Shown here one piece after another: positions 1 to 57,641 of a DNA stretch of 57,641 bases. The notes under the pieces are model-generated. The model ran no database searches. It saw only the letters and a program-made list of their open reading frames with translations, and was not told where the DNA came from. Source of the stretch: an uncultured Eubacteriales bacterium (GTDB lineage Bacteria > Bacillota > Clostridia > Christensenellales > QALW01); contig URYI01000001.1 of assembly GCA_900552055.1 (NCBI GenBank), positions 1 through 57,641 on the forward strand. The letters run 5' to 3'. The stretch's first letter is position 1; each line of letters starts with the position of its first letter. The position numbers and the translations under genes were made by a program.

Positions 1-128
1 TGCCCGTTGATTATAGCGCTGACCTTCTGGACGTTGGGAGCCCAATAGGTACGCGTATGCCTGTTGGAATGGCTTACCTTATTCCCCGACATAACGCCCT
101 TTTTGCAAATTTCACAATATTTAGCCAT
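1..128 (-). CDS. rpmB: 50S ribosomal protein L28 (partial, 3' end outside window)
   Basis: The reverse strand encodes a protein starting MAKYCEICKKGVMSGNKVSH, the N terminus of bacterial L28, a structural protein of the large ribosomal subunit. The CxxC pair at residues 5 and 8 marks the zinc-binding C+ form. About 42 codons lie inside the window and the rest runs off the left edge. The start is ATG at 128, preceded on the minus strand by a strong AAAGGAGGTG ribosome binding site. The gene is divergent from the yloU-fakA pair, the usual neighbourhood of rpmB in Clostridia. Identification is secure. Confidence 0.95.
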   Translation of the reverse strand, partial: MAKYCEICKKGVMSGNKVSHSNRHTRTYWAPNVQKVSAIING

Positions 129-186
129 GTTGCACACCTCCTTTGGGTATGTTAAACTTACGTTTATATCTTTAAACAGCGTTAAT

Positions 187-215
187 ACTATACCATTAAT
201 CACGTTTTTGTGCAA
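187..215 (-). promoter_or_regulatory. Sigma-A promoter for rpmB
   Basis: On the minus strand, TTGCAC (210-215) and TATAGT (187-192) are separated by exactly 17 bp. This is a near-consensus housekeeping promoter 59 bp upstream of the rpmB start. Predicted from sequence only. Confidence 0.75.
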
Positions 216-293
216 GGGTTTTTTGGTATGAACCTTCAAAAGTTTAATATAATATAAATATAAAGCGGTTTTACAGGCTTATTCCGTATTTGC

Positions 294-322
294 TTGCAAT
301 TATTTAAGTTTTGCAGTAAAAT
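294..322 (+). promoter_or_regulatory. Sigma-A promoter for yloU-fakA
   Basis: TTGCAA (294-299) is followed after 17 bp by TAAAAT (317-322), about 40 bp upstream of the yloU start. This is a plausible housekeeping promoter for the two-gene operon. Confidence 0.6.
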
Positions 323-364
323 AACAAAAGCAATTATTTATATTTGATTCTGGAGGAAGCGAAG

Positions 365-715
365 ATGGCTATAAAAACTTCTAACGAGCTGGGCAGCATA
401 GCTATTGCGGATACCGTTTTGGCTACAATAGCGGGTCTGGCGGCCATGCAGTGCGCCGGTATTGTCGGAATGGCATCGCAGGGAGCCGCAGAAGGTATTG
501 CCGAGCTGCTTAAAATTGAAAGTCTTACCAAGGGTGTAAAAGTAATTTCGGACGGTGAAAATGTACAGGTGGACATAAATGTTATCGTGGAGTACGGCGT
601 TTCTATGGTAGCGGTAGCAGATAATGTTATAAGCACCGTCAAATACAGCATCGAATCCATGACCGGCCTTATAGTGGACGGCGTAAACGTGTACATTAAG
701 GGGGTTCGCGTCTAA
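365..715 (+). CDS. yloU: Asp23/Gls24 family envelope stress protein (YloU-like)
   Basis: A 116-residue Asp23/Gls24 (DUF322) protein. The family is small, cytoplasmic and often membrane-associated. The YloU subgroup is consistently encoded beside the DAK2-domain kinase, as here. The sequence shows the family's N-terminal strand and helix (GSIAIADTVLATIAG) and the valine-rich core (VQVDINVIVEYGVSM). I chose ATG 365 because GGAGG lies 9 nt upstream; an in-frame TTG at 344 precedes the ribosome binding site and would be poorly initiated. The gene is 27 bp from fakA and probably co-transcribed with it. The exact biochemical role is not established. Confidence 0.9.
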   Translation: MAIKTSNELGSIAIADTVLATIAGLAAMQCAGIVGMASQGAAEGIAELLKIESLTKGVKVISDGENVQVDINVIVEYGVSMVAVADNVISTVKYSIESMTGLIVDGVNVYIKGVRV

Positions 716-742
716 TACGCGGCTGATTGGAGGAGAAAGGCT

Positions 743-2389
743 TTGAAAGAGAATAAAATTGACGGCGCTTCATTAAAGGAGTGCATTCTTGCTGCAGCCG
801 CTACGCTGGAAAATAATAAAAAGCAGCTGAACGACCTTAATGTTTTTCCGGTACCCGACGGAGACACCGGTACTAATATGTCTTTAACAATGAAATCGGT
901 AGTAAAGGAAGTTCAAAGCGTTACAGACATTACCGTAAAAAATATTTCTGCGGCGGCGGCTAAGGGCGCGCTTAAGGGTGCGCGCGGGAACAGCGGCGTT
1001 ATATTGTCTCAGCTTTACAGGGGCTTTGCCGTGCCTTTGGAAAAATGCGAGCTTATAGACAGCAATACTCTTGCCGCAGCGCTGCGCAGCGGTGTGGATA
1101 TGGCCTACAAGGCGGTTATGAAGCCTAAAGAGGGCACTATTCTTACCGTAGCGCGCGTTATAGCAGAAACCTGCGTAAACGCTGCAAGAGCAGGCAAGGA
1201 TATATATGAGCTGACTGATATAATGGTAAGCAGCGGAAAGGCGATACTGAATAAAACGCCCGAAATGCTTCCCGTGCTTAAAAAAGCCGGAGTTGTGGAT
1301 GCGGGCGGCCAGGGCCTGCTGTTTATCTATACTGCATATCAAAAGGTAATAAACGGCGAATATATTCCTGATGAAATCATAACTGCCGAGAGCTTTGAAG
1401 GCTCGCAGGCGTCAGGCGGGGATGAGTGGCCGGCTGAAAACGATTTAGAGAATATAACCTTTGCATACTGCACTGAATTTTTTATTGAAAACCTCTTTGA
1501 TTTTGTAACTGAAAAGGACATTGATAAATTGAGGAGAATGCTGGGCAATATCGGTGATTCGCTCGTAGTTGTAGGGGATACAAACCTGGTCAAGGTACAC
1601 GTCCACACCAATACTCCCGGCAAGGCTTTGCAGTATGCGCTCCAATTAGGCGAGCTTAACGGAATTAAAATAGAAAACATGGTCATACAGCACAGGGAGC
1701 TTATGGCTGCGCGGCAGGCGGAGGAACAGCTTCCCCTGGGCATTGTAGCCGTTGCCGCCGGTAAAGGCCTGGAGGATATTTTTAAAGACATAGGCGCTGC
1801 CGGCATCATACCCGGCGGCCAGACCATGAATCCCAGCACAGAGGATATTTTAAACGCTGTGCAGAAGGTTAATGCCAAGTCGGTTATAATCCTGCCTAAT
1901 AATTCTAATATTATTTTGGCAGCGCAGCAGGTTAATGAGTTGACGGATAAGGAAATTTACGTTGTGCCCACCAAGAGCATTCCCCAGGGCATAGTGGCCA
2001 TGCTGGCTTATAATCCAGAGCGCGAAGCAAAGGATAATTACGAGGATATGTGCGCGGCTATAGACAGCGTGAAAACCGGTCAGGTAACATATGCGGTGCG
2101 GGATACCGAAATGGAGGATAAAATCATTAAAGAGGGAGATATCCTGGGGCTTTATAACGGCAAGATAGCTGCTTCGGGCAAGGATATTGACCAAACCGCC
2201 TTTGATTTAGTGCAGGATATGTACGATGAAAAGGAAAATGATTTGATAACCATTTACTATGGCCAGGATGTTTCTGCTGAGCAGGCGCAGCAGCTCCAGG
2301 AGCGTCTGGAGGAACATTTTGAAGACGCGGACGTTGAACTGCATAACGGCGGTCAGCCCCTGTATTACTACATTCTTTCGGTAGAGTAA
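743..2389 (+). CDS. fakA: Fatty acid kinase catalytic subunit FakA (DAK2 domain, YloV-like)
   Basis: This 548-residue protein is the ATP-dependent kinase that phosphorylates FakB-bound fatty acids to acyl phosphates for phospholipid synthesis. The N-terminal DAK2 (DhaL-like) nucleotide domain spans about residues 10-200. It carries DGDTGTNM (39-46), which supplies the metal-binding aspartates, and GARGNSGVILSQ (79-90). The middle and C-terminal regions match the FakA family, ending in the conserved PLYYYILSVE tail. Length is typical. Translation starts at TTG 743 behind GGAGGAG. It is the second gene of an operon with yloU. In related genomes recG usually follows, whereas here feoA follows. 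No FakB gene is visible in the window. Confidence 0.93.
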   Translation: MKENKIDGASLKECILAAAATLENNKKQLNDLNVFPVPDGDTGTNMSLTMKSVVKEVQSVTDITVKNISAAAAKGALKGARGNSGVILSQLYRGFAVPLEKCELIDSNTLAAALRSGVDMAYKAVMKPKEGTILTVARVIAETCVNAARAGKDIYELTDIMVSSGKAILNKTPEMLPVLKKAGVVDAGGQGLLFIYTAYQKVINGEYIPDEIITAESFEGSQASGGDEWPAENDLENITFAYCTEFFIENLFDFVTEKDIDKLRRMLGNIGDSLVVVGDTNLVKVHVHTNTPGKALQYALQLGELNGIKIENMVIQHRELMAARQAEEQLPLGIVAVAAGKGLEDIFKDIGAAGIIPGGQTMNPSTEDILNAVQKVNAKSVIILPNNSNIILAAQQVNELTDKEIYVVPTKSIPQGIVAMLAYNPEREAKDNYEDMCAAIDSVKTGQVTYAVRDTEMEDKIIKEGDILGLYNGKIAASGKDIDQTAFDLVQDMYDEKENDLITIYYGQDVSAEQAQQLQERLEEHFEDADVELHNGGQPLYYYILSVE

Positions 2390-2414
2390 TATTTTTAAAT
2401 TCAGGACAAAAATC

Positions 2415-2450
2415 ATGCGCTCTTCTGCACAGGCGGAAGGGCGTATTTTT
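2415..2450 (+). terminator. Rho-independent terminator after fakA
   Basis: ATGCGCTCTTC (2415-2425) pairs imperfectly with GAAGGGCGTAT (2436-2446), followed by a short T-run. It lies 25 bp after the fakA stop and separates it from feoAB. Confidence 0.6.
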
Positions 2451-2611
2451 ATGCATTTTATAATATTTGCAATTTTAAAGTTGCCTCTCTTTTTTCTTTA
2501 TTGAATCTTTTTCAATTTCCCGCCGAGTTCCCGAAGGCTTGAACATATTCAGTATTCGGGGAATATAGTACAATAAGGGATTTGCATCCCAATACAACAG
2601 GAGGGAATTTT

Positions 2612-2851
2612 ATGAGTACACAACAGTTAAACCTGGCTCAGACTGAGATGGGGGAAATTGTAACAATATCCGGCCTGCTTTCGGATGGCCCAATGAGACG
2701 CAGGCTTCAGGACATAGGCTTTACAGCCGGAACAAGCGTGCAGCGCCTTCAAAGCGGACCATCAGGCGACCCGACGGCATTTTATGTAAAGGGAACGGTT
2801 ATTGCGCTTAGAAAAGAAGACAGCGCGCGCATATTGGTAGAAAAAATTTGA
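2612..2851 (+). CDS. feoA: Ferrous iron transport protein FeoA
   Basis: A 79-residue FeoA-type SH3-like protein, a small cytosolic partner of the FeoB ferrous iron channel. Family features seen are the MGEIVTISGL start of the barrel, the RRRLQDIGFTAGTSV segment and the C-terminal VIALRKEDSARILVE strand. ATG 2612 is preceded by GAGGGA; an earlier in-frame TTG (2582) lies upstream of that site and was rejected. It stands directly before feoB in the usual order. No Fur-type operator was recognised upstream. Confidence 0.93.
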   Translation: MSTQQLNLAQTEMGEIVTISGLLSDGPMRRRLQDIGFTAGTSVQRLQSGPSGDPTAFYVKGTVIALRKEDSARILVEKI

Positions 2852-2919
2852 AATCTCATAGCGGGGCGGCTGACGCCGGCGGCCCCGTATCAGATATATC
2901 GCTTTCGGAGGTTGTATGG

Positions 2920-5031
2920 ATGAAAGAAGGGAATAAACGGCTGCGCAAAGGAGAAGAGGGGAAAAACGTCCGGATTATCGCTCTGGCGGGCAATCCCAAC
3001 GTAGGAAAAAGCACTATTTTTAACGCGCTTACCGGAATGAGGCAGCATACTGGGAACTGGCCGGGCAAAACCGTAGCAAGCGCGCAGGGAGAATACGAAT
3101 TTGAGGGGGAGCTTTATAATTTAGTGGATTTGCCCGGAACATATTCCCTTATGCCTCATTCTGCGGAAGAAGAAATTGCCAGGGACTTTATATGCGCAGG
3201 AGGGGCGTGGGGAACGGTGGTGGTTTGTGACGCGACCTGTCTTGAGCGCAATTTAAACCTGGTCATACAGACTTTAGAAATTACAGGCAGAACAGTTGTA
3301 TGCATTAATCTCATGGACGAAGCCAAAAAGAAGGGCATAATGCCCGACTTTAAAAAGCTGTCCGAGCTGCTGGGAGTGCAGGTGGTGGGAACGAGCGCGC
3401 GCAGTCTTAAGGGGCTTAAGGAATTAAAAAAGGCTGTACAGAATCTTAACGAGGATACATATTCGCATTCACTAATTGTAGAATACCCTCCGGAAATAGA
3501 AGAGGCCGCAGGGCAGGTTGAGACTGTGCTTAAGAATGAGCTGCCTCCTTTTGTCAGCCCTCGCTGGATGGCATTAAGATTGCTGGAAGGCGACCAAGGC
3601 GTTCTCAGATTAATTAATAATGGACACGAACTTAAGGCGGAGAGCGTAGAAATAATCAGGATCCAGCGAGAAAAACTGGCGCGGGCCGGCATAGACGCTG
3701 AAAGGCTTAAGGATATCATTGCGCTTAGCGTAGCTGAAAAAGCGGATAAAACAGCCAAAGAGAGCGTCAGCTATGTTAAGGCCGATTATAACCGCAGGGA
3801 CAGAAAGCTGGATAAAATATTAACGGGCAAATGGACCGGGATTCCCTTTATGCTTGCATTATTGGCGGCGATATTTTATATAACCATCACCGGAGCAAAT
3901 TACCCGTCCCAGCTCCTGGCCGACGGGTTATTCTGGATACAGGACAGATTAACTGATTTCTGCGTATATATCGGTATGCCCGCATGGCTGCACGGGGCTC
4001 TTGTGCTGGGCATATACAGGGTGCTTGCGTGGGTAATATCGGTAATGCTGCCGCCTATGGCTATTTTCTTTCCCCTTTTTACCCTGCTGGAGGATTTTGG
4101 ATATCTTCCCAGAGTAGCGTTTAATCTGGACAGCAGTTTTAAGAAATGCGGCGCCTGCGGGAAACAGTCCCTCACTATGTGCATGGGGCTGGGCTGCAAC
4201 GCCGTGGGAGTAACAGGCTGCCGCATAATAGATTCTCCCAGGGAAAGGCTCATAGCCATAATTACCAACAGCTTTGTGCCGTGCAACGGACGCTTCCCGA
4301 CCATTATAGCTATAATAAGCATGTTCTTTGTGGGCTCGGCAGCCGGCCTGACTCAAACGCTGCTTTCTACTTTAATTTTAACCGGGGTAATAGTTGCAGG
4401 CGTGGCTATGACCCTTATTATGAGCAAGCTTTTATCACGCACTTTATTAAAAGGGGAACCCTCCTCCTTTACTCTTGAGCTGCCTCCTTACCGCAGGCCG
4501 CAGATAGGGAAGGTCATAGTCCGCTCAATATTGGACAGAACCCTTTTTGTGCTGGGCAGGGCTGCTGCGGTTGCCGCTCCGGCGGGCTTGATTATATGGA
4601 TTATGGCCAATGTCACAGTGAGCGGCGCTACCCTTCTGTCCCACTGTGCCGGCTTCCTGGAGCCTTTTGCCCATCTTATCGGGCTGGACGGCGTTATATT
4701 GATGGCTTTTATCTTAGGATGGCCCGCCAATGAGATAGTAGTGCCCATAATCATTATGGCATATATGGCAGCCGGTTCTATAACAGATTATACCAGCCTT
4801 GCTTCCCTTAAAAGCCTGCTTGTGGATAATGGCTGGACATGGCTTACGGCAATCTGCACCATTATCTTTTCCCTGATGCATTGGCCCTGCTCTACTACCT
4901 GCATTACTATAAAGAGGGAGACTGGGCGCCTTAAATGGACCGCAGCGGCGTTTCTGCTTCCTACGGCCGCCGGCTGCGTCATATGCTTTATCGTGGCTTC
5001 TGTTTCACGGCTGCTGGGCCTGGCTCCGTGA
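2920..5031 (+). CDS. feoB: Ferrous iron transporter FeoB
   Basis: A 703-residue membrane protein that takes up Fe2+. The N-terminal G domain has GNPNVGKS (24-31), HTGNWPGKTV (switch I), DLPG (70-73) and NLMD (130-133). A helical spacer and a C-terminal membrane region follow, with the cysteine-rich gate segments (CGACGKQSLTMCMGLGCNAV and NSFVPCNGRFPT). ATG 2920 was chosen because GGAGG lies 8 nt upstream. An in-frame TTG at 2848 overlaps the feoA stop (TTGA) and would add 24 residues with no family resemblance, although translational coupling from it cannot be excluded. The presence of feoAB fits an anaerobic or microaerobic life where Fe2+ is available. Confidence 0.96.
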   Translation: MKEGNKRLRKGEEGKNVRIIALAGNPNVGKSTIFNALTGMRQHTGNWPGKTVASAQGEYEFEGELYNLVDLPGTYSLMPHSAEEEIARDFICAGGAWGTVVVCDATCLERNLNLVIQTLEITGRTVVCINLMDEAKKKGIMPDFKKLSELLGVQVVGTSARSLKGLKELKKAVQNLNEDTYSHSLIVEYPPEIEEAAGQVETVLKNELPPFVSPRWMALRLLEGDQGVLRLINNGHELKAESVEIIRIQREKLARAGIDAERLKDIIALSVAEKADKTAKESVSYVKADYNRRDRKLDKILTGKWTGIPFMLALLAAIFYITITGANYPSQLLADGLFWIQDRLTDFCVYIGMPAWLHGALVLGIYRVLAWVISVMLPPMAIFFPLFTLLEDFGYLPRVAFNLDSSFKKCGACGKQSLTMCMGLGCNAVGVTGCRIIDSPRERLIAIITNSFVPCNGRFPTIIAIISMFFVGSAAGLTQTLLSTLILTGVIVAGVAMTLIMSKLLSRTLLKGEPSSFTLELPPYRRPQIGKVIVRSILDRTLFVLGRAAAVAAPAGLIIWIMANVTVSGATLLSHCAGFLEPFAHLIGLDGVILMAFILGWPANEIVVPIIIMAYMAAGSITDYTSLASLKSLLVDNGWTWLTAICTIIFSLMHWPCSTTCITIKRETGRLKWTAAAFLLPTAAGCVICFIVASVSRLLGLAP

Positions 5032-5126
5032 AAAATTGATTAGTAGCCGCGTCTTTTTATTACAGCGCGGCCTGCAATAACCTTATTTAACGCTTTGCTT
5101 AAATAAAAAATATTTTCGGCTTATTC

Positions 5127-5402
5127 TACTCTAAATTGACAAGGGCATATACGGTCAGGACAGGGCTGTTTGAGTGTCCTACCGTGTTGCTTTTCGCTCC
5201 GCGTACGTCCGGTACACGTCGTTCAAGCGCCTTGCAGGGCACCTAAACTGCCGCTGTCTGACTCTTTGACCTCCAGCGGTCTGATTTCGGCATTTTCAAG
5301 GAAACGGAACGAGGCGTGCTGAACCTACGCCCATTGACGACGACGTATAAAATGCCGGAATCAGACCGTCGGAGGCGTGCATCACCTTGCCAATTTAGGG
5401 TA
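5127..5402 (+). mobile_element. Miniature inverted-repeat element, family A, copy 1 (276 bp)
   Basis: The element begins TACTCTAAATTGACAAGGGC and ends in CCTTGCCAATTTAGGGTA, the near-perfect inverse. Inside are an inverted pair (GCGGTCTGATTTCGGCATTTTC near 5276 and AAAATGCCGGAATCAGACC near 5350) and a short palindrome GTACGTCCGGTAC (5203-5215). The same sequence recurs at 28471, 51327 and 57402. No transposase frame is present, so it is non-autonomous. A TA dinucleotide at each end suggests a TA target, as used by IS630/Tc1-mariner transposases; the mobilising enzyme is not in the window. Confidence 0.85.
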
Positions 5403-5831
5403 TTAGCCTTAGCGCATAAGGAATAGCCGTGCATCCTTTAAATAATTTTGCCTGTTTCCGGCGTTATCAAAAGTCAGAGCGCGCTTTCCCGCTATTTCTT
5501 ATGCCGGTTTGCAGCAGGCAGATCAACGGGCTAATGAAAGGCGAAAATGTTTTGATTTTATTTCATGCAAGGCACCTGGACGGCATGTAGCGGGCACAAG
5601 GAATTCAAGCAGCGCGTCAGTGAGGAAAACTCCTTGAATTAGGTTGAATTATCTCTTGCGTGACTATCTTACTAAAATGATTAATAATACTGATTTATAA
5701 TTTGCACGAAGTCAGCCGCGCCGGGGCGGGGCAAAGGCGATTATATTGAATAAATGGGTGCATAATTATTAATTTTTCATAAATAATAGCCCTTAAAGCC
5801 CCTGAAAAGCATAAAGGCCTCACGGATTTGA
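5403..5831. other. Intergenic stretch with no recognised gene
   Basis: The region between mobile element copy 1 and the DUF4282 promoter has no convincing reading frame. It holds an inverted repeat, AATTCAAG (about 5602-5609) with CTTGAATT (about 5632-5639), and the motif GGACGGCATGTAGCGGGC near 5579. Close variants of that motif occur in the non-coding DNA near 12513 and 55319. It is probably decayed repeat DNA. Confidence 0.5.
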
Positions 5832-5860
5832 TTGTGTTATTTCAAGCTTTTTGATATAAT
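5832..5860 (+). promoter_or_regulatory. Sigma-A promoter for the DUF4282-DUF5685-DnaJ operon
   Basis: TTGTGT (5832-5837), a 17 bp spacer, and a perfect TATAAT (5855-5860) with an upstream TG (TGATATAAT, extended -10). It lies 43 bp before the first gene. Confidence 0.75.
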
Positions 5861-5902
5861 AACCGATATACCGGAGAAATGAATTTTTGAGGTGGGTATA
5901 AT

Positions 5903-6187
5903 ATGGATGGCTTTGATTTTAAGGGTATGCTGAGCCTTAAGGTTAGCTATGGGAAAAAGATAGTCACCGTTGCATATTATGCGGCGCTGATAGTTGTTGT
6001 TTTTGCCATGCTTGCCAATATTGTGGGCGGATTTGTAATGTGTTTTTCAGGAGACGCCGGCGCTGCCGATATCCTTTCGGGCATATGGAAAATTATAACC
6101 GCTCCTTTCCTGCTGGTTTTTGAGATAATAATAATACGCTTGCTGGCTGAATTAGTCAATGCCATATTTGATATCAGAGATAAATAA
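5903..6187 (+). CDS. DUF4282 family small membrane protein
   Basis: A 94-residue protein with two predicted membrane helices (about 22-45 and 63-85) separated by a short loop. The pattern, with the conserved end IIIIRLLAELVNAIFDIRD, matches DUF4282. The function of the family is unknown. The start at 5903 is preceded by GAGGTGGG. Its stop overlaps the next start by one base (TAATG), so translation of the two is probably coupled. It is the first gene of an operon with DUF5685 and a J-domain protein. Confidence 0.75.
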   Translation: MDGFDFKGMLSLKVSYGKKIVTVAYYAALIVVVFAMLANIVGGFVMCFSGDAGAADILSGIWKIITAPFLLVFEIIIIRLLAELVNAIFDIRDK

Positions 6188-7038
6188 TGTTCGGCTACGT
6201 CAGGACTGCCAGCGAGGAATTAAAAGTAAAAGAGTTTAACAGATATAGAGCTTACTACTGCGGCGTATGCCGGGGGATGAGCCGGTATACCTTTATAGGC
6301 CGCGTCTTGCTAAACTATGATTTGGCGTTTTATGCTCTTTTGATTGATTCTGAAGCTAAGGCGGAAATAAAAGTAAAGCGGTGCAAATGGAATTTAAAGA
6401 AAAAGCCCTATGCCTGCGGAGAGGCGCTTGACTATGCAGCGGCTCTCAATCTGCTTTTAAGCTGCGGAAAGCTCCGGGACGATATTGCGGACGGACAGAA
6501 ATCCCGCGCCGCCGCACTTGCGTTCTTTAAACGGGCCGAACGCAATGCGTCAAAAAACGCTCCAAGGGCAGGGGAGATAATAGATAACGGCTTGCAGGCG
6601 TTATCCAGCCTGGAAAAGGCCGGATGCAGCAGGCTGGATGAAATTGCTCACCAATTCGCAGATTTATGCGGGCTGCTGGCCTCAGAATCGCCCTTTGTCA
6701 GCACTGACGAGCTGCGCCGGATAGTGTATCAGATTTCATATAATACTGCCAGATGGGTATATATAATAGACGCCTACGACGATATGGACAAGGATAAAAA
6801 GCGGGGCAACTATAATCCAATAACGGCAGAGAGTCTCCGAAGGGGAATATCAGAAGAAGAAATTCCCGATTGGATACGAGAGACGCTTTTTCAGTCTCTT
6901 TATTCCGCTTCGCGTGCCTGCGCCCTGCTGCCGCAAAGCCCCAACACTCCAATAATAAGCAATATTATAGATTACGGTATGTATGATAAAACTTTAGCAA
7001 TATTAAAGACGAGGGAAGAGAAAAATGGATCCGTATAA
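6187..7038 (+). CDS. DUF5685 family protein
   Basis: A 283-residue, mostly helical, soluble protein that begins MFGYVRTASEELKVKEFNRY and continues RAYYCGVCRGM, the hallmark opening of DUF5685. Paired cysteines (CGVC) near residue 30 may bind metal. The segment WVYIIDAYDDMDKDKKRGNYNP resembles a helix rich in acidic residues; I do not claim catalysis. The family is commonly encoded immediately before a J-domain protein, as here, where the two frames overlap by 14 bp. No function has been assigned; a role with the neighbouring chaperone is inference. Confidence 0.8.
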   Translation: MFGYVRTASEELKVKEFNRYRAYYCGVCRGMSRYTFIGRVLLNYDLAFYALLIDSEAKAEIKVKRCKWNLKKKPYACGEALDYAAALNLLLSCGKLRDDIADGQKSRAAALAFFKRAERNASKNAPRAGEIIDNGLQALSSLEKAGCSRLDEIAHQFADLCGLLASESPFVSTDELRRIVYQISYNTARWVYIIDAYDDMDKDKKRGNYNPITAESLRRGISEEEIPDWIRETLFQSLYSASRACALLPQSPNTPIISNIIDYGMYDKTLAILKTREEKNGSV

Positions 7039-7639
7039 GGTTCTGGGAGTAAATGAAAACGCTACTGACGCAGAAATAAAAGCCGCTTATCATGCGGCCG
7101 TAAGGAAATATCATCCTGACCAGTATAAGGATAATCCCTTATCCGATTTGGCCGAAAGCAAAATGAAAGAAATAAATGAAGCGTATGATATGATTCAAAA
7201 AATGCGCTCTCAGAATAAAGGATATTCTTCGGGTTCGTCCGGCTCGTCATACTATTCGGGTTCATCATATTCCGGCTCAGCTAATCCTGATTTTGCTTCA
7301 GTGCGCGCCAAAATCAATGCAGGGGATATAAATGGGGCCGAACGCATACTTAAAAGCATGAGCGAGCGTCCTGCAGAATGGTACTATCTCATGGGAATGA
7401 TTTACAGCCGGCGGGGATGGCATAACGAAGCCGTCCAGCATTTTGCGCAGGCATGCAGGATGGATCCCCAAAATGGGGAATATGCTCAGGCACTGAGAGA
7501 ATATTCTTCCCGTTCAGGTTACTATCAGCGCGGAGCTTCTTCGGGACGCGAATGCACCGGCTGCGATTTATGCACCGGCCTCTGCGTTGCGGATACCTGC
7601 TGTGAATGTATGGGAGGAGACCTTATCTCCTGCTGCTGA
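7025..7639 (+). CDS. J-domain (DnaJ-like) protein with TPR-like region and cysteine-rich tail
   Basis: A 204-residue protein. Residues 1-65 form a J domain with the diagnostic HPD (YHPDQY, about residue 33), which stimulates Hsp70 ATPase. A Ser/Gly/Tyr linker (66-88) is followed by a helical region with TPR character (about 95-160), and a C terminus with nine cysteines in the last 28 residues. It lacks the zinc-finger and substrate domains of DnaJ, so it is a specialised co-chaperone rather than DnaJ itself. The cysteine tail could bind metal or be modified; that is inference. Translation overlaps the DUF5685 gene, implying coordinated production. Confidence 0.85.
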   Translation: MDPYKVLGVNENATDAEIKAAYHAAVRKYHPDQYKDNPLSDLAESKMKEINEAYDMIQKMRSQNKGYSSGSSGSSYYSGSSYSGSANPDFASVRAKINAGDINGAERILKSMSERPAEWYYLMGMIYSRRGWHNEAVQHFAQACRMDPQNGEYAQALREYSSRSGYYQRGASSGRECTGCDLCTGLCVADTCCECMGGDLISCC

Positions 7640-7703
7640 TATATAAAATGATAAACTGCTTTATCTGCCGGGCAGTTCTCCTGCTGAAAATGAGTGCAAG
7701 AAT

Positions 7704-8222
7704 ATGAAAAAATCTGTTTATATCGCCCGCGGAGGGCTTATAACCGCTCTTACCGTTATACTTATATATGCCTCGTATATTTTACCCGGAGGCAAGCTGG
7801 CGGCTTTTGCAGCTGTTTCCTTTCTGCCCCTTATCTTGCTCAAGGACAGGGCAGTTCTGGCCTCTATAGCCTGCTACATTGCATGTACGCTGCTTATTTT
7901 CCTTTTAATACCCAATCCGGCCTATTGTCTGTCCTACGGCCTGTTTTTCGGATTATATCCGCTTATGCGCCATTGGTTTGAGCACATCCGGCGCAGAACG
8001 GTATATTTCGCACTATTGGCGCTTTACTGCGAAGGCGCAGGGCTTGCGCTATATTTTGCCGCGCGGGCGCTGTTTGGCGAAGGCGCCGTTTCCGTCCTGC
8101 CTTTTGCAGCTTTGGCCGCAATAGCGCAGGCGGCAATAGCAGTTTTTATCTGGCTGTACGAATATTGCGCCCATGCTTTCATTTCCTTTGCAGCGCGATT
8201 TAAAATATTCAAAAATCAATAG
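7704..8222 (+). CDS. Predicted integral membrane protein of unknown function
   Basis: A 172-residue very hydrophobic protein with about five membrane helices and few charged residues (an HIRRR stretch near residue 95 marks a cytoplasmic loop). The arrangement recalls substrate-binding S components of ECF transporters and DUF2232-like proteins, but I see no diagnostic motif. The ribosome binding site is weak. It follows the J-domain gene by 64 bp on the same strand and may be the last gene of that operon. Confidence 0.55.
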   Translation: MKKSVYIARGGLITALTVILIYASYILPGGKLAAFAAVSFLPLILLKDRAVLASIACYIACTLLIFLLIPNPAYCLSYGLFFGLYPLMRHWFEHIRRRTVYFALLALYCEGAGLALYFAARALFGEGAVSVLPFAALAAIAQAAIAVFIWLYEYCAHAFISFAARFKIFKNQ

Positions 8223-8342
8223 CAAATAGCGTCAGCATATAAAGGATAATACGCTCCAGGCCTGTAAATTCGCTTGTTTTTACGGTACAGACGCCAATCT
8301 GACCTTTTGGGGCCGCATCCTTTGTATACTAACGCTGAATAT

Positions 8343-9284
8343 TTAATATTTTATTTTTTCTACGGTATAGCCCCGCTGCTCCAGCAGTGATACTATGCCT
8401 TTTTCTCCGCCCATATGGGCTGCTCCCACTACATAAAAAACATTTTTGCCTTCATCCATGTACTGCTGCGCCGTATCCGCCATTTTGATATTGCGCTTTT
8501 GGCCTAATTCATAATAGTATTCATAATAAAGGCCGCCTTCTTCTTCGCCGTAGAGCTGTACCAGTTCTGCATATGAATAATCCATACCGCCCATTAAGGC
8601 CGAATCATTGCCGCTGCGCCAGTTCTGATACATCAATTTCATGGCAAGCCCCTGGGCTGTGGGGTCGGTCAGGCTTTGTTCAAATAGCAGAACTTGCAGC
8701 GGCATTGAGTAATTAAGCTGCATGTCCATCTGCTCCTGCACGCTCTCTATTTCCAGTATAGGCTTTCCTTCTTCCTTGGCCGTGTTAATAAAATACCTGT
8801 CAATGCCTTTTTCTGAATCCAGCTGCGCCAGCTCAAGCGGGATTTCACTCATCAGCGAAGTCCAAAAAACCGGCTTAAAATAATCATAATACTCGTTGTA
8901 CAGTCCGTATTCCTCAAGCAGCTGTACGGCCGAATTATAATTTTCCTCGCCCACATAATCATATATATACGTTCCGGGCTCGCACATCATTTCCGCAGCC
9001 ATTTGGGTAATGGCGGCAGTATCCGATTCATAAGCCACTATATCACATTCCACGGCCAAATATTCACTGCTGTTATAGGCGTCTGAAATTTCCTGGGGCA
9101 GAGGATAAGTGTCGTCATCCCCGATATGTATTGAGCCGAACAGATATAATATTGCTCCGTTTTCCGCCTGCACACGATAAAGCGTAGGCGCATATGCAGA
9201 TTGGGAAGCGCATCCGCTGAAGAATGCGCACAGCATTAGCAATATTAAAAATAATACCGTTATTCTTTTAACCCTTACGGTCAT
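8343..9284 (-). CDS. TraB/GumN family lipoprotein
   Basis: A 313-residue exported protein of the TraB/GumN (Tiki-like) family, proposed metal-dependent proteases of the cell surface. A signal peptide ends in a lipobox-like FSGC, so it should be lipid-anchored. The family motifs are present: GSIHIGDDDTYPLP near residue 50, a following AVECD, and the C-terminal GAAHMGGEKGIVSLLEQRGY. ATG at 9284 has GGGGGA upstream; an ATG five codons earlier overlaps that site. It lies in the minus-strand pair with the next gene. The substrate is unknown. Confidence 0.85.
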   Translation of the reverse strand: MTVRVKRITVLFLILLMLCAFFSGCASQSAYAPTLYRVQAENGAILYLFGSIHIGDDDTYPLPQEISDAYNSSEYLAVECDIVAYESDTAAITQMAAEMMCEPGTYIYDYVGEENYNSAVQLLEEYGLYNEYYDYFKPVFWTSLMSEIPLELAQLDSEKGIDRYFINTAKEEGKPILEIESVQEQMDMQLNYSMPLQVLLFEQSLTDPTAQGLAMKLMYQNWRSGNDSALMGGMDYSYAELVQLYGEEEGGLYYEYYYELGQKRNIKMADTAQQYMDEGKNVFYVVGAAHMGGEKGIVSLLEQRGYTVEKIKY

Positions 9285-9355
9285 TTTTATTTCCCCCATA
9301 AATATGTTTTATTGTGAATAAAATTAAATTGCGCTTTAAATAGATTTATAAAGTA

Positions 9356-10486
9356 TCAAAAAGAATCCTGTTCGTGTTCAGCATTAGCATGGGCAGCGGA
9401 GGACTGCTTTTTTTCCGGCTTTCTTATGTTAAGGCGCTTGTACAAAAGGTCATAAATAATGACCGAGCTGAAATGCGCTATAATAACACAGCATATGACG
9501 TCAAAAATAGAATTTATTATATTGAGAGAATAGGTAAATGTAGCAATAAAATCAAACTGAGGCTGACTATTGATTAAGTATAAGTAATCGCCGCAGAAAT
9601 TAGCCGCACTGCCTAAAACAATATAGATAATAAGCATAATCAATCTGTTTGGAGCATTTTTCCTGTCCATAAGCCAAAATCCCAGCGCAGCGAGCAGGCC
9701 CATAGGTATGCCTGCAAGGGAAGGCATAATGCCCAGACGGCAGAGAGGTATAAATGTTAAAGCCGCAACTGCGCAGAACGCCGCAGCAGTCAGATAGGCA
9801 AATATAGCGCGCGGAACCGGCCTTTTGGACAGCCGGCCCGCCGCGCACTGCTCATGCGCCGCGCACAGCGCTCCTTCCACAATAAACCCCTTTTGAGCGC
9901 CGTCCTCTCCGCAGAAAACACACATATCATATTGCAGATTGATATCCTTCAAAAAGCCGGCTATATATTCCAGCAGACGCATGCATAATGACGCCGCTTC
10001 GTCATTTTGGGCACAGCAGAAGGATATATAATAGAACATGCCGTCCCATTCATGAGAAAACATTTCAGAAGGCGTTTGATCCGGGAGTGTTTCGCCGTTT
10101 TCCGAAACGCTTTGAGGAATTATAATTCTGCGGGCTTTAGCAGAATGGTTTTCAGGGGAGGATTGGTCCGAAGAGGCTTCGGCTTCTTTTCCAGGCTGCC
10201 TTTCATTTTGGTTTGAGCTGTTCCTTACAATTACTATTTCCTCATTAATATCCTCTTGTTCGTTTGAATGGCTGTCCAGCAGGCTGGGATTATCGCTGAA
10301 AAAAGCGTTTATTTTATCTGAGAGGGAATATATAAACCCGCTTTTTTTCTTATTAAACGGAAATTTAATTTCAATATTATTTTCCGCTGCTTCCAGAGTA
10401 AATGGATAATCCTGCACATAAAGGCGGCACACGCCGTTTTTAAACTGTTCGGATGCAATATTTGCAAAGCTCTCCTGAAAACTCAT
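9356..10486 (-). CDS. Unknown membrane protein with acidic linker, zinc-ribbon-like cysteines and four C-terminal helices
   Basis: I do not recognise this 376-residue protein. The N-terminal domain (about 1-80) is soluble. A low-complexity acidic/serine linker (about 85-145) and a second soluble domain follow. Next is a cysteine cluster (CVFCG, then CAAHEQC) that looks like a zinc ribbon, then four membrane helices to near the C terminus and a charged tail. ATG 10486 was chosen because AAGGAA lies just upstream; earlier in-frame starts lack one. The soluble-domain, ribbon and membrane layout suggests a sensor or scaffold, but nothing shows a catalytic role. Confidence 0.6.
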   Translation of the reverse strand: MSFQESFANIASEQFKNGVCRLYVQDYPFTLEAAENNIEIKFPFNKKKSGFIYSLSDKINAFFSDNPSLLDSHSNEQEDINEEIVIVRNSSNQNERQPGKEAEASSDQSSPENHSAKARRIIIPQSVSENGETLPDQTPSEMFSHEWDGMFYYISFCCAQNDEAASLCMRLLEYIAGFLKDINLQYDMCVFCGEDGAQKGFIVEGALCAAHEQCAAGRLSKRPVPRAIFAYLTAAAFCAVAALTFIPLCRLGIMPSLAGIPMGLLAALGFWLMDRKNAPNRLIMLIIYIVLGSAANFCGDYLYLINSQPQFDFIATFTYSLNIINSIFDVICCVIIAHFSSVIIYDLLYKRLNIRKPEKKQSSAAHANAEHEQDSF

Positions 10487-10685
10487 TATTTCCTTCATCC
10501 CAAAAATTAAGTTTATAATATTATAATAATTGTTGCCTAAAAAATCAAGACAAATTACCGCAATAAACAATTAAAACGCATTTTCAGATAAATATTAATG
10601 CATTGTTCATATTTAAATAAAAACAATTTCTCACAATCAGCTTCAATATGCATTATTTTAGGGAATCAAAGCGTCATAATAAATT

Positions 10686-10713
10686 TTGCATATCTGAATA
10701 AGTGTGGTATAAT
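10686..10713 (+). promoter_or_regulatory. Sigma-A promoter for the patatin gene
   Basis: TTGCAT (10686-10691), 16 bp spacer, TATAAT (10708-10713), 20 bp before the ATG. Confidence 0.75.
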
Positions 10714-10733
10714 ACAGGCAGGAGGAGACCATT

Positions 10734-11585
10734 ATGTACAATGCCGGTTTAATACTTGAGGGCGGAGGCATGCGCGGAGTGTATACTACGGGCGTGCTTG
10801 ATTTTTTTCTGGATAAGCAAATTGAATTTACATCCTGCTACGGCGTTTCAGCGGGAGCCTGCCATGCGTGCAGTTATCTGTCTAAGCAGAGAGGGCGCTC
10901 TTTCAGTACTAACGTGGATTTTTTAAAGGATAAGAGATATTGCAGCGTTCACAGCCTTGTTACTACCGGAGATTTGTTCGGCGCCGATATGCTGTATGAC
11001 ATAATACCTAATCAGCTTATACCTTACGATTATCAGACATTTGATAATAATAAATGCAGATTTTATGCTGTGGCCACAAACTGCAGGACAGGCGAAGCGG
11101 AATATTTCCCTGTTAAGGAAATGCATAAAGATATAATAGCCGTGCGCGCAAGCAGTTCACTTCCGCTGCTCGCAAGAAGAGTGGTCATAAATGACGAGGA
11201 ATATCTTGACGGAGGCATAGCTGATTCCATACCATTAAAGAAATCCATTCAGGACGGCAACGTAAAGAACGTGCTGGTGCTAACAAGGGACGCATCCTAC
11301 AGAAAAAAGCCCAATAGGCTGGCGAGAATAATACGTCTTAAATTCACTGATTGCCCAGAGCTTATCAAAAAGCTGGAAAACAGGCACGAAAGATACAATG
11401 AAACGCTGGATTTCATACAGCAGGAGCAGGAAAAGGGCAGAGCGTTTGTAATAAGGCCGCGCAAAGCTGTGCATATAGGCCTGGTGGAAAAGGACAGGCG
11501 CAAATTAGAGGCTCTGTATAATGAAGGATACAACGATGCTAAAGACGCGTACCCCGAACTGATGAAATTCTTAGAGCAAAGCTAG
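10734..11585 (+). CDS. Patatin-like phospholipase (YjjU-type)
   Basis: A 283-residue serine lipase-like protein. It has the glycine-rich oxyanion motif GGGMRG (10-15), the nucleophile elbow GVSAGA with Ser39, and the catalytic DGG in YLDGGIADS near residue 160, together the Ser-Asp dyad of patatins. Length and C-terminal region fit the bacterial YjjU group, predicted acyl hydrolases acting on membrane lipids or acyl esters. There is no signal peptide, so it is cytoplasmic. GGAGGAG precedes the start and a clean promoter lies upstream. It is transcribed alone and converges with the acetyltransferase gene. Confidence 0.9.
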   Translation: MYNAGLILEGGGMRGVYTTGVLDFFLDKQIEFTSCYGVSAGACHACSYLSKQRGRSFSTNVDFLKDKRYCSVHSLVTTGDLFGADMLYDIIPNQLIPYDYQTFDNNKCRFYAVATNCRTGEAEYFPVKEMHKDIIAVRASSSLPLLARRVVINDEEYLDGGIADSIPLKKSIQDGNVKNVLVLTRDASYRKKPNRLARIIRLKFTDCPELIKKLENRHERYNETLDFIQQEQEKGRAFVIRPRKAVHIGLVEKDRRKLEALYNEGYNDAKDAYPELMKFLEQS

Positions 11586-11629
11586 AACTATTGCTATCTG
11601 TAAGGGTAATAAATAGCTGTGTTAAAAAA

Positions 11630-11663
11630 CGGGCAGTTTGTTAAAGTTTTAACAAACTGCCCG
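11630..11663 (-). terminator. Strong terminator between convergent genes
   Basis: CGGGCAGTTTGTTAA (11630-11644) and its perfect inverse (11649-11663) form a 15 bp stem with a 4-nt loop. Six A residues (11624-11629) give a T-run on the minus strand, so it terminates the acetyltransferase transcript and may also act on the patatin transcript. Confidence 0.8.
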
Positions 11664-11754
11664 CTGCAAAATACAAATTATCCGGAAGCATGACAAATTG
11701 AGCGCCGAATCGGATATATACGCTTTTTTATTGCTATAATAAATTTGTTAAAAA

Positions 11755-12276
11755 TTAAACAACTTTATAAACTTTGCTGTACAGCAGAGTTTTTATGTTG
11801 TTGAATTCCTCTTGGGTTACAGACCTCCCCAAGGTCATAATTTTCATATTTACCGCATTGCGGTTCTTTGCCAACGCAGGCATTGTATACGGATATTCAT
11901 TCAGGAAAAAATTATTGCGCCTGTAAAACTCAATCCGGCGGGCAGCCATTTGATTTTCAGGCAATTCTACCTCCAGCACAATCATTTTACCCAATTTATC
12001 TGCTAATTCATTCAAAATTTTAGAACCCAGTCCGCCGTTTCTGTATTGGGGGTTCACCGCGAAATGCTCAATAAAAGCCGCGGTATTAAAATCCCAAACA
12101 GCTATAAACGCCTTTATTTGGCCGCCGGCGTCATCCCTAAGTACAAAAATCTGATATTCCGGGACATCCAGCAAAGCTTTCTGCTCTTGATATGTTCTGT
12201 ATTCATCCTCCGGGAAACTCGTCTTCATTATATCAAATACCTGGTCAAATTCCCTGGGCATTAATTTTTCTATCAT
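11755..12276 (-). CDS. GNAT family N-acetyltransferase
   Basis: A 173-residue single-domain GNAT protein that transfers an acetyl group from acetyl-CoA. The acetyl-CoA binding loop is visible as FAVNPQYRNGGLGSKIL (about 77-93), followed by the beta-bulge strand MIVLEVELP and the C-terminal FYRRNNFFLNEY. The substrate cannot be told from sequence. It is monocistronic, on the minus strand, and converges on the patatin gene with a strong shared terminator between them. Confidence 0.85.
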   Translation of the reverse strand: MIEKLMPREFDQVFDIMKTSFPEDEYRTYQEQKALLDVPEYQIFVLRDDAGGQIKAFIAVWDFNTAAFIEHFAVNPQYRNGGLGSKILNELADKLGKMIVLEVELPENQMAARRIEFYRRNNFFLNEYPYTMPALAKNRNAVNMKIMTLGRSVTQEEFNNIKTLLYSKVYKVV

Positions 12277-12354
12277 TTTATACCTCTGAAAAATAAAATA
12301 TTTGGGTTCAGTTATTTAAAATGCGATTACCCTCAGTTTACAAGAGACTACACG

Positions 12355-12463
12355 CCTCAAAACTGGATAATTTCTTCATTTTCAGCGTTATCCTCAATCA
12401 GCGTACTCCCGGTACGCCTTCTTTCGTCTGCCTTGAAAATGAAGAAATTCTCTCGGTTTGAGG
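12355..12463. repeat. Fold-back (inverted repeat) element B
   Basis: CCTCAAAACTGGATAATTTC (start of the arm 12355-12384) is the imperfect inverse of an arm at 12433-12463 ending GGTTTGAGG, giving about 30 bp arms around a 48 bp loop. The loop contains CGTACTCCCGGTACG, which resembles the central palindrome of the family A mobile element (GTACGTCCGGTAC). There is no reading frame. It lies in the 350 bp gap between the acetyltransferase and csaA-like genes. Confidence 0.7.
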
Positions 12464-12625
12464 TCTCAGAGTCAGAAGAGATAAAATTTGTGCCGGGTAA
12501 AGCGCGCAGAAACGGCATGTACCTGGCGTATATGGAGCCAAAGCAGCGCAGCAGGACGCATATTTTAGGTCTTCTGAGCGTCTTAATTGCAAACTAAAGG
12601 TGTATAGGCTGGCAAGATAATTATA

Positions 12626-12955
12626 TCAGCCCAATTTATCCCCGTTGCGCACTTTTTTATCCGGAGATATGAGCACAACTCCGTCCCGGCTGTATATCCC
12701 CAGTATCAGTACCTCTGACATAAAATCCGCAATCTGCTTGGGCGGAAAGTTAATTACCGCCAGAACCTGCTTGCCTATTAAATCCTGAATTGTGTAAAGC
12801 TGAGTTATTTGAGCGGAGGATTTCTTTATGCCTATTTCTCCGCCTAAATCTACCTCCAGCTGATATGCCGGCCTTTTCGCCTTTTCAAATTTTTTAGCGC
12901 TCACAATAGTTCCGGCCCGGATATCCAATTTTAAAAAATCCTCAAATGTCGCCAT
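12626..12955 (-). CDS. csaA: tRNA-binding domain protein, CsaA-like
   Basis: A 109-residue protein consisting of one OB-fold tRNA-binding (EMAP-II-like) domain, as in Bacillus CsaA and the C terminus of MetRS. It shows MATFEDFLKLDIRAGTI at the start, the core KSSAQIT and the end GVVLISPDKKVRNGDKLG. CsaA has been described with chaperone-like and export-related activity, but the cellular role is not firm. ATG 12955 was chosen by match to the family start and AGGA 9 nt upstream; an ATG six codons earlier (12973) is less likely. Confidence 0.85.
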   Translation of the reverse strand: MATFEDFLKLDIRAGTIVSAKKFEKAKRPAYQLEVDLGGEIGIKKSSAQITQLYTIQDLIGKQVLAVINFPPKQIADFMSEVLILGIYSRDGVVLISPDKKVRNGDKLG

Positions 12956-13123
12956 ATTTTTATATCCTGCCATATTATTAACGGGGAGGCATATTCCGGC
13001 CTGATAGTTTTACTTATGGCCAAAGCGTCGGCTTAAGCCATGCGGCCCGAATAAAGCAGTTTTCCGTTATATAATTAAAGCGCCTTTTACAGGCGCTTTA
13101 AAGAGCATATGTCCGTTAAGAAA

Positions 13124-13378
13124 TCAGGCCAGCTTGGAAGCAAGCTGCGATTTTTTGCGGTTAGCGGCATTTTTATGGATCACGCCCTTAGCCGCAGCCT
13201 TATCTATTGTGCTTGATACCTGGGGCAGCATAGAAGCGGCAAGCTCTTTATCTCCTGACGCAACGGCGGCGTCATACTTTTTGATAGCCGTTTTAAGCGC
13301 GGACTTGATGGAACGATTGCGCAGATTTTTCTTATTGTTCACCAAGATCCGTTTCTTCGCCGATTTGATGTTAGCCAT
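13124..13378 (-). CDS. rpsT: 30S ribosomal protein S20
   Basis: An 84-residue S20, an rRNA-binding helical-bundle protein of the small subunit. It starts [20 protein letters not shown] and has the conserved C-terminal [17 protein letters not shown]. The start at 13378 is preceded by AGGGGGTG on the minus strand. It is divergent from gpr, the conserved rpsT/gpr/spoIIP neighbourhood of spore formers. Confidence 0.97.
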
Positions 13379-13410
13379 AGATTCACCCCCTCTGCTACGT
13401 TGACTAATAC

Positions 13411-13439
13411 ATGTTAGCATAAATATTTATTTAACGCAA
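13411..13439 (-). promoter_or_regulatory. Sigma-A promoter for rpsT
   Basis: On the minus strand TTGCGT (13434-13439), 17 bp, TAACAT (13411-13416) with an extended TGC in front. Suitable for a highly expressed ribosomal gene, 33 bp before its start. Confidence 0.65.
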
Positions 13440-13449
13440 TAGTTTTTTT

Positions 13450-13479
13450 GCATAATTAAAATTATATTTGGCCAAAATG
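13450..13479 (+). promoter_or_regulatory. Forespore sigma-F/sigma-G promoter for gpr
   Basis: GCATA (13450-13454), a 15 bp spacer, then GGCCAAAATG (13470-13479) fit the Bacillus sigma-F consensus (GYWTA - N15/16 - GGNNANAHTR) at every specified base. It lies 41 bp before the gpr start. gpr is known to be transcribed in the forespore by sigma-F and sigma-G in Bacillus, so the motif is expected here. Confidence 0.8.
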
Positions 13480-13520
13480 CGATTAATAGATTAATTTATG
13501 CGTAAACGGAGTGATTGCAG

Positions 13521-14432
13521 ATGTCTTTGAGGACTGATTTAGCTAACGAGGCTTTTGAGCATCATACTTCACGGGGCGGGGCAGCCGACGGCATAAAATC
13601 CGAAAGCCGGGCGATAAACAAGGATATTAAAGTAACAAGGGTGGAAATCCTGACTGACGAAGCCGCGCAGAAACTGGGCAAGCAAAAGGGGGTATATATA
13701 ACAATAACCGCCGAATATATTTCCAACAGGGATGCCGAGCACCACAGCCTTATAGGCAGGGCGGTGTGCGAACAGCTTAAGGAACTGCTTCCCCGGCCTG
13801 AAAAGGGCAGGACGGTGCTGGTAGCCGGCCTGGGCAACTCAAGGATGACTCCAGATGCTCTGGGGCCAAAAACTGTTAATAAGCTTATGATTACAAGGCA
13901 TCTGCTCCAGATGATACCTGATCAAGTGGACAGCCGCGTAAACTCGGTCTGCGCAATAGCTCCCGGCGTACTGGGAGTTACCGGCATTGAAAGCTCAGAT
14001 ATAATTTCCGCATTGTGCGAAAAAATAAAGCCGCAGTATATAATCGCCATTGATTCTCTTGCGGCTGCCAGCGCCCAGAGAATAAAGGACACAATCCAGA
14101 TGAGCAATACGGGAATAGCGCCTGGCGCGGGAGTGGGGAACAAGCGCTGCGGAATAAACCGGGAGACCCTGGGAATCCCGGTTTATGCTCTGGGCATTCC
14201 TATGGTAGTCTACGCCTCTTCTGTGCTGGAGGATTTTCTGGAGCAGAATAATGACGGGAGGATGCGCCTTTCGGCTGAGGACTATATAAACGAAAATATT
14301 AAAGAGCTTATAGTTACGCCCAAAGAAATTGACGTAATAATAGACGACTGCTCACGCATGCTGGCCGACGGCCTGAATCTGGCCCTGCACGACGGGGTTA
14401 ATATGGAAGAAATCAGAGATTTTATGTACTGA
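13521..14432 (+). CDS. gpr: Germination protease GPR
   Basis: A 303-residue A25-family protease that degrades small acid-soluble spore proteins when spores germinate. The N-terminal propeptide region shows the family's RTDLANEAFE, and the core shows the conserved VAGLGNSRMTPDALGPK, CAIAPGVLGVTGIES and IAIDSLAA segments. ATG 13521 is preceded by GGAG; an in-frame TTG six bases earlier is too close to that site. A forespore-type promoter lies upstream. spoIIP follows by 68 bp. Activity depends on autoprocessing late in spore formation, known for the family. Confidence 0.95.
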   Translation: MSLRTDLANEAFEHHTSRGGAADGIKSESRAINKDIKVTRVEILTDEAAQKLGKQKGVYITITAEYISNRDAEHHSLIGRAVCEQLKELLPRPEKGRTVLVAGLGNSRMTPDALGPKTVNKLMITRHLLQMIPDQVDSRVNSVCAIAPGVLGVTGIESSDIISALCEKIKPQYIIAIDSLAAASAQRIKDTIQMSNTGIAPGAGVGNKRCGINRETLGIPVYALGIPMVVYASSVLEDFLEQNNDGRMRLSAEDYINENIKELIVTPKEIDVIIDDCSRMLADGLNLALHDGVNMEEIRDFMY

Positions 14433-14500
14433 GTAATATACCTTGCAGCCGGGGCATAAAAATATCTATGTAACTTACCTGAGAAAAGAGGGATATTTTT

Positions 14501-15535
14501 ATGCTGGGGAATAAAATATTTTCATTTTTTAAAGCCGCCGTAAAAGTTACGGTAACAATATCTGTCGTGCTGTTTTTGGTAAATAGGCCCGCTTCAAGCG
14601 TATCGTTAAGTTCCCAGGAGGATTATTATGCCCAGCCTCAGAGCACTTTTTCAAAGGTGCTGGACAGGCTGGGCGCTTTTGCGGGCCGGGTTATTTTCGG
14701 CGTGGACGTCTCCTCTCCCGTTTCCATAGTTAAGGGCAGCTTTCCTGATGCGGAGCTGTCCCTCTGGGCGCCGGAGGACGATATAATATTCGGCGGAGAT
14801 GAAATTTCCGACGACCTTAAAATGGAGGTTGAGCAAATAACCGAGGGACTGAAGCTGGAGCCGCTGGATCTGAAGGATGAAAAAAGCAACATTAAGATAC
14901 TGATATATCACACTCACAATGACGAATCCTTCAAAAAGCAGGCTGACGACGTATATAAAGAAACAAGCGAAGGCCGTACATACGACCAGGAATACAGCAT
15001 TGTCAAGGTAGGCGAAGTTTTGACAGAGCAGCTTACCAATATGGGCTATACGGTTATCCACGACAAGACCGACCATATTTCCGCGGGATTTTATACCGCT
15101 TATGAGCGTTCATTAAAGACAATAAAAAAGCATTTGGAGGAGGACGGCGAATTTGATTTGGTTATCGACCTCCACCGAGACGCCTACAATACCGTCAAGA
15201 AGCCCGTGAACACTGCCGAAGTAAACGGACGGGACGCCGCAAGGATAATGTTTGTAATAGGTACGGCTGAGGGAACCGAAGGGAATAGATTTGACATTAA
15301 GCCAAACTGGCAATATAATTTAAAGATAGCGCAGACCCTTACCGATTATTTAAACGGCATGAACGACTATTTATGCAAAGACGTAAATATGAAAACCAAC
15401 AGATACAATCAGCATTTATGCGATGGTTCCGTGTTAATCGAGATGGGCAATCATTACAACACCCTGGAAGAAGTAATGTATTCCGCTGAACTGTTGGCCG
15501 AGGCCATAGATATGATGTTTTCAGCAGAAGTTTGA
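14501..15535 (+). CDS. spoIIP: Stage II sporulation protein P (SpoIIP), engulfment peptidoglycan hydrolase
   Basis: A 344-residue membrane-anchored amidase/endopeptidase that with SpoIID and SpoIIM thins septal peptidoglycan during engulfment. An N-terminal membrane helix (about 10-27) is followed by a linker and the catalytic domain, marked by IKILIYHTHNDESF with its metal-ligand histidine, then LVIDLHRDAYN and the late IEMGNHYNTLEEV. The family usually has HTHTTES; here the variant is HTHNDES. Its partner spoIIM is at 36622. murI follows with a 15 bp gap. Confidence 0.94.
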   Translation: MLGNKIFSFFKAAVKVTVTISVVLFLVNRPASSVSLSSQEDYYAQPQSTFSKVLDRLGAFAGRVIFGVDVSSPVSIVKGSFPDAELSLWAPEDDIIFGGDEISDDLKMEVEQITEGLKLEPLDLKDEKSNIKILIYHTHNDESFKKQADDVYKETSEGRTYDQEYSIVKVGEVLTEQLTNMGYTVIHDKTDHISAGFYTAYERSLKTIKKHLEEDGEFDLVIDLHRDAYNTVKKPVNTAEVNGRDAARIMFVIGTAEGTEGNRFDIKPNWQYNLKIAQTLTDYLNGMNDYLCKDVNMKTNRYNQHLCDGSVLIEMGNHYNTLEEVMYSAELLAEAIDMMFSAEV

Positions 15536-15549
15536 AAGGATGGATACAA

Positions 15550-16320
15550 ATGATTAACAAAAGCATAGGCTTTTTTGATTCTGGAGTAGGAGGGCTGAGC
15601 GTGCTTAAAGAAGCATGCGCTCTTATGCCTGAAGAAAACTATATTTATTACGGAGATTCGGCTAACGCTCCCTATGGAGAAAAAAGCCGGGAGGAGATTT
15701 TCGAACTTACCATGCGGGGCATAGGCTATCTTATGTCCAACGATATAAAGGCCCTGGTTATAGCGTGCAATACCGCTACCAGCGCCGTTATAGACGAACT
15801 GCGCAAGGAAGTGGATATTCCCGTTATAGGCATGGAGCCTGCCATAAAGCCGGCGCTGGCGGCTGTAGAAGGCAAGGTGCTGATGATGGCCACTCCCGCC
15901 ACAATACGTTTGGAACGGTACAATAATCTTTTAGAGCGCTTTAATGCGCGCGAACGGGTTGTAAATTTAGCCTGCAACAAGCTGGCCGGAATGATCGAGC
16001 ATAACGTATTAAGCCACAGCAACGAATTGGAGGATTATCTTGCCGGGCTTCTAGCGCCGTATAAAAACACAGGCATACAGGCGATAGTGCTGGGCTGCAC
16101 GCATTATGTATTTATAAAAGAGGACATAAAGGAAGCGTTCGGTGAGGATGTGCTTATTTTTGACGGCAACCACGGAACCGTGAACCGGCTTAAGAGCGTA
16201 CTTGAGGAAAAGGGAATAAAGCGCCCTTCGGACGCAGGCAAAGGCGCGGTTATCCTCAACTCTTCAAGCGACGACCAATTCAGCATGAAAACCTATTCAA
16301 AGCTGTTTTACGGAAAATAA
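15550..16320 (+). CDS. murI: Glutamate racemase
   Basis: A 256-residue cofactor-independent racemase that makes D-glutamate for peptidoglycan. The motifs are FFDSGVGGLSV with Asp10, the first catalytic cysteine in IACNTATSA (Cys73), and the second in LGCTHY near residue 185. ATG 15550 has AAGGATGG upstream; an in-frame TTG at 15532 overlaps the spoIIP stop and is unlikely. The tight spacing (spoIIP 15 bp before, HAD gene 3 bp after) implies one transcript. Confidence 0.95.
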   Translation: MINKSIGFFDSGVGGLSVLKEACALMPEENYIYYGDSANAPYGEKSREEIFELTMRGIGYLMSNDIKALVIACNTATSAVIDELRKEVDIPVIGMEPAIKPALAAVEGKVLMMATPATIRLERYNNLLERFNARERVVNLACNKLAGMIEHNVLSHSNELEDYLAGLLAPYKNTGIQAIVLGCTHYVFIKEDIKEAFGEDVLIFDGNHGTVNRLKSVLEEKGIKRPSDAGKGAVILNSSSDDQFSMKTYSKLFYGK

Positions 16321-16322
16321 TT

Positions 16323-16955
16323 ATGCCTGAATATATAATCTGGGATTGGAACGGCACCCTTATGGACGACAGCGCGGCCTCCCTCCGGGCAATGAATAAA
16401 GTCCTGGAAAAATACGGGCTGGAGCGTCTAAGCAATAAGAGGTATATGGATATATTTACTTTTCCGGTTGTAGACTATTACAAGCTGGCCGGATTTGATT
16501 TATCGGCCGTCCGGTTTGAAGAATTAAGCGCCGCCTATGTAGAGGAATACAGCAAACTGGTTCAGAATTGCGCGCTTACTGACGGCGCGCTTAGGGTGCT
16601 GTCATATCTGCGCGAAAAAGGGATGGAGCAGATACTGCTTTCAGCCTCTGAAACGGGCGCGCTGCTAAGGCAGACCGAGGCTCTGGGCGTGCGTACATAT
16701 TTCAGCCGCATAATAGGCGCGGATAATATCCACGCTTTCGGCAAAACTCAGCTTGCTGTAAATTTTATCAGAGAAAACTCATTGAGGAGCGAAAACGGCA
16801 TCCTGATAGGGGATACTCTGCATGATTATGAAACGGCGCGCAGCGTTGGCTGCGCCTGCATCCTCTATTTTTCCGGGCACCAAAGCATGGACAGGCTGAA
16901 AAAATGCGGAGCGCCCGTCATTGAGAACTTACGGGAGATTGAAAAATTGCTTTAA
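16323..16955 (+). CDS. HAD-superfamily hydrolase (phosphoglycolate phosphatase-like)
   Basis: A 210-residue HAD phosphatase. Motif I is WDWNGTLMDDS, in which the usual DxD is D-W-N-G-T, as seen in a subgroup of HAD proteins; motif II is LLSASE; the motif IV region is LIGDTLHDYETAR. The helical cap follows motif I, typical of subclass IA. The substrate is unknown. It starts 3 bp after murI and is almost certainly co-transcribed with it. Confidence 0.85.
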   Translation: MPEYIIWDWNGTLMDDSAASLRAMNKVLEKYGLERLSNKRYMDIFTFPVVDYYKLAGFDLSAVRFEELSAAYVEEYSKLVQNCALTDGALRVLSYLREKGMEQILLSASETGALLRQTEALGVRTYFSRIIGADNIHAFGKTQLAVNFIRENSLRSENGILIGDTLHDYETARSVGCACILYFSGHQSMDRLKKCGAPVIENLREIEKLL

Positions 16956-16963
16956 AACCTCCC

Positions 16964-16992
16964 TTGGATTTTATTCCATCATATGGTATAAT
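16964..16992 (+). promoter_or_regulatory. Sigma-A promoter for the O-antigen-ligase-like gene
   Basis: TTGGAT (16964-16969), 17 bp, TATAAT (16987-16992), 70 bp before the next gene. Confidence 0.7.
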
Positions 16993-17061
16993 AATATACG
17001 CGGTAAATATTATTGCTGAGGTTCTGTCCGCTCGCGTCGGCAAGCTGGCAGGAACAGGGTA

Positions 17062-18300
17062 ATGGTTAGGATGGATACTATGGATAAATTCGCTGCAAAA
17101 GGCGCTGCCGGCATTAAAACACTGATTAATGCTTTTTTACAGCGCGGTTTGGAGCAGAAACTTATAATAATATGCGTCGCCAGCATATTTTTGACCGCTT
17201 ATGCAGCCGGGGTTGTATGCGGGGTTACGGCGCTGATATTTCTTTTGCGAAAAAGAACCAGGGATGCATTTATACATTCGCCCGGCTTTTTATATGCGTG
17301 CATATTCTGCGGCGTGGGAGTAATTGGCTCTCTGCTCACGCAGAACTGGCTGGGGCTTTTAGGTACGGTTTTTGTAATGTTCCCCATGCTGGTGGTTTAT
17401 ATAACGGCCGCTTCCTTTATGGATAAAAGCCTGATACAAATTTGCTTTAGAATACTGTGCATATTAAGCATAGCGGTTGTTTTTATCGGAATTATCCAGC
17501 TGTTAATAAAGGGTACCAATTATCGGCCCGAAGCAACTTTTCACAATCCCAACCTTTTGGCCAACGCGCTTTCTTTAGTATTGATAACGGCTGTGGCGGC
17601 GTTTGTGGCCGTATACGATAAAAAATACAGCGTGCTTTATGCCGCAGCCGTGACCTTCTGCGTTGCCGGCGTGCTTTTTACCCAATGCCGCACGGCTATC
17701 CCCAGCATAGCCGCCGCGGGCCTGATTGTGCTGCTGGTTATGAAAAAATACAAGCTGGCCGTAATTTATTCGGGCGGCTGTGCGGCTGTATTGCTGGTAG
17801 CTCTTTTCAACATCGAACATATTCCCAGGCTGCTTAATGTCGAGGAAAACTGGCATGAGCGTATGGATATCATAACTGTAGCGCTCGAAGGTTTTTTGGA
17901 AAGGCCGATTTTCGGCGGAGGACCCTTTTATTTCAGAATTTACGGGGAAGGACTTATGTCCCGCAATTATCTGCACGCCCATAATCTATTTGTCAATTTT
18001 CTGCTGGATTTCGGCGTGGCCGGAACAGGTTCCATGCTTATAATGTTCGGCGAGCAGCTCAAGGACGTATTTGTATCCTTTAAAAAGAGAAAAAGGGCCT
18101 GTGTAGAAATTTCCGCTGTGGCCGGCTGCCTTATTTATACTATTGCACACGGCATGCTGGACGTTACAGCCTTTAACGTTCAGACGGGCCAGCTGCTGCT
18201 GTTCATAATTGCAGCGGGAATTGCCGCCGTGCATTTTGAAAGCCCTTCCCGGAACAACAAAAAAAGCGAGACGGTTTATTTAACAGAAAAAGAGAAATAA
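17062..18300 (+). CDS. O-antigen ligase / polymerase family membrane protein
   Basis: A 412-residue protein with about ten to twelve membrane helices and a large outside loop containing RPIFGGGPFYFRIYGEG and NYLHAHNLFVNFLLDFGV. That is the Wzy_C signature of O-antigen ligases and polymerases, which join polysaccharide to a lipid or protein carrier. In Gram-positive relatives, members act on teichoic acids, exopolysaccharide or glycoproteins, so the substrate is open. Candidate starts are ATG 17062, 17071 and 17080; the last has AGGATGGA before it. There are no glycan genes nearby. Confidence 0.8.
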   Translation: MVRMDTMDKFAAKGAAGIKTLINAFLQRGLEQKLIIICVASIFLTAYAAGVVCGVTALIFLLRKRTRDAFIHSPGFLYACIFCGVGVIGSLLTQNWLGLLGTVFVMFPMLVVYITAASFMDKSLIQICFRILCILSIAVVFIGIIQLLIKGTNYRPEATFHNPNLLANALSLVLITAVAAFVAVYDKKYSVLYAAAVTFCVAGVLFTQCRTAIPSIAAAGLIVLLVMKKYKLAVIYSGGCAAVLLVALFNIEHIPRLLNVEENWHERMDIITVALEGFLERPIFGGGPFYFRIYGEGLMSRNYLHAHNLFVNFLLDFGVAGTGSMLIMFGEQLKDVFVSFKKRKRACVEISAVAGCLIYTIAHGMLDVTAFNVQTGQLLLFIIAAGIAAVHFESPSRNNKKSETVYLTEKEK

Positions 18301-18338
18301 TATTTAAAAGGCATCCGCACAAATCTGGAGGTTTTGTC

Positions 18339-19265
18339 ATGATACTAACAGTATGCGCCAATCCCTGCATAGATAAAACCATAACAATAAACGGCATTGT
18401 TATGGGGCAGTATAATAAAATTATAGACAGTGTGATTAATCCGAGCGGCAAGGGCATAAATGTAGGCGTAACCCTTACCCGTTTGGGAGGGCAGGCGTTT
18501 TGCACCGGCTTTAATTATGAAAGCAACGGAAGTATCCTCACCCAATGGCTGGATAAGGAAAAAACACCTTGTGAATTTGTATATTCGCCCGGAGAAATAC
18601 GCACTAACATAAAAGTCATAGATATTGAAAGCGGGGTTATGACTGAATTTAATGAAAGCGGCCGGTTCGCCAGCGAGGAAAAAAAGCAAGAGCTGGGAAT
18701 GCTGGTGGAGCGTTGGGCGGCTCAATGCGATATGGCCGTATTTTCAGGCAGTCTGCCTCCGGGCTGCGAACATTACTATTACGCCAAGCTCATGGATAAA
18801 TGCTCCGGCATTAAATGCGTGCTGGACGCAAGCGGCTCTGCGTTTGAGGCCGGCCTGGAATTACAGCCGTACATGGTCAAGCCCAACAGCTACGAGTTAT
18901 CCCTCTATGCCAAAAAGGAGCTTTCAACGCCCCGCGAGCATTTGCAGGCTGCTCTGGAATTAGTGCGCAGAGGGGTTAATATTGTATGCGTATCTATGGG
19001 GCAAAACGGCGCTTTAATTACCGACGGCCTAAAGGCCTTTTATGCTCCGCCCGTGCAGGTGCGGGTTAAATCGGCGGTAGGCGCAGGGGACGCAATGGTG
19101 GCGGGCTGTGTTAAGGGTATAAGCGACGGTATGGATATGGAAAGGTTTTTTATTCAGGGTGTGGCTGCCGCAACGGCATGCGTGCTGGTTGAAGGCACAA
19201 CCCCTCTGCGCGAGGATTTCGAGCATATGCTGCCCAGGGTAGAGATTGAAGAAATGGAGATTTAA
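18339..19265 (+). CDS. PfkB-family sugar kinase (1-phosphofructokinase / tagatose-6-phosphate kinase type)
   Basis: A 308-residue ribokinase-fold kinase. It opens with LTVCANPCIDKTI, as in FruK/LacC enzymes that phosphorylate fructose-1-phosphate or tagatose-6-phosphate, has NPSGKGINVGVTLTRLGG (sugar-binding region) and ends with VKSAVGAGDAMVAGCVKG, which includes the catalytic aspartate. GGAGG lies ahead of ATG 18339. There are no PTS or fru genes beside it, so the substrate cannot be fixed. era starts 6 bp after the stop, which suggests co-transcription. Confidence 0.85.
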   Translation: MILTVCANPCIDKTITINGIVMGQYNKIIDSVINPSGKGINVGVTLTRLGGQAFCTGFNYESNGSILTQWLDKEKTPCEFVYSPGEIRTNIKVIDIESGVMTEFNESGRFASEEKKQELGMLVERWAAQCDMAVFSGSLPPGCEHYYYAKLMDKCSGIKCVLDASGSAFEAGLELQPYMVKPNSYELSLYAKKELSTPREHLQAALELVRRGVNIVCVSMGQNGALITDGLKAFYAPPVQVRVKSAVGAGDAMVAGCVKGISDGMDMERFFIQGVAAATACVLVEGTTPLREDFEHMLPRVEIEEMEI

Positions 19266-19271
19266 TAGAAA

Positions 19272-20165
19272 ATGAATACTCATAAAGCAGGCTTTGCAGC
19301 CATTATCGGCCGGCCCAACGTAGGCAAATCAACCCTTTTAAACAGATTGCTTGGGCAGAAGGTGGCTATTGTTACTCCCCGGAGCCAAACCACCCGCAAT
19401 CTTATAAAAGGGATTCTGACTGAGCCGGAATACCAGATAGTATTTTTGGACACGCCGGGTATACATAAGCCTAAGAATAAACTGGGCGAATATATGATGA
19501 AGGAGCAGAAAGGTTCTGTTGACGGCGTGGACTGCGTTATAGCAATGCTGGCCGCAGACGAATTTTTCGGGCCTTTGGACAGGGAAATGCTGACCGGATT
19601 GTCCAATATGAGCTGCCCGGTTTTCCTGGTTATTAATAAGACTGATTCGGTCGGGAAAGAGGAAATTGACGCGCTTAAGGCTAAAGCGCTGGAATGCGCC
19701 GGCATAACTGACGTTTTTGAAATAAGCGCGCTTAACGGCGATAATACCGGCGCTCTTTTAGAGGCCGTAATCAACGCAATGCCCGAAGGCCCGGCGTTCT
19801 TTCCGGACGATATAGTAAGCGATTATCCCGAAAAATTCCTGGCCTCTGAAGTAATAAGAGAAAAAATGCTCATGCTGCTAAAAGAGGAAGTGCCTCACGG
19901 AACGGGCGTGGAAATAGAGAAAATGCAGCAGCGCTCCAACGGCACAACCTATATTCTGGCCAATATTTTATGTGAGAGAGATTCGCATAAGGGTATTATA
20001 ATAGGCAAAAACGGCTCCATGCTGAAGAAAATAGGGGCCGAAGCCAGGCTGGAATTAGAGGAGCTGCTCCAGTGCCCAATTTATCTGGAATTGTTTGTAA
20101 AGGTGCAAAAGGACTGGCGCAATTCTCAAAGCGTATTAAAGCAGCTGGGCTATTCGGGCAAATAA
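19272..20165 (+). CDS. era: GTPase Era
   Basis: A 297-residue ribosome-assembly GTPase that binds the 3' end of 16S rRNA. The G domain has GRPNVGKS (13-20), the switch region TTRNLIKGI, DTPGIHKPKN (G3) and NKTD (G4). The C-terminal KH domain is marked by GIIIGKNGSMLKKIGAEAR. Length is standard. It is followed by yqzL and recO, the order seen in Bacillus. Confidence 0.97.
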   Translation: MNTHKAGFAAIIGRPNVGKSTLLNRLLGQKVAIVTPRSQTTRNLIKGILTEPEYQIVFLDTPGIHKPKNKLGEYMMKEQKGSVDGVDCVIAMLAADEFFGPLDREMLTGLSNMSCPVFLVINKTDSVGKEEIDALKAKALECAGITDVFEISALNGDNTGALLEAVINAMPEGPAFFPDDIVSDYPEKFLASEVIREKMLMLLKEEVPHGTGVEIEKMQQRSNGTTYILANILCERDSHKGIIIGKNGSMLKKIGAEARLELEELLQCPIYLELFVKVQKDWRNSQSVLKQLGYSGK

Positions 20166-20255
20166 TTTATGCGCTTTAACGCTGCCGTTACCATAATTTA
20201 TAAGCTTATAATCCTTCATTTATAGCGCAAACTATAATTAAAGGAGGGGAGCGCG

Positions 20256-20366
20256 ATGGATAAGCAGCTGGACGAGGCGCTTTGGAAGCTTTTTATCAAG
20301 ACGGGGGACCCGCTCTATTTAAATACCCGCGCGGCTATAAGAGAAAGAACGGATAAAAAGAAATGA
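20256..20366 (+). CDS. yqzL: YqzL-like microprotein
   Basis: A 36-codon frame (begins MDKQLDEALWKLFIKTGDPL) with a very strong ribosome binding site, AAGGAGGGG, 6 bp before ATG. The segment WKLFIKTGDPLYL resembles the WKLF-x-x-TG core of the short YqzL proteins encoded between era and recO in Bacillus, and the gene lies in exactly that place. The function is unknown. The perfect position and ribosome binding site argue that it is real in spite of its size. Confidence 0.8.
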   Translation: MDKQLDEALWKLFIKTGDPLYLNTRAAIRERTDKKK

Positions 20367-20466
20367 ACAGTCCCTTTAAGCGAAAGGCTGATCGCCTTAA
20401 TATGAAATAGAGTTTGAAGTTAACGGCTGCCGGTGCTCAAACACACCGGCAGAAGGAAAGGAATGC

Positions 20467-21204
20467 TTGGGCGAAATGGGCGAATTAAAGACCGAGGGCA
20501 TAGTTTTAAGGTATGCGGACTATAAGGATGCCGACCGCATGCTTACTCTGCTTACTCCTGATTACGGCCTTATAAGCGTTTCGGCCAGGGGAGTGCGCCG
20601 GCAGAACGCCAAGCTCCGCTTTGCCGCGGAGCTTTTTACATACGGCAGCTATATGCTTAACGATAAAAACAGCCGGTACGCTTTAATGGGCTGCGTTTTA
20701 AAGGACAGCTTTTATTCCCTGCGGGAGGATATTGATAAAATGTGCGCGGCTTCGGCTATGGTGGAGATAATTAACTATGCCGGGACACAGCAGCCGCAGC
20801 CTGAACTGTTTGCGCTGCTGAGGGGCTGCCTTTTTACTCTCTGCTCCGGTACTCCGCCTAAAGCGCTGCTGGCTCTTTTTATCGCCAGGCTTTTAAAAAT
20901 AAGCGGATATCTGCCCGAAATTGAATACTGTATTTCCTGCGGCGGCAAGGCCGGATATTTTATGCCGGGAGAGGGGGGAGTATGCTGCAAATGCGCCCAA
21001 AAAACGGGTACGGCCGGCTTAATCATGCTGGAAAGCCAAACTCCTGATTTCATTGACGGCTGCGTTTGTTCAGAAAACGAAACTTTTCTATGCGAAGCAG
21101 AAAAAAAGACAACGGATAACGCTTTTATGCTGCTTGTGCGCCATATGCAGATATGCTTTGATTGTCAGTTTAAAAGCGTCGGCTATTTTCTGCCGCAGCT
21201 TTAA
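20467..21204 (+). CDS. recO: DNA repair protein RecO
   Basis: A 245-residue RecO, which loads RecA on SSB-covered single-stranded DNA in the RecFOR pathway. The N-terminal OB fold starts KTEGIVLRYADYKDADRMLT. The helical C-terminal part carries a four-cysteine zinc site (CISCGG, then CCKCAQ). The start is probably TTG 20467, which has AAAGGA 5 nt before it; ATG 20476 is the alternative and would remove three residues. It lies in the conserved era-yqzL-recO cluster. Confidence 0.93.
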   Translation: MGEMGELKTEGIVLRYADYKDADRMLTLLTPDYGLISVSARGVRRQNAKLRFAAELFTYGSYMLNDKNSRYALMGCVLKDSFYSLREDIDKMCAASAMVEIINYAGTQQPQPELFALLRGCLFTLCSGTPPKALLALFIARLLKISGYLPEIEYCISCGGKAGYFMPGEGGVCCKCAQKTGTAGLIMLESQTPDFIDGCVCSENETFLCEAEKKTTDNAFMLLVRHMQICFDCQFKSVGYFLPQL

Positions 21205-21613
21205 TTTGCACGCCGCGCTTGCTCTGTTTTTCCCGTCTGCCAGGCATATGCCTGTTTAACCAAAGCTTCTGTATTTTATATCATGCAAAAAACCGTCGGA
21301 AAAATTTCTGTAATCCCAGATATGAAAGAGTAATTATTTTTATAAAAACAGACGGCATTATAGATGCGCGCCCGTCCTTTATCCGGCTGAAAATTTAAAA
21401 ATTTTATTAATTTTGCAGGATATTATTCATTATCTTATTTTTTTGCGCCTTTAAAGCGCAAAATATAGTTGTGTTTTTTTGTTAATTGTATTATTATACT
21501 TTAGGTGCTTTGAGGAGTGCCGGCCTCCTTGCATTTATACGCTTACGGCCGGTATAATTTTTGCCATAAAGCAGCAAGCTGCTTTTAGATTTTAATTAGG
21601 AGGAATACTGTTA
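21205..21613. other. Intergenic region before ppdK
   Basis: This 409 bp AT-rich gap holds no convincing gene. A palindrome, TTTTGCGC and GCGCAAAA around a 7-nt loop (about 21442-21464), could end the recO transcript. TATACT at 21495-21500 is a possible -10 for ppdK, but its -35 is poor. CCGGCC/GGCCGG arms near 21523-21553 could form a hairpin in the ppdK leader. No known riboswitch was recognised. Confidence 0.4.
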
Positions 21614-24250
21614 ATGAGCAAAAAGTATGTTTACCTTTTCAGCGAGGGAGACGCAAGCATGCGCAATCTCCTGGGCGGCAAAGGCGCAAACCTTGCCGAG
21701 ATGACAGGGCTGGGGCTTCCCGTGCCCCAGGGCTTCACTGTTACAACCGAAGCCTGCACTAAATATTATGAGGACGGCAAGCGTATTTCGGACGATATTG
21801 TAGCCCAGATTGAAGAAGCGCTGGCTAAAACTGAAGAAATCTGCGGAAAGAAATTCGGAGACGTAAACAATCCTTTCCTGGTTTCAGTTCGTTCGGGCGC
21901 GCGCGCTTCCATGCCCGGCATGATGGATACCATCCTTAACCTGGGTCTGAATGACCAGACTGTTGTAGGCCTGGCCAAGCTTACCAATAACGAGCGCTTT
22001 GCTTATGACAGCTACCGCAGGTTCATAACAATGTTCTCTGACGTGGTTATGGAAATTGACCGCATGAAGTTTGAGAACGTGCTGGACAGGGTTAAAGAGG
22101 AGAAGGGCTATAAATTTGATACCGACCTTACCGCTGACGACCTTAAGAGCATTTGTGAAGAATACAAGGCCATTTATCTTGAAAACAAGGGACAAGCTTT
22201 CCCGCAGGAGCCCAAAGAGCAGATGCTTGAGGCCGTCAAGGCTGTGTTCCGCTCCTGGGATAATCCCCGCGCCATTGTTTACCGCCGCATGAACGATATC
22301 CCCGGCGACTGGGGAACGGCCGTAAACGTACAGGCTATGGTATTCGGCAATATGGGAAACGATTCAGGTACAGGCGTTGCCTTTACCCGCAATCCTTCCA
22401 CCGGCGAGCGCAAGCTTTACGGCGAATATCTTATGAACGCCCAGGGCGAAGACGTAGTTGCGGGTATCCGCACTCCTCAGCCCATAAGCGAGCTTAAGAA
22501 CACCAATGAGGCTGTTTACAACCAGTTTGCTCAGATAGCCGAAACTCTTGAAAAGCATTACCGCGATATGCAGGATATGGAATTTACCATTGAAAAAGGC
22601 AAACTCTACATGCTGCAGACCCGTAACGGCAAGCGCACTGCCGCTGCTGCCATAAAAATCGCAGTTGACCTTGTTAACGAAGGTATGATAAGCAAGGAAG
22701 ACGCTGTAATGAACATTGATCCAAAGCAGCTGGACGCTTTACTGCATCCTCAGTTTGAAGCTGCCGCCCTTAAAAAGGCTAAGCCCATAGCTAAGGGCCT
22801 GCCCGCTTCTCCCGGAGCTGCCTGCGGCCAGGTGTGCTTTACTGCCGAGGCTGCCATTGAATCAGCCAAGGCCGGCAATAAGGTAGTGCTGGTAAGACTG
22901 GAAACCAGCCCGGAGGATATCGAGGGCATGTACGCTTCCCAGGGTATTCTGACCGTCCGCGGCGGAATGACCTCCCACGCTGCGGTTGTTGCCCGCGGAA
23001 TGGGTACCTGCTGCGTTGCGGGCTGCAAAGAGCTGATTATCGAAGCGGGCAACGATTTCTTCCATATAAACGGAAAAAAATACAACGAGGGCGACGTGAT
23101 TTCGCTTGACGGAAGCACGGGCAATGTTTACGGAGAGGCTATTCCTACAATGGAGGCGTCCGTGACCGGCAATTTCGGCACAATCATGAGCTGGGCAAAC
23201 AAGTACCGCGTCATGAAGGTAAGAACCAACGCCGACACTCCCAAAGACGCAGCCAACGCCGTGCGTTTCGGTGCGGAAGGCATAGGTCTCTGCCGCACGG
23301 AGCATATGTTCTTCGACAGCGACAGAATCATGCCCATGCGCGAAATGATTGTGTCCAAAACGGAGCAGGAGCGCAGAAAAGCGCTTGCAAAACTGCTGCC
23401 CATGCAGAGAAAGGACTTTGAAGGCATTTACGAGGCCATGGAGGGCAGACCCGTCACCATACGCTTCCTCGACCCGCCTCTGCATGAATTTCTCCCCCAC
23501 AAGGACGAGGAAATAAAAGAGCTTGCCCAACAGATGGGACTTGGTTTTTCGGAGCTTAAAGCCACCGTTATCGGGCTGCACGAGTTCAATCCCATGCTCG
23601 GTCACCGCGGCTGCCGTCTTTCCGTGACGTATCCGGAGATTGCGGAAATGCAGACCAGAGCCGTAATAGAAGCGGCGCTCAACGTCAAAAAGAGCAAAGG
23701 CTACGATATCGTGCCCGAAATCATGATTCCTCTTGTAGGAGAGCTTAAAGAGCTTGAATTTGTAAAAAATGTCGTGGACACAACGGCAAAGAAGGTCATG
23801 GAGGAGCGCGGAGAAAAAATAAATTATCTCGTGGGTACTATGATAGAGGTTCCCCGCGCGGCAATCACGGCTTCGGAAATCGCAAAAGCGGCTCAGTTTT
23901 TCAGCTTCGGCACAAACGACCTTACCCAGATGACCTTCGGCTTCAGCCGCGATGACGCCGGTAAGTTCCTGGATGATTACTATTCCAAGAAGATATACGA
24001 GTTTGATCCCTTTGCCCGTCTTGACCAGCAGGGCGTAGGCAAGCTGGTTAAAATGGCTGCCGAACTGGGCCGCAAGACCCGTCCCGATATCAAGCTGGGC
24101 ATCTGCGGAGAGCACGGCGGAGATCCTTCCACAGTTAAATTCTGCTATGAAGTAGGTCTCAATTACGTTTCCTGCTCGCCCTTCAGAGTACCCATTGCGC
24201 GTCTTGCTGCTGCCCAGGCCAGAATTGCCGAGCTCAGGGCTAAGAAATAA
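21614..24250 (+). CDS. ppdK: Pyruvate, phosphate dikinase
   Basis: An 878-residue enzyme that interconverts pyruvate + ATP + Pi with PEP + AMP + PPi, a key glycolytic or gluconeogenic step in many anaerobes. The ATP-grasp N-terminal domain begins YLFSEGDASMRNLLGGKGAN. The swivelling phosphohistidine domain has GGMTSHAAVVARGMG with the catalytic histidine near 453. The C-terminal barrel has FRTEH-like GLCRTEHMFF, SFGTNDLTQMTFG and the GICGEHGGDP cysteine. Length matches the clostridial enzyme. AGGAGG precedes ATG 21614. A strong terminator follows directly. Confidence 0.97.
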   Translation: MSKKYVYLFSEGDASMRNLLGGKGANLAEMTGLGLPVPQGFTVTTEACTKYYEDGKRISDDIVAQIEEALAKTEEICGKKFGDVNNPFLVSVRSGARASMPGMMDTILNLGLNDQTVVGLAKLTNNERFAYDSYRRFITMFSDVVMEIDRMKFENVLDRVKEEKGYKFDTDLTADDLKSICEEYKAIYLENKGQAFPQEPKEQMLEAVKAVFRSWDNPRAIVYRRMNDIPGDWGTAVNVQAMVFGNMGNDSGTGVAFTRNPSTGERKLYGEYLMNAQGEDVVAGIRTPQPISELKNTNEAVYNQFAQIAETLEKHYRDMQDMEFTIEKGKLYMLQTRNGKRTAAAAIKIAVDLVNEGMISKEDAVMNIDPKQLDALLHPQFEAAALKKAKPIAKGLPASPGAACGQVCFTAEAAIESAKAGNKVVLVRLETSPEDIEGMYASQGILTVRGGMTSHAAVVARGMGTCCVAGCKELIIEAGNDFFHINGKKYNEGDVISLDGSTGNVYGEAIPTMEASVTGNFGTIMSWANKYRVMKVRTNADTPKDAANAVRFGAEGIGLCRTEHMFFDSDRIMPMREMIVSKTEQERRKALAKLLPMQRKDFEGIYEAMEGRPVTIRFLDPPLHEFLPHKDEEIKELAQQMGLGFSELKATVIGLHEFNPMLGHRGCRLSVTYPEIAEMQTRAVIEAALNVKKSKGYDIVPEIMIPLVGELKELEFVKNVVDTTAKKVMEERGEKINYLVGTMIEVPRAAITASEIAKAAQFFSFGTNDLTQMTFGFSRDDAGKFLDDYYSKKIYEFDPFARLDQQGVGKLVKMAAELGRKTRPDIKLGICGEHGGDPSTVKFCYEVGLNYVSCSPFRVPIARLAAAQARIAELRAKK

Positions 24251-24263
24251 TTAAACTATTTTT

Positions 24264-24298
24264 AAAAGCCGTGTATTTGCAAAAATCACGGCTTTTTT
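24264..24298 (+). terminator. Rho-independent terminator of ppdK
   Basis: AAAAGCCGTG (24264-24273) and CACGGCTTTT pair as a 10 bp stem followed by more T residues, 14 bp after the stop codon. Confidence 0.9.
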
Positions 24299-24328
24299 AT
24301 TTTACAATCTAATATTCAAAGGTGCATT

Positions 24329-25243
24329 ATGATTAAGACAATAGTTCTGGAAGGGGATTCCCACACTTGGGGACAGGGCGCAGACGGCGAAAAACACTTT
24401 TTTCCTCCTGTTCAGGGGGGCGAGAAACGTTTCATGCCGTTTATATATCCATGTTACGCCAACCGCATTAGAGAAGCTGTAAATAAATGGACCGGCTCCT
24501 TGGCCTCTGAATATGAGCCGAAACAGCACGAAAAATACAGTCTCTGCTGCAAAGCCGGGCTTTTCCGTATTCAATTATTTGCCGATAAAGCAGGCGGAAA
24601 AATAAAAGAGGGAAACACAGAAATATACCTGGACGGCGAATTGCGCATGCCGGCAGAACTCAACCCAAAAAAGCCGTATGCTGTTGTACCGATATTTTGT
24701 CCTTCAGGAGAGCATGAGCTTAAAATAATTAATAGGCAGGGAAACAATATAATTTATAGGGTAGAAGCTTATTACGGGCAATATGCAGTTATAAATTCGG
24801 GGATAGGCAGCACTTCGCTGTCCCAGTATTTGAAGAATTACTGGCAGGAATATATCTGCGTCTATCAGCCTAAAATTATCATTGGGGAAGCTAATACCAT
24901 AAATGACTGGCTTTCCGGGCAAAATCCTGACAATTACCAGTTATCTCTCCTGGAATTTATAGACAGAGCAAAACGGCTGGGCGCTGAGATGATCATTCAT
25001 ACGGCTGCGCCTATACGCGGTCCGCAAAAAGAACCCTGGAGCGTATGGGATTATGACCTTTTTATTGAAAGGGTTAAACAAGCGGCCCAGAAGAAGAATA
25101 TCTCGTTAGCCGACACCAATACCCTCATTAAAGCTGCAATAAACGAAGAAAAGGATGTTTTTTGGGATGATTGGCATGTAAATAAATACGGACATGATAT
25201 ATATGCTTCAGAAATATTAAATATATTAAAAGATTCCCTATAA
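24329..25243 (+). CDS. SGNH/GDSL-type hydrolase
   Basis: A 304-residue predicted esterase or acetylhydrolase. The block I motif GDSHTWG supplies the serine (about residue 12), GEANTIND (block III-like, oxyanion Asn) lies in the middle, and DDWHVNKYGHDIYA provides the catalytic Asp-x-x-His near the end. An inserted beta-rich segment (about 70-150) may recognise a carbohydrate. There is no signal peptide, so it acts inside the cell. The gene lies between the ppdK terminator and the hlyD-like promoter and is transcribed alone. Confidence 0.8.
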   Translation: MIKTIVLEGDSHTWGQGADGEKHFFPPVQGGEKRFMPFIYPCYANRIREAVNKWTGSLASEYEPKQHEKYSLCCKAGLFRIQLFADKAGGKIKEGNTEIYLDGELRMPAELNPKKPYAVVPIFCPSGEHELKIINRQGNNIIYRVEAYYGQYAVINSGIGSTSLSQYLKNYWQEYICVYQPKIIIGEANTINDWLSGQNPDNYQLSLLEFIDRAKRLGAEMIIHTAAPIRGPQKEPWSVWDYDLFIERVKQAAQKKNISLADTNTLIKAAINEEKDVFWDDWHVNKYGHDIYASEILNILKDSL

Positions 25244-25258
25244 AAATTACAAATTATA

Positions 25259-25287
25259 TTGCATAAAAGTCATAAATGTAGTACTAT
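25259..25287 (+). promoter_or_regulatory. Sigma-A promoter for the HlyD-like/yggS/sepF operon
   Basis: TTGCAT (25259-25264), 17 bp, TACTAT (25282-25287), 35 bp before the TTG start. Confidence 0.6.
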
Positions 25288-25322
25288 ATAAAAAATAGAT
25301 TATTATATTTGAGGAGTAAGTC

Positions 25323-26483
25323 TTGGGTAAGAGGTCATACAGAATAGGGCTGAGATTTTATATTTTTATAGTGCTTATCATTGCCGTTATAGGCGGACTG
25401 TGCTTTTGGATTTTTTCTCCGGCTAAGAGTTATATCCGATATGGCAGCATGTCCTCTTCGGGCTTATGTGATGCAGTAATAATCTATGATGAACAGCTGA
25501 TTGATATTCCCGAAAACGACCGTTTAATATACCAGGCCGCCGAAGGAGAACTGGTAAGTCAGGGACAGACTGTGGCCCGTCTCTATAAAAAAGGCTATGT
25601 GGTTTCGGCCGTAAGGGATTTATGGGAGCTTCAAAAAAATATAACTGCGGCGCAGGAAAGCGAAACCATAAGGGATATCTATAAGCCTGAGCTTGTACAG
25701 TATGATTTGGATATAGAAAAGACCCTCAAAAATATTCAGGATTATGAAGAGGGGGATTTATCATATTTTGAGCTTAATTCTGAGCTTATAAGGCTAATGA
25801 GCGAAAGACAGCAATATATACGGGATAATTTTTCGCCAAGCGAATCAGTTTCATCCCTTTATGCGGATGAACAGGAGCGTATTGCAGCGCTGAGCGGCTG
25901 GCAGGAAGAGGTGCTTGCGCCTTCAGGCGGATATTTATCCTGGTTCACCGACGGTTTGGAGGGCAGCCTGAGCGCTTCGGAACTGTCAGGCGTAACCTCG
26001 TCCCTCATTAAGCAGTCCTTAAGCGGATATACTCAAATAAACAACCGCCGCGAAGGAGAAGTTGCCAAAATAGTAAGCGCAGAAAGGTTTTATATTGCGG
26101 CGCTGTGCGAGGATGAATTTATTTCGGTAGGTTCGGAGGCCGAAATTTACATTTCAGGCGTTGACGGGGCGTTCAGCGCTCAGGTCTATGATATAATAAA
26201 TGACCGGGACAGAGCGGTAATATTTGAAATAAGCGGCGAGGTTCAAAGGGTGTTGGGCATGCGCTCGGTACAGATAAGCGTAAACTCGCCAATTAATGAA
26301 GGCTTTATAGTTCCTTCAGGCTTTATAAGGGATGACGGAAGCGGGCCCTATCTTTATGTGCTTAATGACAGCAGCCAAAAGACGGCGGTTTATGTGAACC
26401 GGCTGGCAGAAAACGGCAATTCAGCGCTTGTCGCCGCGCGGGAAGGCGAACTGCTTTTAAACAGCACAATATATAACAAATAG
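25323..26483 (+). CDS. HlyD-like membrane-anchored protein of the sepF cluster
   Basis: A 386-residue protein with one N-terminal membrane helix (about 11-31) and a long outside part. It contains a split biotinyl/lipoyl-like domain (IYQAAEGELVSQGQTVARLY near 75-95 and the matching half near 195-215), a coiled-coil insert and a C-terminal beta domain, the layout of HlyD/periplasmic adaptors. Translation starts at TTG 25323 after GAGGAG. Such proteins recur upstream of yggS-sepF in Clostridia without an obvious partner pump, so an envelope or division role is possible but unproven. Confidence 0.75.
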   Translation: MGKRSYRIGLRFYIFIVLIIAVIGGLCFWIFSPAKSYIRYGSMSSSGLCDAVIIYDEQLIDIPENDRLIYQAAEGELVSQGQTVARLYKKGYVVSAVRDLWELQKNITAAQESETIRDIYKPELVQYDLDIEKTLKNIQDYEEGDLSYFELNSELIRLMSERQQYIRDNFSPSESVSSLYADEQERIAALSGWQEEVLAPSGGYLSWFTDGLEGSLSASELSGVTSSLIKQSLSGYTQINNRREGEVAKIVSAERFYIAALCEDEFISVGSEAEIYISGVDGAFSAQVYDIINDRDRAVIFEISGEVQRVLGMRSVQISVNSPINEGFIVPSGFIRDDGSGPYLYVLNDSSQKTAVYVNRLAENGNSALVAAREGELLLNSTIYNK

Positions 26484-26527
26484 GCCGCCCGGCATGTTTA
26501 AAAATAACGAATAGAAGTGACGCTGGT

Positions 26528-27214
26528 ATGAATTTAGAGCAGAATATACTTGCGCTTAAAGAGCGCGTCAGCCAAGCCTGTCTTAAGGCGGGCCGCAGGA
26601 CAGAGGAAATAACCATAGTGGCCGCAAGCAAAACCAGAACTGCGCAGGAAATAAACAAGGCATTGGATTTGGGCATACCTGCATACGGTGAAAACAGGGT
26701 GCAGGAGCTGCTTGAAAAATATCCAAATATAACAAGTCCCGGACAGGCATTTTTCATTGGACAATTACAGAGTAATAAGGTAAAATATATAATTGATAAA
26801 GTTAGTCTGATTCAATCGGTGGACAGGCTGTCTTTGGCTCAGGAAATAAATCGTCAGGCGCTTAAGCATGAATTAGTTATGCCTGTGCTTATAGAGATAA
26901 ATATCGGCAGGGAACCGTCTAAAGGCGGCGTTGAGCCTTTGGCTGACACAGTAAAGCAGTTCTGCGACAGTCTTGTGAAGCTGCCTGCGCTTAAGGTAAG
27001 CGGGCTTATGACGGTAGCTCCCATTGAGATTGATCCGGATCAGCGGCGCGCCTGCTTTGCTGAGATGTACCGGCTCTATGAGGTATTCTGCGGGCATATC
27101 GGGCTGAAAGAAGCCACTCTGTCTATGGGCATGAGCGAGGATTATTTTGAGGCCGTTTTGGAAGGCAGCAATATGATACGTCCGGGACGCGCTTTATTCG
27201 GCGACAGAAAATAA
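26528..27214 (+). CDS. yggS: PLP homeostasis protein YggS/YlmE
   Basis: A 228-residue PLP-binding alanine-racemase-fold protein (COG0325) that controls pyridoxal phosphate pools and is not itself a racemase. The PLP lysine is K35 in VAASKTR. IGQLQSNKVKYI, INIGREPSKGG and LSMGMSEDYFEAV are further family signatures. It precedes sepF by 30 bp, the same order as ylmE-sepF (ylmF) in Bacillus. Confidence 0.95.
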   Translation: MNLEQNILALKERVSQACLKAGRRTEEITIVAASKTRTAQEINKALDLGIPAYGENRVQELLEKYPNITSPGQAFFIGQLQSNKVKYIIDKVSLIQSVDRLSLAQEINRQALKHELVMPVLIEINIGREPSKGGVEPLADTVKQFCDSLVKLPALKVSGLMTVAPIEIDPDQRRACFAEMYRLYEVFCGHIGLKEATLSMGMSEDYFEAVLEGSNMIRPGRALFGDRK

Positions 27215-27244
27215 TAATAAAAATAATTTAGGAGCGTGTAAAAT

Positions 27245-27871
27245 ATGGGCAAGGGTTTAAACAAGATGCTGGAAATTATCGGTGTATCCAAAGAGGATGA
27301 GGACGATTTCGATAATACGTTTGAAGATGAGGAAGAAGAGGATGAGGATATTCAGGAGCGGGACGGCATAACCGTTACCACAAACAGATATCCGCGTTCG
27401 TCCGGAAGCAGCAGTCAGACGGCAAGCAGCTCCCGGTACGCTCGGAGGGAAAGCAATAGGGAGGATGTCAGCATGAATACTCATGATTATAATCAGACAG
27501 ACGATATTTATGAAGCCCGTCGGAAGAGGTCAAGGCTTTCTTCCATACAGGGAGGCGCAAATTCGCATACTATGCTTATTCATTCGCCTGCTACATATAC
27601 TGAATCTCAGGAGCTGGTTTTGCAGCTTAAGCAAAATAAGCAGATAATTATTAAATTGGATTCTATCGAAAAGGAAATAGCCCAGCGCATTCTGGATTTT
27701 ATGAGCGGTGCAGCTTTTGCCCTGGAAGCTCAGGTAACAAAAATTTCTAAGGGTATTTACCTTTTCACTTCTACCGATACTAAAATTGAGAAGCCGGAGA
27801 GGGATAAAGAGCAGGAGCCCAGCACGGACGGATTTTTAGTGCTGGACGAAAACGACAGATACAGGCAATAA
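27245..27871 (+). CDS. sepF: Cell division protein SepF
   Basis: A 208-residue FtsZ-associated protein that helps anchor and align the Z-ring. The N-terminal segment MGKGLNKMLEIIGV can form the membrane-targeting amphipathic helix. A long acidic and serine-rich linker (about 18-105) follows. The SepF fold (about 110-190) shows VLQLKQNKQIIIKLDSIEKE, then RILDFMSGAAFALEAQV and ISKGIYLFTS. The linker is longer than in Bacillus SepF. GGAG precedes the start. Confidence 0.95.
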   Translation: MGKGLNKMLEIIGVSKEDEDDFDNTFEDEEEEDEDIQERDGITVTTNRYPRSSGSSSQTASSSRYARRESNREDVSMNTHDYNQTDDIYEARRKRSRLSSIQGGANSHTMLIHSPATYTESQELVLQLKQNKQIIIKLDSIEKEIAQRILDFMSGAAFALEAQVTKISKGIYLFTSTDTKIEKPERDKEQEPSTDGFLVLDENDRYRQ

Positions 27872-27888
27872 GATTGAGGGGATAAGCC

Positions 27889-28302
27889 GTGGAGGATAAC
27901 AGCAAACATCAGAGCGCTGAATTTTCTAAAGTAAAAAACGGATATTCAGTTCCTGAGGTGGATGCAGAGATAGACAGGCTGTGCGGGCGCATAGAAATGC
28001 TTCAAAATGAAAACGAGCGGCTGGACAGCCGTCTGCACGCCTTATCCAAACAGCTTGCAGAATTTAAATCCAAAGAAAAGGCTATAGACTTTGCTTTGGC
28101 TGAGGCGGGAGAGCTGCGCAGCAACATTATTAAAAACGCCCAGCAGCGTGCTTCCGAGCTTATGCGTGCTTCGGAGCAGCGTGCGCGGGAACAGCTTGAG
28201 CATGTGGATTCTCTCAGGGCGGAAGAAGAAAATATAAAAAATAGAATAAAATATCTGCTGGAGGCCCAGCTTGCTATCCTGGAAGCGGACAGTGACGTTT
28301 AA
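27889..28302 (+). CDS. DivIVA-domain coiled-coil protein
   Basis: A 137-residue protein. The N-terminal stretch EFSKVKNGYSVPEVDAEIDRL matches the lipid-binding start of DivIVA (F-x-x-x-x-x-GY-x-x-x-EVD). The rest is a coiled coil with many Glu, Arg and Gln residues. It starts at GTG 27889 behind GAGGGG. It lies 17 bp after sepF, fitting a role in pole or septum marking. It is shorter than standard DivIVA (about 160 residues), so it may be a paralogue such as GpsB or a SepF-linked variant. Confidence 0.8.
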   Translation: MEDNSKHQSAEFSKVKNGYSVPEVDAEIDRLCGRIEMLQNENERLDSRLHALSKQLAEFKSKEKAIDFALAEAGELRSNIIKNAQQRASELMRASEQRAREQLEHVDSLRAEEENIKNRIKYLLEAQLAILEADSDV

Positions 28303-28435
28303 TAGCTCTTGTATGGATTTACGCCGCGGTATTTTTCAATACGCTGTATTGATGATTTAAGCCTTGATTGTGAATTTTACAATTCAGTCTAAAGGCTTAT
28401 ATGCCCTGTTTTTTATTCATGGTTATATAGTTTGA

Positions 28436-28463
28436 AAAATGGCGGGGTTTCCCGCCGTTTTTT
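28436..28463 (+). terminator. Terminator of the sepF-divIVA operon
   Basis: GGCGGG (28441-28446), loop GTTT, CCCGCC (28451-28456), then a T-run (28458-28463); flanking A and T residues extend the stem. Confidence 0.85.
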
Positions 28464-28470
28464 GCAGTTA

Positions 28471-28633
28471 TACCCTAAATTGACAAGGGCATATACGGTC
28501 AGGACAGGGCTGTTTGAGTGTCCTGCTGTGTTGCTTTTCGCTCCGTGTACTGAACATAAACCCATTGACGACGACGCAGAAAATGCCGAAATCAGACCGC
28601 TGGAGGCGTGCATCCCCTTGTTAATTTAGGGTA
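28471..28633 (+). mobile_element. Miniature inverted-repeat element, family A, copy 2 (163 bp, internally deleted)
   Basis: It begins TACCCTAAATTGACAAGGGC and ends CCCCTTGTTAATTTAGGGTA. The central 110-140 bp of other copies is missing: the sequence passes from CTCCGTGTAC directly to TGAACATAAACCCATTGACG. Other copies have GTAC at both positions, so a deletion between short repeats explains it. It lies 8 bp after the sepF operon terminator. Confidence 0.85.
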
Positions 28634-28646
28634 TTATATTTAGAAT
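28618..28646 (+). promoter_or_regulatory. Possible promoter for the MBL gene starting in the mobile element end
   Basis: TTGTTA (28618-28623) within the right end of element copy 2, 17 bp, TAGAAT (28641-28646) outside it. The gene begins at 28702. The flank is AT-rich, so a chance match is possible; a second -10-like TATAAT lies at 28662-28667. Confidence 0.4.
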
Positions 28647-28701
28647 ATACCCTTGATCCAATATAATTCTTAATAGGGCAATAAATAAGGAGCTTGTAAA
28701 G

Positions 28702-29514
28702 ATGAAAATAATTCAGCAGACCAATATGAACGACAAGCAAAGCATGGGCTATGAGATTATTGCCGAGAGCGGCGAATTATTGGTTATAGACGGAGGCTAC
28801 AGCGGAAACGAGGACGAGCTGCGCCGTCTTATTAAAAGCGCAGGCGGCCATGTGAACCTATGGCTCATAACCCATCCCCACTGTGACCACCACAACGCCG
28901 TAATAGGCGTATTGACAGAGCCGCAGGGAATTACCGTAGACAGGATTGGCACCTCAATGCTGCCCGACAGCTGGGCAACAGGCAAACGGGATGAAGAAGA
29001 CCTGCTTAACTGGAATGGATTTGAGCGCACACTTGATAATGTGTTTAAAATTGAGGAAGGCCAGGTATTTCAACTGGGCTCTATGCGCGTAGAGGTGTTA
29101 AGCGGCGCTAATCCCGATTTACTAAACGAGCCTTTTAACAACCAATCCTGCGTTTTTAGAGTGAGCGAAGAGGATTTTTCCCTCATAATTCTAGGCGACT
29201 TAGGCGCGGAAGGGGGACGCCGTCTGCTTGAAAAAGGCTATGACCTTAAAGCTGATGCTGTACAAATGGCCCATCACGGCCAAAACGGCGTAGAGGAGGA
29301 TGTATATCAGGAAATACAGCCCAAATGGGCGTTCTGGCCCACACCCGACTGGCTCTGGCAGAACGTGCCGTATATAGGCGGGCCTCCGGGAGCCGGCCCT
29401 TTTAAAACTCAGGAGGTTATTAAATGGATGGAGAAGCTGGGAACAGAAAATATCACCTGCTTTGACCATACTGTAATGTTTGACAGCAAAACAAAAGAAA
29501 CCGTGAAATATTGA
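28702..29514 (+). CDS. Metallo-beta-lactamase-fold hydrolase
   Basis: A 270-residue MBL-fold protein related to the ComEC/Rec2-associated hydrolase group. The zinc motif is THPHCDHHN (H58, H60, D62, H63), followed by LGDLG (Asp ligand) and MAHHGQNG (late histidine). There is no signal peptide and there are no membrane helices, so it is a stand-alone cytosolic enzyme. The substrate, whether nucleotide, phosphodiester or thioester, cannot be inferred. GGAG precedes the start. It may be expressed from a promoter overlapping the upstream mobile element. Confidence 0.85.
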   Translation: MKIIQQTNMNDKQSMGYEIIAESGELLVIDGGYSGNEDELRRLIKSAGGHVNLWLITHPHCDHHNAVIGVLTEPQGITVDRIGTSMLPDSWATGKRDEEDLLNWNGFERTLDNVFKIEEGQVFQLGSMRVEVLSGANPDLLNEPFNNQSCVFRVSEEDFSLIILGDLGAEGGRRLLEKGYDLKADAVQMAHHGQNGVEEDVYQEIQPKWAFWPTPDWLWQNVPYIGGPPGAGPFKTQEVIKWMEKLGTENITCFDHTVMFDSKTKETVKY

Positions 29515-29659
29515 CTGAGCAAGTTGGCATTGATAAATCAGATTTTGCAATGCCCGAACCTAAAAATATAAAAAGTATAAACTATAGGGCGAAAATTGCA
29601 ATAAGGCAAGTATAGAATTGCATATAAATAAATTTAAAAAGGGGAAAGTTAAAAGCGAA

Positions 29660-30199
29660 ATGCATAATTATATAAACAATTCTGAATCTTCGTTGGAGGA
29701 AACAGCGGCCAGGGAAGGCACAGCGGCCAAGCCCGGCTGTAAGAAACCGGCATGGTTAATTGTCACATTGGCCGCCGTATGCCTGGCTATAATCATTTGT
29801 TTTTTAATTTTTACCAATAAAGGCGCTGACCAAAATAATTTCTCTATAGAAAATCATGACTGGCAGTTTGTTTTGATCCAGTATAATTCAGGCGATATAA
29901 CCATCTGTTCGCCTGAAAATGCTCATTTATATGAGGAGGCAGGAATTGACCAGCTGAGACTGGAAGCTGAAAAGGGCCGCATGGTGTTAAACAGCGGTGA
30001 AAACGGAAATTCATGGGAGCTATCCTACAGCATAAACAATGTATCTCCCGAAGGCATTGTTTATGAAATTTCATACGGCGATTTAACGGGTTACGCCGGA
30101 ACAGGAATAACCAGATATCATGACGGCAGTTCGGAATACACGCTGCACCTTTCCATAGGCGGCTGCTCGGTTAAATTTATTGATAAGCTTGCGCAATAG
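29660..30199 (+). CDS. Unknown membrane-anchored exported protein
   Basis: I do not recognise this protein. It has about 179 residues: a short hydrophilic N terminus (with a KPGCKKPAW segment), one membrane helix (about 33-52), and an outside beta-rich domain with alternating polar and hydrophobic strands. The start is uncertain: ATG 29660 has GGGGAAAG 11 nt upstream, and TTG 29618 would add 14 residues. It sits between the MBL gene and nadK, each separated by more than 100 bp, so it is probably a single gene. Confidence 0.5.
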   Translation: MHNYINNSESSLEETAAREGTAAKPGCKKPAWLIVTLAAVCLAIIICFLIFTNKGADQNNFSIENHDWQFVLIQYNSGDITICSPENAHLYEEAGIDQLRLEAEKGRMVLNSGENGNSWELSYSINNVSPEGIVYEISYGDLTGYAGTGITRYHDGSSEYTLHLSIGGCSVKFIDKLAQ

Positions 30200-30264
30200 G
30201 CAAGATAAAAGAAGTCAGCAAAAGAGCACATTAATTAAATTCAGGTTATTTATAAATTATTTCC

Positions 30265-30293
30265 TTGTATATTTATGCAGTTTCGTATATAAT
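30265..30293 (+). promoter_or_regulatory. Sigma-A promoter for nadK-argR-recN
   Basis: TTGTAT (30265-30270), 17 bp, TATAAT (30288-30293), 18 bp before the nadK ATG. Confidence 0.7.
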
Positions 30294-30311
30294 ATATACG
30301 GAGGTGCGCTC

Positions 30312-31166
30312 ATGCTCAAATGTATAGGTATAATTGTCAATCTTAATAAGGATATAACCCTGGATGTTACCAGGCTTCTGATAGAGTTATTGGAAAAACG
30401 CGGAATAGAACCTCTTCTTTTTGGAGATGTGGCCGAAAAGCTGGGCCGCCCGGTTATTAACCGCGCTACTTTCTTTAACCGAAGCAACGCCATATTTGTT
30501 TTAGGCGGAGACGGCACCATGCTGGGAGTAATAGCCGAAGCCTCCATAAAGGGCAAGCCGGTTATGGGGATAAATATGGGACGCCTGGGCTTTCTTTCTG
30601 AAATTGAAATTTCAGAAATTAACGATGCATTGGATGTCATTGCCGCCGGCGATTATAAAATTGACCAACGCATGATGCTGGAATGCCGGGTCCACGGCAA
30701 GACTTTTTATGCCCTTAATGAAATTTCAGTACATAGAGCGGTATACGAACGCATTATAAGGCTGGATGTCTTTGCCGGCGACATTATGGCGGACAGTTTT
30801 TATGCCGACGGGCTCATAATAGCCAGTCCTACCGGTTCTACTGCATATTCTCTTTCGGCCGGAGGGCCTGTGCTTTCTCCCTCTCTTTCAGCCATGCTGC
30901 TTACTCCGGTATGCGCTCATACCTTAAGGTCGCGCCCTATCGTATTTCCCGATAATGAAATAATAAAAATAAGAGTGGTAGCTGATGCGGACGTATCTAT
31001 TATATACGACGGCATGGAACAGCGCCTTAATGAAAATCATGCCGAAATCACTGTTACCAGAGCGCCCTTTGACGCTAAGTTCCTGACTGTAAAAAACCGG
31101 AATTTCTATAAGCTTTTAAATTCAAAGCTGAACGAATGGAGCATTTCGGGCGAGGATAAAATATAG
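30312..31166 (+). CDS. nadK: NAD kinase
   Basis: A 284-residue ATP-NAD kinase that makes NADP. The GGDGT motif is at 65-69 in VLGGDGTMLG. NMGRLGFLSEI, the NE motif (ALNEIS) and SPTGSTAYSLSAGGP are all present. ATG 30312 was chosen because GGAGGTG lies just before it. It opens the conserved nadK-argR-recN-spoIVB-spo0A group; in Bacillus and many Clostridia dxs and tlyA lie directly upstream, but here dxs is 21 kb away. Confidence 0.96.
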   Translation: MLKCIGIIVNLNKDITLDVTRLLIELLEKRGIEPLLFGDVAEKLGRPVINRATFFNRSNAIFVLGGDGTMLGVIAEASIKGKPVMGINMGRLGFLSEIEISEINDALDVIAAGDYKIDQRMMLECRVHGKTFYALNEISVHRAVYERIIRLDVFAGDIMADSFYADGLIIASPTGSTAYSLSAGGPVLSPSLSAMLLTPVCAHTLRSRPIVFPDNEIIKIRVVADADVSIIYDGMEQRLNENHAEITVTRAPFDAKFLTVKNRNFYKLLNSKLNEWSISGEDKI

Positions 31167-31181
31167 GGAAGTGTGCAACAT

Positions 31182-31631
31182 ATGAAGTCCAAGAGACATG
31201 CTAAAATACTTGAGCTTATAGAAGCAAAAGAGCTGGAAACGCAGGACGAGCTTGCGGCCGAACTCAGCCGAAACGGCTTTCAGGTTACTCAGGCGACTGT
31301 TTCCAGGGATATTAAAGAGCTGAAGCTGATAAAGGTCCCCTCAAAAAAGGGCGGATATAAATATTCAACCGAGCACAAGAACAAAAGCGAGCAGGAAGAA
31401 CGATTTCATAAGCTTTTTGCAGGAGCGGTTCTTTCTCTCCAGGCGGCCAATAATCTTATAGTTATTAAGACCATACAGGGCAGCGCCAATACTGTGGCGG
31501 TAGTGGTGGATTCCATGACAGACGACAGGATAATAGGCTGCGTTGCCGGCGATGATACGGTGCTTGTGGTCACAGCCGATAATCAATCGGTTAAAGGCGT
31601 AATGAATCAGTTTAAAAAGCTTATGAATTAG
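31182..31631 (+). CDS. argR: Arginine repressor ArgR/AhrC
   Basis: A 149-residue arginine-responsive regulator. The N-terminal winged helix (about 1-70) has the recognition segment FQVTQATVSRDIKELKLIKV. The C-terminal hexamerisation and arginine-binding domain has GSANTVAVVVDSM and GCVAGDDTVLVVT. ATG 31182 is preceded by AGGGAAGTG; an in-frame GTG three codons earlier is inside that site. No arginine genes occur in the window. Confidence 0.95.
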   Translation: MKSKRHAKILELIEAKELETQDELAAELSRNGFQVTQATVSRDIKELKLIKVPSKKGGYKYSTEHKNKSEQEERFHKLFAGAVLSLQAANNLIVIKTIQGSANTVAVVVDSMTDDRIIGCVAGDDTVLVVTADNQSVKGVMNQFKKLMN

Positions 31632-31641
31632 GAAGGTTTAT

Positions 31642-33324
31642 ATGCTGCGCAGCCTTAACATTAAAAATATAGCCCTCATGGATAATATTAATGTAGAATT
31701 CGGAGAAGGGCTGAATGTAATTACCGGCGAAACAGGGGCGGGCAAATCCATACTGGTGGATTCGCTCAATCTGCTTTTCGGAGCCAGGGGAGATAAGGAT
31801 TTAGTCAGGATAGGGCAGAATAAGGGCTTTGTCCAGGGCAGCTTTGATATCCCCGCCGAGCGCATAAATGCGCTTGAAGAAATGGGTCTGGACGCTGAGG
31901 ACGAGTGCCTTATTTTATCGCGCGAGCTTACAAGGGACGGGAAAAGCACATGCCGGATAAACGGCCGCATTGTCACCCTGTCCATGCTGCGCGAAGTATC
32001 CTCGTGGCTGGTAGATATACACGGCCAGCATGAGCATCAGGCCCTTTTGAAAAGCGAAAACCACTTAACCTTTTTAGACGCTTATGCCGGAGAAGAAGCG
32101 CTTAATGCCAAAAGCCTGGCAGGCAGGGCTTACGAGGCATATAAAAGCGTTGAACGCAGGCTGCACGGCGATTGGGGCACTGATGAAGAAAGAGCGCGTA
32201 ATATAGACCTGCTGAAATATCAGATAGATGAAATTCAGATGGCTGAATTAGAGCCGGGCGAATTGGAAGAGCTTAACACCGAGCGCTCCAGGCTGCTGAA
32301 TGTGGAGCAGCTGGCCGAAGGCCTGGCCGAGAGCTCCCAGGCTCTTAACGGAGAAGGCGCCGCGCTGGATTATATACGTTCGGGTATAAGCGCTCTCCGT
32401 TCTTTAGAGCGCTATACAGACGATTTTGACGAATTGGTCCAGCGAATGGAATCCGCTTATTATGAATTGGAAGATATAAGCAGTGAAATATCAGAGCAGG
32501 CGGACGCTCTGGAAAACGACCCCCGCCGGTTGGAACAGGTGGAGAGCCGCATGGAGCTTATTTCGGATATTCTGCGCAAATACGGCGATACTGAAGAAAA
32601 AGCCATAGCTTACATGCATAAAGCCGAAATAGAACTGGACGAGCTTCTTAATGCCGGACAGACCATTGAAAATTTAAAAAAAGAGCTGAAAGCAAGGAAG
32701 CGCGAGCTGGACGAGGCCTGCGGCAAATTGACTGATATACGCAAAAAGGCCGCTGAGCAGCTTGCAAAAAAAATTAAATCCGAGTTAGCCGAATTAGGCA
32801 TGGATAAAGCGCTGTTCTCCATTCAGATGAACCAGAAGCCGCCCTCTCAGGACGGCGCGGATACGGCTGAATTTATGTTTTCAGCAAATCCGGGACAGCC
32901 GCTTAAGCCCTTGACCAAAATAATTTCCGGCGGTGAATTAAGCCGGCTCATGCTTGCGATAAAGGGAATACTGGCTCAAAAAGACATGATCCCCACAATG
33001 GTTTTTGACGAAATAGATACCGGCATAAGCGGCCGCATGGCAAAAGTAACTGCTGAAAAAATGGCCGGAATAGCTGCTTCGCATCAGGTGCTTTGCGTAA
33101 CCCATCTGGCGGTCATAGCCGCTATGGCCGACCGTCACTATTTTATAGAAAAAATATCCACTCAGGACAATACAGTCACCAGGCTTTCCCTGCTGGATGA
33201 GGATGGGCGTATAGATGAAATAGCCCGGCTGACAGGCGGGGGAGAAACCTCTCTTGCCCGCGGGCACGGAAAGGAAATGCTTGAATCATGCGCCGCTTTT
33301 AAGCAGAAAATCAAAAATACATAA
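31642..33324 (+). CDS. recN: DNA repair protein RecN
   Basis: A 560-residue SMC-like ATPase acting early in double-strand break repair. Walker A is GETGAGKS (29-36). The central part is a long coiled coil (about 150-370) around the zinc-free hinge. The signature motif is IISGGELSRLMLAIKG and Walker B is MVFDEIDTGISG. Length is standard. It begins 10 bp after argR and ends at its own terminator. Confidence 0.97.
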   Translation: MLRSLNIKNIALMDNINVEFGEGLNVITGETGAGKSILVDSLNLLFGARGDKDLVRIGQNKGFVQGSFDIPAERINALEEMGLDAEDECLILSRELTRDGKSTCRINGRIVTLSMLREVSSWLVDIHGQHEHQALLKSENHLTFLDAYAGEEALNAKSLAGRAYEAYKSVERRLHGDWGTDEERARNIDLLKYQIDEIQMAELEPGELEELNTERSRLLNVEQLAEGLAESSQALNGEGAALDYIRSGISALRSLERYTDDFDELVQRMESAYYELEDISSEISEQADALENDPRRLEQVESRMELISDILRKYGDTEEKAIAYMHKAEIELDELLNAGQTIENLKKELKARKRELDEACGKLTDIRKKAAEQLAKKIKSELAELGMDKALFSIQMNQKPPSQDGADTAEFMFSANPGQPLKPLTKIISGGELSRLMLAIKGILAQKDMIPTMVFDEIDTGISGRMAKVTAEKMAGIAASHQVLCVTHLAVIAAMADRHYFIEKISTQDNTVTRLSLLDEDGRIDEIARLTGGGETSLARGHGKEMLESCAAFKQKIKNT

Positions 33325-33355
33325 ATTAACAAATTGCAAAAATTCACTCCTGAAC

Positions 33356-33392
33356 AAGCTTCGGCATTTTTTGTCGAAGCTTTATTTTTTTA
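33356..33392 (+). terminator. Rho-independent terminator of recN
   Basis: AAGCTTCG (33356-33363) pairs with CGAAGCTT (33375-33382), followed by ATTTTTTT. The right arm includes TGTCGAA, a perfect match to the Spo0A box core, but the terminator explains the sequence. Confidence 0.85.
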
Positions 33393-33464
33393 ACAAGCAT
33401 ATTTGCATGCCATTTACAAAAGATATAGAAACGGAATTTTAAAATGATTTGGAGTTGAAAGAAA

Positions 33465-34712
33465 TTGAAATTTAAAAATAAATTGATAGCTCTGGCTGGC
33501 GCCGGGCTGCTTCTAACCGTCCTGAGAAGCGCGCCTCTTGTTGAGCTGTTTGAGCTGCCTGACAGGGTGGTGATTTACGAAAATGAGGAAGTAGGGCTGG
33601 AATGCTCTTTTCCGTTTAGCCTCTGCCAGAATAAAAACAGCCTGATTTTGAGTGCAAATGCAGATATTACTAATGACTCAGAGCATTTAGGCGAAGGGGA
33701 AAATGAAATAATAAGAGGCAATATACCCGTCTCCTTCCTGGGAATGGAGATTAAAAACATAGAGGTATATATACTGCCTCAAAAAACCGTTGCGCCCGGC
33801 GGAATGTGCATCGGGGTATCCTTATATACAAACGGCGTTATCGTGGCCGGAAATTCGGATATCTCCTGCGAGGGCGGCAAAAAAGTGAACCCTGCTATGC
33901 AAGCGGGGCTTTTTGACGGAGACATTATAACTAAGGTCAACGGCCAGCAGCTGCAAAACGCCCGCCAGCTTGGCCAGTTGGTGGAGGAGAGCGGAAACAG
34001 GCCCATAACTCTCACTGTGCTTAGGGACAATAAAAATGTAGAAGTTAAAATAACACCGGCCTTTGATATATACGAAAAAAAATACCGGCTGGGCTTATGG
34101 CTCAGGGACAGCACGGCCGGAATAGGCACAATAACCTATGCTGACAACCAAAATAAAAAATACGCCGCTTTGGGCCACGCCATAACCGACCCGGACACGG
34201 GAACAATTCTCCCGGTGGGAACAGGTGAAATTGTAGAATGTACTATTAACGATATCGTTAAAGGAAAAAAAGGCATACCCGGAGAGCTGAAGGGCAGCTT
34301 CCGTTTAAATTCTCCTGCATACGGCAGTATTTCCGCTAATACTGAATTTGGGCTCTATGGAGATACTTATTCGGATATAATAAATAAGCTTTATCCTCAG
34401 GGCGTGGAAATGGCCTCCAGGAACAGCGTTAAAGAGGGCAAGGCAACCATTTTAACAACAATAGACGGACAGGGTATACAAGAATATGAGATTAATATAA
34501 TAAAAGCCAATAAGCAGGATGTACGAGCGGCAAAGAGCATGATAATAGAGGTAACTGACGAAAGACTGCTTGAAAAAACCGGCGGCATTGTGCAGGGAAT
34601 GAGCGGCAGTCCTATCCTCCAGGACGGAAAGCTCATCGGAGCAGTCACGCATGTATTGATAAGCGACCCTCAAAAAGGCTATGCTCTGTATATAGATTGG
34701 ATGCAGGAATAG
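33465..34712 (+). CDS. spoIVB: SpoIVB signalling serine peptidase
   Basis: A 415-residue S55 family peptidase that crosses the inter-membrane space and triggers pro-sigma-K processing in sporulation. The N-terminal membrane helix (about 5-25) precedes a PDZ domain (about 120-200, with AGLFDGDIITKVNGQQL). The catalytic domain has ALGHAITDPDTG (histidine) and GMSGSP (378-383, serine). It starts at TTG 33465 with GGAG 9 nt upstream. It lies between recN and spo0A as in most spore formers. Confidence 0.95.
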   Translation: MKFKNKLIALAGAGLLLTVLRSAPLVELFELPDRVVIYENEEVGLECSFPFSLCQNKNSLILSANADITNDSEHLGEGENEIIRGNIPVSFLGMEIKNIEVYILPQKTVAPGGMCIGVSLYTNGVIVAGNSDISCEGGKKVNPAMQAGLFDGDIITKVNGQQLQNARQLGQLVEESGNRPITLTVLRDNKNVEVKITPAFDIYEKKYRLGLWLRDSTAGIGTITYADNQNKKYAALGHAITDPDTGTILPVGTGEIVECTINDIVKGKKGIPGELKGSFRLNSPAYGSISANTEFGLYGDTYSDIINKLYPQGVEMASRNSVKEGKATILTTIDGQGIQEYEINIIKANKQDVRAAKSMIIEVTDERLLEKTGGIVQGMSGSPILQDGKLIGAVTHVLISDPQKGYALYIDWMQE

Positions 34713-34769
34713 CAGTGCAGGCATTAACACATGCAGATATCAGTAATAACATCTTAAAAAACAGTCCAG

Positions 34770-34805
34770 CTTGGGGCGCCATTCGGTCAGGAAGGGCGCC
34801 CCAAG
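34770..34805 (+). terminator. Stem-loop after spoIVB (terminator-like, no T-run)
   Basis: CTTGGGGCGCC (34770-34780) and GGCGCCCCAAG (34795-34805) form a perfect 11 bp GC-rich stem with a 14-nt loop. There is no T-run, so it may be a weak terminator or an mRNA-stabilising hairpin. Confidence 0.55.
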
Positions 34806-34834
34806 TTGTATCAGTTCCTTGGCGGAACGGGTTT

Positions 34835-35150
34835 ATATACCGGCGGTACGCTATCGTTCTGTGAGGGATGAAATATGCTATAAATGTATGGAGAAACGGG
34901 AGATATACCGGCGGTATGCTGTCAATTTCGCTCTGCGAGCATTGAAATATGCTATAGACGTATGGAGGAACGAGATATACCTGCGGTATGCTATCAATTT
35001 CGCTCTGCGAGCATTGAAATATGCTATAGACGTATGGAGGAACGGGAGATATACCTGCGGTATGCTGTCAATTTCGCTCTGTGAGCATTGAAATATGCTA
35101 TAGACGTACGGAGGAACGAGATATACCTGCGGTATGCTGTCGTTTCGCTA
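34835..35150. repeat. Tandem repeat array, about 72 bp unit, 4.4 copies
   Basis: Units begin at ATATACC at 34835, 34903, 34975, 35049 and 35121 (lengths 68, 72, 74, 72, then a partial). Each unit has ATACCTGCGGTAT (palindrome with a 3-nt centre) and GCATTGAAATATGC (second small palindrome). The middle units are nearly identical, while the first is more diverged. The 2-bp changes in length shift the frame, so the array is not coding. It fills the gap between spoIVB and spo0A. Confidence 0.85.
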
Positions 35151-35466
35151 TTCATATTTTCGGCATTTTTAAAAGGGTGTTTTATTTAAATTACATTGAG
35201 CTGATGTCAAAATAGAGCATAACTTAAAATATAAAGGCAAGTTAATATCAAAAGGCATTGATAATAATAAATGTATATTAAGTCGATATTCGGTTCAATG
35301 CGCGTTTTTTGGAAATATCGTGCACATAGAATAGACAACAATTAAAGAAACTAATTAAAATAATTAATAATAATCTAAAATGTATAATTTTTACTTGCAA
35401 ATATTGTTAATTTTAAATATAATATATTTACTAGTCATATTATATTTATTAAGGAGGAAATTTACC

Positions 35467-36192
35467 ATGAGAATACTGCTTGGCACCACTAATAACGACA
35501 ATGCATTTGAAGGCCAGTTGGCTATAAAAGGCGTATATCAATCAGGAAAGGAATTGTATGATGCCGTTTGCGAAACCTTCCCTGATGTAGTTATAACTGA
35601 TTATATCCTGAAAGATTTGGATGGCATTGGACTATTGAAAAAGGTGGCTGGTCAGGGAAATACTAAATTTATTATATATTCAGAGCTTTCTGATGCATTT
35701 ATAACCAGAATAGCTATTTCTTTGGGAGCTGTCAGGGTTTTTAAAAAGCCGGAGGAAAAGAACCAGCTGCTGGATTTCATATCTTCCTACGCCGGCGGGG
35801 GCATCAATATAGAGGGTATCTCAAAAGAGCGCGAGAATAAGCTGGCCAAATATATTGGGGATACATTGAAGAAAATAGGCATGCGTCCCAACCTGCTGGG
35901 ATTCAATTATCTTCTGGATCTTATAATGCTTTTGGTCAGAAACGGCAATGCGTTTCCCTATTATAATAACATGGGCAAAATTTATCAGCAGCTGGCCGAT
36001 AAGTACGGGAACCGTCCTAACTGCATAGAAAGAAATATAAGAAACAGCATTGAAACTGCCTGGATATGCGGGGATTTGGATTATATTAACTCTCTGTTCG
36101 GATTCAGCATACGTTCAGATAAAGGCAAGCCTACCAACAGTGAATTTATAGGATTTATCTGTGATTACATATGCAATACCTTTGAGGAGTAA
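35467..36192 (+). CDS. spo0A: Spo0A sporulation master regulator with atypical receiver domain
   Basis: A 241-residue response regulator. The C-terminal Spo0A DNA-binding domain (about 125-240) is clear: IERNIRNSIETAW recognition region, SLFGF and KPTNSEFIGFICD. In the N-terminal receiver, the phosphoacceptor Asp45 (ITDYILKDLDG), the Ser72 switch and Lys94 (KKP) are present. The acidic pair after strand 1 (DD in Bacillus) reads Thr7-Thr8, and helix 1 is about 11 residues shorter. AAGGAGG stands just before ATG 35467, so the start is firm. The position after spoIVB and before spoIIM is canonical. Confidence 0.93.
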   Translation: MRILLGTTNNDNAFEGQLAIKGVYQSGKELYDAVCETFPDVVITDYILKDLDGIGLLKKVAGQGNTKFIIYSELSDAFITRIAISLGAVRVFKKPEEKNQLLDFISSYAGGGINIEGISKERENKLAKYIGDTLKKIGMRPNLLGFNYLLDLIMLLVRNGNAFPYYNNMGKIYQQLADKYGNRPNCIERNIRNSIETAWICGDLDYINSLFGFSIRSDKGKPTNSEFIGFICDYICNTFEE

Positions 36193-36621
36193 TTTACAGA
36201 TAAAGGAGTAATTCGTATATTTTTTGTTCCTTAGCACTTTTTCGACACCGAAAAACCGCGCATTGATATTATTTTTGAAATTTCATCAATGCGCTTATTA
36301 TATGTTTAATTTTTTTTATCAATTTAACGTAATTAAATGATAAAATCCGCAAACTTGGTTATAGCATAAAATATGGGTAAAGCTCCTGTTATTATATTCG
36401 TTCATACCGCTTCAAATATTTACTTTAGTATATGAACATAATGGCGTACTTTAAAATGTACGCCCTCTCCTGCCCAAATATAGTTTTTTCAATTAAACAT
36501 TATATTGCGGTATTGCTTGCCAATTATAATATAACAAAATATATCCCGCACCCAAAAAGCTTTTTATTATGAATGCTATCTAGTCCCCCTCAATAGAATA
36601 GTATCTGAAGGGGTTGAAAAT
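36193..36621. other. Intergenic region between spo0A and spoIIM with inverted repeats
   Basis: GCGCATTGAT (36258-36267) and ATCAATGCGC (36285-36294) form a perfect 10 bp stem with a 17-nt loop, followed by an AT-rich tract with T8; it probably ends spo0A transcription. TTCGACA at 36241-36247 is a perfect Spo0A box core. GGCGTAC (36443-36449) and GTACGCC (36458-36464) form a second hairpin. No gene was seen. Confidence 0.55.
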
Positions 36622-37260
36622 ATGGTAAAAATGGGGTATATAAAACAGAACATTGTCCAGCACATTAAAGAGAATTTGACAGGCTATATCATCGCACTGG
36701 TATTTTTCCTCATAGGCATAAGCAGCGGCTGTTTTTATTATAAATATGTCGGAGATTTTTTCAGCGACGGCTTCGGACGCTATATGGAATCTTATCTGGA
36801 ATATATAGCTAACGGAAGCGCCGACCGCTGGGGCATATTTTTCACATCTTTTCTCAGTTCAGCCGAAACTGTGTTCTTTATAATGCTTTTAGGCCTTTTT
36901 ACCTTTACATATCCGCTTACATATCTTATTTTGGGCGGCCGCGGCTTTGTTCTAGGCTTTTCAGCGTCCATGCTTCTTAGTCTGCTGGGCTTTGACGGCT
37001 TTCTGATACTGCTTTTAGCGCTTTTGCCGCAGTATCTGCTTCTGCTGCCCATATACTTTTTCTGCTCGGTACTGGCTCTGATTAGATTAAAAAAGCGCAG
37101 ACAGTTCAAAGGCAAGAGGGGAATCGGCAGAGAGGATTTGGGCTATCTTCAATTCTTTATTTGTGCAGTAGCGGCTGTTATTCCGGCCAGTGTATATATT
37201 ACTCTGATAATGCCCTTGATAATGAATGGAATTTATAGTTTATTCAGCGGCATTTTATGA
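36622..37260 (+). CDS. spoIIM: Stage II sporulation protein M (SpoIIM)
   Basis: A 212-residue protein with about five membrane helices. It anchors the SpoIID-SpoIIP peptidoglycan hydrolase complex in the engulfing mother-cell membrane. The GISSGCFYY start of the first loop, a long outside loop, FTYPLTYLILGGRGFVLGFS and LLALLPQYLLLLPIYFFCS match the family (DUF95). GGGG precedes ATG 36622. The order spo0A-spoIIM is common in Clostridia. Its partner spoIIP is at 14501. Confidence 0.93.
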   Translation: MVKMGYIKQNIVQHIKENLTGYIIALVFFLIGISSGCFYYKYVGDFFSDGFGRYMESYLEYIANGSADRWGIFFTSFLSSAETVFFIMLLGLFTFTYPLTYLILGGRGFVLGFSASMLLSLLGFDGFLILLLALLPQYLLLLPIYFFCSVLALIRLKKRRQFKGKRGIGREDLGYLQFFICAVAAVIPASVYITLIMPLIMNGIYSLFSGIL

Positions 37261-37281
37261 TATAATATTTTTAAAGACGAC

Positions 37282-37559
37282 TAAACAATACAATCAGTGT
37301 ACAATGCGTTTTTGCATGAAATGCCCGCCGCGTCCGCTCTGCTGCGCGGTCTTGAAATACGCATGATATCTTTTCGCCCGCTTCTTACAGCTATTAACGG
37401 GCATTTTTGCAAAAATCTCCGACCGAAAAGCAGGGCGATTTTTCGCTTTTGCAAGGCGGCAAAACGCAAAAATATCGGGAGTATTTTAAGGACGGCAACG
37501 CAGTAAAACGGAGCAATGTGCCCTCTATTCGGCGCATTATAATTTGATTGTATTGTCTA
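37282..37559. mobile_element. Fold-back element C (about 278 bp) between spoIIM and deoB
   Basis: TAAACAATACAATCA (37282-37296) is inverted at 37545-37559 (TGATTGTATTGTCTA). The match extends inward to AATGCG at 37303-37308 and CGCATT at 37533-37538. The inside carries further partial hairpins (for example GGGCATTTTTGC near 37399) and no convincing gene. TA at both ends suggests a TA-target element. It occupies the place where xerD is found in related gene orders. Confidence 0.7.
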
Positions 37560-37600
37560 CTTAAACGACTATGATAAACAGCCAATGGAGGCATGATTAA

Positions 37601-38737
37601 ATGAGATGTACAGTGATAGTGCTGGACAGTTTGGGAGCAGGCGAGCTGCCAGATGCCGCAAATTACGGAGACAGCGGCAGCAATACGTTAAGAAGCGTTG
37701 TGCTTACAGGAAAAGCCCATCTTCCCAATATGGCCAAAATGGGCCTTTTTAATATTGACGGCCTGGATTATGCGCCCAAAAATTCTTCTCCCAGCGCCGC
37801 ATACGGAAAATTGGCGGAACGCTCACCCGGCAAGGATACCACAACAGGGCACTGGGAACTAATGGGCAAAATACTTTCCGCTCCCTTTCCCACTTTTAAA
37901 AAATTCCCGCCTGAAATTGTGGAAAAGCTGGAAAGCGCTTTCGGCAGAAAAATACTGGGCAATAAAGCGGCTTCGGGAACAGTTATAATTGAAGAGCTGG
38001 GACAGGAGCATATGCGCACCGGATACCCGATAGTATATACCTCGGCTGACAGTGTTCTCCAGATTGCGGCGCATGAAGATATAATCCCGCTGGAGGAGTT
38101 ATACCAAATGTGCAGAGAGGCCCGCCGGATTATGTCGGGAGAATTTGCCGTAGGCAGAATAATTGCGCGGCCTTTTACCGGCCGGCCAGGCAGCTTTGTG
38201 CGTACAAAGAACCGGCATGATTTTTCTCTGAATCCGGGCCGTACGGTACTGAATATTTTGAGTGAAAACGGGCTGGAAGTTATAGGCGTAGGAAAAATAG
38301 GGGATATTTTTGATAACTGCGGACTGACAAAAAGTTATCCCGACAAAGGCAATCAGGCCTGCATTGACAGAACGCTCAGCTTGCTTGAAAAAAGCTTTGA
38401 CGGACTGCTGTTTGTAAATCTTGTGGATTTCGATTCTCTTTACGGACATAGGAATAATGCTGACGGCTACGCCCGCGCGCTGGAAGAATTTGACCAAGCG
38501 CTTGCAAAAATACTGGACAAGCTGAACCAAACGGATATTTTAATTATAACGGGCGACCACGGCTGCGACCCAAATACGGCCAGCACGGACCATTCCAGAG
38601 AATATACTCCTCTTTTGCTTTATGGCTCCTGCATTAAGCCCGCCAATCTGCACACGCGGAATTTTTCGGACGTCGCGGCATCAATAGCGCATTATTTTAA
38701 ACTTGCGTACGATTTAAGCGGCAAATCATTTTTATAA
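37601..38737 (+). CDS. deoB: Phosphopentomutase
   Basis: A 378-residue alkaline-phosphatase-fold enzyme that interconverts ribose-1-phosphate and ribose-5-phosphate in nucleoside salvage. Metal ligands lie in IVLDSLGAGELPDA (Asp9) and ITGDHGCDP. The phosphothreonine region is PGKDTTTGHWE. The cap domain lies between. It begins the conserved deoB-punA-dacF set. The start is ATG 37601; GGAGG lies 14 bp upstream, somewhat far. Confidence 0.95.
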   Translation: MRCTVIVLDSLGAGELPDAANYGDSGSNTLRSVVLTGKAHLPNMAKMGLFNIDGLDYAPKNSSPSAAYGKLAERSPGKDTTTGHWELMGKILSAPFPTFKKFPPEIVEKLESAFGRKILGNKAASGTVIIEELGQEHMRTGYPIVYTSADSVLQIAAHEDIIPLEELYQMCREARRIMSGEFAVGRIIARPFTGRPGSFVRTKNRHDFSLNPGRTVLNILSENGLEVIGVGKIGDIFDNCGLTKSYPDKGNQACIDRTLSLLEKSFDGLLFVNLVDFDSLYGHRNNADGYARALEEFDQALAKILDKLNQTDILIITGDHGCDPNTASTDHSREYTPLLLYGSCIKPANLHTRNFSDVAASIAHYFKLAYDLSGKSFL

Positions 38738-38752
38738 TTCAGGAGGACGGTT

Positions 38753-39562
38753 ATGAATGAAGTAATAAAAGCGGCCGGTTATATAAAAAGCAAATTAACT
38801 GTTACGGCTCAAACAGGCCTTGTGCTCGGCTCAGGCCTGGGCAATTACGCTGACGGACTTTCCAATGCATCGGTTATACATTATAAGGACGTTCCGGGTA
38901 TGCCCGTTTCCACCGTCGAAGGACATAAGGGCGCGTTTGTAATAGGGGAGAAAGCGGGCCGGCAGATTATATGCCTCCAGGGACGCGTGCATTATTATGA
39001 AGGCCGGAGCCCCGAAGAAACGGTGTTCCCCATAAGAGTACTTAAGGTGCTGGGCGTTAATAAACTCATACTTACAAACGCCGCCGGCGCTGTCAATACA
39101 GATTTTGCTCCGGGTGATTTAGTTTGCATAACAGACCATATTAATTTAACCGGGCTTAATCCGCTGAGAGGAACCAGGGCTTTGGATTTTGGCGAGCGCT
39201 TTCCCTCCATGAGCGAGGCATATGCTCCAGATTTAATTAAAACAGCGCTGGATTCAGCACTCCAGGCGGGCATAAAACTCAAACAAGGCGTATACTACTA
39301 TTGCGCCGGCCCCAGCTATGAAACGCCGGCCGAAATAAGAGCTATTCGCATTCTGGGCGGAGACATGGTGGGCATGTCTACTGTTTATGAAACGGTAGCC
39401 GCTGTGCAGGCGGGCATAAAAGTATTGGGCATATCCTGCATAACCAATATGGCCGCCGGCATATTAAAAACTCCTCTTTCTCACGCCGAGGTAATGGAGA
39501 CCGGCAAAAAGGTGGCGGGAGTTTTCGCCTCATTAATTGACAAAATAATTGAAAATATTTAA
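38753..39562 (+). CDS. punA: Purine nucleoside phosphorylase
   Basis: A 269-residue trimeric-type phosphorylase that splits guanosine or inosine into base and ribose-1-phosphate, the substrate of the neighbouring DeoB. The motifs are LVLGSGLGNYAD (phosphate loop), VEGHKGAFV, GRVHYYEG, LTNAAGAVN and MVGMSTVYETVAA. AGGAGG lies 7 bp before ATG. Spacing to deoB is 15 bp, so the two are certainly one operon. Confidence 0.96.
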   Translation: MNEVIKAAGYIKSKLTVTAQTGLVLGSGLGNYADGLSNASVIHYKDVPGMPVSTVEGHKGAFVIGEKAGRQIICLQGRVHYYEGRSPEETVFPIRVLKVLGVNKLILTNAAGAVNTDFAPGDLVCITDHINLTGLNPLRGTRALDFGERFPSMSEAYAPDLIKTALDSALQAGIKLKQGVYYYCAGPSYETPAEIRAIRILGGDMVGMSTVYETVAAVQAGIKVLGISCITNMAAGILKTPLSHAEVMETGKKVAGVFASLIDKIIENI

Positions 39563-39620
39563 AAATAACGCATAAAACCTTCTCGTTTGCATAACCTAAA
39601 TAAAAAACAAGGAGGTTTTT

Positions 39621-40775
39621 ATGTCTAAGAGTTTTTTAAGAATTATTTCAGCCGCAATACTGTTTCTTAGCGTAAGCCTCTGCTCAGTCACAGTAACAAA
39701 AGCCGAGCCCGAATTTGATATTAACGCCAGAGCGGGCCTGCTTATGGAATATGAAACGGGAACAATACTTTATGAGAAAAACATAGACCAGCCCCTTCCT
39801 ATTGCCAGCGTTACTAAAATAATGAGCCTATGTCTTATCTTTGACGAGGTGGAGCAGGGCACGCTTAAACTGGACGATAAAGTAACGGTAAGCGAATATG
39901 CCGCAAATATTGGCGGTTCACATGTCTTTACAGACGCTCATTGGCAGTATCCTGCCAGCGAGCTGATTAAATCAATTATAATAGCGTCTGCCAACGATGC
40001 CTGTATAGCAATGGCAGAGCATATTGCGGGCAATGAAGAGACTTTTGTATCCCGCATGAACAAAAAAGCAGAAGAGCTGGGCATGAACAACACAACCTTT
40101 GTAAACTGCACTGGCCTGCCCGCCGAAGGACATCTTTCAACAGCGAGGGATGTGGCCATAATGTCCAGGGAGCTTTTAGGGCACAAGGATTATTTCAGGT
40201 GGAGCAGCACCTGGATGGATGAGATAACCCACAAAGATGGAAGAGTCACGGGACTGACCAACACAAATAAACTTGTTCGATTTTACGAAGGCTGCGACGG
40301 CGTAAAGACGGGCTATACAGATGAAGCCAAGCACTGCTTAAGCGCTTCAGCCACCCGCAACGGAACCCGCATGATAAGCGTCATTTTAGGCGGAGAAACC
40401 AGCCAAAAGAGATTTGACGACGCACGCACCTTGCTTAATTACGGCTTTGCAAATTTCGTTACCGTTAAGCTGGTAAATAAAGACGACGTTATAGAGCAGC
40501 AGCCTTCCATTAAGAACGGTATGGATAAAACCATGTCGGTCCATCCAGCCTGGAATGTTACCGCGGTTCTGCGCAAAGGTGAAGAAAAGCTAATTGAAAA
40601 GGAAATAGCCCTTCCGTCTGAAATAGCCGCTCCCATTAAAGCGGGCCAGAAAGTAGGCGAGCTGATAATCAGAAAAGGCGGCGAGGAAATGATGCGCGTG
40701 GATCTGGTTGCCGACCGCGATTACAAGGAAGCAAAAATCTGGGATATTCTCAAGCGTATTATCTCACTTTGGTAA
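39621..40775 (+). CDS. dacF: D-alanyl-D-alanine carboxypeptidase (DacF-like)
   Basis: A 384-residue S11 family low-molecular-mass penicillin-binding protein that trims peptidoglycan peptides. It has a signal peptide (about 1-28), SVTK with Ser63, SAN in IIASANDAC, and KTG in GVKTGYTDE. The C-terminal beta domain ends in a hydrophobic or amphipathic anchor (IWDILKRIISLW). In Bacillus dacF follows deoB-punA and is sporulation-linked, so the position supports that name. Its 3' end overlaps the convergent rqcH by 17 bp. Confidence 0.93.
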   Translation: MSKSFLRIISAAILFLSVSLCSVTVTKAEPEFDINARAGLLMEYETGTILYEKNIDQPLPIASVTKIMSLCLIFDEVEQGTLKLDDKVTVSEYAANIGGSHVFTDAHWQYPASELIKSIIIASANDACIAMAEHIAGNEETFVSRMNKKAEELGMNNTTFVNCTGLPAEGHLSTARDVAIMSRELLGHKDYFRWSSTWMDEITHKDGRVTGLTNTNKLVRFYEGCDGVKTGYTDEAKHCLSASATRNGTRMISVILGGETSQKRFDDARTLLNYGFANFVTVKLVNKDDVIEQQPSIKNGMDKTMSVHPAWNVTAVLRKGEEKLIEKEIALPSEIAAPIKAGQKVGELIIRKGGEEMMRVDLVADRDYKEAKIWDILKRIISLW

Positions 40776-42465
40776 GAGTGCTGATTTCATCGGCATCACA
40801 GGTTATATATAGAGTTTTCATATTTTGGTAAATCACCATGCCCGGCTTTGCACCGCCGGGCTTTTTTACATACCTAACCAGAGTATAATCTACAGGTACA
40901 TTTTGCGAAGTGCGCCCTTTGGAGTAATAAACAGCTAGATTAGCAGCCTGTTGAAGCGTCCGCGGCGGGATATCTCCTGTTTTGCGTATAATGACATGAG
41001 AACCGGGCATATCTTTAACATGCAGCCAGGTTTCATTGGGCAGAGCGGTTTTAAGGGTAAGCGCATCATTTTGACGGTTGTTCTTGCCCACTAAAATTTC
41101 TATTCCGTCTGAAGAAATATAGCAGTGCGGGGAAGTGGGGGAAGAGATCTTTGGCTTTTTCCCCTTAGTGCGGCTTTTGATATATCCGGCCTGCATCAGC
41201 TCTTGGCGTATTTCCTCTAATTCGGAATAATTTGTACAGTTGTCCAGGCTCAGCTTAAGGGATTCCAAATAGCTTTTTTCCTCACGATTCTGGGAAATCT
41301 GCCCTGTTACCAGCTTGGAAGCGGTTTTTAACTTATTATATTTTTTAAAATACTGCTGTGCGTTTGCCTGCGGGGAAATTCTTTCATCCAGTTCTATTTC
41401 CAGCTCCTTATTTTCCTCGTAATAATTATTAACCGTTACTTTTTTTGCGCCGCGGCTGACGCGGAATAAATTTGCAGTAAGCAATTCGCCCTTTATCCTG
41501 TATATGTCCATCTGCGCGCATTCCATTAATTTCTGCGCGTAAAGTGCTTCTTTCCGCTCGCATTTCTCTATAAGCTTATCCAAAAGCATAGTCAATTCCC
41601 GGCTTCGGCTCTTCATATGCTGCGCCATATCTTTAGCAGCATAAAATTCTTCCAGCATGGCCGAAAACCCAGGCCGCTCCTTCTGTCTTTCAGGAGCAAG
41701 GGAAGAATATCTGAAAGGCAAAAAATCCACCGGCTGAGTTTGTTCGTTAAGGAGCATAACAGGCATGTAATTTTGTTTCCAGACACACTGCATATAATCT
41801 ATAAAGCCTGTTATGCCGCCTGCACTCTTTATTCTAAAAACTATCTCCTCCGCCGCGGGCCTGGATATGCCTGTAAAACTGTCTGAAATCATTCGGGCAG
41901 TTATATTTTCTCCTCTTCCAAGGAAAAAGCTCTGGATATTTTTCATGCTTGGCTCAGCCTTATTCTGAGATGGGGGAGCAGTATAAATATCATGCGGCAT
42001 GACCTGCCGTACTGAACTTATTGTTATATCCACCCTCTTAATTGCATCTATTACAAAGCCCTGAGAATTTACCAGTATAATATTGCTATGCTTGCCCATA
42101 ATTTCAGCTATAAGAGTTTTCACAGTTTTATCTCCCAGCTCAGTGTAGGATTCAATAGTAATATTAGCAATTCGCTCGTTGGAAGGCTGAGTTATGGACA
42201 GAATCTTGCCGCCGCTCAAGTGCTTGCGGAGCAGCATGCAGAAATTGGGCGGCGTTTCTGGATTCTCTTTAGCCGTCTGTGTAATATGCAGCCGGGCGCT
42301 GCTAGCGTTAGCGCTGATAAGCAGCCTATGCTGGCGCGCATTGTTTTTTATCAATAAAATAATTTCATCCTTTTCAGGCTGCTGGATCCTGTCAATCCTG
42401 CCTCCCGAAAGCAGGTTGTTTAATTCAAATATTATTCCTCCAAGAGTTATTCCGTCAAGAGGCAT
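40759..42465 (-). CDS. rqcH: RqcH/Rqc2-type NFACT protein (ribosome rescue; fibronectin-binding-like)
   Basis: A 568-residue NFACT protein. The family recruits tRNA-Ala to stalled 50S subunits and adds alanine tails that mark nascent chains for degradation. The NFACT-N domain starts MPLDGITLGGIIFELN and holds FCMLLRKHLSGG. A helix-hairpin-helix and a long coiled coil (about 260-440) follow. The NFACT-R domain is at the end (NETWLHVKDMPGSHVIIR). ATG 42465 has GGAGGG upstream; the frame runs open 37 codons further without family match. It is divergent from tig. Confidence 0.92.
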   Translation of the reverse strand: MPLDGITLGGIIFELNNLLSGGRIDRIQQPEKDEIILLIKNNARQHRLLISANASSARLHITQTAKENPETPPNFCMLLRKHLSGGKILSITQPSNERIANITIESYTELGDKTVKTLIAEIMGKHSNIILVNSQGFVIDAIKRVDITISSVRQVMPHDIYTAPPSQNKAEPSMKNIQSFFLGRGENITARMISDSFTGISRPAAEEIVFRIKSAGGITGFIDYMQCVWKQNYMPVMLLNEQTQPVDFLPFRYSSLAPERQKERPGFSAMLEEFYAAKDMAQHMKSRSRELTMLLDKLIEKCERKEALYAQKLMECAQMDIYRIKGELLTANLFRVSRGAKKVTVNNYYEENKELEIELDERISPQANAQQYFKKYNKLKTASKLVTGQISQNREEKSYLESLKLSLDNCTNYSELEEIRQELMQAGYIKSRTKGKKPKISSPTSPHCYISSDGIEILVGKNNRQNDALTLKTALPNETWLHVKDMPGSHVIIRKTGDIPPRTLQQAANLAVYYSKGRTSQNVPVDYTLVRYVKKPGGAKPGMVIYQNMKTLYITCDADEISTLTKVR

Positions 42466-42548
42466 GTGTTTTCCCTCCGTTTTTAATGTCTTTTGCCTGA
42501 TATTGTTTAAAATATTACAAAAATCTGGGCATACAAGGCAAAAAGTTA

Positions 42549-42577
42549 TTGCTTTGTTTCGGTTAATATGATACACT
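42549..42577 (+). promoter_or_regulatory. Sigma-A promoter for tig-clpP-clpX
   Basis: TTGCTT (42549-42554), 17 bp, TACACT (42572-42577) preceded by TG (extended -10), 51 bp before tig. Confidence 0.65.
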
Positions 42578-42628
42578 ATAAAATGATTTTTGCATAGAAT
42601 AATTGTATAATTTTCTGGAGGATTGCTT

Positions 42629-44098
42629 ATGAGTACTTATGAAAAAAATGATAAGAACCAAGCGGTGATTACCATTACAGTGGACGGTGCGTCCTATGAC
42701 AAAGCGGTTGCTGACGTTTACAAAAAAACAGCTAACAAATATTCTATCCCTGGTTTTCGCAAGGGCAAGGCTCCGCGCAATTTAGTGGAAAAATATTACG
42801 GAGCCGGAGTATTCTTTGACGACGCCTTTAACGAGGTGTTCCCCGAATTCTATGAAGCTGCCATTAAAGAGCACAACTTAGAGCCTGTAAGCCGTCCCGA
42901 TGTTGATATAAAGGATATTCTGGACGACAAGAGCATTGTGCTTACCGTAACAGTTGATCTCAAGCCCGAAGTTGTACTTGGTAAGTATAAAGGTATAAGG
43001 ATCAAGAAAAATGAGTATAATGTTTCGGACGAGGATATAGAAAGAGAAGTACAGACGGCGCGCGAACGTGCAGGCCGCATGATTTCGGTTGAGGACAGGC
43101 CGGTTAAGAACGGCGACAGCATAAAATTGGATTATTCAGGCAGCGTGGACGGAGTTAAGTTCCCCGGCGGCACTGCTGAAAATCAGACTCTGGTTATCGG
43201 CTCAGGCTCCTTTATCCCCGGCTTTGAAGAGCAGCTTATCGGCATGAATATAGGCGATGAGAAAGACATAAACGTCAAATTCCCTGACGACTATCACGCC
43301 GAGGACCTTAAAGGCAAGGATGCGGTATTTACCGTAAAAATAAACGCCATTGAGGAAAAGCAGCTTCCTGAAGCGGACGATGAATTCGCTAAGGATGTAA
43401 GCGAATTTGATACGCTGGAAGAATACAAGGCGGATATCGCTAAAAGATTAAAGGAGCAGAATGACCGCCGCGCTCAGAATGAATATGAAAATGCGCTTTT
43501 GGATAAAATTTGCGAAGAAGCCCAAGTGGATATTCCCGACAGCATGATAGAGCGCCAGATTGATTATCATCTGCGCGATATGGAAATGCGCATGAGCTAT
43601 CAGGGGCTTAAGATGTCTGACTACCTGGCTTATACAGGTATGACTGTGGCGCAGCTCAGGGAAATGTACCGTGAAGACGCCCAGAAGATTGTTAAACAGC
43701 AGCTTGTCCTTGAAGCTATTAAAAAGGCAGAAAATATCGAGGCCGACCAGGAGGGCATTGATAAGGAAATAGCTCGATATGCCGAAATGTTTAAAAAGGA
43801 CGCTGAGGAGTATAAAAAAGAGCTGAAGCCGGACGAACTGGAATATATTAAAGAGACGGTAACGGTAAATAATATACTTGAATTTATAAAGCAGAACAAC
43901 AAGCCTGCTGCGAAACGCGCTCCCGCCAAGAAAAAAGCAGCGGAAGCAGACGCCGCGAGTGAGAGTGAAACCGAAGCGGCCGCAGAACAAGCTGAAGAGA
44001 ATGCAAACGCGGACGAAGCCCAAGCAAAACCTGAAAAACCGGCTAGGAAGCCGCGGCAGACTAAAAAAGCACCGGCTGAAGAGACTCCGGCTGAATAA
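42629..44098 (+). CDS. tig: Trigger factor with charged C-terminal extension
   Basis: A 489-residue ribosome-bound chaperone and prolyl isomerase. The ribosome-docking signature GFRKGKAP is at 42-49. The FKBP-like domain (about 150-245) has LDYSGSVDGVKFPGGTAENQ. The helical chaperone region follows to about 425. The last 64 residues are a low-complexity Ala/Lys/Glu/Pro tail not present in standard trigger factors of about 430 residues. ATG 42629 has CTGGAGG 7 nt upstream. It heads the tig-clpP-clpX-lon proteostasis cluster. Confidence 0.95.
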   Translation: MSTYEKNDKNQAVITITVDGASYDKAVADVYKKTANKYSIPGFRKGKAPRNLVEKYYGAGVFFDDAFNEVFPEFYEAAIKEHNLEPVSRPDVDIKDILDDKSIVLTVTVDLKPEVVLGKYKGIRIKKNEYNVSDEDIEREVQTARERAGRMISVEDRPVKNGDSIKLDYSGSVDGVKFPGGTAENQTLVIGSGSFIPGFEEQLIGMNIGDEKDINVKFPDDYHAEDLKGKDAVFTVKINAIEEKQLPEADDEFAKDVSEFDTLEEYKADIAKRLKEQNDRRAQNEYENALLDKICEEAQVDIPDSMIERQIDYHLRDMEMRMSYQGLKMSDYLAYTGMTVAQLREMYREDAQKIVKQQLVLEAIKKAENIEADQEGIDKEIARYAEMFKKDAEEYKKELKPDELEYIKETVTVNNILEFIKQNNKPAAKRAPAKKKAAEADAASESETEAAAEQAEENANADEAQAKPEKPARKPRQTKKAPAEETPAE

Positions 44099-44128
44099 TA
44101 TTCATAAGATGTTATGGAGGTATAAAAA

Positions 44129-44707
44129 ATGCTGATTCCTTATGTTGTAGAGCAAACCACAAGAGGAGAACGCTCCTATGATATATATTCCCGCCTGCTA
44201 CAGGACCGCATCGTCTTTTTAGGCGGAGAAATAGACAGCAATATGGCCAATCTTATCGTGGCTCAGCTTCTGTTCCTGGAGGCTGACGACCCGGATAAGG
44301 ACATATCCCTTTATATAAACAGCCCCGGCGGTTCGGTTACGGCTGGCATGGCCATATTTGATACCATGCGTTATATAAAGGCCCCTGTATCCACAATCTG
44401 CATAGGCATGGCCGCTTCCATGGGTTCTCTGCTGCTGACCGCAGGCGAAAAGGGCAAGCGAATTGCTCTGCCTAACAGTGAAATAATGATACATCAACCG
44501 CTTGGCGGCGCTCAGGGCCAGGCCAGCGATGTGGCTATTCACGCCGAGCACCTCTTAAAGACCAGAACTAAATTAAACAGTATACTTGCCGAGTGTACAG
44601 GGCAACCTATTGAACGAATAGAGCAGGACGTTGAGAGGGACCATTTCCTCTCGGCTCAGGAGGCTCTGGATTACGGGCTTATAGATACTATCATCCAATC
44701 TCATTAA
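44129..44707 (+). CDS. clpP: ATP-dependent Clp protease proteolytic subunit
   Basis: A 192-residue ClpP. The catalytic Ser97 lies in IGMAASMGS, His122 in [12 protein letters not shown], and the aspartate in the later [14 protein letters not shown] region. [11 protein letters not shown] is the oxyanion loop. GGAGG precedes the start. It forms a tetradecameric chamber fed by ClpX, encoded 12 bp downstream. Confidence 0.98.
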
Positions 44708-44719
44708 AGGAGGCGTCAA

Positions 44720-45985
44720 ATGCCTAAATATGATGATAAGAGAATAATAAGATGTACTTTCTGCAACCGCACGCGCGACCAGGTTAAGCGGCTGGTAGCC
44801 GGCCCTCCGGGAATTTTCATCTGCGATGAATGCATAGAGGACTGCCTGGAGGCTTTAGAAGAAGCTCCCGAAATGGAAAACAGCGCTGCGGTTAATGAGA
44901 TATATCTCCCCAAGCCGGCAGAAATAAAGGCTACGCTGGATCAATATGTAATAGGGCAGGATGATGCTAAAAAAGCACTTGCTGTCGCGGTATACAATCA
45001 CTATAAGCGCATAGCCTATAAAAAGAGCACCGACGATGTAGAGATTCAAAAGAGCAATATTCTGATGATTGGTCCTACCGGCACGGGCAAAACCTATCTT
45101 GCCCAGACGCTGGCCCGGATATTGAATGTGCCCTTTGCCATTGCCGACGCTACTACCTTAACCGAAGCGGGCTATGTGGGCGATGATGTGGAAAACATCC
45201 TGCTTCGCCTTATTCAGGCGGCTGATTATGATTTGCCCAAAGCCGAGCGGGGCATAATCTATATAGACGAAATAGATAAAATTTCCCGCCGTTCAGACAA
45301 TCCCAGCATTACACGGGACGTTTCAGGCGAAGGCGTGCAGCAGGCTCTGCTTAAGATACTGGAGGGAACTGTTGCGCATGTGCCTCCCACAGGCGGGCGC
45401 AAGCATCCTCACCAGGAAATCATACAGCTGGACACCACCAACATTCTCTTTATCTGCGGAGGCGCCTTTGACGGACTGGAAAAGATAATAGAAAGCCGGG
45501 TAGGCAAAAAGACCGTTGGCTTCGGCTCTGAAATCAAGCTGCTTTCACGGCAGCAGGATATAGGGGAAGTCTTAAAGCAGGTCATGCCCCAGGACTTGGT
45601 AAAATTCGGCCTTATACCCGAACTTATCGGCCGGCTTGCCAGTATAGTAACCTTAAATGCATTAAATGAGGATATGCTTGTAGATATCCTTACTCAGCCT
45701 AAAAATGCGCTTGTTAAGCAATATGCCCGGCTGTTTGAAATTGACGGAGTAGAATTAAAATTCGATCCCGAAGCTGTAAGAGCCATCGCGCATAAAGCAA
45801 TAAGCCGCAAAACCGGCGCGCGCGGCCTGCGTTCCATAATAGAGGAAGCGCTTACTCAAACCATGTTTGAGCTTCCTTCTATGGAAAATATATCAAAATG
45901 CGTAGTTACCGAACAGTGCATTACTGATAAACAGCCTCCTCTTCTGGAAAAAATAAAAACCAGGAAAAAGGATCAGGTGTCATAA
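44720..45985 (+). CDS. clpX: ATP-dependent Clp protease ATPase subunit ClpX
   Basis: A 421-residue AAA+ unfoldase. The N-terminal zinc domain has Cys12, Cys15, Cys35 and Cys38. Walker A is GPTGTGKT (118-125), Walker B is [10 protein letters not shown], and the ClpP-contacting IGF-type loop appears as VGFGSEIKL. Sensor 2 lies in [18 protein letters not shown] precedes ATG. It ends at a strong terminator, so the clp operon closes here and lon has its own promoter. Confidence 0.98.
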
Positions 45986-46002
45986 CAAAAATTATATATT
46001 AT

Positions 46003-46035
46003 AAAACGGCAGTAAACCAAACTGCCGTTTTTTTA
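46003..46035 (+). terminator. Rho-independent terminator of clpX
   Basis: AAAACGGCAGT (46003-46013) pairs with ACTGCCGTTTT, followed by further T residues; 11 bp stem with a short AAACCAA loop. Confidence 0.92.
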
Positions 46036-46056
46036 TAATTAATTTTAAAAAAACTA

Positions 46057-46085
46057 TTGACAACTATCAATATGTATATTAATAT
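46057..46085 (+). promoter_or_regulatory. Sigma-A promoter for the two exported-protein genes
   Basis: Consensus TTGACA (46057-46062), 17 bp, TAATAT (46080-46085), 42 bp before ATG 46128. Confidence 0.75.
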
Positions 46086-46127
46086 AATAATAGTAGAAAC
46101 CCAATATTTTCTATGGAGGGCATTTCT

Positions 46128-46829
46128 ATGAAAAAAAAACTATTAATTATTTTACCTGTTTTAGTTGTAGTTATCATAATAGCCGTAATTGTTTTTACAA
46201 GCTTGCTTAAAAAAGATTATATAGTTGTTGCACGTAATGCTGACTGGCTTAACAAAGAGTCGGCTTGGCGTGATTTTACCCCTGCAAGCAATTCATTGAG
46301 TTTATTCAGAACGGAATTAGAGCAATTTGATAAAAGCAAAAGTTCAGGCACGCTTTTTGACAACCTATTTTTCAATAAAATAGAAATGAATATAGAATTG
46401 ACTGAGCAAGGGCTTATACTCAAATATATAGATATGCAAGCCTATAAACTATACGCTGAAAAAGACAAGCATATTTTATATCAAATTTTGAGTCAGGGAA
46501 ATTCTGAAATTAAGCTTCAAGGCTCTTATATAGAGGCAGATAAACACAAAGCTCAGGATATAATAGACACGAGTATAAGCATTTATCAAGCTGATTTATT
46601 ATCAAAGCTTTATTTGGCTGAGGATATTTTAAAAAGCTATGACGGAGATTATGTAAATATAGCGCTTGATAAACAGGCTTATGAAAGGGAAAATTGTTAT
46701 TTGATAAGCAACGATATCATCCAGCAGGTGGATAATACAGATTTCGATTTTCAAACCGTTTGCTTCAAATGCTGCGTATATAAAAATGGCACTCTGCAAG
46801 GAGCCGTAACATTATTTATACGTTCTTAA
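46128..46829 (+). CDS. Unknown membrane-anchored exported protein
   Basis: I do not recognise this 233-residue protein. An N-terminal KKK and hydrophobic helix (about 5-26) anchor or export it. The rest is hydrophilic, Asp/Lys/Leu-rich and mixed alpha/beta. The coding sequence is visibly more AT-rich than its neighbours, hinting at an accessory origin. ATG 46128 was picked because GGAGG lies just upstream. It forms a likely two-gene unit with the next gene, inserted between clpX and lon. Confidence 0.6.
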   Translation: MKKKLLIILPVLVVVIIIAVIVFTSLLKKDYIVVARNADWLNKESAWRDFTPASNSLSLFRTELEQFDKSKSSGTLFDNLFFNKIEMNIELTEQGLILKYIDMQAYKLYAEKDKHILYQILSQGNSEIKLQGSYIEADKHKAQDIIDTSISIYQADLLSKLYLAEDILKSYDGDYVNIALDKQAYERENCYLISNDIIQQVDNTDFDFQTVCFKCCVYKNGTLQGAVTLFIRS

Positions 46830-46898
46830 AGCGGAATAATGCGAAAGGAGGTCAAAACGGGGTTTACCGCTTTAATAAAAAGAAAGGAAAGGAAGCTT

Positions 46899-48041
46899 AT
46901 GAAAAAGTCGATAGTTGCTGTATTGGTCGGAATGTTATTGCTGAATTTTTGCGCATTCAGTTATTCGATGCCAAATAACGCTGTTGTTCAGGAGAATATC
47001 CTGCTTGTAAACGACGCGGCAACTACAAGTGCAGGCTATCAAACTATGGCCGTTGCCGAATTTAATGATATTACGCTTGCCGCTGCGCCTCAATCGGTAA
47101 TAGTGCAGAGCGATATCAGCAGAGTGGATAAGGATATATGCAAACAGCTGGCTGATAACGGCGCAGTTATTATTTTCAGCAATAACACTTTAAAGCAGGT
47201 TGAGGCTAAAATGAACGGACAGACTGTGCCAAATGAAGAAATAGGTCAATATACCCTCGGAACATTTGTATGCAAGACGGCATACGGATATGAATACGGC
47301 GAAATAGCTTATGCCCATGCCGAAGAAAGCACCGTATTTACCAAGCCCCAGATTACGGCTCAAACATTTGAAAGCATAAGGGATAATTTGGGGTTATCTA
47401 ATAATACGGCGCAGACTGCGGCCGCAAACAGCACCGCACCGTATAAGATGTACAACTTTGCCGTAAATTTGACTAGGGACGGCGAAACTATCGGACAGAC
47501 CTGGTGCAGGCAGTATGTGTATAAGCGGGCAAAATATATGCAGAACGGTACGCGGAAAAGCATGTGGGATGTTGTATCTTTAATGAGGGTTACGCCGTAT
47601 TCCCCGTGGGGCGTAGAAGAATATGATACCCGTATGCATTGCAACGCGGGTAATCAGGAATGTATTGAAGATACCTATCTTGAAAGCGACGGAACTTACA
47701 CAAACACTTTGAATATCGGTATTACCGTCAGCGTAGATACGATAGAGGGCAATGTCGGATATAGTCATTCTTACACCTACGATAATGACTCTCAAACGAT
47801 AACTAATCACCTTCCATACGGAAACGTAAAGGAATGGTATGTAGAGGTAATTCCCTGGCGGGAAGCACACTCATGGCAGATTGAACCTGCCATACGCTTT
47901 ATAAACCATAACGACCAGAATATGAGCGGGGCTTGGTCGCAGATAACGCGGGTTAAACTCAGAAAATTTGTGGTTATAGGTATAGATGCGAGCTTTAATT
48001 TAGATTCCGGCGATTATGACTGCGGCGATTGGTTTAGCTGA
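46899..48041 (+). CDS. Unknown secreted protein, beta-rich C-terminal domain
   Basis: A 380-residue secreted protein that I cannot assign. It has a Sec signal peptide (MKKSIVAVLVGMLLLNFCAF), an alpha/beta N-terminal domain (about 25-180), an Ala/Thr/Asn linker, and a C-terminal domain rich in aromatic beta strands (YNFAVNLTRDGETIGQTWCR, then ITVSVDTIEGNVGYSHSYTY). Cysteines at CNAGNQEC could pair. The layout recalls beta-barrel toxins or cell-surface beta sandwiches, but no motif decides it. ATG 46899 has AAAGGAAG upstream; an earlier in-frame ATG (46839) would spoil the signal peptide. A terminator follows. Confidence 0.6.
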   Translation: MKKSIVAVLVGMLLLNFCAFSYSMPNNAVVQENILLVNDAATTSAGYQTMAVAEFNDITLAAAPQSVIVQSDISRVDKDICKQLADNGAVIIFSNNTLKQVEAKMNGQTVPNEEIGQYTLGTFVCKTAYGYEYGEIAYAHAEESTVFTKPQITAQTFESIRDNLGLSNNTAQTAAANSTAPYKMYNFAVNLTRDGETIGQTWCRQYVYKRAKYMQNGTRKSMWDVVSLMRVTPYSPWGVEEYDTRMHCNAGNQECIEDTYLESDGTYTNTLNIGITVSVDTIEGNVGYSHSYTYDNDSQTITNHLPYGNVKEWYVEVIPWREAHSWQIEPAIRFINHNDQNMSGAWSQITRVKLRKFVVIGIDASFNLDSGDYDCGDWFS

Positions 48042-48065
48042 ATTAAGTAATTTGTCTTGTTACGG

Positions 48066-48090
48066 GCGCGCACTAGCGCGCTCTTATTAT
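48066..48090 (+). terminator. Terminator of the exported-protein pair
   Basis: GCGCGC (48066-48071), loop ACTA, GCGCGC (48076-48081), then TCTTATTATTTTA. Short but very GC-rich stem. Confidence 0.65.
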
Positions 48091-48129
48091 TTTATACAGG
48101 AAAATCATTCGCGTTCACATTTATTATAT

Positions 48130-48158
48130 TTGCTTTTTAACTGCAAACAATATATAAT
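48130..48158 (+). promoter_or_regulatory. Sigma-A promoter for lon-engB
   Basis: TTGCTT (48130-48135), 17 bp, TATAAT (48153-48158), about 90 bp before lon. No CIRCE or CtsR operator was recognised between it and the gene. Confidence 0.7.
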
Positions 48159-48247
48159 ATATATTAGCGGCTTATACATCAAGCCGAATTTTTTTGATTA
48201 TTACTATGCCGGCCGCCTGTGCGCAGACCGGAGGAAACGGAGAATAT

Positions 48248-50608
48248 ATGAGCGAGCTCACACTGCCTATGATTCCTATGAGGGGAATGGCAATATTTCC
48301 CAGTATGTCCATGCATGTGGATGTTGCGCGGGAGAAATCCAAGGCCGCAATAGAACACGCCATGCTTTCCAGCCAGCAGATTTTTTTGATAAGCCAAAAA
48401 GAGGCTGCAATAGAGGATCCCATGCTGGACGATTTAGCAAAGGTAGGCTGCGTATGCCGTATAAAGCAGGTTTTGAGGATTCCCGGCGATACTGTGCGCA
48501 TACTGGCCGAAGGCTTATACCGGGCCGAAATAAAGGCTATTACCAGCCAGGAGCATATGTTTGAGGCCGTTATAAACGAAGTAGCGGATGAATTTGTATA
48601 CGACCACATACAAGCCGCGGCCCTTATGCGCCTTATTATGGGCGTATTTGAGGAATATGCCCAGGAATCAGGCAAAGTATCCTCCGATATAATCCAGTCT
48701 CTTAAAGCGGTCAACGACCCGTCTTATTTTGCCGACCTTATGACGGCCAGCGTATTGGAAAATGATGAACAGAGACAGGAAATGCTGGATATTTTTGACC
48801 CCGTTAAACGGCTGGAGCGGCTGTATGAATTTCTTCTGTCTGAAATACAGATAATTGAAATGGAAAAAAAGATATCTGTCAGGGTAAAGCGCCAGATTGA
48901 CCAGTCCCAAAAGGAATATTATCTCAGAGAACAGGTAAAGGCCATACAAAAGGAGCTGGGCGAGGGAGATACTGAAGAAATTGAAGAACTGAATCAGCGT
49001 ATTAATAAAAGCGATATGAGCGATATAGCCAAGAAAAAGGCACTCAAAGAGCTGGAGCGCATGAAGCGCATGCCGGCGGGCATGCCTGAAGGCGCTCTGA
49101 TACGCACCTATCTGGAATGGATGCTGGAATTGCCCTGGTCTGAGGAATCAAAAGACAACGAGGATTTAGATTATGCCTCAGAGATATTGGAAGCGGATCA
49201 TTACGGCCTGCAAAAAGTTAAGGAGAGAATACTGGAATTTTTAGCGGTGCACACCCTCACAAAAAGCATGCACGGCCCAATACTCTGCCTTGTCGGCCCT
49301 CCGGGCGTTGGAAAAACCTCCATCGCCCGTTCTATAGCCAAGGCGCTTGGGCGCAGCTTTGTCAGGATGTCTTTGGGCGGAGTTCGGGACGAGGCTGAAA
49401 TCCGCGGCCACAGGCGCACTTATGTCGGCGCGCTGCCGGGTAAAATAATCTATCATATGCGCCAGGCGGGCACGGTTAATCCGCTTTTCCTGCTGGACGA
49501 AATAGATAAAATGTCCAGCGATTTCAGGGGCGACCCGGCTTCTGCCATGCTTGAGGTTCTGGATTCGGAGCAGAATAACTCCTTCAGCGACCATTATCTT
49601 GAGGTGCCCTACGATTTAAGCAAGGTTATGTTCATTACTACCGCCAATACCTCCGATACTATTCCGCGTCCCCTCCTTGACCGCATGGAGCTTATTCAGC
49701 TTTCGGGCTACACCGACCAGGAAAAGCTCCAGATTGCCAAACGGCATCTTCTGCCCAGACAGATAAAGGAGCACGGCCTGAAAGAAGCTTCAGTAACAAT
49801 AACAGACGAGGCTCTCTTAAAAATAATAAACGACTATACGCGGGAAGCAGGCGTAAGGAGCCTTGAACGCCGCCTGGGGGCTATTTGCCGCAAGGCAGCA
49901 ATAGAAGTGGTTAAAAACAAAACCGAAAATATAACTGTTGATATAAATAATCTTGAGCATTATTTATCTGATAAGAAAATACACAGGGGAGACGCCAATA
50001 AAAAGGATGCCATAGGCATAGTTACCGGCCTGGCCTGGACCAGCGTAGGCGGCGAAACCCTTAACATAGAAACGGCAGTTATGCCGGGCAGCGGAGAATT
50101 AGTGCTTACCGGCCACCTGGGCGACGTTATGAAGGAATCCGCAATGACGGGAATGGGCCTTATACGCGCCAATGCCGAAAGCTGGGGCATTAATCCGGAT
50201 TTCCATAAGAAAAAGGATATCCATATCCATATTCCCGAAGGAGCAATGCCCAAGGACGGACCATCCGCCGGCATAAGCATGTTTACCGCTATGGTTTCTG
50301 TGCTGAGCGGCATTCCCGTGCGCTGCGATACAGCCATGACAGGCGAAATAACGCTGAGCGGCAGTGTTCTGCCCATAGGAGGGCTTAAGGAAAAAGCGCT
50401 TGCGGCATACAGGGCAGGGATAAAACGCATAATAATACCTGCGGATAATATGGAGGATATATCCGAAATCCCCGAAGAAATAGCAGGGGAAATAGAATTT
50501 ATTCCGGTCAGCCAAATTAACCAGGTGCTTAAAAACATACTTGTAAGGATGCCGGTAAAAAAGGAAAGCGGCAGGAGGGCTGTTAATGATGGAGATAAAA
50601 AGAGCTGA
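48248..50608 (+). CDS. lon: ATP-dependent protease Lon (LonA)
   Basis: A 786-residue LonA. The N-terminal substrate domain opens LPMIPMRGMAIFPSM. A coiled coil follows (YYLREQVKAIQKELGEG). The AAA+ module has GPPGVGKTS and FLLDEIDKM. The C-terminal peptidase has the Ser-Lys dyad in PKDGPSAGISM (serine near 678) and GGLKEKALAAYRAG (lysine). ATG 48248 has GGAG close upstream; the frame is open 18 codons further but lacks similarity. engB overlaps its end by 23 bp. Confidence 0.97.
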   Translation: MSELTLPMIPMRGMAIFPSMSMHVDVAREKSKAAIEHAMLSSQQIFLISQKEAAIEDPMLDDLAKVGCVCRIKQVLRIPGDTVRILAEGLYRAEIKAITSQEHMFEAVINEVADEFVYDHIQAAALMRLIMGVFEEYAQESGKVSSDIIQSLKAVNDPSYFADLMTASVLENDEQRQEMLDIFDPVKRLERLYEFLLSEIQIIEMEKKISVRVKRQIDQSQKEYYLREQVKAIQKELGEGDTEEIEELNQRINKSDMSDIAKKKALKELERMKRMPAGMPEGALIRTYLEWMLELPWSEESKDNEDLDYASEILEADHYGLQKVKERILEFLAVHTLTKSMHGPILCLVGPPGVGKTSIARSIAKALGRSFVRMSLGGVRDEAEIRGHRRTYVGALPGKIIYHMRQAGTVNPLFLLDEIDKMSSDFRGDPASAMLEVLDSEQNNSFSDHYLEVPYDLSKVMFITTANTSDTIPRPLLDRMELIQLSGYTDQEKLQIAKRHLLPRQIKEHGLKEASVTITDEALLKIINDYTREAGVRSLERRLGAICRKAAIEVVKNKTENITVDINNLEHYLSDKKIHRGDANKKDAIGIVTGLAWTSVGGETLNIETAVMPGSGELVLTGHLGDVMKESAMTGMGLIRANAESWGINPDFHKKKDIHIHIPEGAMPKDGPSAGISMFTAMVSVLSGIPVRCDTAMTGEITLSGSVLPIGGLKEKALAAYRAGIKRIIIPADNMEDISEIPEEIAGEIEFIPVSQINQVLKNILVRMPVKKESGRRAVNDGDKKS

Positions 50609-51182
50609 ATATGCTTACGGCTTTGCACTGCCTGAGCAGTACCGTCCCGGCAGCCTGCCTGAAATAGCTGTGGCCGGGCGCTCAAATGTAGGCAAATCCA
50701 GCCTTATAAATATGCTTACCCGCAACTCCAAGCTGGCCAAAATAGGCAAGACTCCGGGCAAGACAAGAATTATAAACGCTTTTATCATCAATCAGAGCTT
50801 TTGCCTTATGGATTTGCCCGGATACGGCTTTGCTAAAATAGAAGAAAAAGAAAAGCAGCGCTTCAGTGAGCTGATTGAATATTACTTAAATAGCAGCGCA
50901 CAGCTGAAACATGTATTTCTGCTTCTGGACATACGCCATCAGCCCACATCTGACGATAAAATGATGCTGGACTGGCTTTATTATTATCAAAAACCCTTCA
51001 GCATTATTGCAACAAAAGCGGATAAGCTTTCCAGGGCACAGCAGGCAAAGAGATTAAATGAGCTTTCACGGGAGACAGGGATAATCACATCCGGCATTTA
51101 TCCCATTTCATCTGTAAACGGCAGCGGCCGGGAACGGCTGCTTGAGCGCATGGAGGAATTAATTTATCCAAAAGGAGAATAA
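50586..51182 (+). CDS. ysxC: Ribosome biogenesis GTPase EngB/YsxC
   Basis: A 198-residue GTPase needed for 50S assembly. GRSNVGKS (31-38), DLPGYGFA (G3) and TKADK (G4) are present, and it begins IKRAEYAYGFALPEQYR. AGGAGG lies before ATG 50586; a second ATG follows at once. It is translationally coupled to lon, the order in Bacillus (lonA-ysxC). Confidence 0.95.
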   Translation: MMEIKRAEYAYGFALPEQYRPGSLPEIAVAGRSNVGKSSLINMLTRNSKLAKIGKTPGKTRIINAFIINQSFCLMDLPGYGFAKIEEKEKQRFSELIEYYLNSSAQLKHVFLLLDIRHQPTSDDKMMLDWLYYYQKPFSIIATKADKLSRAQQAKRLNELSRETGIITSGIYPISSVNGSGRERLLERMEELIYPKGE

Positions 51183-51326
51183 TGAACATTATAAAAATAT
51201 AGATGGTTTAAACTTGCATTTTAATTTTACTATGTTATAATATAAATACAAAGGCCGGCTTTATTCAACCGCCATATATAGAACCGGCAACAGGATTTAT
51301 ATGCACAGAATAGAGCTGCTTTTAGT

Positions 51327-51627
51327 TACCCTAAATTGACAAGGGCATATACGGTCAGGACAGGGCTGTTCACGTGCCGTGTTGCTTTTCGCTCCGTGTA
51401 CGCCCGGTACACGTCGTTCAGGCGCCTTGCAGGGCACGGAAAACGGCCGCTGTCTGACTCTTCGGCCTCCGGCAGGTCTGATTCCGGCATTTTCAAGGAA
51501 GCGGAATGAGGAATAAGGAATGAGGAATGAGGAATGAGGCGTACTGAACGCACACCCATTGACGACGACGCAGAAAATGCCGGAATCAGACCGCCGGAGG
51601 CGTGTATCCCCTTGTCAATTTAAGGTA
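51327..51627 (+). mobile_element. Miniature inverted-repeat element, family A, copy 3 (301 bp)
   Basis: It starts TACCCTAAATTGACAAGGGC and ends CCCCTTGTCAATTTAAGGTA. It has the full internal inverted pair (GTCTGATTCCGGCATTTTC near 51476 and GAAAATGCCGGAATCAGACC near 51573). Unlike other copies it has a local run of GGAATGA-like repeats (51506-51537). Its right end lies 17 bp upstream of the OLE-like RNA. Confidence 0.87.
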
Positions 51628-51639
51628 AATAAATATGAT
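51612..51639 (+). promoter_or_regulatory. Hybrid promoter for the OLE-like RNA (-35 in mobile element end)
   Basis: TTGTCA (51612-51617) is part of the element's right terminal repeat; after 16 bp comes TATGAT (51634-51639) in the flanking DNA. Transcription would start near 51645-51647, at the first bases of the closing helix of the RNA. Confidence 0.6.
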
Positions 51640-51643
51640 TGTT

Positions 51644-52229
51644 AAGGTGGTGCAGTATTCTAGTCAGTTCGCCGTGCCTTGAAGACGGGATTAAAAAATC
51701 GTCAAAGGGCATATCGATGAAGTTTCTTGTGCAGGCTTCGGACGCCCAGTCCGGGGTTTGTGCTGGGAGTTAAGGCGGTTGGGCGATCCGCAATGGCATG
51801 CGGGCGTTGACCCAGCCGCCGCGGAGACATATTGCGGTGGCCTTTTATAAGCTACTGAATATGGATGAACCTGCTATGCGGTGCTGTTTAATGGCGCTGT
51901 GTACAGCGTAGCCTGCCTTGAGTGGATTTTGAGGGATAAAGGAACACCCGTTTAAAGCACGGCCATGCATAAGCGGAGTGACGGCCTTTTGAAATCTTAT
52001 CTGCAAAAGAGGCTAGAGGCACGGCGCGCTGCCGAGGAAATCTCCTAGACTGTTTACGGCATTTCGGGGATTATAGTGTGGTCTAAGTGGCTATCGAGCG
52101 TTGCGTACCGGCGACGGCGCAATACGTCCTTTAATGGGAAACCGCCCTTTCGGCGACGGGGGGCAGGACGCAGGGAAATCCGGCTCGACCTAAGCCGCAA
52201 GGTTTACCCGATTTGCTACCACCTTTTTT
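51644..52229 (+). ncRNA. ole: OLE RNA (ornate large extremophilic RNA) candidate
   Basis: There is no gene in this GC-rich stretch, but dense stem-loops are present. AAGGTGGT (51644-51651) pairs with ACCACCTT (52218-52225), and GCA/TGC extends this across a bulge, closing a domain of about 582 nt. A T-run follows. Inner helices include CGGAC/GTCCG (51739-51753), GGCGGTTGGG/CCCAGCCGCC (51774-51783 with 51811-51820), CGCTG/CAGCG (51895-51908) and CGGCT/AGCCG (52181-52197). OLE RNA is known to be about 600 nt, abundant, and encoded just before oapA and dxs in Bacillota, where it forms a membrane RNP linked to cold, alcohol and Mg2+ stress. Size, helix closure and context all fit. Base-level match to the OLE consensus was not checked. 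Confidence 0.83.
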
Positions 52230-52354
52230 ATTTTATCCATGCCCGGCGCTTAATTCTGACAGCCGCCTAAAACGGCTGCGCAAAACCTATAGGCTGCGAA
52301 AAACCTATAAAACAACAAAGGAAACCGGGCAGGGATTAAATTGGAGTGTTTTTA

Positions 52355-52939
52355 TTGAAAAATACTGATAATAACAAAAAATCACAAAAACCAAAGCCAG
52401 GCATTAATTGGGCCATTAAAGCAACCGTTATCTCATTTTTCATGACTATAGCCTTTTCGCTGTTTTCTGAACTGGTTGTCGGCTCTGCTTCTGTATATAT
52501 TTCCGCCTGTATAGTTCTGCTGCTGGTAATTATAAGCATAGCTTTTGATATGATAGGCACCGCTATGGCCTCAGCCGAACAGGCGCCCTTTGTAGCCATG
52601 TCCAGCCGCAGGGTAAGAGGAGCCAAAGAAGTGCTGGGGCTTATAAAAAACACCGACAAAGTCTGCAGCATATGCAACGATATAGTAGGAGATATATGCG
52701 GAATTGTTTCGGGCGCCGCAACTTCAGCCATTATCTATAACGTAGTTATTGCCCGCAATATATCCAGCTCATGGCTAGAAATGATTTTTACTATATTTTT
52801 CAGCGCAGTGGTGGCCTGTTTGACTATAGGCGGAAAAGCCTTCGGCAAAACCATAGCTCTGAATAAAAGCAAGGATATACTTCTGCTTGTAGGAGTTTTT
52901 CTGTCCCTGTTTAAAAAGAAGGATAAAGCAAATGATTGA
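52355..52939 (+). CDS. oapA: OLE-associated membrane protein OapA
   Basis: A 194-residue basic membrane protein with four predicted helices (about 21-41, 46-68, 112-132, 141-158), a Lys/Gln-rich N terminus and a cytoplasmic loop with SSRRVRGAKE. OapA is the four-helix protein that binds OLE RNA and brings it to the membrane. It lies between ole and dxs, exactly as here. Its sequence has a distant resemblance to CorB/DUF21 transport proteins, which may cause misannotation. The start is TTG 52355 with GGAG 8 nt upstream; GTG 52346 abuts that site. It overlaps dxs by 8 bp, so the two are co-translated. Confidence 0.82.
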   Translation: MKNTDNNKKSQKPKPGINWAIKATVISFFMTIAFSLFSELVVGSASVYISACIVLLLVIISIAFDMIGTAMASAEQAPFVAMSSRRVRGAKEVLGLIKNTDKVCSICNDIVGDICGIVSGAATSAIIYNVVIARNISSSWLEMIFTIFFSAVVACLTIGGKAFGKTIALNKSKDILLLVGVFLSLFKKKDKAND

Positions 52940-54761
52940 TATAGATATTAATAAGCTTAAGCGCATGACTCCGGCTGAAATGTACCAGCTAAGCGCCCGG
53001 ATCCGTGAGGAGCTTATAAATGTAACCCTAAAAAACGGCGGACATCTGGCGTCCAATCTGGGCGTAGTAGAGCTTACCCTGGCTTTGCACTACGTTTTTG
53101 ACAGCCCAAGGGACAAAATAGTATTTGACGTAGGTCATCAAACGTATATACATAAAATACTTACCGGACGCGCGCAAAGCTTTGAAAGCATCCGCACTAA
53201 AGACGGTTTAAGCGGATTTTCCAACCGCCTGGAAAGTGAACACGACCTTTTTACCACCGGGCACAGTTCGGCCAGTATTTCAGCCGCGCTGGGGCTGGCC
53301 AGAGCGCGCGACCTTAAGGGGGAAAACTACAACGTTGTCGCCGTTATAGGAGACGGCGCGCTGGGCGGGGGCATGGCTCTTGAGGCCATAAATGATTTGG
53401 GCTATAAAAAAAGCCGGCTTATAATAGTGCTCAATCAAAATGATATGTCCATTGCGCAGAATGTCGGAGCGCTTTCAGAGCATCTTACTATGCTGCGCAC
53501 CACCCGGCCCTACGCAGATTTTAAAAAGGGCCTGACCAGGTTCCTGAACTCCGTTCCTCTTATAGGCAAGCCTCTGTATAAGCTGCTTGAACGCATTAAA
53601 AATTCAATCAGATATATGATTATGGGGGACACGCTGTTTGAACGCCTGGGCATAAAATATCTCGGCCCCATAAACGGCAATGATATACCGGCGCTTATCA
53701 AAATTCTGGAGCGTACCAAGCAGGAGGACGGACCGGTGCTGGTGCATGTAGCCACTAAAAAAGGGAAAGGCTATCCGCCGGCGGAAAATAATCCGGAAAA
53801 ATATCACGGAGTATCCCCCAGCGGCGGATGCGCAGAAAAATCAGAAAGCTTTTCACTGGCAATGGGAGAAGAGCTTATCCGCCTTGCGCGGCAAAATGAC
53901 AAAATCTGCGCTGTTACCGCAGGCATGCCTCTGGGAACCGGCCTCCAGCATTTCGCCGCGCTCTATCCCTCCCGCTTTTACGATGTGGGAATATGCGAGC
54001 AGCACGCTCTGGCTCTGGGCGCAGGGCTTGCCGCAGGGGGCATGCGTCCCTTTGTAGCGGTTTATTCTACTTTTCTGCAAAGAGGGCTTGACCAGCTGTT
54101 CCATGACATATGCCTCCAGAACCTGCCCGTCATTATTTTAGAGGACCGTTCGGGACTGACCGGCGAAGACGGGGAAGCGCATCAGGGCATATACGACCTG
54201 GGTTTCCTCAGGAGCATGCCCAGCCTTACTATAATGGCTCCGAGAGATATCCCAACGCTTAAATACATGATGGAGCTCGCTCTTAAAAGCAGCGCCCCTT
54301 GTGTAATACGCTATCCCAAAGGCTGCTCTCTTAAAATAGCTTCCGGCCAGCCGTTAATGCCGTATAAATGGCAGACTGTGCGAAAATCAGGCGGACGCAT
54401 TATCCTGCTGGCCTTTGGGGCCATGCTGAATCAGGCGCTTAAAGCGTCCGAGCTTTTGGAGGCGCAGGGAATAGAGGCGGACGTAGCAGACGCCTGCTTT
54501 ATAAAGCCCATAGACACTCAATTCCTTACTGAGTGCCAGGCTCACAGCCTTTTATTTATCATTGAGGATAATGTATGTCCGGGCGGACTGTTTGAAGGGG
54601 TAAGCGGATATATGGAATCTGAAAAAAAGGAAGTTCGGGTAATAGGCATGAATCTTGCAGACGCAATAGTGCCGCACGCTTCCATAAATCAGCAGCGCGA
54701 GATGTTCTGCCTTACTGCTGAAGATATTGCCGCAAGGGTTATATCTGAATTAAAGGACTAA
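52932..54761 (+). CDS. dxs: 1-deoxy-D-xylulose-5-phosphate synthase
   Basis: A 609-residue thiamine-diphosphate enzyme that condenses pyruvate and glyceraldehyde-3-phosphate, the first step of the MEP isoprenoid pathway. It begins LKRMTPAEMYQLSARIREEL. FDVGHQTYIHKILTGR and IGDGALGGGMALEAIND bind the cofactor. ICEQHA holds the catalytic glutamate, and LTGEDGEAHQGIYDL is conserved. In most Bacillota tlyA and nadK follow; here a long non-coding repeat region follows instead. Confidence 0.97.
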   Translation: MIDIDINKLKRMTPAEMYQLSARIREELINVTLKNGGHLASNLGVVELTLALHYVFDSPRDKIVFDVGHQTYIHKILTGRAQSFESIRTKDGLSGFSNRLESEHDLFTTGHSSASISAALGLARARDLKGENYNVVAVIGDGALGGGMALEAINDLGYKKSRLIIVLNQNDMSIAQNVGALSEHLTMLRTTRPYADFKKGLTRFLNSVPLIGKPLYKLLERIKNSIRYMIMGDTLFERLGIKYLGPINGNDIPALIKILERTKQEDGPVLVHVATKKGKGYPPAENNPEKYHGVSPSGGCAEKSESFSLAMGEELIRLARQNDKICAVTAGMPLGTGLQHFAALYPSRFYDVGICEQHALALGAGLAAGGMRPFVAVYSTFLQRGLDQLFHDICLQNLPVIILEDRSGLTGEDGEAHQGIYDLGFLRSMPSLTIMAPRDIPTLKYMMELALKSSAPCVIRYPKGCSLKIASGQPLMPYKWQTVRKSGGRIILLAFGAMLNQALKASELLEAQGIEADVADACFIKPIDTQFLTECQAHSLLFIIEDNVCPGGLFEGVSGYMESEKKEVRVIGMNLADAIVPHASINQQREMFCLTAEDIAARVISELKD

Positions 54762-55466
54762 AACCACTTTTATAACCCGATTTTAACTAATATTATTCGG
54801 ATTAATAATATATAGCATTAGGGTTAGTGTACAAAGTATAATGCGCTTCAACCATCGGTAATTTGCCGGTTTTCTGCGTTGCACTCGCGGTCATCGCACT
54901 CACCTCCGCACCTTCTTTTCCCGCCTTGCAAATAGGCAAATTGCCGCTGACGGAAATAGTCGGAGTTAAAAATGATTTAATTTGCACTCCTGTAAGGCAT
55001 AGACGTGACATGCGCCGGGCGCACATAGAGCGAAAGCAACTCGGCGGGGACATAAATTCAGCTTTTTGGGCCGCATTATACCTTGCAAACCAGCGCTATA
55101 TGCAACAATGTATAAGGTCTGCCTTATAAGCTTGCATGTATTCTGCGTTATCTTCAGCCACACATAATGTATACCATTCTTTCTTCGCCTGAAAATAAAT
55201 AAACCTCCGAGGGCGCGGATGAAATACGGGCGCTCAGGGAAAATCTTTCTTTGCCTGAAAACAAATGAACCTCCGAAGGCTGTGACCGTAGGGCTGATTT
55301 ACGCCCTGCAGGCCTCCCGGACGGCATGTACCGGGCTGTACATTGAATAAAAGAAACAGGGCAGGGAGGCAAATCCGTTATTTTGAGACTGACTTTTGAT
55401 ATGCGCCCAAAGCCTTATACCGATATATCCCGTTATACTGATATATCCCGCTTATTTAAAATTTAA
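54762..55466. repeat. Gene-free region with inverted and direct repeats
   Basis: AAAGTATAATGCGC (54836-54849) and the inverse GCCGCATTATACCTT (about 55070-55084) bound a fold-back element of about 250 bp (element D). TTTCTTCGCCTGAAAATAAA (about 55180) recurs as TTTCTTTGCCTGAAAACAAA (about 55246), a direct repeat of about 35 bp with a 66 bp period. GGACGGCATGTACCGGGC near 55319 is the dispersed motif also found near 5579 and 12513. GATATATCCCG occurs twice (55421-55450). No coding sequence is supported. Confidence 0.6.
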
Positions 55467-55507
55467 AAAGGCGCGCTGCCGCCGCGGCAGCGCGCCTTTG
55501 CTTTTTT
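55467..55507 (+). terminator. Strong terminator upstream of spoIIGA
   Basis: AAAGGCGCGCTGCC (55467-55480) pairs perfectly with GGCAGCGCGCCTTT (55486-55499), 5-nt loop, then GCTTTTTT. It isolates spoIIG from upstream transcription. Confidence 0.9.
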
Positions 55508-55618
55508 ATTGCCACAACACGCCAAAATTATATATTTTGTTCTTGCCAAAGAGTATACGCCGCAACAATATTCTGCCATCGGGACAGGATATAATTAAAG
55601 CCGAGGCGGTGAAGGGGA

Positions 55619-56476
55619 ATGCAGATTCACGTTTATATTGAACAGGTGCTGTTTGATAATCTGCTTATGGATTTTTCCCTGCTGTTCTGCGCCCGCACGC
55701 TTACCGGGCGCCGGCAAAGCATTTTCAGGCTGTTCCTTGCCGCAATTTTAGGCGCTCTTTACGCCTGCCTGATGCCTATTATCGGGTTCCTCAGCTTTTT
55801 GCCGCTTAAACTGGCGCTGCCCTGTGTCATGGCTGCCGCCGCCTTCGCTTCTAAAACCCAAAAGGGGTTTGCAGCGGCCGCCCTGGTTTTTATAGGCCTC
55901 ACATTGCTTGCGGGCGGAGCGGCCTTTGGCCTGTCTTACCTATTAAATGCAGATATGCTTGCGGTTCCCGGCGGCTTCTTCACTTCAGGCTTTAAAGCAA
56001 GGGGCGTGCTTTTCGGATTGTCAGCAGCCGCTTTGAGCGTTTCAGGCATTAACAGCCTTATTAAAAAGCGAAAAAGAAGCATAAGCGGGGAAGCGGAATT
56101 TATCGTTACAATTAACGGCAGAACCGTCAGACTGCACGCCTTTATTGACAGCGGCAACTGCCTTAAAGACAATCTCTCATGCGCGCCTGTCGCAATAGCC
56201 AGCCAGGAAGCCGCAAAACAGATTATGGACAATGATTTTATCAGACTGCTGAACGGCGAAATACCCGCACAGCTGCCGGGAATACATATAATAGGCTATA
56301 AAAGCGTAGGGGATGAAGGCGTGCTTTACGGCATCCGCCCCCAGGACGCCCAGATAATTAAAGACGGAAAGGCGTATAATTCCCGCTGTATTTTAGCTTT
56401 TTCAAGAAACCAAAGCTTCTGCGGAGAATATGAAGCGATAATAAATCCGGATATGCTCAAGGAGGTAGAAATTTGA
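55619..56476 (+). CDS. spoIIGA: Sigma-E processing peptidase SpoIIGA
   Basis: A 285-residue membrane aspartic protease that cleaves pro-sigma-E when activated by SpoIIR from the forespore. It has five N-terminal membrane helices (up to about 150) and a cytoplasmic protease domain with [10 protein letters not shown] holding the catalytic aspartate (about 180). It begins [17 protein letters not shown] as in the family. GAAGGGGA precedes ATG. Its end overlaps sigE by 4 bp. No clear Spo0A-box promoter was found in the 110 bp between the terminator and the gene. Confidence 0.94.
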
Positions 56477-57198
56477 AAAAATCATTTTGGACATTCTTAC
56501 AGGGTATCTATAATAGGCTTAAATCATTTTTATCCGGCAGGAAAAAGCGCGACGTATTTTATATCGGCGGAAGCGAATCCCTGCCTCCGCCGCTTAGCGC
56601 CCAGGAGGAAGCCGAATGCATTCAGGCGCTTGGGCGGGGCGAAGCCAGCGCACGTTCCGCTCTTATAGAGCATAATCTGCGGCTGGTAGTATATATAGCC
56701 AAAAAATTTGAAAATACCGGAGTAACAGTTGAGGACCTGATTTCCATAGGCACTATAGGCCTCATAAAAGCTGTAAACACCTTCGACGCATCTAAAAAGA
56801 TAAAACTGGCCACCTATGCCTCCCGCTGCATAGAAAATGAAATACTCATGTTTTTAAGGCGCACAAGCAAGCATAAGATGGAGGTTTCCATAGACGAACC
56901 GCTGAATGTGGACTGGGACGGCAACGAACTGCTGCTTTCGGATATTCTGGGAACCGAACCCGATATAGTTAATAAAAACATTGAGGCGGAAACCGAAAAA
57001 GAGCTGCTCAGAAGCGCCCTGTCAAAATTAAACGAGCGGGAAAGAGAAATTATGCAGCTCAGGTTCGGCCTGGAGGGAAATATAGAGCAGACTCAGAAAG
57101 AAGTAGCAGACAGATTGGGCATTTCCCAATCCTATATCTCCCGTCTGGAAAAAAGGATAATTAAAAGACTGAGAAAGGAAATAGGCAGACTGGTTTAA
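56473..57198 (+). CDS. sigE: RNA polymerase sporulation sigma factor SigE (pro-sigma-E)
   Basis: A 241-residue sigma-70 family factor, the early mother-cell regulator. The N-terminal pro-sequence (about 1-30) has the hydrophobic/basic stretch removed by SpoIIGA, before [13 protein letters not shown]. Region 2 shows [19 protein letters not shown] and [20 protein letters not shown]. Region 4 has [19 protein letters not shown]. It begins with TTG 56473 inside the spoIIGA stop (AAGGAGG upstream), so the substrate is made together with its protease. sigG usually follows; here a mobile element follows before the window ends. Confidence 0.97.
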
Positions 57199-57401
57199 AC
57201 CATATAATTAGAGCACAATGCGCTTTACCCAGAATATATGCCGCTTCTGCCTGGCTGCGCGGCTCTAAAATCCCCGGATCTTTTTTCATGCGCCCGTCCT
57301 GCGGCCGCTCTGCGGGCATTCGGCGCCAGAATCTCATAAGGCCGAATAAGGAGGTTTTATAACTTTGCAGAACGGCGGCGCGCAGTAATGCTTAAATACT
57401 T
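57199..57401. other. Intergenic region after sigE
   Basis: About 200 bp with no gene. CACAATGCGCTTTACCCAGA (57213-57232) loosely resembles the subterminal sequence of fold-back elements C and D (AATGCG core), so it may be a degraded relative. No clear terminator was seen for sigE. Confidence 0.4.
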
Positions 57402-57641
57402 TACCCTAAATTGACAAGGGCATATACGGTCAGGACTGTTTGAGCGTCCTGCTGTGTTGCTTTTCCCTCCGTGTACGTCCAGTACACGTCATTCAAGCGC
57501 CTTGCAGGTTACTCAAACATCCGCTGCCTGACTCTTCGACCCCCAGCGGTCTGATTCCGGCATTTTCAAGGAAGCGGAACGAGGCGTACTGAACGCACAC
57601 CCATTGGCGATGACGCAGGAAATGCCGGAATCAGGCCGCTG
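57402..57641 (+). mobile_element. Miniature inverted-repeat element, family A, copy 4 (right part outside window)
   Basis: It starts TACCCTAAATTGACAAGGGC and carries the GTACGTCCAGTACAC centre (a variant of the usual palindrome), the AGCGGTCTGATTCCGGCATT arm and the AATGCCGGAATCAGGCCGCT arm, where the window ends. Orientation is the same as in the other three copies. Confidence 0.85.

Follow-up and report, generated by a model that had tools for sequence, protein, structure and literature searches.

A full-length OLE RNA gene with oapA and dxs away from its usual neighbors, a putative repeat-borne promoter element, and relatives that carry OapA without OLE

The DNA analyzed here (hereafter the window, i.e., the whole stretch of 57,641 nt) carries a series of genes near its right end. 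Downstream of tig, clpP, and clpX, it contains lon (48194..50608, +; Pfam) and a GTPase gene of engB type (50586..51182, +; MMR_HSR1 in Pfam), for which the name engB is presumed from the gene order. These are followed by a MITE-like repeat (51327..51627, +), the gene for OLE RNA (51631..52238, +), oapA (52346..52939, +), and dxs (52932..54761, +; DXP_synthase_N, 374.6 bits in Pfam). Downstream of dxs are spoIIGA and then a sigma-70-family gene. For SpoIIGA, a single match carried a name, a metagenome-assembled genome called Selenomonadales bacterium at 77%, which we do not use as a taxonomic assignment. A sequence-only reading of this DNA had named lon-engB as upstream neighbors and dxs as downstream gene, both of which are supported by the Pfam matches. 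To our knowledge, OLE ranks with the largest of the structured bacterial RNAs for which no biochemical function is known.

The Rfam covariance model of OLE (RF01071) gave the only Rfam match in the window at or above the gathering threshold. It covers positions 1–616 of the 616 model positions (492.9 bits, E = 1.2e-141, gathering cut-off 50) and extends from 51631 to 52238 on the + strand, so the OLE call of the sequence-only reading is borne out across both ends of the RNA. The start proposed in that reading (51644) adjoins the conserved core GGUGG, which begins at 51646. Inside this 608-nt RNA the list of open reading frames holds short mechanical ORFs only.

To analyze covariation, we used an alignment of 70 OLE sequences, i.e., the window, 64 sequences from genomes in the order to which its closest relative belongs, and five from named contigs; 13 long, divergent, or distant loci among the 83 OLE loci were excluded before counting. 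The Rfam structure, transferred from the window, comprises 154 pairs, 138 of them standard and 16 nonstandard in the window. Double-sided changes were found in 119 of the 154 model pairs, so compensatory changes are present in relatives. Over the alignment 85.8% of cells pair, compared with 40–44% when the partners are slid, a control that is biased toward the Rfam structure because the structure was taken from one of the 70 sequences. The P9 arm is weak, with two helices pairing in just 43% and 40% of cells, which reflects a difference either in alignment or in structure. The helix that had been proposed to close the RNA end to end is missing from the Rfam structure line; it joins 51644..51652 with 52217..52225 (+) and is followed by a T-run (52224–52230). 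This helix is paired in 90.1% of cells of the 70 sequences, and double-sided changes occur at six of its nine pairs, a count reached by 13 of 500 shuffles; its covariation score was reached by none of the 500. Sliding the partners by one or two columns lowered pairing to 23–43%, and sliding by three columns to 72–76%.

Two sites of known protein contact have probable counterparts in the window. The putative equivalent of the OapC k-turn, whose role in OLE is described in passages of PMC9723947, lies at 51713..51774 (+), where C85 corresponds to 51715 and G144 to 51774 if the RNA is numbered from 51631. Both columns are invariant in 70/70 sequences, and this pair therefore yields no covariation evidence. 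A hairpin with the loop GGCGAC (52141..52168, +) presumably represents P13, the published OapB site; the G, G, A, and C of its GG..AC loop are likewise invariant in all 70. The window thus shares with the full-length type of OLE (as described in excerpts of PMC11332333) the whole model, an adjacent OapA, and the k-turn and loop positions, and differs from it by lon-engB upstream and by a putative repeat-borne −35 box. Variants 1 and 2 described in the same excerpts, from the TANB77 and RF39 gut clades, have similar gut-type hosts, but the window RNA is 608 nt long, matches the full model, and keeps the presumed OapB loop.

The window RNA is a full-length OLE and an ordinary addition to the known class. 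The 17 named relatives include several metagenome-assembled genomes from the rumen or animal gut, from which a mesophilic host is plausible, although no source is given for the closest of them (L001). According to parts of PMC11332333, the OLE class already spans 2,822 genomes of Bacillota, with gut lineages among them, and has been reported from anaerobes and uncultured gut lineages; thus, neither the RNA nor a mesophilic host is new. The suggestion that OLE may have a wider role than its name indicates is likewise already in print (same excerpts).

The oapA gene begins about 110 nt 3′ of OLE on the same strand. It encodes 197 amino acids from GTG at 52346, or 194 from TTG at 52355, with GGAG at 52342; the TTG is the likely start, in agreement with the 194-residue OapA of the first reading. 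The assignment is based on homologues and on the CNNM profile of Pfam (29.1 bits, cut-off 28.4). About two dozen homologues among the 120 matches listed are near 90% identity. Residues W22, D68, M85, D112, D116, G123, K164, and K168 are invariant in 41 OapA sequences. Like the CNNM metal transporters MpfA and CorB, OapA matches Pfam CNNM, whereas it is just 194–197 residues long, has the conserved DxxxD motif (residues 112–116; 52679..52693, +), and shows no further Pfam domain. In an AlphaFold2 model of the window protein (mean pLDDT 81.0), residues 79–101 fold into a pair of short helices located between long helices two and three, beside the DxxxD helix. By analogy with H. halodurans, in which OLE and OapA were shown to form a membrane-bound RNA–protein particle in metal-ion and stress responses, the window RNA would fold and bind the CNNM-like membrane protein OapA, and a similar particle may operate here.

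The genes nadK-argR-recN-spoIVB-spo0A, the usual downstream neighbors of ole-oapA-dxs, sit together at 30180..36192 (+; Pfam), 15–21 kb upstream of the OLE block and without OLE. Because this cluster stayed behind, while one relative (L002) retains dxs followed by nadK and argR, it is supported that ole-oapA-dxs moved as a block. This part of the claim of a noncanonical setting held up; the other part, that ispA is the norm upstream, did not, as an upstream gene other than ispA is common. The upstream gene could be read at 79 OLE loci; ispA directly precedes OLE at 26 of them and lies at most three genes away at 33 (G060 and G159, two of the 79, were taken in the wrong orientation, and the available DNA shows no ispA at either). 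Other upstream genes include FtsW/RodA, SfsA, DUF212, PTS EIIC, and LysM proteins (Pfam), and some loci follow putative recA or recG. Varied neighborhoods of OLE are already in print (passages of PMC12265935). The lon-engB pair upstream of OLE is unique to the window in comparison with the 82 other loci clustered. The dxs gene was found among the next genes in 41/83 OLE loci, several of which are cut short. No match to plasmids was detected for the region, and none to viral contigs for OapA. A 142-nt repeat occurs three times, in imperfect form, between spoIVB and spo0A (34854–35141).

The 301-bp MITE-like repeat directly upstream of OLE (51327..51627) has 33-nt inverted ends with TA at both, and its mobility is predicted from this form. 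The inverted ends bear TTGTCA facing outward, and the copy in the right end (51612..51617, +) is the putative −35 box of OLE. The repeat ends 6 nt before the putative −10 box, TATGAT (51634..51639, +), whose position is conserved across loci. Together, TTGTCA-16-TATGAT makes 10/12 promoter matches with a 16-nt spacer; promoter-like sites occur on the opposite strand too. Since its −35 lies inside the repeat, OLE in the lineage of the window is probably expressed from a hybrid promoter. Three other copies are present in the window on the same strand (5127–5402; 28471–28633, which lies 1.5 kb before nadK; and 57401–57641, after the sigma-factor gene and reaching the window end). In 396 relatives, with two candidates scored per genome, only short pieces were detected, in 19 genomes and mostly of a simple-repeat stretch; the same search found no full copy, empty site, or transposase source. 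Comparison of the repeat with phages and of its end with viral contigs also gave no match. The element shares with TA-type MITEs a short noncoding form, inverted ends, TA at both ends, and several copies, and differs from them in that neither a transposase source nor an empty site was found among these relatives; it looks recent and MITE-like.

We then analyzed promoter-like boxes at the other OLE loci. A −10 box of 5/6 or better, 3–14 nt before GGUGG, is present in 60 of 82 loci (upstream DNA was too short at the remaining locus of the 83), compared with a mean of 7.1 and a maximum of 14 in 200 control draws from 60–450 nt upstream; when a −35 box of 4/6 or better is also required, 43 of 82 loci remain (control mean 1.5, maximum 6), the control being partly coding DNA, poorer in A+T, so that chance matches in A+T-rich gaps may be underestimated. 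The closing CCACC-type motif occurs in 78 of the 83 loci and is absent from five; in 58 of the 78, a T-run comes after it (control 17%). Both the boxes and the T-run suggest that OLE in the order of the closest relatives of the window is often its own transcription unit with a sigma-A-type promoter. The promoter frequency did not differ between loci with and without ispA nearby (16/33 vs. 25/46). No promoter statement for ole itself was found in the passages searched, which come from the later OLE literature.

Taken together, we are highly confident that the window holds a full-length OLE gene which lies, with oapA and dxs as a block, away from its usual neighbors, and whose product would be an RNA with its own promoter and, by analogy, part of a membrane ribonucleoprotein. 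Transcription would probably start from the sigma-A-type promoter just before the first conserved base, and the RNA would be closed by the end-to-end helix and then the T-run. OLE might instead mainly be a leader of the oapA-dxs mRNA that acts in cis and not as a free RNA. The same direction of oapA and its distance of about 110 nt would fit such a role, as would the T-run, which forms no canonical terminator (a simple scan listed none at the OLE 3′ end). However, the end-to-end helix with its T-run argues against it, and in H. halodurans OLE is known to occur as an abundant RNA of its own (excerpts of PMC12265935), which makes the leader role very improbable.

A more serious doubt concerns the repeat, which may have left OLE expression unchanged if the −10 box alone suffices or if transcription reads through from lon-engB. 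In 22 of 82 loci there is no −10 box of 5/6 or better, and in H. halodurans OLE belongs to a polycistronic transcript (passages of PMC12265935); on the other hand, TTGTCA-16-TATGAT lies where the relatives carry their boxes, so that an unaltered expression is possible but the less probable case. As same-strand copies occur 1.5 kb before nadK, directly before OLE, and after the sigma-factor gene, recombination between repeat copies could also have relocated the block, and the dxs-nadK-argR order kept in L002 would agree with this. Yet with four copies in 57.6 kb such nearness is plausible by chance, no full copy and hence no intermediate was seen in the 396 relatives (two candidates scored per genome), and many relatives have ole elsewhere without the repeat. 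We consider this route unlikely. With a hybrid promoter as the preferred reading, the window adds a clean full-length OLE and a case of a repeat element supplying part of a promoter.

Among the named relatives, OLE was detected at 15 of the 16 oapA loci scanned (L017 lay outside the scan); the exception, L008, starts 12 nt before oapA. The contig L013, labeled delta proteobacterium, has a full OLE-oapA-dxs with Clostridia-like neighbors and is probably a misnamed assembly. For the OLE partner OapB, PF00467 failed to single out the protein, and the gap between map and infA was read instead. An ORF of 91–114 amino acids lies there in 10/10 relatives, including one genome without OLE, and is a candidate OapB; the one compared (from G001) matched the solved OapB structure 7k9b with an E-value of 7.8e-10. 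We take the position before rpsL to be that of OapC, and an L7Ae-family ORF, the candidate OapC, was found there in eight of the ten relatives; G001 and G002 contain no rpsL, so nothing follows on OapC in them. MpfA-like proteins, defined as strong CNNM matches (cut at ~1e-12), occur in 24/82 genomes with OLE and 58/69 without (P = 7e-12, uncorrected for kinship; 151 genomes), which repeats the published anticorrelation of OLE and MpfA (parts of PMC11332333).

What is new lies in the relatives that have OapA but no OLE and, to a lesser degree, in the putative repeat-borne promoter element. Of 151 genomes of the order, 80 contain OLE and OapA, 2 OLE only, 15 OapA only, and 54 neither, a tally which assumes that the 151 lie within the set of 396 relatives searched for OapA. 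OLE was thus not found in 15 of 95 oapA-bearing genomes, whereas excerpts of PMC11332333 raise the possibility that neither OLE nor OapA ever occurs without the other. In the two OLE-only genomes, G053 and G094, no OapA match was obtained; a 196-residue ORF after OLE in G094 may be a divergent OapA. That strict filters had missed OLE in the OapA-only genomes was not supported by a renewed search with E-values up to 1, which found OLE in 0/15 of them and in 13/13 OLE genomes, although an all-negative answer is no proof. At 11 of the 15 loci, which were examined individually, no OLE was detected up to E = 0.1. A match in L172 proved spurious (9.6 bits), and this locus, whose contig ends just before oapA, was set aside. 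The remaining ten (L166–L171 and L173–L176) belong to genomes G018, G020, G040, G049, G109, G111, G120, G125, G135, and G147.

In most of these ten loci there is no room for OLE. The longest oapA ORF begins 39–91 nt after the upstream gene at nine loci and 287 nt after it in L175; measured to the first aligned OapA residue, the gap does not exceed 184 nt at nine loci and is 293 nt in L175. As read from translations, oapA is preceded by ispA at six of the loci, by proS at three (in genomes of ~0.9 Mb), and by a hydrogenase-like gene at the remaining one, and homology places dxs after oapA in 6/10. By comparison, OLE lies upstream of oapA in 59/59 further loci (L177–L235), which were drawn from a listing that favors high OapA scores; L236, which covers the L176 region a second time, is excluded from this number.

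To examine how OapA differs where OLE is absent, we compared 120 OLE-linked and 10 OLE-less proteins (of 139 loci submitted, 133 gave a match, from which a contig-edge row and two sequences with internal stops were removed). D68, D112, D116, G123, K164, K168, and A171 are present in 130/130, the two Asp residues of DxxxD thus being kept in all 120 OLE-linked and all 10 OLE-less proteins. By contrast, M85 is found in 119/120 OLE-linked vs. 2/10 OLE-less proteins (lost in eight), P81 in 115/120 vs. 2/10, and G92 in 106/120 vs. 4/10. Eight distant OLE-bearing OapA proteins all have M85 and G92, and none has P81. Without OLE, M85 persists in L171 and L176, whose proteins stand apart from the other eight on the tree, with weak branch support (0.82 and 0.62), a placement that would match recent losses of OLE. 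On the tree, OLE loss requires four changes, of which two fall on well-supported branches. The association between OLE loss and decay of the loop was not significant for the two supported independent pairs (agreement in direction in a mean of 1.5 pairs for M85 and 0.8 for G92); resting on few events, i.e., two well-supported clades, it cannot reach significance.

With moderate confidence, we propose that the OapA loop around Met85 is its RNA-facing part (residues 80–94, including Met85 and Gly92; 52583..52627, +). We tentatively suggest, with somewhat more doubt than conviction, that OapA outlives OLE: the RNA next to oapA would have disappeared on two or more occasions in the order, perhaps on four, the membrane core (D68, DxxxD, G123, K164, and K168) would have a job independent of the RNA, and loop 80–94 would meet the RNA. 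Relatives with the partner protein and without the RNA could help to show what each part does, and their oapA loci represent natural ole deletions in which OapA alone, and the part of it that serves the RNA, may be tested. Near two OLE-less oapA loci, both in genomes of ~0.9 Mb, there are matches to the L20 leader below its cut-off of 58.7 bits (L168:3488-3614, 46.5 bits; L173:981-1109, 49.2 bits).
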